Below are positions 1 through 5,188 of a stretch of 5,188 nt of DNA, one piece after another. Made by a program: the position numbers and the translations under genes. Within the stretch, counting starts at the first letter, position 1. Every line of letters starts with the position of its first letter. Source of the DNA: a bacterium (lineage in GTDB: Bacteria > SM23-31 > JAUVVT01); assembly GCA_030616165.1 (NCBI GenBank), contig JAUWXV010000258.1, forward strand, positions 1-5,188. The letters are read 5' to 3'. Below the pieces are notes generated by a model. It saw nothing but the letters and a program-made list of their open reading frames with translations. It ran no database searches and had not been told where the DNA came from.

Positions 1-269
1 AAAAGATTATTGAGAATCAAATGTCTGTGAGGGAATTGGAGTCAATTGTTTATAAAAAAGCCGAATCAAAACGAGACAAAAAAGAAACTGAATTACCTTC
101 TAAAGAGTTGTGGGTAATCGAATTCGAAAACAAAATAAGAGATGTTATTGGAACAAAGGTATCTATTAGTGAAAAAAATGAAAAGGGTTATATAAAAATT
201 GAATTTTACTCTATTGATGAATTGGAGAGAATAGTTGAACTTCTGGGCTCAAAAGAAAAAATTTATTGA
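1..269 (+). CDS. parB: ParB chromosome-partitioning protein, C-terminal part (5' truncated)
   Basis: This is the 3' end of a gene whose reading frame is already open at base 3; the Met at 21 is internal, not a true start. The first visible residues (KIIENQMSVRELESIV) match the end of the ParB DNA-binding core, where the family has a pattern like 'I..GLSVRE.E.LV'. A charged Lys/Glu linker follows. The last ~45 residues (WVIEFENKIRDVIGTKVSI, then KGYIKIEFYS and DELERIVELL) match the C-terminal dimerisation domain of ParB/Spo0J. ParB binds parS sites and works with ParA in chromosome segregation. The CTP-binding box and helix-turn-helix must lie upstream of the window. parA commonly precedes parB, so it may be just outside. 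The stop is TGA at 267-269. The assignment rests on the C-terminal domain only but is quite characteristic. Confidence 0.85.
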   Translation, partial: KIIENQMSVRELESIVYKKAESKRDKKETELPSKELWVIEFENKIRDVIGTKVSISEKNEKGYIKIEFYSIDELERIVELLGSKEKIY

Positions 270-322
270 CTTTTAATCCTTTTTTTGTAAATTTGGCATT
301 TTGAAGATTTATAATTTATACA
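266..322 (+). promoter_or_regulatory. possible promoter region upstream of the M23 peptidase gene
   Basis: The 68-base gap between parB and the peptidase gene is very AT-rich and holds several imperfect promoter-like pairs. TTGACT at 266-271 with TAAATT at 288-293 has a 16-base spacer. TTGGCA at 293-298 with TATACA at 317-322 has an 18-base spacer. The segment 288-295 (TAAATTTG) also fits the Bacteroidetes -7 pattern TAnnTTTG. A run of seven T at 280-286 has no GC-rich stem before it, so no intrinsic terminator for parB is supported. In sequence this AT-rich such matches arise easily by chance, so the call is tentative. If real, it would drive the peptidase-bactofilin-atp gene run. Confidence 0.25.
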
Positions 323-337
323 ATTTCTTAAATTTAT

Positions 338-1177
338 ATGAAAAAAAGAAAAAAAAACATATCTATTCTTTTTATTTCAGATAATAGAAAAGAACCTATA
401 AGTATAAAATTAAAACTTGGAGTTTTCAAGTTTATTATAGTTGGAATCGTACTGATATTTTTATTGATAATATTAAGCGGAGTTTACTATTATAGTGTGC
501 TTGGTATCCTTGCGGATTATGATAATATGAAGGAAAAAAGTAAGCAGACAGAGGAATATAGAAGGATTGTACTCAGGATAGTAAAAAGGTTTGAAACTAT
601 AGAAAATACCGACAGGAAGATTAGAGAACTTTTTGGCGAAAAGATGGGCAGTGAAAAAGAACTTGATGAAGGTGAAACTCTTAATAACGAAGAAGATGAA
701 ATTATCAAGTTATTGTATGACAATGTTAATTTTACATTCGATAATTGGAATGATATTGGACTGAATTTTGAAAAATATTCAGCCTCTTCAAGATATATAC
801 CATATACTATACCAGTGGAAGGTTTTATAACAAAAATATTTCAGAAAAATGATCTTCTGACAGGAGAGTCGCATATTGGAATTGATATAGTTGCAAAGGA
901 GGGGTCTGTAATAAGGTCTGTTGCTGATGGAGTGGTTGTTTTTGCGAACTGGACTTATGAAGGAGGAAATGTTATTATAATGGACCACTTAAATGGATTT
1001 ATCTCTTTTTATAAACATAATAAGAGGCTTCTTGTAGGTGAGAAAAGTTTTGTCAGGAGAGGTCAGCAAATAGCATTAATGGGGAATTCAGGAGTAAGTT
1101 CGGGAACTCATCTCCATTTTGAAATATGGAAAAATGGGAAACCGGTTGACCCGAAAAACTACATTATTAACTTTTAG
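338..1177 (+). CDS. Membrane-anchored M23 (LytM-type) peptidoglycan endopeptidase
   Basis: Predicted zinc metallopeptidase that cleaves peptide cross-links in the cell wall. The 279-residue protein starts with a basic stretch (MKKRKKN) and has one hydrophobic helix at about residues 28-50. A charged, probably coiled-coil segment covers about 60-125, and the M23 domain about 155-275. The active site looks complete: HIGID gives zinc ligands H179 and D183, THLHFE gives H258 (catalytic) and H260 (zinc ligand), and YKH supplies H227, the usual second catalytic histidine. It should therefore be active rather than a degenerate LytM regulator. With one N-terminal helix and no obvious cleavage site, the domain should sit in the periplasm, anchored in the inner membrane. 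The start at 338 has no clear Shine-Dalgarno sequence, but the basic-plus-membrane N-terminus fits the family. Bactofilin follows closely, a common pairing in which the scaffold localises the peptidase for cell-shape control. Confidence 0.9.
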   Translation: MKKRKKNISILFISDNRKEPISIKLKLGVFKFIIVGIVLIFLLIILSGVYYYSVLGILADYDNMKEKSKQTEEYRRIVLRIVKRFETIENTDRKIRELFGEKMGSEKELDEGETLNNEEDEIIKLLYDNVNFTFDNWNDIGLNFEKYSASSRYIPYTIPVEGFITKIFQKNDLLTGESHIGIDIVAKEGSVIRSVADGVVVFANWTYEGGNVIIMDHLNGFISFYKHNKRLLVGEKSFVRRGQQIALMGNSGVSSGTHLHFEIWKNGKPVDPKNYIINF

Positions 1178-1215
1178 TAGAGTTTGAAGAAATGAAAAAG
1201 GAAGAGAGTGTTAAT

Positions 1216-1665
1216 ATGAAAAATGATAATAAAGAATTAAATACAATAATAGGCAAAGGTTCTGTTATAAATGGAAAAGTTTCAATTCAGAATAGTATAA
1301 GAATCGAGGGTAGAATTATTGGCGAAGTTTCATCAACCGGGACAGTTACTATTGGCTCAAAAGGAGAAATAGAAGGGGATATAATAGCTGTAGATGCTAT
1401 AGTCGGTGGAAAAGTTAAGGGGAGTATGAAAGCTTCGGAAAAGATAATCTTGGAAGCAAATTCCATTTTTATTGGTGATATGCAAACTGCAAAACTTACT
1501 ATTAATGAAGGAGCAATGTTTGAAGGTAAATGCTGTATGACTGAAGAAAAAGAAAAACCCGGCGGAAAGGTAAAAAGTGAGGTAAAACTTGTTGATGAGA
1601 ATAAGAGTCTGAAAACTCCTGAAAATAATTACTCTGTGAAGTCCAACAATGAACAAAAAAAATGA
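1216..1665 (+). CDS. Bactofilin (polymer-forming cytoskeletal protein)
   Basis: Bactofilins polymerise into nucleotide-independent filaments that position cell-wall enzymes and other envelope proteins. The protein from this start is 149 residues. A short polar N-terminus leads into a beta-helical core of about 100 residues with the recurring short-strand/Gly pattern: TIIGKGSVINGKVSIQ, IRIEGRIIGEV, VTIGSKGEIEGDI, AIVGGKVKG and LTINEGAMFEGKC. The remaining ~40 residues are a Lys/Glu/Asn-rich, probably disordered tail, as is usual for the family. An in-frame ATG at 1192 would add eight residues (MKKEESVN). I prefer 1216 because GGAAGAGAG lies just upstream, while 1192 has only a weak purine stretch. 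Two adjacent cysteines (CCM) sit at the end of the core. The gene directly follows the M23 peptidase, its likely partner, and its 3' end overlaps the next gene by 17 bases. Confidence 0.88.
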   Translation: MKNDNKELNTIIGKGSVINGKVSIQNSIRIEGRIIGEVSSTGTVTIGSKGEIEGDIIAVDAIVGGKVKGSMKASEKIILEANSIFIGDMQTAKLTINEGAMFEGKCCMTEEKEKPGGKVKSEVKLVDENKSLKTPENNYSVKSNNEQKK

Positions 1666-1891
1666 TAGAAAAAAAACTATTAATGAAATCGGGTTCTATA
1701 CTGATGTAGGTTTAAGGTATGCAATTACTATAATAGCCTTTCTTGGTTTGGGTTATTTGATAGATATCAAAACCGGGCTTAAGCCCGCTTTTACTTTAAT
1801 CGGGGTCTTTTTTGGGGCTTCGGTAGGATTTTATAGCTTGTATCGAAGTTTGATTTCGCGTATGAATAGAAATGAAAAAAAGAAATCATAA
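1649..1891 (+). CDS. atpZ: AtpZ/AtpI-family F1Fo ATP synthase accessory membrane protein
   Basis: Small 80-residue protein of the family often annotated as 'AtpZ/AtpI' or 'F0F1 ATPase subunit (putative Ca2+/Mg2+ transporter)'. A basic N-terminus (MNKKNDRKK) is followed by two membrane helices at about residues 20-39 and 47-68 and a basic tail (RMNRNEKKKS). Between the helices is the family pattern LGYLIDIKTGLKPAFTLIG, with Gly-rich turns (GVFFGASVG) in helix 2. Members lie at the 5' end of atp operons and are linked to divalent-cation supply or to Fo assembly; the exact role is not settled. It overlaps the bactofilin gene by 17 bases and the next gene by 20, which suggests translational coupling. 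A 14-base palindrome lies inside the gene at 1774-1787. The position directly ahead of the Fo genes supports the call. Confidence 0.8.
   Translation: MNKKNDRKKTINEIGFYTDVGLRYAITIIAFLGLGYLIDIKTGLKPAFTLIGVFFGASVGFYSLYRSLISRMNRNEKKKS
1774..1787. repeat. 14-base perfect palindrome (CGGGCTTAAGCCCG)
   Basis: A perfect self-complementary sequence inside the atpZ reading frame, in the loop codons Thr-Gly-Leu-Lys-Pro. Its flanks (C at 1773, C at 1788) break the symmetry. It is conspicuously GC-rich for its surroundings. It could form a cruciform or be a dimeric protein-binding site; as RNA it could pair only between molecules or with a small unpaired centre. It may also be coincidence within coding sequence. 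Confidence 0.4.
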
Positions 1892-2243
1892 ATTTTTTTT
1901 ATATTTTTTACCTGTTTTTATTTTACCACTCTTTATAGTATATTTTAGATGCGAAAGTAAAACGTTTGAAAGTGTGGTATGGGGAGCCATTGTAAGTAGT
2001 ATAGTAATGACTGGGGGCATTTTATCTTTGAGATTTACTTTAAATCGCTCTATGAATATATTTTTGGGGACGCTTATTGGAGGAATATTGCTTAGATTGT
2101 TGATAATCCTTTCGTCTGGTTTTTATATTCGCTACTTTTCGGATTTAAATGTAAAAGACTATTTTATCTCCCTTTTAGGATATTATTTTACTATTCAATT
2201 TTTAGAGGTAATGTATTTTAACAAGGGAATTAAAAAAGTATAA
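1872..2243 (+). CDS. AtpI-like ATP synthase accessory membrane protein (subunit I)
   Basis: A 123-residue very hydrophobic protein with about four predicted membrane helices (roughly residues 8-25, 33-53, 63-84 and 96-117), short loops and basic ends. Length, topology and position between atpZ and atpB fit the ATP synthase subunit I (AtpI) family, which assists c-ring assembly or Fo stability and is poorly conserved in sequence. I see no diagnostic motif; Gly-rich stretches (MTGGI and GTLIGGILLR) and an Arg in helix 3 are the visible landmarks. The call therefore relies largely on context. The gene starts inside the end of atpZ (20-base overlap), ends five bases before the atpB start, and lacks a clear ribosome-binding site of its own. 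Coupled translation from atpZ is likely. Confidence 0.65.
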   Translation: MKKRNHKFFLYFLPVFILPLFIVYFRCESKTFESVVWGAIVSSIVMTGGILSLRFTLNRSMNIFLGTLIGGILLRLLIILSSGFYIRYFSDLNVKDYFISLLGYYFTIQFLEVMYFNKGIKKV

Positions 2244-2248
2244 GATAG

Positions 2249-3088
2249 ATGTTAGTGGATAATATTGATAAAATATCAGGGGTCTTGAAAGGTGTCCAGG
2301 AACATTCTGAAGGAACTCAAGGTGGTGGGAAGACAGAGGAGATTATGCACCACATCCTTGATTCGAACGTCTTTGAGATATTCGGAAAAGAGATACATCT
2401 TCCACATATTGAGGTTTTTGGTTTTGATATTTCTATAACAAAACACATTCTTATGATGTGGATTGCAGGTTTAATAATTATTCTTCTTTTCCGATTGAGT
2501 TTCAGGAAAATGGATCTGGTTCCCAGGGGCATTGCAAATTTGTTAGAAGCAATGATTTTATTTATCAGAGATGAGGTTGTTTATGCTAACTTCGGGAAAG
2601 CAGGAAGGGGATATGTTTCATACTTTTTGACATTGTTCTTTTTTATACTTGTCTGTAATTTATTGGGTCTTGTTCCATATGCTTCTACTGCCACAGGAAA
2701 CATTAGTGTTACCGCCGCTCTTGCCGGAATATCTTTTGTAGTAATACAGGGAAGTGGAATTAAAAAGAAGGGGTTTATAAAATATGCCCGTGATATTATA
2801 CCGCCCGGTATCCCATTCTGGCTGGTACCGGTAATGATACCGGTAGAGATTGTCAGTATGCTGACAAAACCTTTTGCTCTTTGTATCCGTCTTTTTGCAA
2901 ATATGACCGGCGGGCATATAGTTCTTTTAGCACTATTTGGGCTTTTAACAAGTTTTAAATTTGCGCCAATCATTTTTTTCCCACTTGCTATAAGTCTTAT
3001 TGAACTATTAATTGCACTTATTCAGGCTTATATTTTTACCTTTTTAACTTCTGTATTTGTAAGTATGACTATGCTGGAGGAGCATTGA
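2249..3088 (+). CDS. atpB: F1Fo ATP synthase subunit a
   Basis: Subunit a forms the two proton half-channels of Fo against the c-ring. The 279-residue protein has an N-terminal polar extension (about 1-60) and then five to six membrane helices. The essential arginine is R214 in CIRLFANMTGGHIVL (E. coli R210), with the conserved Asn at N218. H223 and E252 occupy the positions of E. coli E219 and H245, the reciprocal swap known from many bacteria and mitochondria. Q259 in LIALIQAYIF equals E. coli Q252. The C-terminus SMTMLEEH resembles the E. coli end. The start at 2249 lies five bases after the preceding stop, with a poor Shine-Dalgarno. An internal ATG at 2345 (MHHILDSN) follows GAGGAG with only a 3-base spacer and is an alternative start. 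The extension contains a Gly-rich stretch (EGTQGGGKTEE) with no known function. Confidence 0.96.
   Translation: MLVDNIDKISGVLKGVQEHSEGTQGGGKTEEIMHHILDSNVFEIFGKEIHLPHIEVFGFDISITKHILMMWIAGLIIILLFRLSFRKMDLVPRGIANLLEAMILFIRDEVVYANFGKAGRGYVSYFLTLFFFILVCNLLGLVPYASTATGNISVTAALAGISFVVIQGSGIKKKGFIKYARDIIPPGIPFWLVPVMIPVEIVSMLTKPFALCIRLFANMTGGHIVLLALFGLLTSFKFAPIIFFPLAISLIELLIALIQAYIFTFLTSVFVSMTMLEEH
2826..2867. repeat. palindromic direct repeat followed by a small hairpin inside atpB
   Basis: TACCGGTA occurs twice (2826-2833 and 2838-2845), each copy itself a palindrome. It is followed by an inverted repeat TTGTCAG / CTGACAA (2850-2856 and 2861-2867) with a four-base loop. All of it is coding, in the Val-Pro-Val / Ile-Pro-Val region of subunit a just before the essential-Arg helix. 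The TACCGGTA copies reflect a repeated Pro-Val codon pattern. The hairpin is modest in strength. No function is claimed. Confidence 0.3.
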
Positions 3089-3146
3089 GAGAATGACCAA
3101 TTTTATTAACAGAATAAGGATTAAATCAACTTAAAAAACAACAGTT

Positions 3147-3151
3147 GGAGG
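3147..3151 (+). promoter_or_regulatory. strong ribosome-binding site of atpE (GGAGG)
   Basis: GGAGG ends five bases before the ATG at 3157 and is the clearest Shine-Dalgarno sequence in the window. It fixes the start at 3157 rather than the in-frame TTG at 3145, which lies upstream of and partly within the same motif. The preceding spacer (3089-3156) includes an AT-rich stretch. A strong site suits subunit c, which is needed in about 8-17 copies per complex. Confidence 0.75.
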
Positions 3152-3156
3152 AAAAA

Positions 3157-3387
3157 ATGACAGATATGACATTTGCATATATTGCAGCAGGATTCGGTGC
3201 GGCATTTACAACTATTGGGGCTGCATTCGGTATTGGGAAGATTGCCGAGCGTGCGATGGATGGAATTGCCAGACAACCGGAAGCGGGCGGGGAAATCAGG
3301 ATATCTATGATTATTGCATGTGCTCTTATTGAAGGTATTGCACTTTTTTCTGAGGTTATTTGCTTCTTATTATGTATAAAAACCTAA
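3157..3387 (+). CDS. atpE: F1Fo ATP synthase subunit c
   Basis: Subunit c builds the rotating membrane ring that carries ions. From the ATG at 3157 it is 76 residues, two membrane helices joined by the polar loop ARQPEAGGE (residues 38-46), whose Arg-Gln-Pro contacts the F1 central stalk. Helix 1 has the small-residue packing pattern (GFGAA, IGAAFGIG). The ion-binding carboxylate is E59 in ALIEGIALF. Gly follows E59, and Ile sits where Na+ types have Gln in helix 1, so the Na+ signature (Q...ES/T) is absent and proton coupling is expected. Two oddities are a second glutamate, E66, two helical turns below E59 in helix 2, and three cysteines in the same helix (C55, C69, C73). The start follows a strong GGAGG; a TTG four codons upstream is unlikely to be used. 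atpB lies 68 bases upstream and atpF 22 downstream. Confidence 0.94.
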   Translation: MTDMTFAYIAAGFGAAFTTIGAAFGIGKIAERAMDGIARQPEAGGEIRISMIIACALIEGIALFSEVICFLLCIKT

Positions 3388-3409
3388 AAAATGAAAGGAT
3401 AAAGTTGCT

Positions 3410-3904
3410 ATGCTTGATATAGTGCCAGGTGTTTCTTTTTGGACTATTGTTAATTTTATTCTTTTGCTTATACTCCTGAGAATTTTTGCCTGGAAGCCGA
3501 TTCTTTCTGCCATAGAAAAGAGAGAGAAGAAAATACAGGATTCAATAGATAATGCAGACAAAGCCCAAGAAGAAGCAGAAAAAAAATTCCGGGAATATAA
3601 AGATTTGCTTGAGAAGGGGAAAAAGGAGTCTGTTGAAATTATCTCTCAAGCAAAGGAGAGGGCTGATAAAATTCAAAATGAGATTCTGGAGAAAGCTGAC
3701 CTTGAAACAAAATCATTATTAGAAAAAGCAAAAAATGAAATCGCCTTGGAGAGAGAAAAGGCTGTTGAAGAGATAAAAGCAAAGGTCGCTGATATTTCCG
3801 TAGCACTGGCTTCCAAAATGATAAGTAAAAGTGTTAGCCCTGAAGAACATAGAGAACTTATTAATAGTTCGATAAAAGAATTGGGGGAGAAAAAAGTCCT
3901 GTAA
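3410..3904 (+). CDS. atpF: F1Fo ATP synthase subunit b
   Basis: Subunit b forms the peripheral stalk that holds the F1 catalytic head still against the rotor. The 164-residue protein has one N-terminal membrane helix (about residues 9-28, FWTIVNFILLLILLRIFAW). The conserved KPILSAIEKREKKI transition follows, then a long Glu/Lys/Ala-rich helix, probably a right-handed coiled coil, from about 35 to 140. A short C-terminal segment (SPEEHRELINSSIKELG) would contact subunit delta. The length is normal for the family. There is a single b gene here with no b' copy beside it, so a homodimer is expected. The ATG at 3410 has AAGGA ten bases upstream. The gene sits between atpE and atpH, the standard order. 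Confidence 0.95.
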   Translation: MLDIVPGVSFWTIVNFILLLILLRIFAWKPILSAIEKREKKIQDSIDNADKAQEEAEKKFREYKDLLEKGKKESVEIISQAKERADKIQNEILEKADLETKSLLEKAKNEIALEREKAVEEIKAKVADISVALASKMISKSVSPEEHRELINSSIKELGEKKVL

Positions 3905-3943
3905 GAATTTAATTGATTTAAAATTGTGAACTGAGTATTAGAG

Positions 3944-4483
3944 ATGATATCAAATACTATTTCAAGAAGATATGCAAGCGCAATTTTCAAGGCATCTTCT
4001 ACAATCGATTGTTTGGAGGAAGTATCCAGTGACCTGAATGAGTTATCAAATGAGATGGAAACTAACCGGGAATTCAGGTATTTTATGCTGACTCCTCGAA
4101 TAAAGAAGAGCCGAAAAAAAGAATTGATAACCGAACTTTTTAAAGATAAATTTTCCGATGTTACCATTCACTTTTTATTTATTCTAATTGATAAAAGAAG
4201 ACAGGAATATCTTAGAAAAATTAACGACTATTTTAAAGTCCTCTATGACCGTTATCATCAAAGGATGGAAGTAACAGCGGTTTCTCCGTTAGAACTTACG
4301 GAAGAGGAAAAAAGCAAATTGGAGAAGACACTCGAGAAAATTACTGGTAAAATCATCAGTATTGCAAATAAAATCGACCCTTCAATTATAGGAGGATTGG
4401 TTATCAAGATAGAAAATATAATTTTAGATAACAGCATAAAGGGACACCTCGAAATTTTAAGAAAGGAGATGGTGGGGGGATAA
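3944..4483 (+). CDS. atpH: F1Fo ATP synthase subunit delta
   Basis: Subunit delta joins the top of F1 to the b stalk. The 179-residue protein begins with the family signature for the alpha-helical N-domain (ISRRYASAIFKAS, residues 6-18). It continues as a helical bundle to about 105 and ends with the C-terminal domain. That domain includes MEVTAVSPLELTEEEKSKLE, the conserved IDPSIIGGLVIKI (residues 144-156), and LDNSIKGHLEILRKEM. In many homologues the second of these reads 'vdpsllGGlvvrigd'. The length is normal and no break is seen. The start at 3944 lacks a good Shine-Dalgarno, but the signature lies only a few residues in, so the start is credible. The usual next gene, atpA, does not follow; after an 80-base AT-rich spacer an unrelated gene begins. 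Confidence 0.94.
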   Translation: MISNTISRRYASAIFKASSTIDCLEEVSSDLNELSNEMETNREFRYFMLTPRIKKSRKKELITELFKDKFSDVTIHFLFILIDKRRQEYLRKINDYFKVLYDRYHQRMEVTAVSPLELTEEEKSKLEKTLEKITGKIISIANKIDPSIIGGLVIKIENIILDNSIKGHLEILRKEMVGG

Positions 4484-4563
4484 GTGTATATTATTCTATT
4501 TATGGTTTTTTAACGTTAAGTTTTAAAATTTTTAGAAATATATTAAAAATTAAGTAATATTTT
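4484..4563. other. AT-rich spacer after atpH with a weak inverted repeat
   Basis: About 80 bases separate atpH from the next gene, the largest gap in the window. It contains the palindrome TTAACGTTAA near 4510-4519 and an inverted repeat AATTTTTA / TAAAAATT (4527-4534 and 4544-4551) with a nine-base loop. Both are almost pure A/T and would make poor terminators. -10-like hexamers (TATATT at 4539-4544, TAATAT at 4555-4560) exist, but I find no well-spaced -35. The gap may separate two transcription units; the sequence does not prove it. Confidence 0.3.
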
Positions 4564-5188
4564 ATGACAGCAGAAATTGCCATATTGAATAAAACAGCAA
4601 TTGCACTTGCGGCTGATAGTGCGGTTACTATTCCAAAGGTAGAAGGCAAAAAACCAAAAATTTATTACACAACCAATAAACTTTTTGCTCTTTCAAAGTA
4701 TCACTCAATAGGGGTAATGATTTATGGTAATGCTGAATTTATGAAGACTCCTTGGGAAACAATTATTAAAATTTATAGAAAAAAACTTAATAAACAAAAA
4801 TTTGGCAAATTAGAAGAATATGCTAAACATTTTTTAGAGTTTATAAAGAATGATAAAAATTTAATTTCAGAATCTGACCAAAGTCATTATTTATATATTA
4901 CATCTTTTTATTATTTTTTTATAATTAGGTATGAGATTGATAATCAAGTTAAATTGATTATTGAAAAAGATGGGAAAATTCAAGATTCACAAATAAAAAA
5001 TATAATTAATGAAACTATAAAGAAACACTATAACGATTGGAATGAAGCTAAATTATTGCCTAATATTCCTAAAAGTCATATATCTGAAATAATTAAAAAA
5101 TATGGAAATGAAATAAGCAAAGCCAAAGAGGAAGTTTTTAAAAAATTGCCAATATCAAATATTTTATATGAATTACTAACTAAAATTA
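4564..5188 (+). CDS. Proteasome/HslV-like Ntn-hydrolase protein, 3' truncated by the window end
   Basis: An open frame of 208 codons runs from ATG 4564 off the end of the window with no stop. The N-terminus reads MTAEIAILNKTAIALAADSA. After Met removal Thr becomes residue 1, and Asp-Ser falls at 17-18, exactly as Thr1/Asp17 do in proteasome beta subunits and HslV. A lysine at mature position 38 in TTNKLFALS fits the catalytic Lys33 if the preceding loop is about five residues longer. The next part (GVMIYGNAEF, then PWETIIKIYRKKL) matches the Gly-containing strand and first helix of that fold. From about residue 75 on it is Lys/Ile/Asn/Tyr-rich and I recognise nothing. No signal peptide or membrane helix is evident near the start, so it is probably cytoplasmic. 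The Shine-Dalgarno is poor. By hand count GC is about 24% (151 of 628 bases from 4561), clearly below the atp genes. Ntn hydrolase is my best reading; function and substrate are unknown. Confidence 0.7.
   Translation, partial: MTAEIAILNKTAIALAADSAVTIPKVEGKKPKIYYTTNKLFALSKYHSIGVMIYGNAEFMKTPWETIIKIYRKKLNKQKFGKLEEYAKHFLEFIKNDKNLISESDQSHYLYITSFYYFFIIRYEIDNQVKLIIEKDGKIQDSQIKNIINETIKKHYNDWNEAKLLPNIPKSHISEIIKKYGNEISKAKEEVFKKLPISNILYELLTKI

Follow-up and report, generated by a model that had tools for sequence, protein, structure and literature searches.

The gene that runs off the 3′ end of the window (the whole stretch of DNA analysed, 5,188 nt) belongs to a family of proteasome-like enzymes in which a small gene almost always follows directly downstream. 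Our overall explanation, to which we assign a probability of roughly 0.72, is that a PMI-4 enzyme with an Ntn-hydrolase fold and a Thr1 nucleophile works together with a dedicated small protein and without an AAA+ unfoldase, and that the two genes constitute a mobile cassette. The near-universal adjacent gene offers a concrete handle on function for one of the largest families presented in 2021, as it shows which proteins to express and purify together and which to mutate, and the pair may reveal how enzymes of the proteasome type are kept under control when no unfoldase is present.

Because the window is an entire contig (C110 of assembly G000), the gene is truncated at its 3′ side. The 5′ part (208 aa; positions 4564..5188, + strand) has no stop codon up to the contig end, forms the first half of a protein of about 430 aa, and matches PHROG 5990 (E 1.9e-45) and the family profile (E 6.9e-71). 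The reading frame starts ATG-ACA-GCA (Met-Thr-Ala), and the Thr2 codon (4567..4569, + strand) specifies mature Thr1, the predicted nucleophile after removal of the Met, with no propeptide. Asp18 (4615..4617, + strand) corresponds to mature Asp17, the codons for mature Asp17-Ser18 spanning 4615-4620, and Lys39 (4678..4680, + strand) to mature Lys38, the equivalent of Lys33. A preliminary description of this DNA had pointed to the Met-Thr-Ala start, to Asp-Ser at mature 17-18, to Lys at mature 38 and to the segments GVMIYGN and ETIIKIYRKKL, all of which are present where it placed them.

An alignment of 90 diverse relatives (pairwise identity <75%) showed that Thr2, Asn9, Ala16, Asp18, Ser19 and the Lys aligned with Lys39 of the window protein are each conserved in 90/90 sequences, the counts for Thr2 and Asp18 being partly ascertained because some loci were fetched with search patterns that select them (including MTA.. 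and ..[DY]S.., i.e., Asp or Tyr at 18), while the count for Lys is independent. Conservation of Thr2, Asp18 and Lys39, which had been proposed as a check on the proteasome-like reading, was thus found throughout the aligned relatives; Lys32 had a single exception. In 14 of the 90, the catalytic Lys is residue 33 of the mature protein; in the rest it falls at 34-40, a shift explained by the variable length of the preceding loop. Two observations on these residues count against the overall explanation. The family member of G030 (L002 787-2097) has Tyr18 in place of the catalytic Asp17, although Thr1, the Lys and a downstream partner are all retained, and the candidate oxyanion site at window position 55, whose residue-level register to Gly47 is not fixed, is Gly in 68/90 relatives and mostly Asn otherwise.

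The fold was judged on a full-length relative (locus L091; 434 aa; 52% identical to the window part), for which the AF2 model has a pLDDT of 93.5 and a pTM of 0.90. Foldseek searches with this model returned exclusively 20S beta subunits and Anbu as top matches. VIA-align comparisons, confined to families in the fold-search lists, gave Z 17.1 over 194 residues for Anbu and Z 16-17 for 20S beta (overall about 176-197 aligned residues, rmsd about 3.2-3.7 angstrom), with model residue 2, the counterpart of the window Thr2, superposed on mature residue 1. The modelled relative thereby shows the window protein to have a predicted proteasome-like alpha-beta-beta-alpha Ntn-hydrolase fold, and the earlier suggestion of a self-standing Ntn-fold protein is upheld by the model, Foldseek and VIA-align alike. 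In sequence comparisons, matches to PF00227, archaeal beta subunits and HslV were sub-threshold, with the correct N-terminal register, and hhalign against five HslV sequences placed Thr2 on Thr1 and Asp18 on Asp17 in a weak match, the low probability of which (6.5) reflects the insertion and the small template set. A PDB profile search produced mainly coiled-coil noise (Cullin-3) together with short proteasome beta matches. The window fragment by itself had no significant match in Pfam, NCBIfam, PADLOC or PDB sequences, as would be expected had Thr, Asp and Lys fallen at proteasome-like spacing by chance in an unrelated protein. With these residues invariant in 90 relatives and an independent in-register fold match (Z 17), the probability of such a coincidence is negligible, and it was rejected on the strength of the L091 model, Foldseek and VIA-align.

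The L091 model opens with strands (residues 4-52) and continues with a pair of helices (62-94), the first helical insertion (101-209), more strands (221-272), a further run of helices that includes the other insertion (275-382) and the final strands (394-408), past which only a helix (419-426) and a low-confidence tail remain. Based on the alignment and the homologue model, window positions 4750..4800 (+ strand) encode helix 1 after the strands, PWETIIKIYRKKL, with a near-invariant Pro-Trp-Glu, and positions 4801..5188 (+ strand) are predicted to encode helix 2 and the beginning of the helical insertion peculiar to this family, which lies at the pore-loop site behind H1/H2. Helices 81-94, 101-134, 139-158, 170-189 and 197-209 of the model precede the restart of strands at 221; what had been described as a long C-terminal part is, according to this model, the start of a helical insertion inside the fold, with the beta strands continuing beyond it.

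These features place the gene in a family that has already been named. Fuchs, Alva and Lupas (2021, PMC8665760) presented 22 proteasome-like families, with no clue to function or partner, and found no genomic context or AAA+ interactor that pointed to function. The gene fits membership of their PMI-4 (Proteasome homolog with Multiple Insertions; published representative HDY66466.1), an assignment made by described features rather than by direct sequence comparison. The element order of the L091 model, in which one insertion occupies the pore-loop site (after H1/H2) and another separates H3 from H4, agrees with the description of PMI-4, and occurrence in phages and many phyla agrees with PMI-4, unlike PMI-3 (PMC8665760, Table 1). 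Also shared with PMI-4 and PHROG 5990 are the Ntn fold, Thr1/Asp17/Lys33, both insertion sites and the lack of a propeptide and of an AAA+ partner, and the PMI-4 range (phages, Firmicutes, Bacteroidetes, Cyanobacteria, Proteobacteria and Euryarchaeota) is shared too. Hence, the possible "divergent branch beside HslV and Anbu" of the preliminary description is not new. In the open-access papers searched, neither a functional follow-up of the 2021 study or of these accessions nor any report of activity, binding or phenotype was found. Weaker profile matches at L190, L191, L192, L193 and L194 correspond to open frames of 269-351 aa and lie mostly at the C-terminal strands; these shorter proteins probably represent other PMI-type families that lack the large insertion.

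Among better-known relatives, Anbu shares the fold and a nucleophile without propeptide, but is a protein of about 240 aa with a compact core and a long C-terminal H5 coiled-coil helix, whereas in the window family two large helical insertions lie within the fold and the C-terminal tail is short. HslV is alike in fold class, catalytic residues and N-terminal register (the weak hhalign match); it is, however, about 175 aa long with a neighbouring hslU, whereas members of the window family reach about 430 aa and have no HslU adjacent. The C-terminal strand motif of the window family, VGGPIDVAVISKGDGFIW, resembles the C-terminal strands of 20S beta subunits, although the family differs from these in having no alpha subunit gene, no propeptide, and insertions that probably hinder a double ring. 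Most sampled genomes contain a Pfam proteasome match and the G000 assembly none; at 90% completeness it has neither HslV nor any other such match, and four of five other genomes of the phylum have one.

The small partner gene is what sets our results apart from the 2021 paper (PMC8665760), which gave no genomic context. Among 86 relatives with enough downstream sequence, 83 have an ORF of 45-85 aa directly downstream, on the same strand and starting between -60 and +30 of the enzyme stop, compared with 66 of 392 control genes from the same loci (17%; Fisher p 3e-47). In one of the three misses (L047), the ORF is present with a start slightly further upstream. Partner and enzyme genes abut or overlap, and BLAST clustering of neighbours identified the partner position as the sole recurrent one (20 loci vs 4 for the next cluster). 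HMMs trained on one half of the chromosomal partners recovered 18/28 and 18/28 unseen partners from the other half in the two directions (E <0.01), the partner of G000 itself, held out from training, was found with E 6.5e-12, and the three best-scoring "decoys" were further partner ORFs. A pN/pS of 0.25, pooled over 10 close pairs, indicates that the partner is under purifying selection. The shared pattern is approximately [ST]..E[FYW]...[FY][FLY]P, with G...A...[LI]..[IL] further on, close to the C-terminus. Phage-borne partners occupy the same position, and are mostly too divergent for the HMM of chromosomal partners; a single partner family is therefore shown for about two-thirds of the chromosomal copies, and membership elsewhere follows position. 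Several phage and plasmid partners were annotated as separate CDS by the depositors. Enzyme gene and small gene are shown to form one module, and the partner is a new element, no earlier report of which was found in the open-access literature. When enzyme and partner were modelled as one read-through fusion, the result was no more than a helical tail (pLDDT about 50-76), uninformative as to docking. At L153, a second, divergent copy of the partner ORF lies upstream of the PMI-4 gene (~6725, - strand), hinting at a duplicated module.

The partner of the window gene, and the atp-operon site that both genes would occupy, escaped the preliminary description because they are located on another contig, C29 (L172). 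The last 120 aa of the enzyme are encoded there at positions 2-364 (same-assembly family-profile search, E 1.1e-47), followed by the small partner ORF (58 aa; 392-568), preceded by AAAGGAGC, and by atpA (from 604) and atpG (from 2121). On C110, atpB, E, F and H lie upstream of the PMI-4 gene, and atpH (delta/OSCP subunit; 3944..4483, + strand; PF00213, E 1.8e-47) is separated from it by an AT-rich spacer of 80 nt (4484..4563, + strand) with no promoter-like or terminator-like site on the + strand. The G000 assembly has one close F-type atpA match. From the operon order and the complementary gene fragments, we infer that C110 and C29 are adjacent, which would yield the order atpH - PMI-4 - small ORF - atpA with about 100 codons unassembled between the contigs. 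Orientation and the absence of a promoter or terminator suggest that the pair is probably co-transcribed with the atp operon. In the nearest relative (G001; same family, AtpA 86% identical), the site is empty and the atpH-atpA gap measures 54 nt; in three further genomes (G002, G003 and G004), atpH is adjacent to atpA and the pair is absent. GC content is 23% over the PMI-4 gene vs about 32-40% in the preceding atp genes. Reading by eye from translations, we found in the remainder of the window (3-3088), in order, a ParB-like C-terminus, an M23-type peptidase, a bactofilin-like protein, an AtpI-like and a small membrane protein, and atpB.

Relatives were detected by tblastn in streptococcal satellite phages, prophages, and plasmids of rhizobia, Enterococcus and Pantoea, while scans of viral contigs and genome contigs yielded 143 relatives (80 retained) and 199 relatives (80 retained), respectively. 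They span ANME archaea, Bacteroidetes, Bacilli, Planctomycetes and cyanobacteria, and full-length members have about 400-445 aa. A full-length copy occurred in 2 of 386 sampled genomes, and a quick tree placed archaeal and planctomycete copies as sister branches (support 97). Given this patchiness and the archaeon-planctomycete pairing, transfer and loss look frequent. Several copies sit in or beside core operons, for example at nuoD-nuoE-nuoF (L151 5219-10355) and recA-alaS (L145 5535-11140), or at cdh genes, after cdhB (L091 4079-8302) and between cdhC and cdhD (L095 5432-9931). In streptococcal satellite phages, the pair is terminal cargo, and other phage copies are cargo beside lysis genes or at the prophage end; those of E. 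coli prophages (L187 8001-9284, L202 8001-9284, L188 5787-7190) are Q-to-lysis cargo beside a DNA methyltransferase, or lie beside a repressor-like HTH gene. None of these three E. coli loci has an annotation for the small partner. That satellites, prophages and plasmids carry the pair, as do core operons in both bacteria and archaea, indicates that cells of very different kinds can benefit from it and that it spreads freely. The pair is likely to be a mobile cassette in which a Thr hydrolase (or ligase) is combined with a small cofactor or substrate of its own.

Such carriage could reflect a defence cassette, in which the small protein silences the enzyme or senses infection, and the active enzyme cleaves phage or host proteins. 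This role, compatible with our preferred explanation, would suit the terminal cargo position in streptococcal satellites, the cargo near lysis genes or prophage ends, the E. coli copies in the Q-to-lysis region and beside the repressor-like HTH gene, and the patchy distribution. However, PADLOC defence models did not match the enzyme, most of the 128 neighbours of chromosomal copies are housekeeping genes and only two are type I methylases, and insertion into atp, nuo and cdh operons is atypical of defence genes; we regard defence as possible, at clearly less than even odds. A defence-island setting of the chromosomal copies found no support among the same neighbours. An addiction pair resembling toxin-antitoxin systems, in which one protein is self-toxic and the other neutralises it, would account for both mobility and persistence, and the tight unit of overlapping or abutting genes, the carriage on mobile elements and the fast evolution of the small partner are in keeping with it. 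Nonetheless, the enzyme (the only component scanned) bears no likeness to TA families in Pfam or NCBIfam, and we consider an addiction pair quite improbable.

No AAA+ partner recurs: AAA ATPase matches numbered 2 among the 128 neighbours of chromosomal copies, and the earlier remark that no HslU-type ATPase is visible next to the gene is supported. A processive protease normally requires an unfoldase. Since none was seen, flexible peptides or the partner itself are the simplest reading of the target. In our preferred explanation, Met removal would expose Thr1, with no propeptide to be processed, and the fold and residues predict Thr1/Asp17/Lys33 chemistry. The enzyme would act without a dedicated AAA+ unfoldase and would bind the 45-85 aa protein, which most likely docks via its aromatic-x-Pro motif and C-terminal helix and may serve as a regulator, an inhibitor or activator, or an intrinsic substrate of a peptidase directed at flexible peptides. 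Both helical insertions, the one at the pore-loop site and that between H3 and H4, would probably hinder a classical double ring and form the site for substrate or partner. The two genes would travel jointly among bacteria, archaea, temperate phages, phage satellites and plasmids as an accessory cassette, with a physiological role that may probably be sought in mobile-element conflicts or host defence. More specifically, a hitherto unnoticed cross-domain mobile system for mobile-element conflict, a minimal unit of proteasome and tag or regulator, pairing a proteasome-like Thr enzyme, free of any unfoldase, with a private peptide-sized cofactor or substrate, is a tentative proposal that we hold at a little under even odds.

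The main rival to the peptidase reading is a connectase-like ligase, in which a specific peptide and Thr1 form an acyl-enzyme and the partner is the substrate, whether donor or acceptor, that becomes joined to other proteins. Connectase is itself a proteasome-like enzyme without an unfoldase and a helical-insertion member of the same family (PMC8665760), with the same fold and catalytic residues. The absence of a recurrent AAA+ partner, which would be expected for a processive protease, also favours ligation, and the partner, which is tiny, rich in lysine and weakly conserved and has an invariant Pro beside aromatics, could be a recognition peptide. The insertion sites in the L091 model nevertheless differ from the S3/S4 insertion of connectase (PMC8665760), and ligase activity in the window family is a candidate that we judge rather unlikely, the peptidase reading being preferred. 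On four Rhizobium and Mesorhizobium plasmids (L196, L197, L199 and L003), genes for a multiubiquitin domain and a ThiF-family E1 are found no more than a few kb from the PMI-4 gene. This ubiquitin-like operon neighbourhood occurs in two arrangements, and on the three Rhizobium plasmids of the set it also includes a ClpP-like gene together with DUF6527 or a small ORF equivalent to it.
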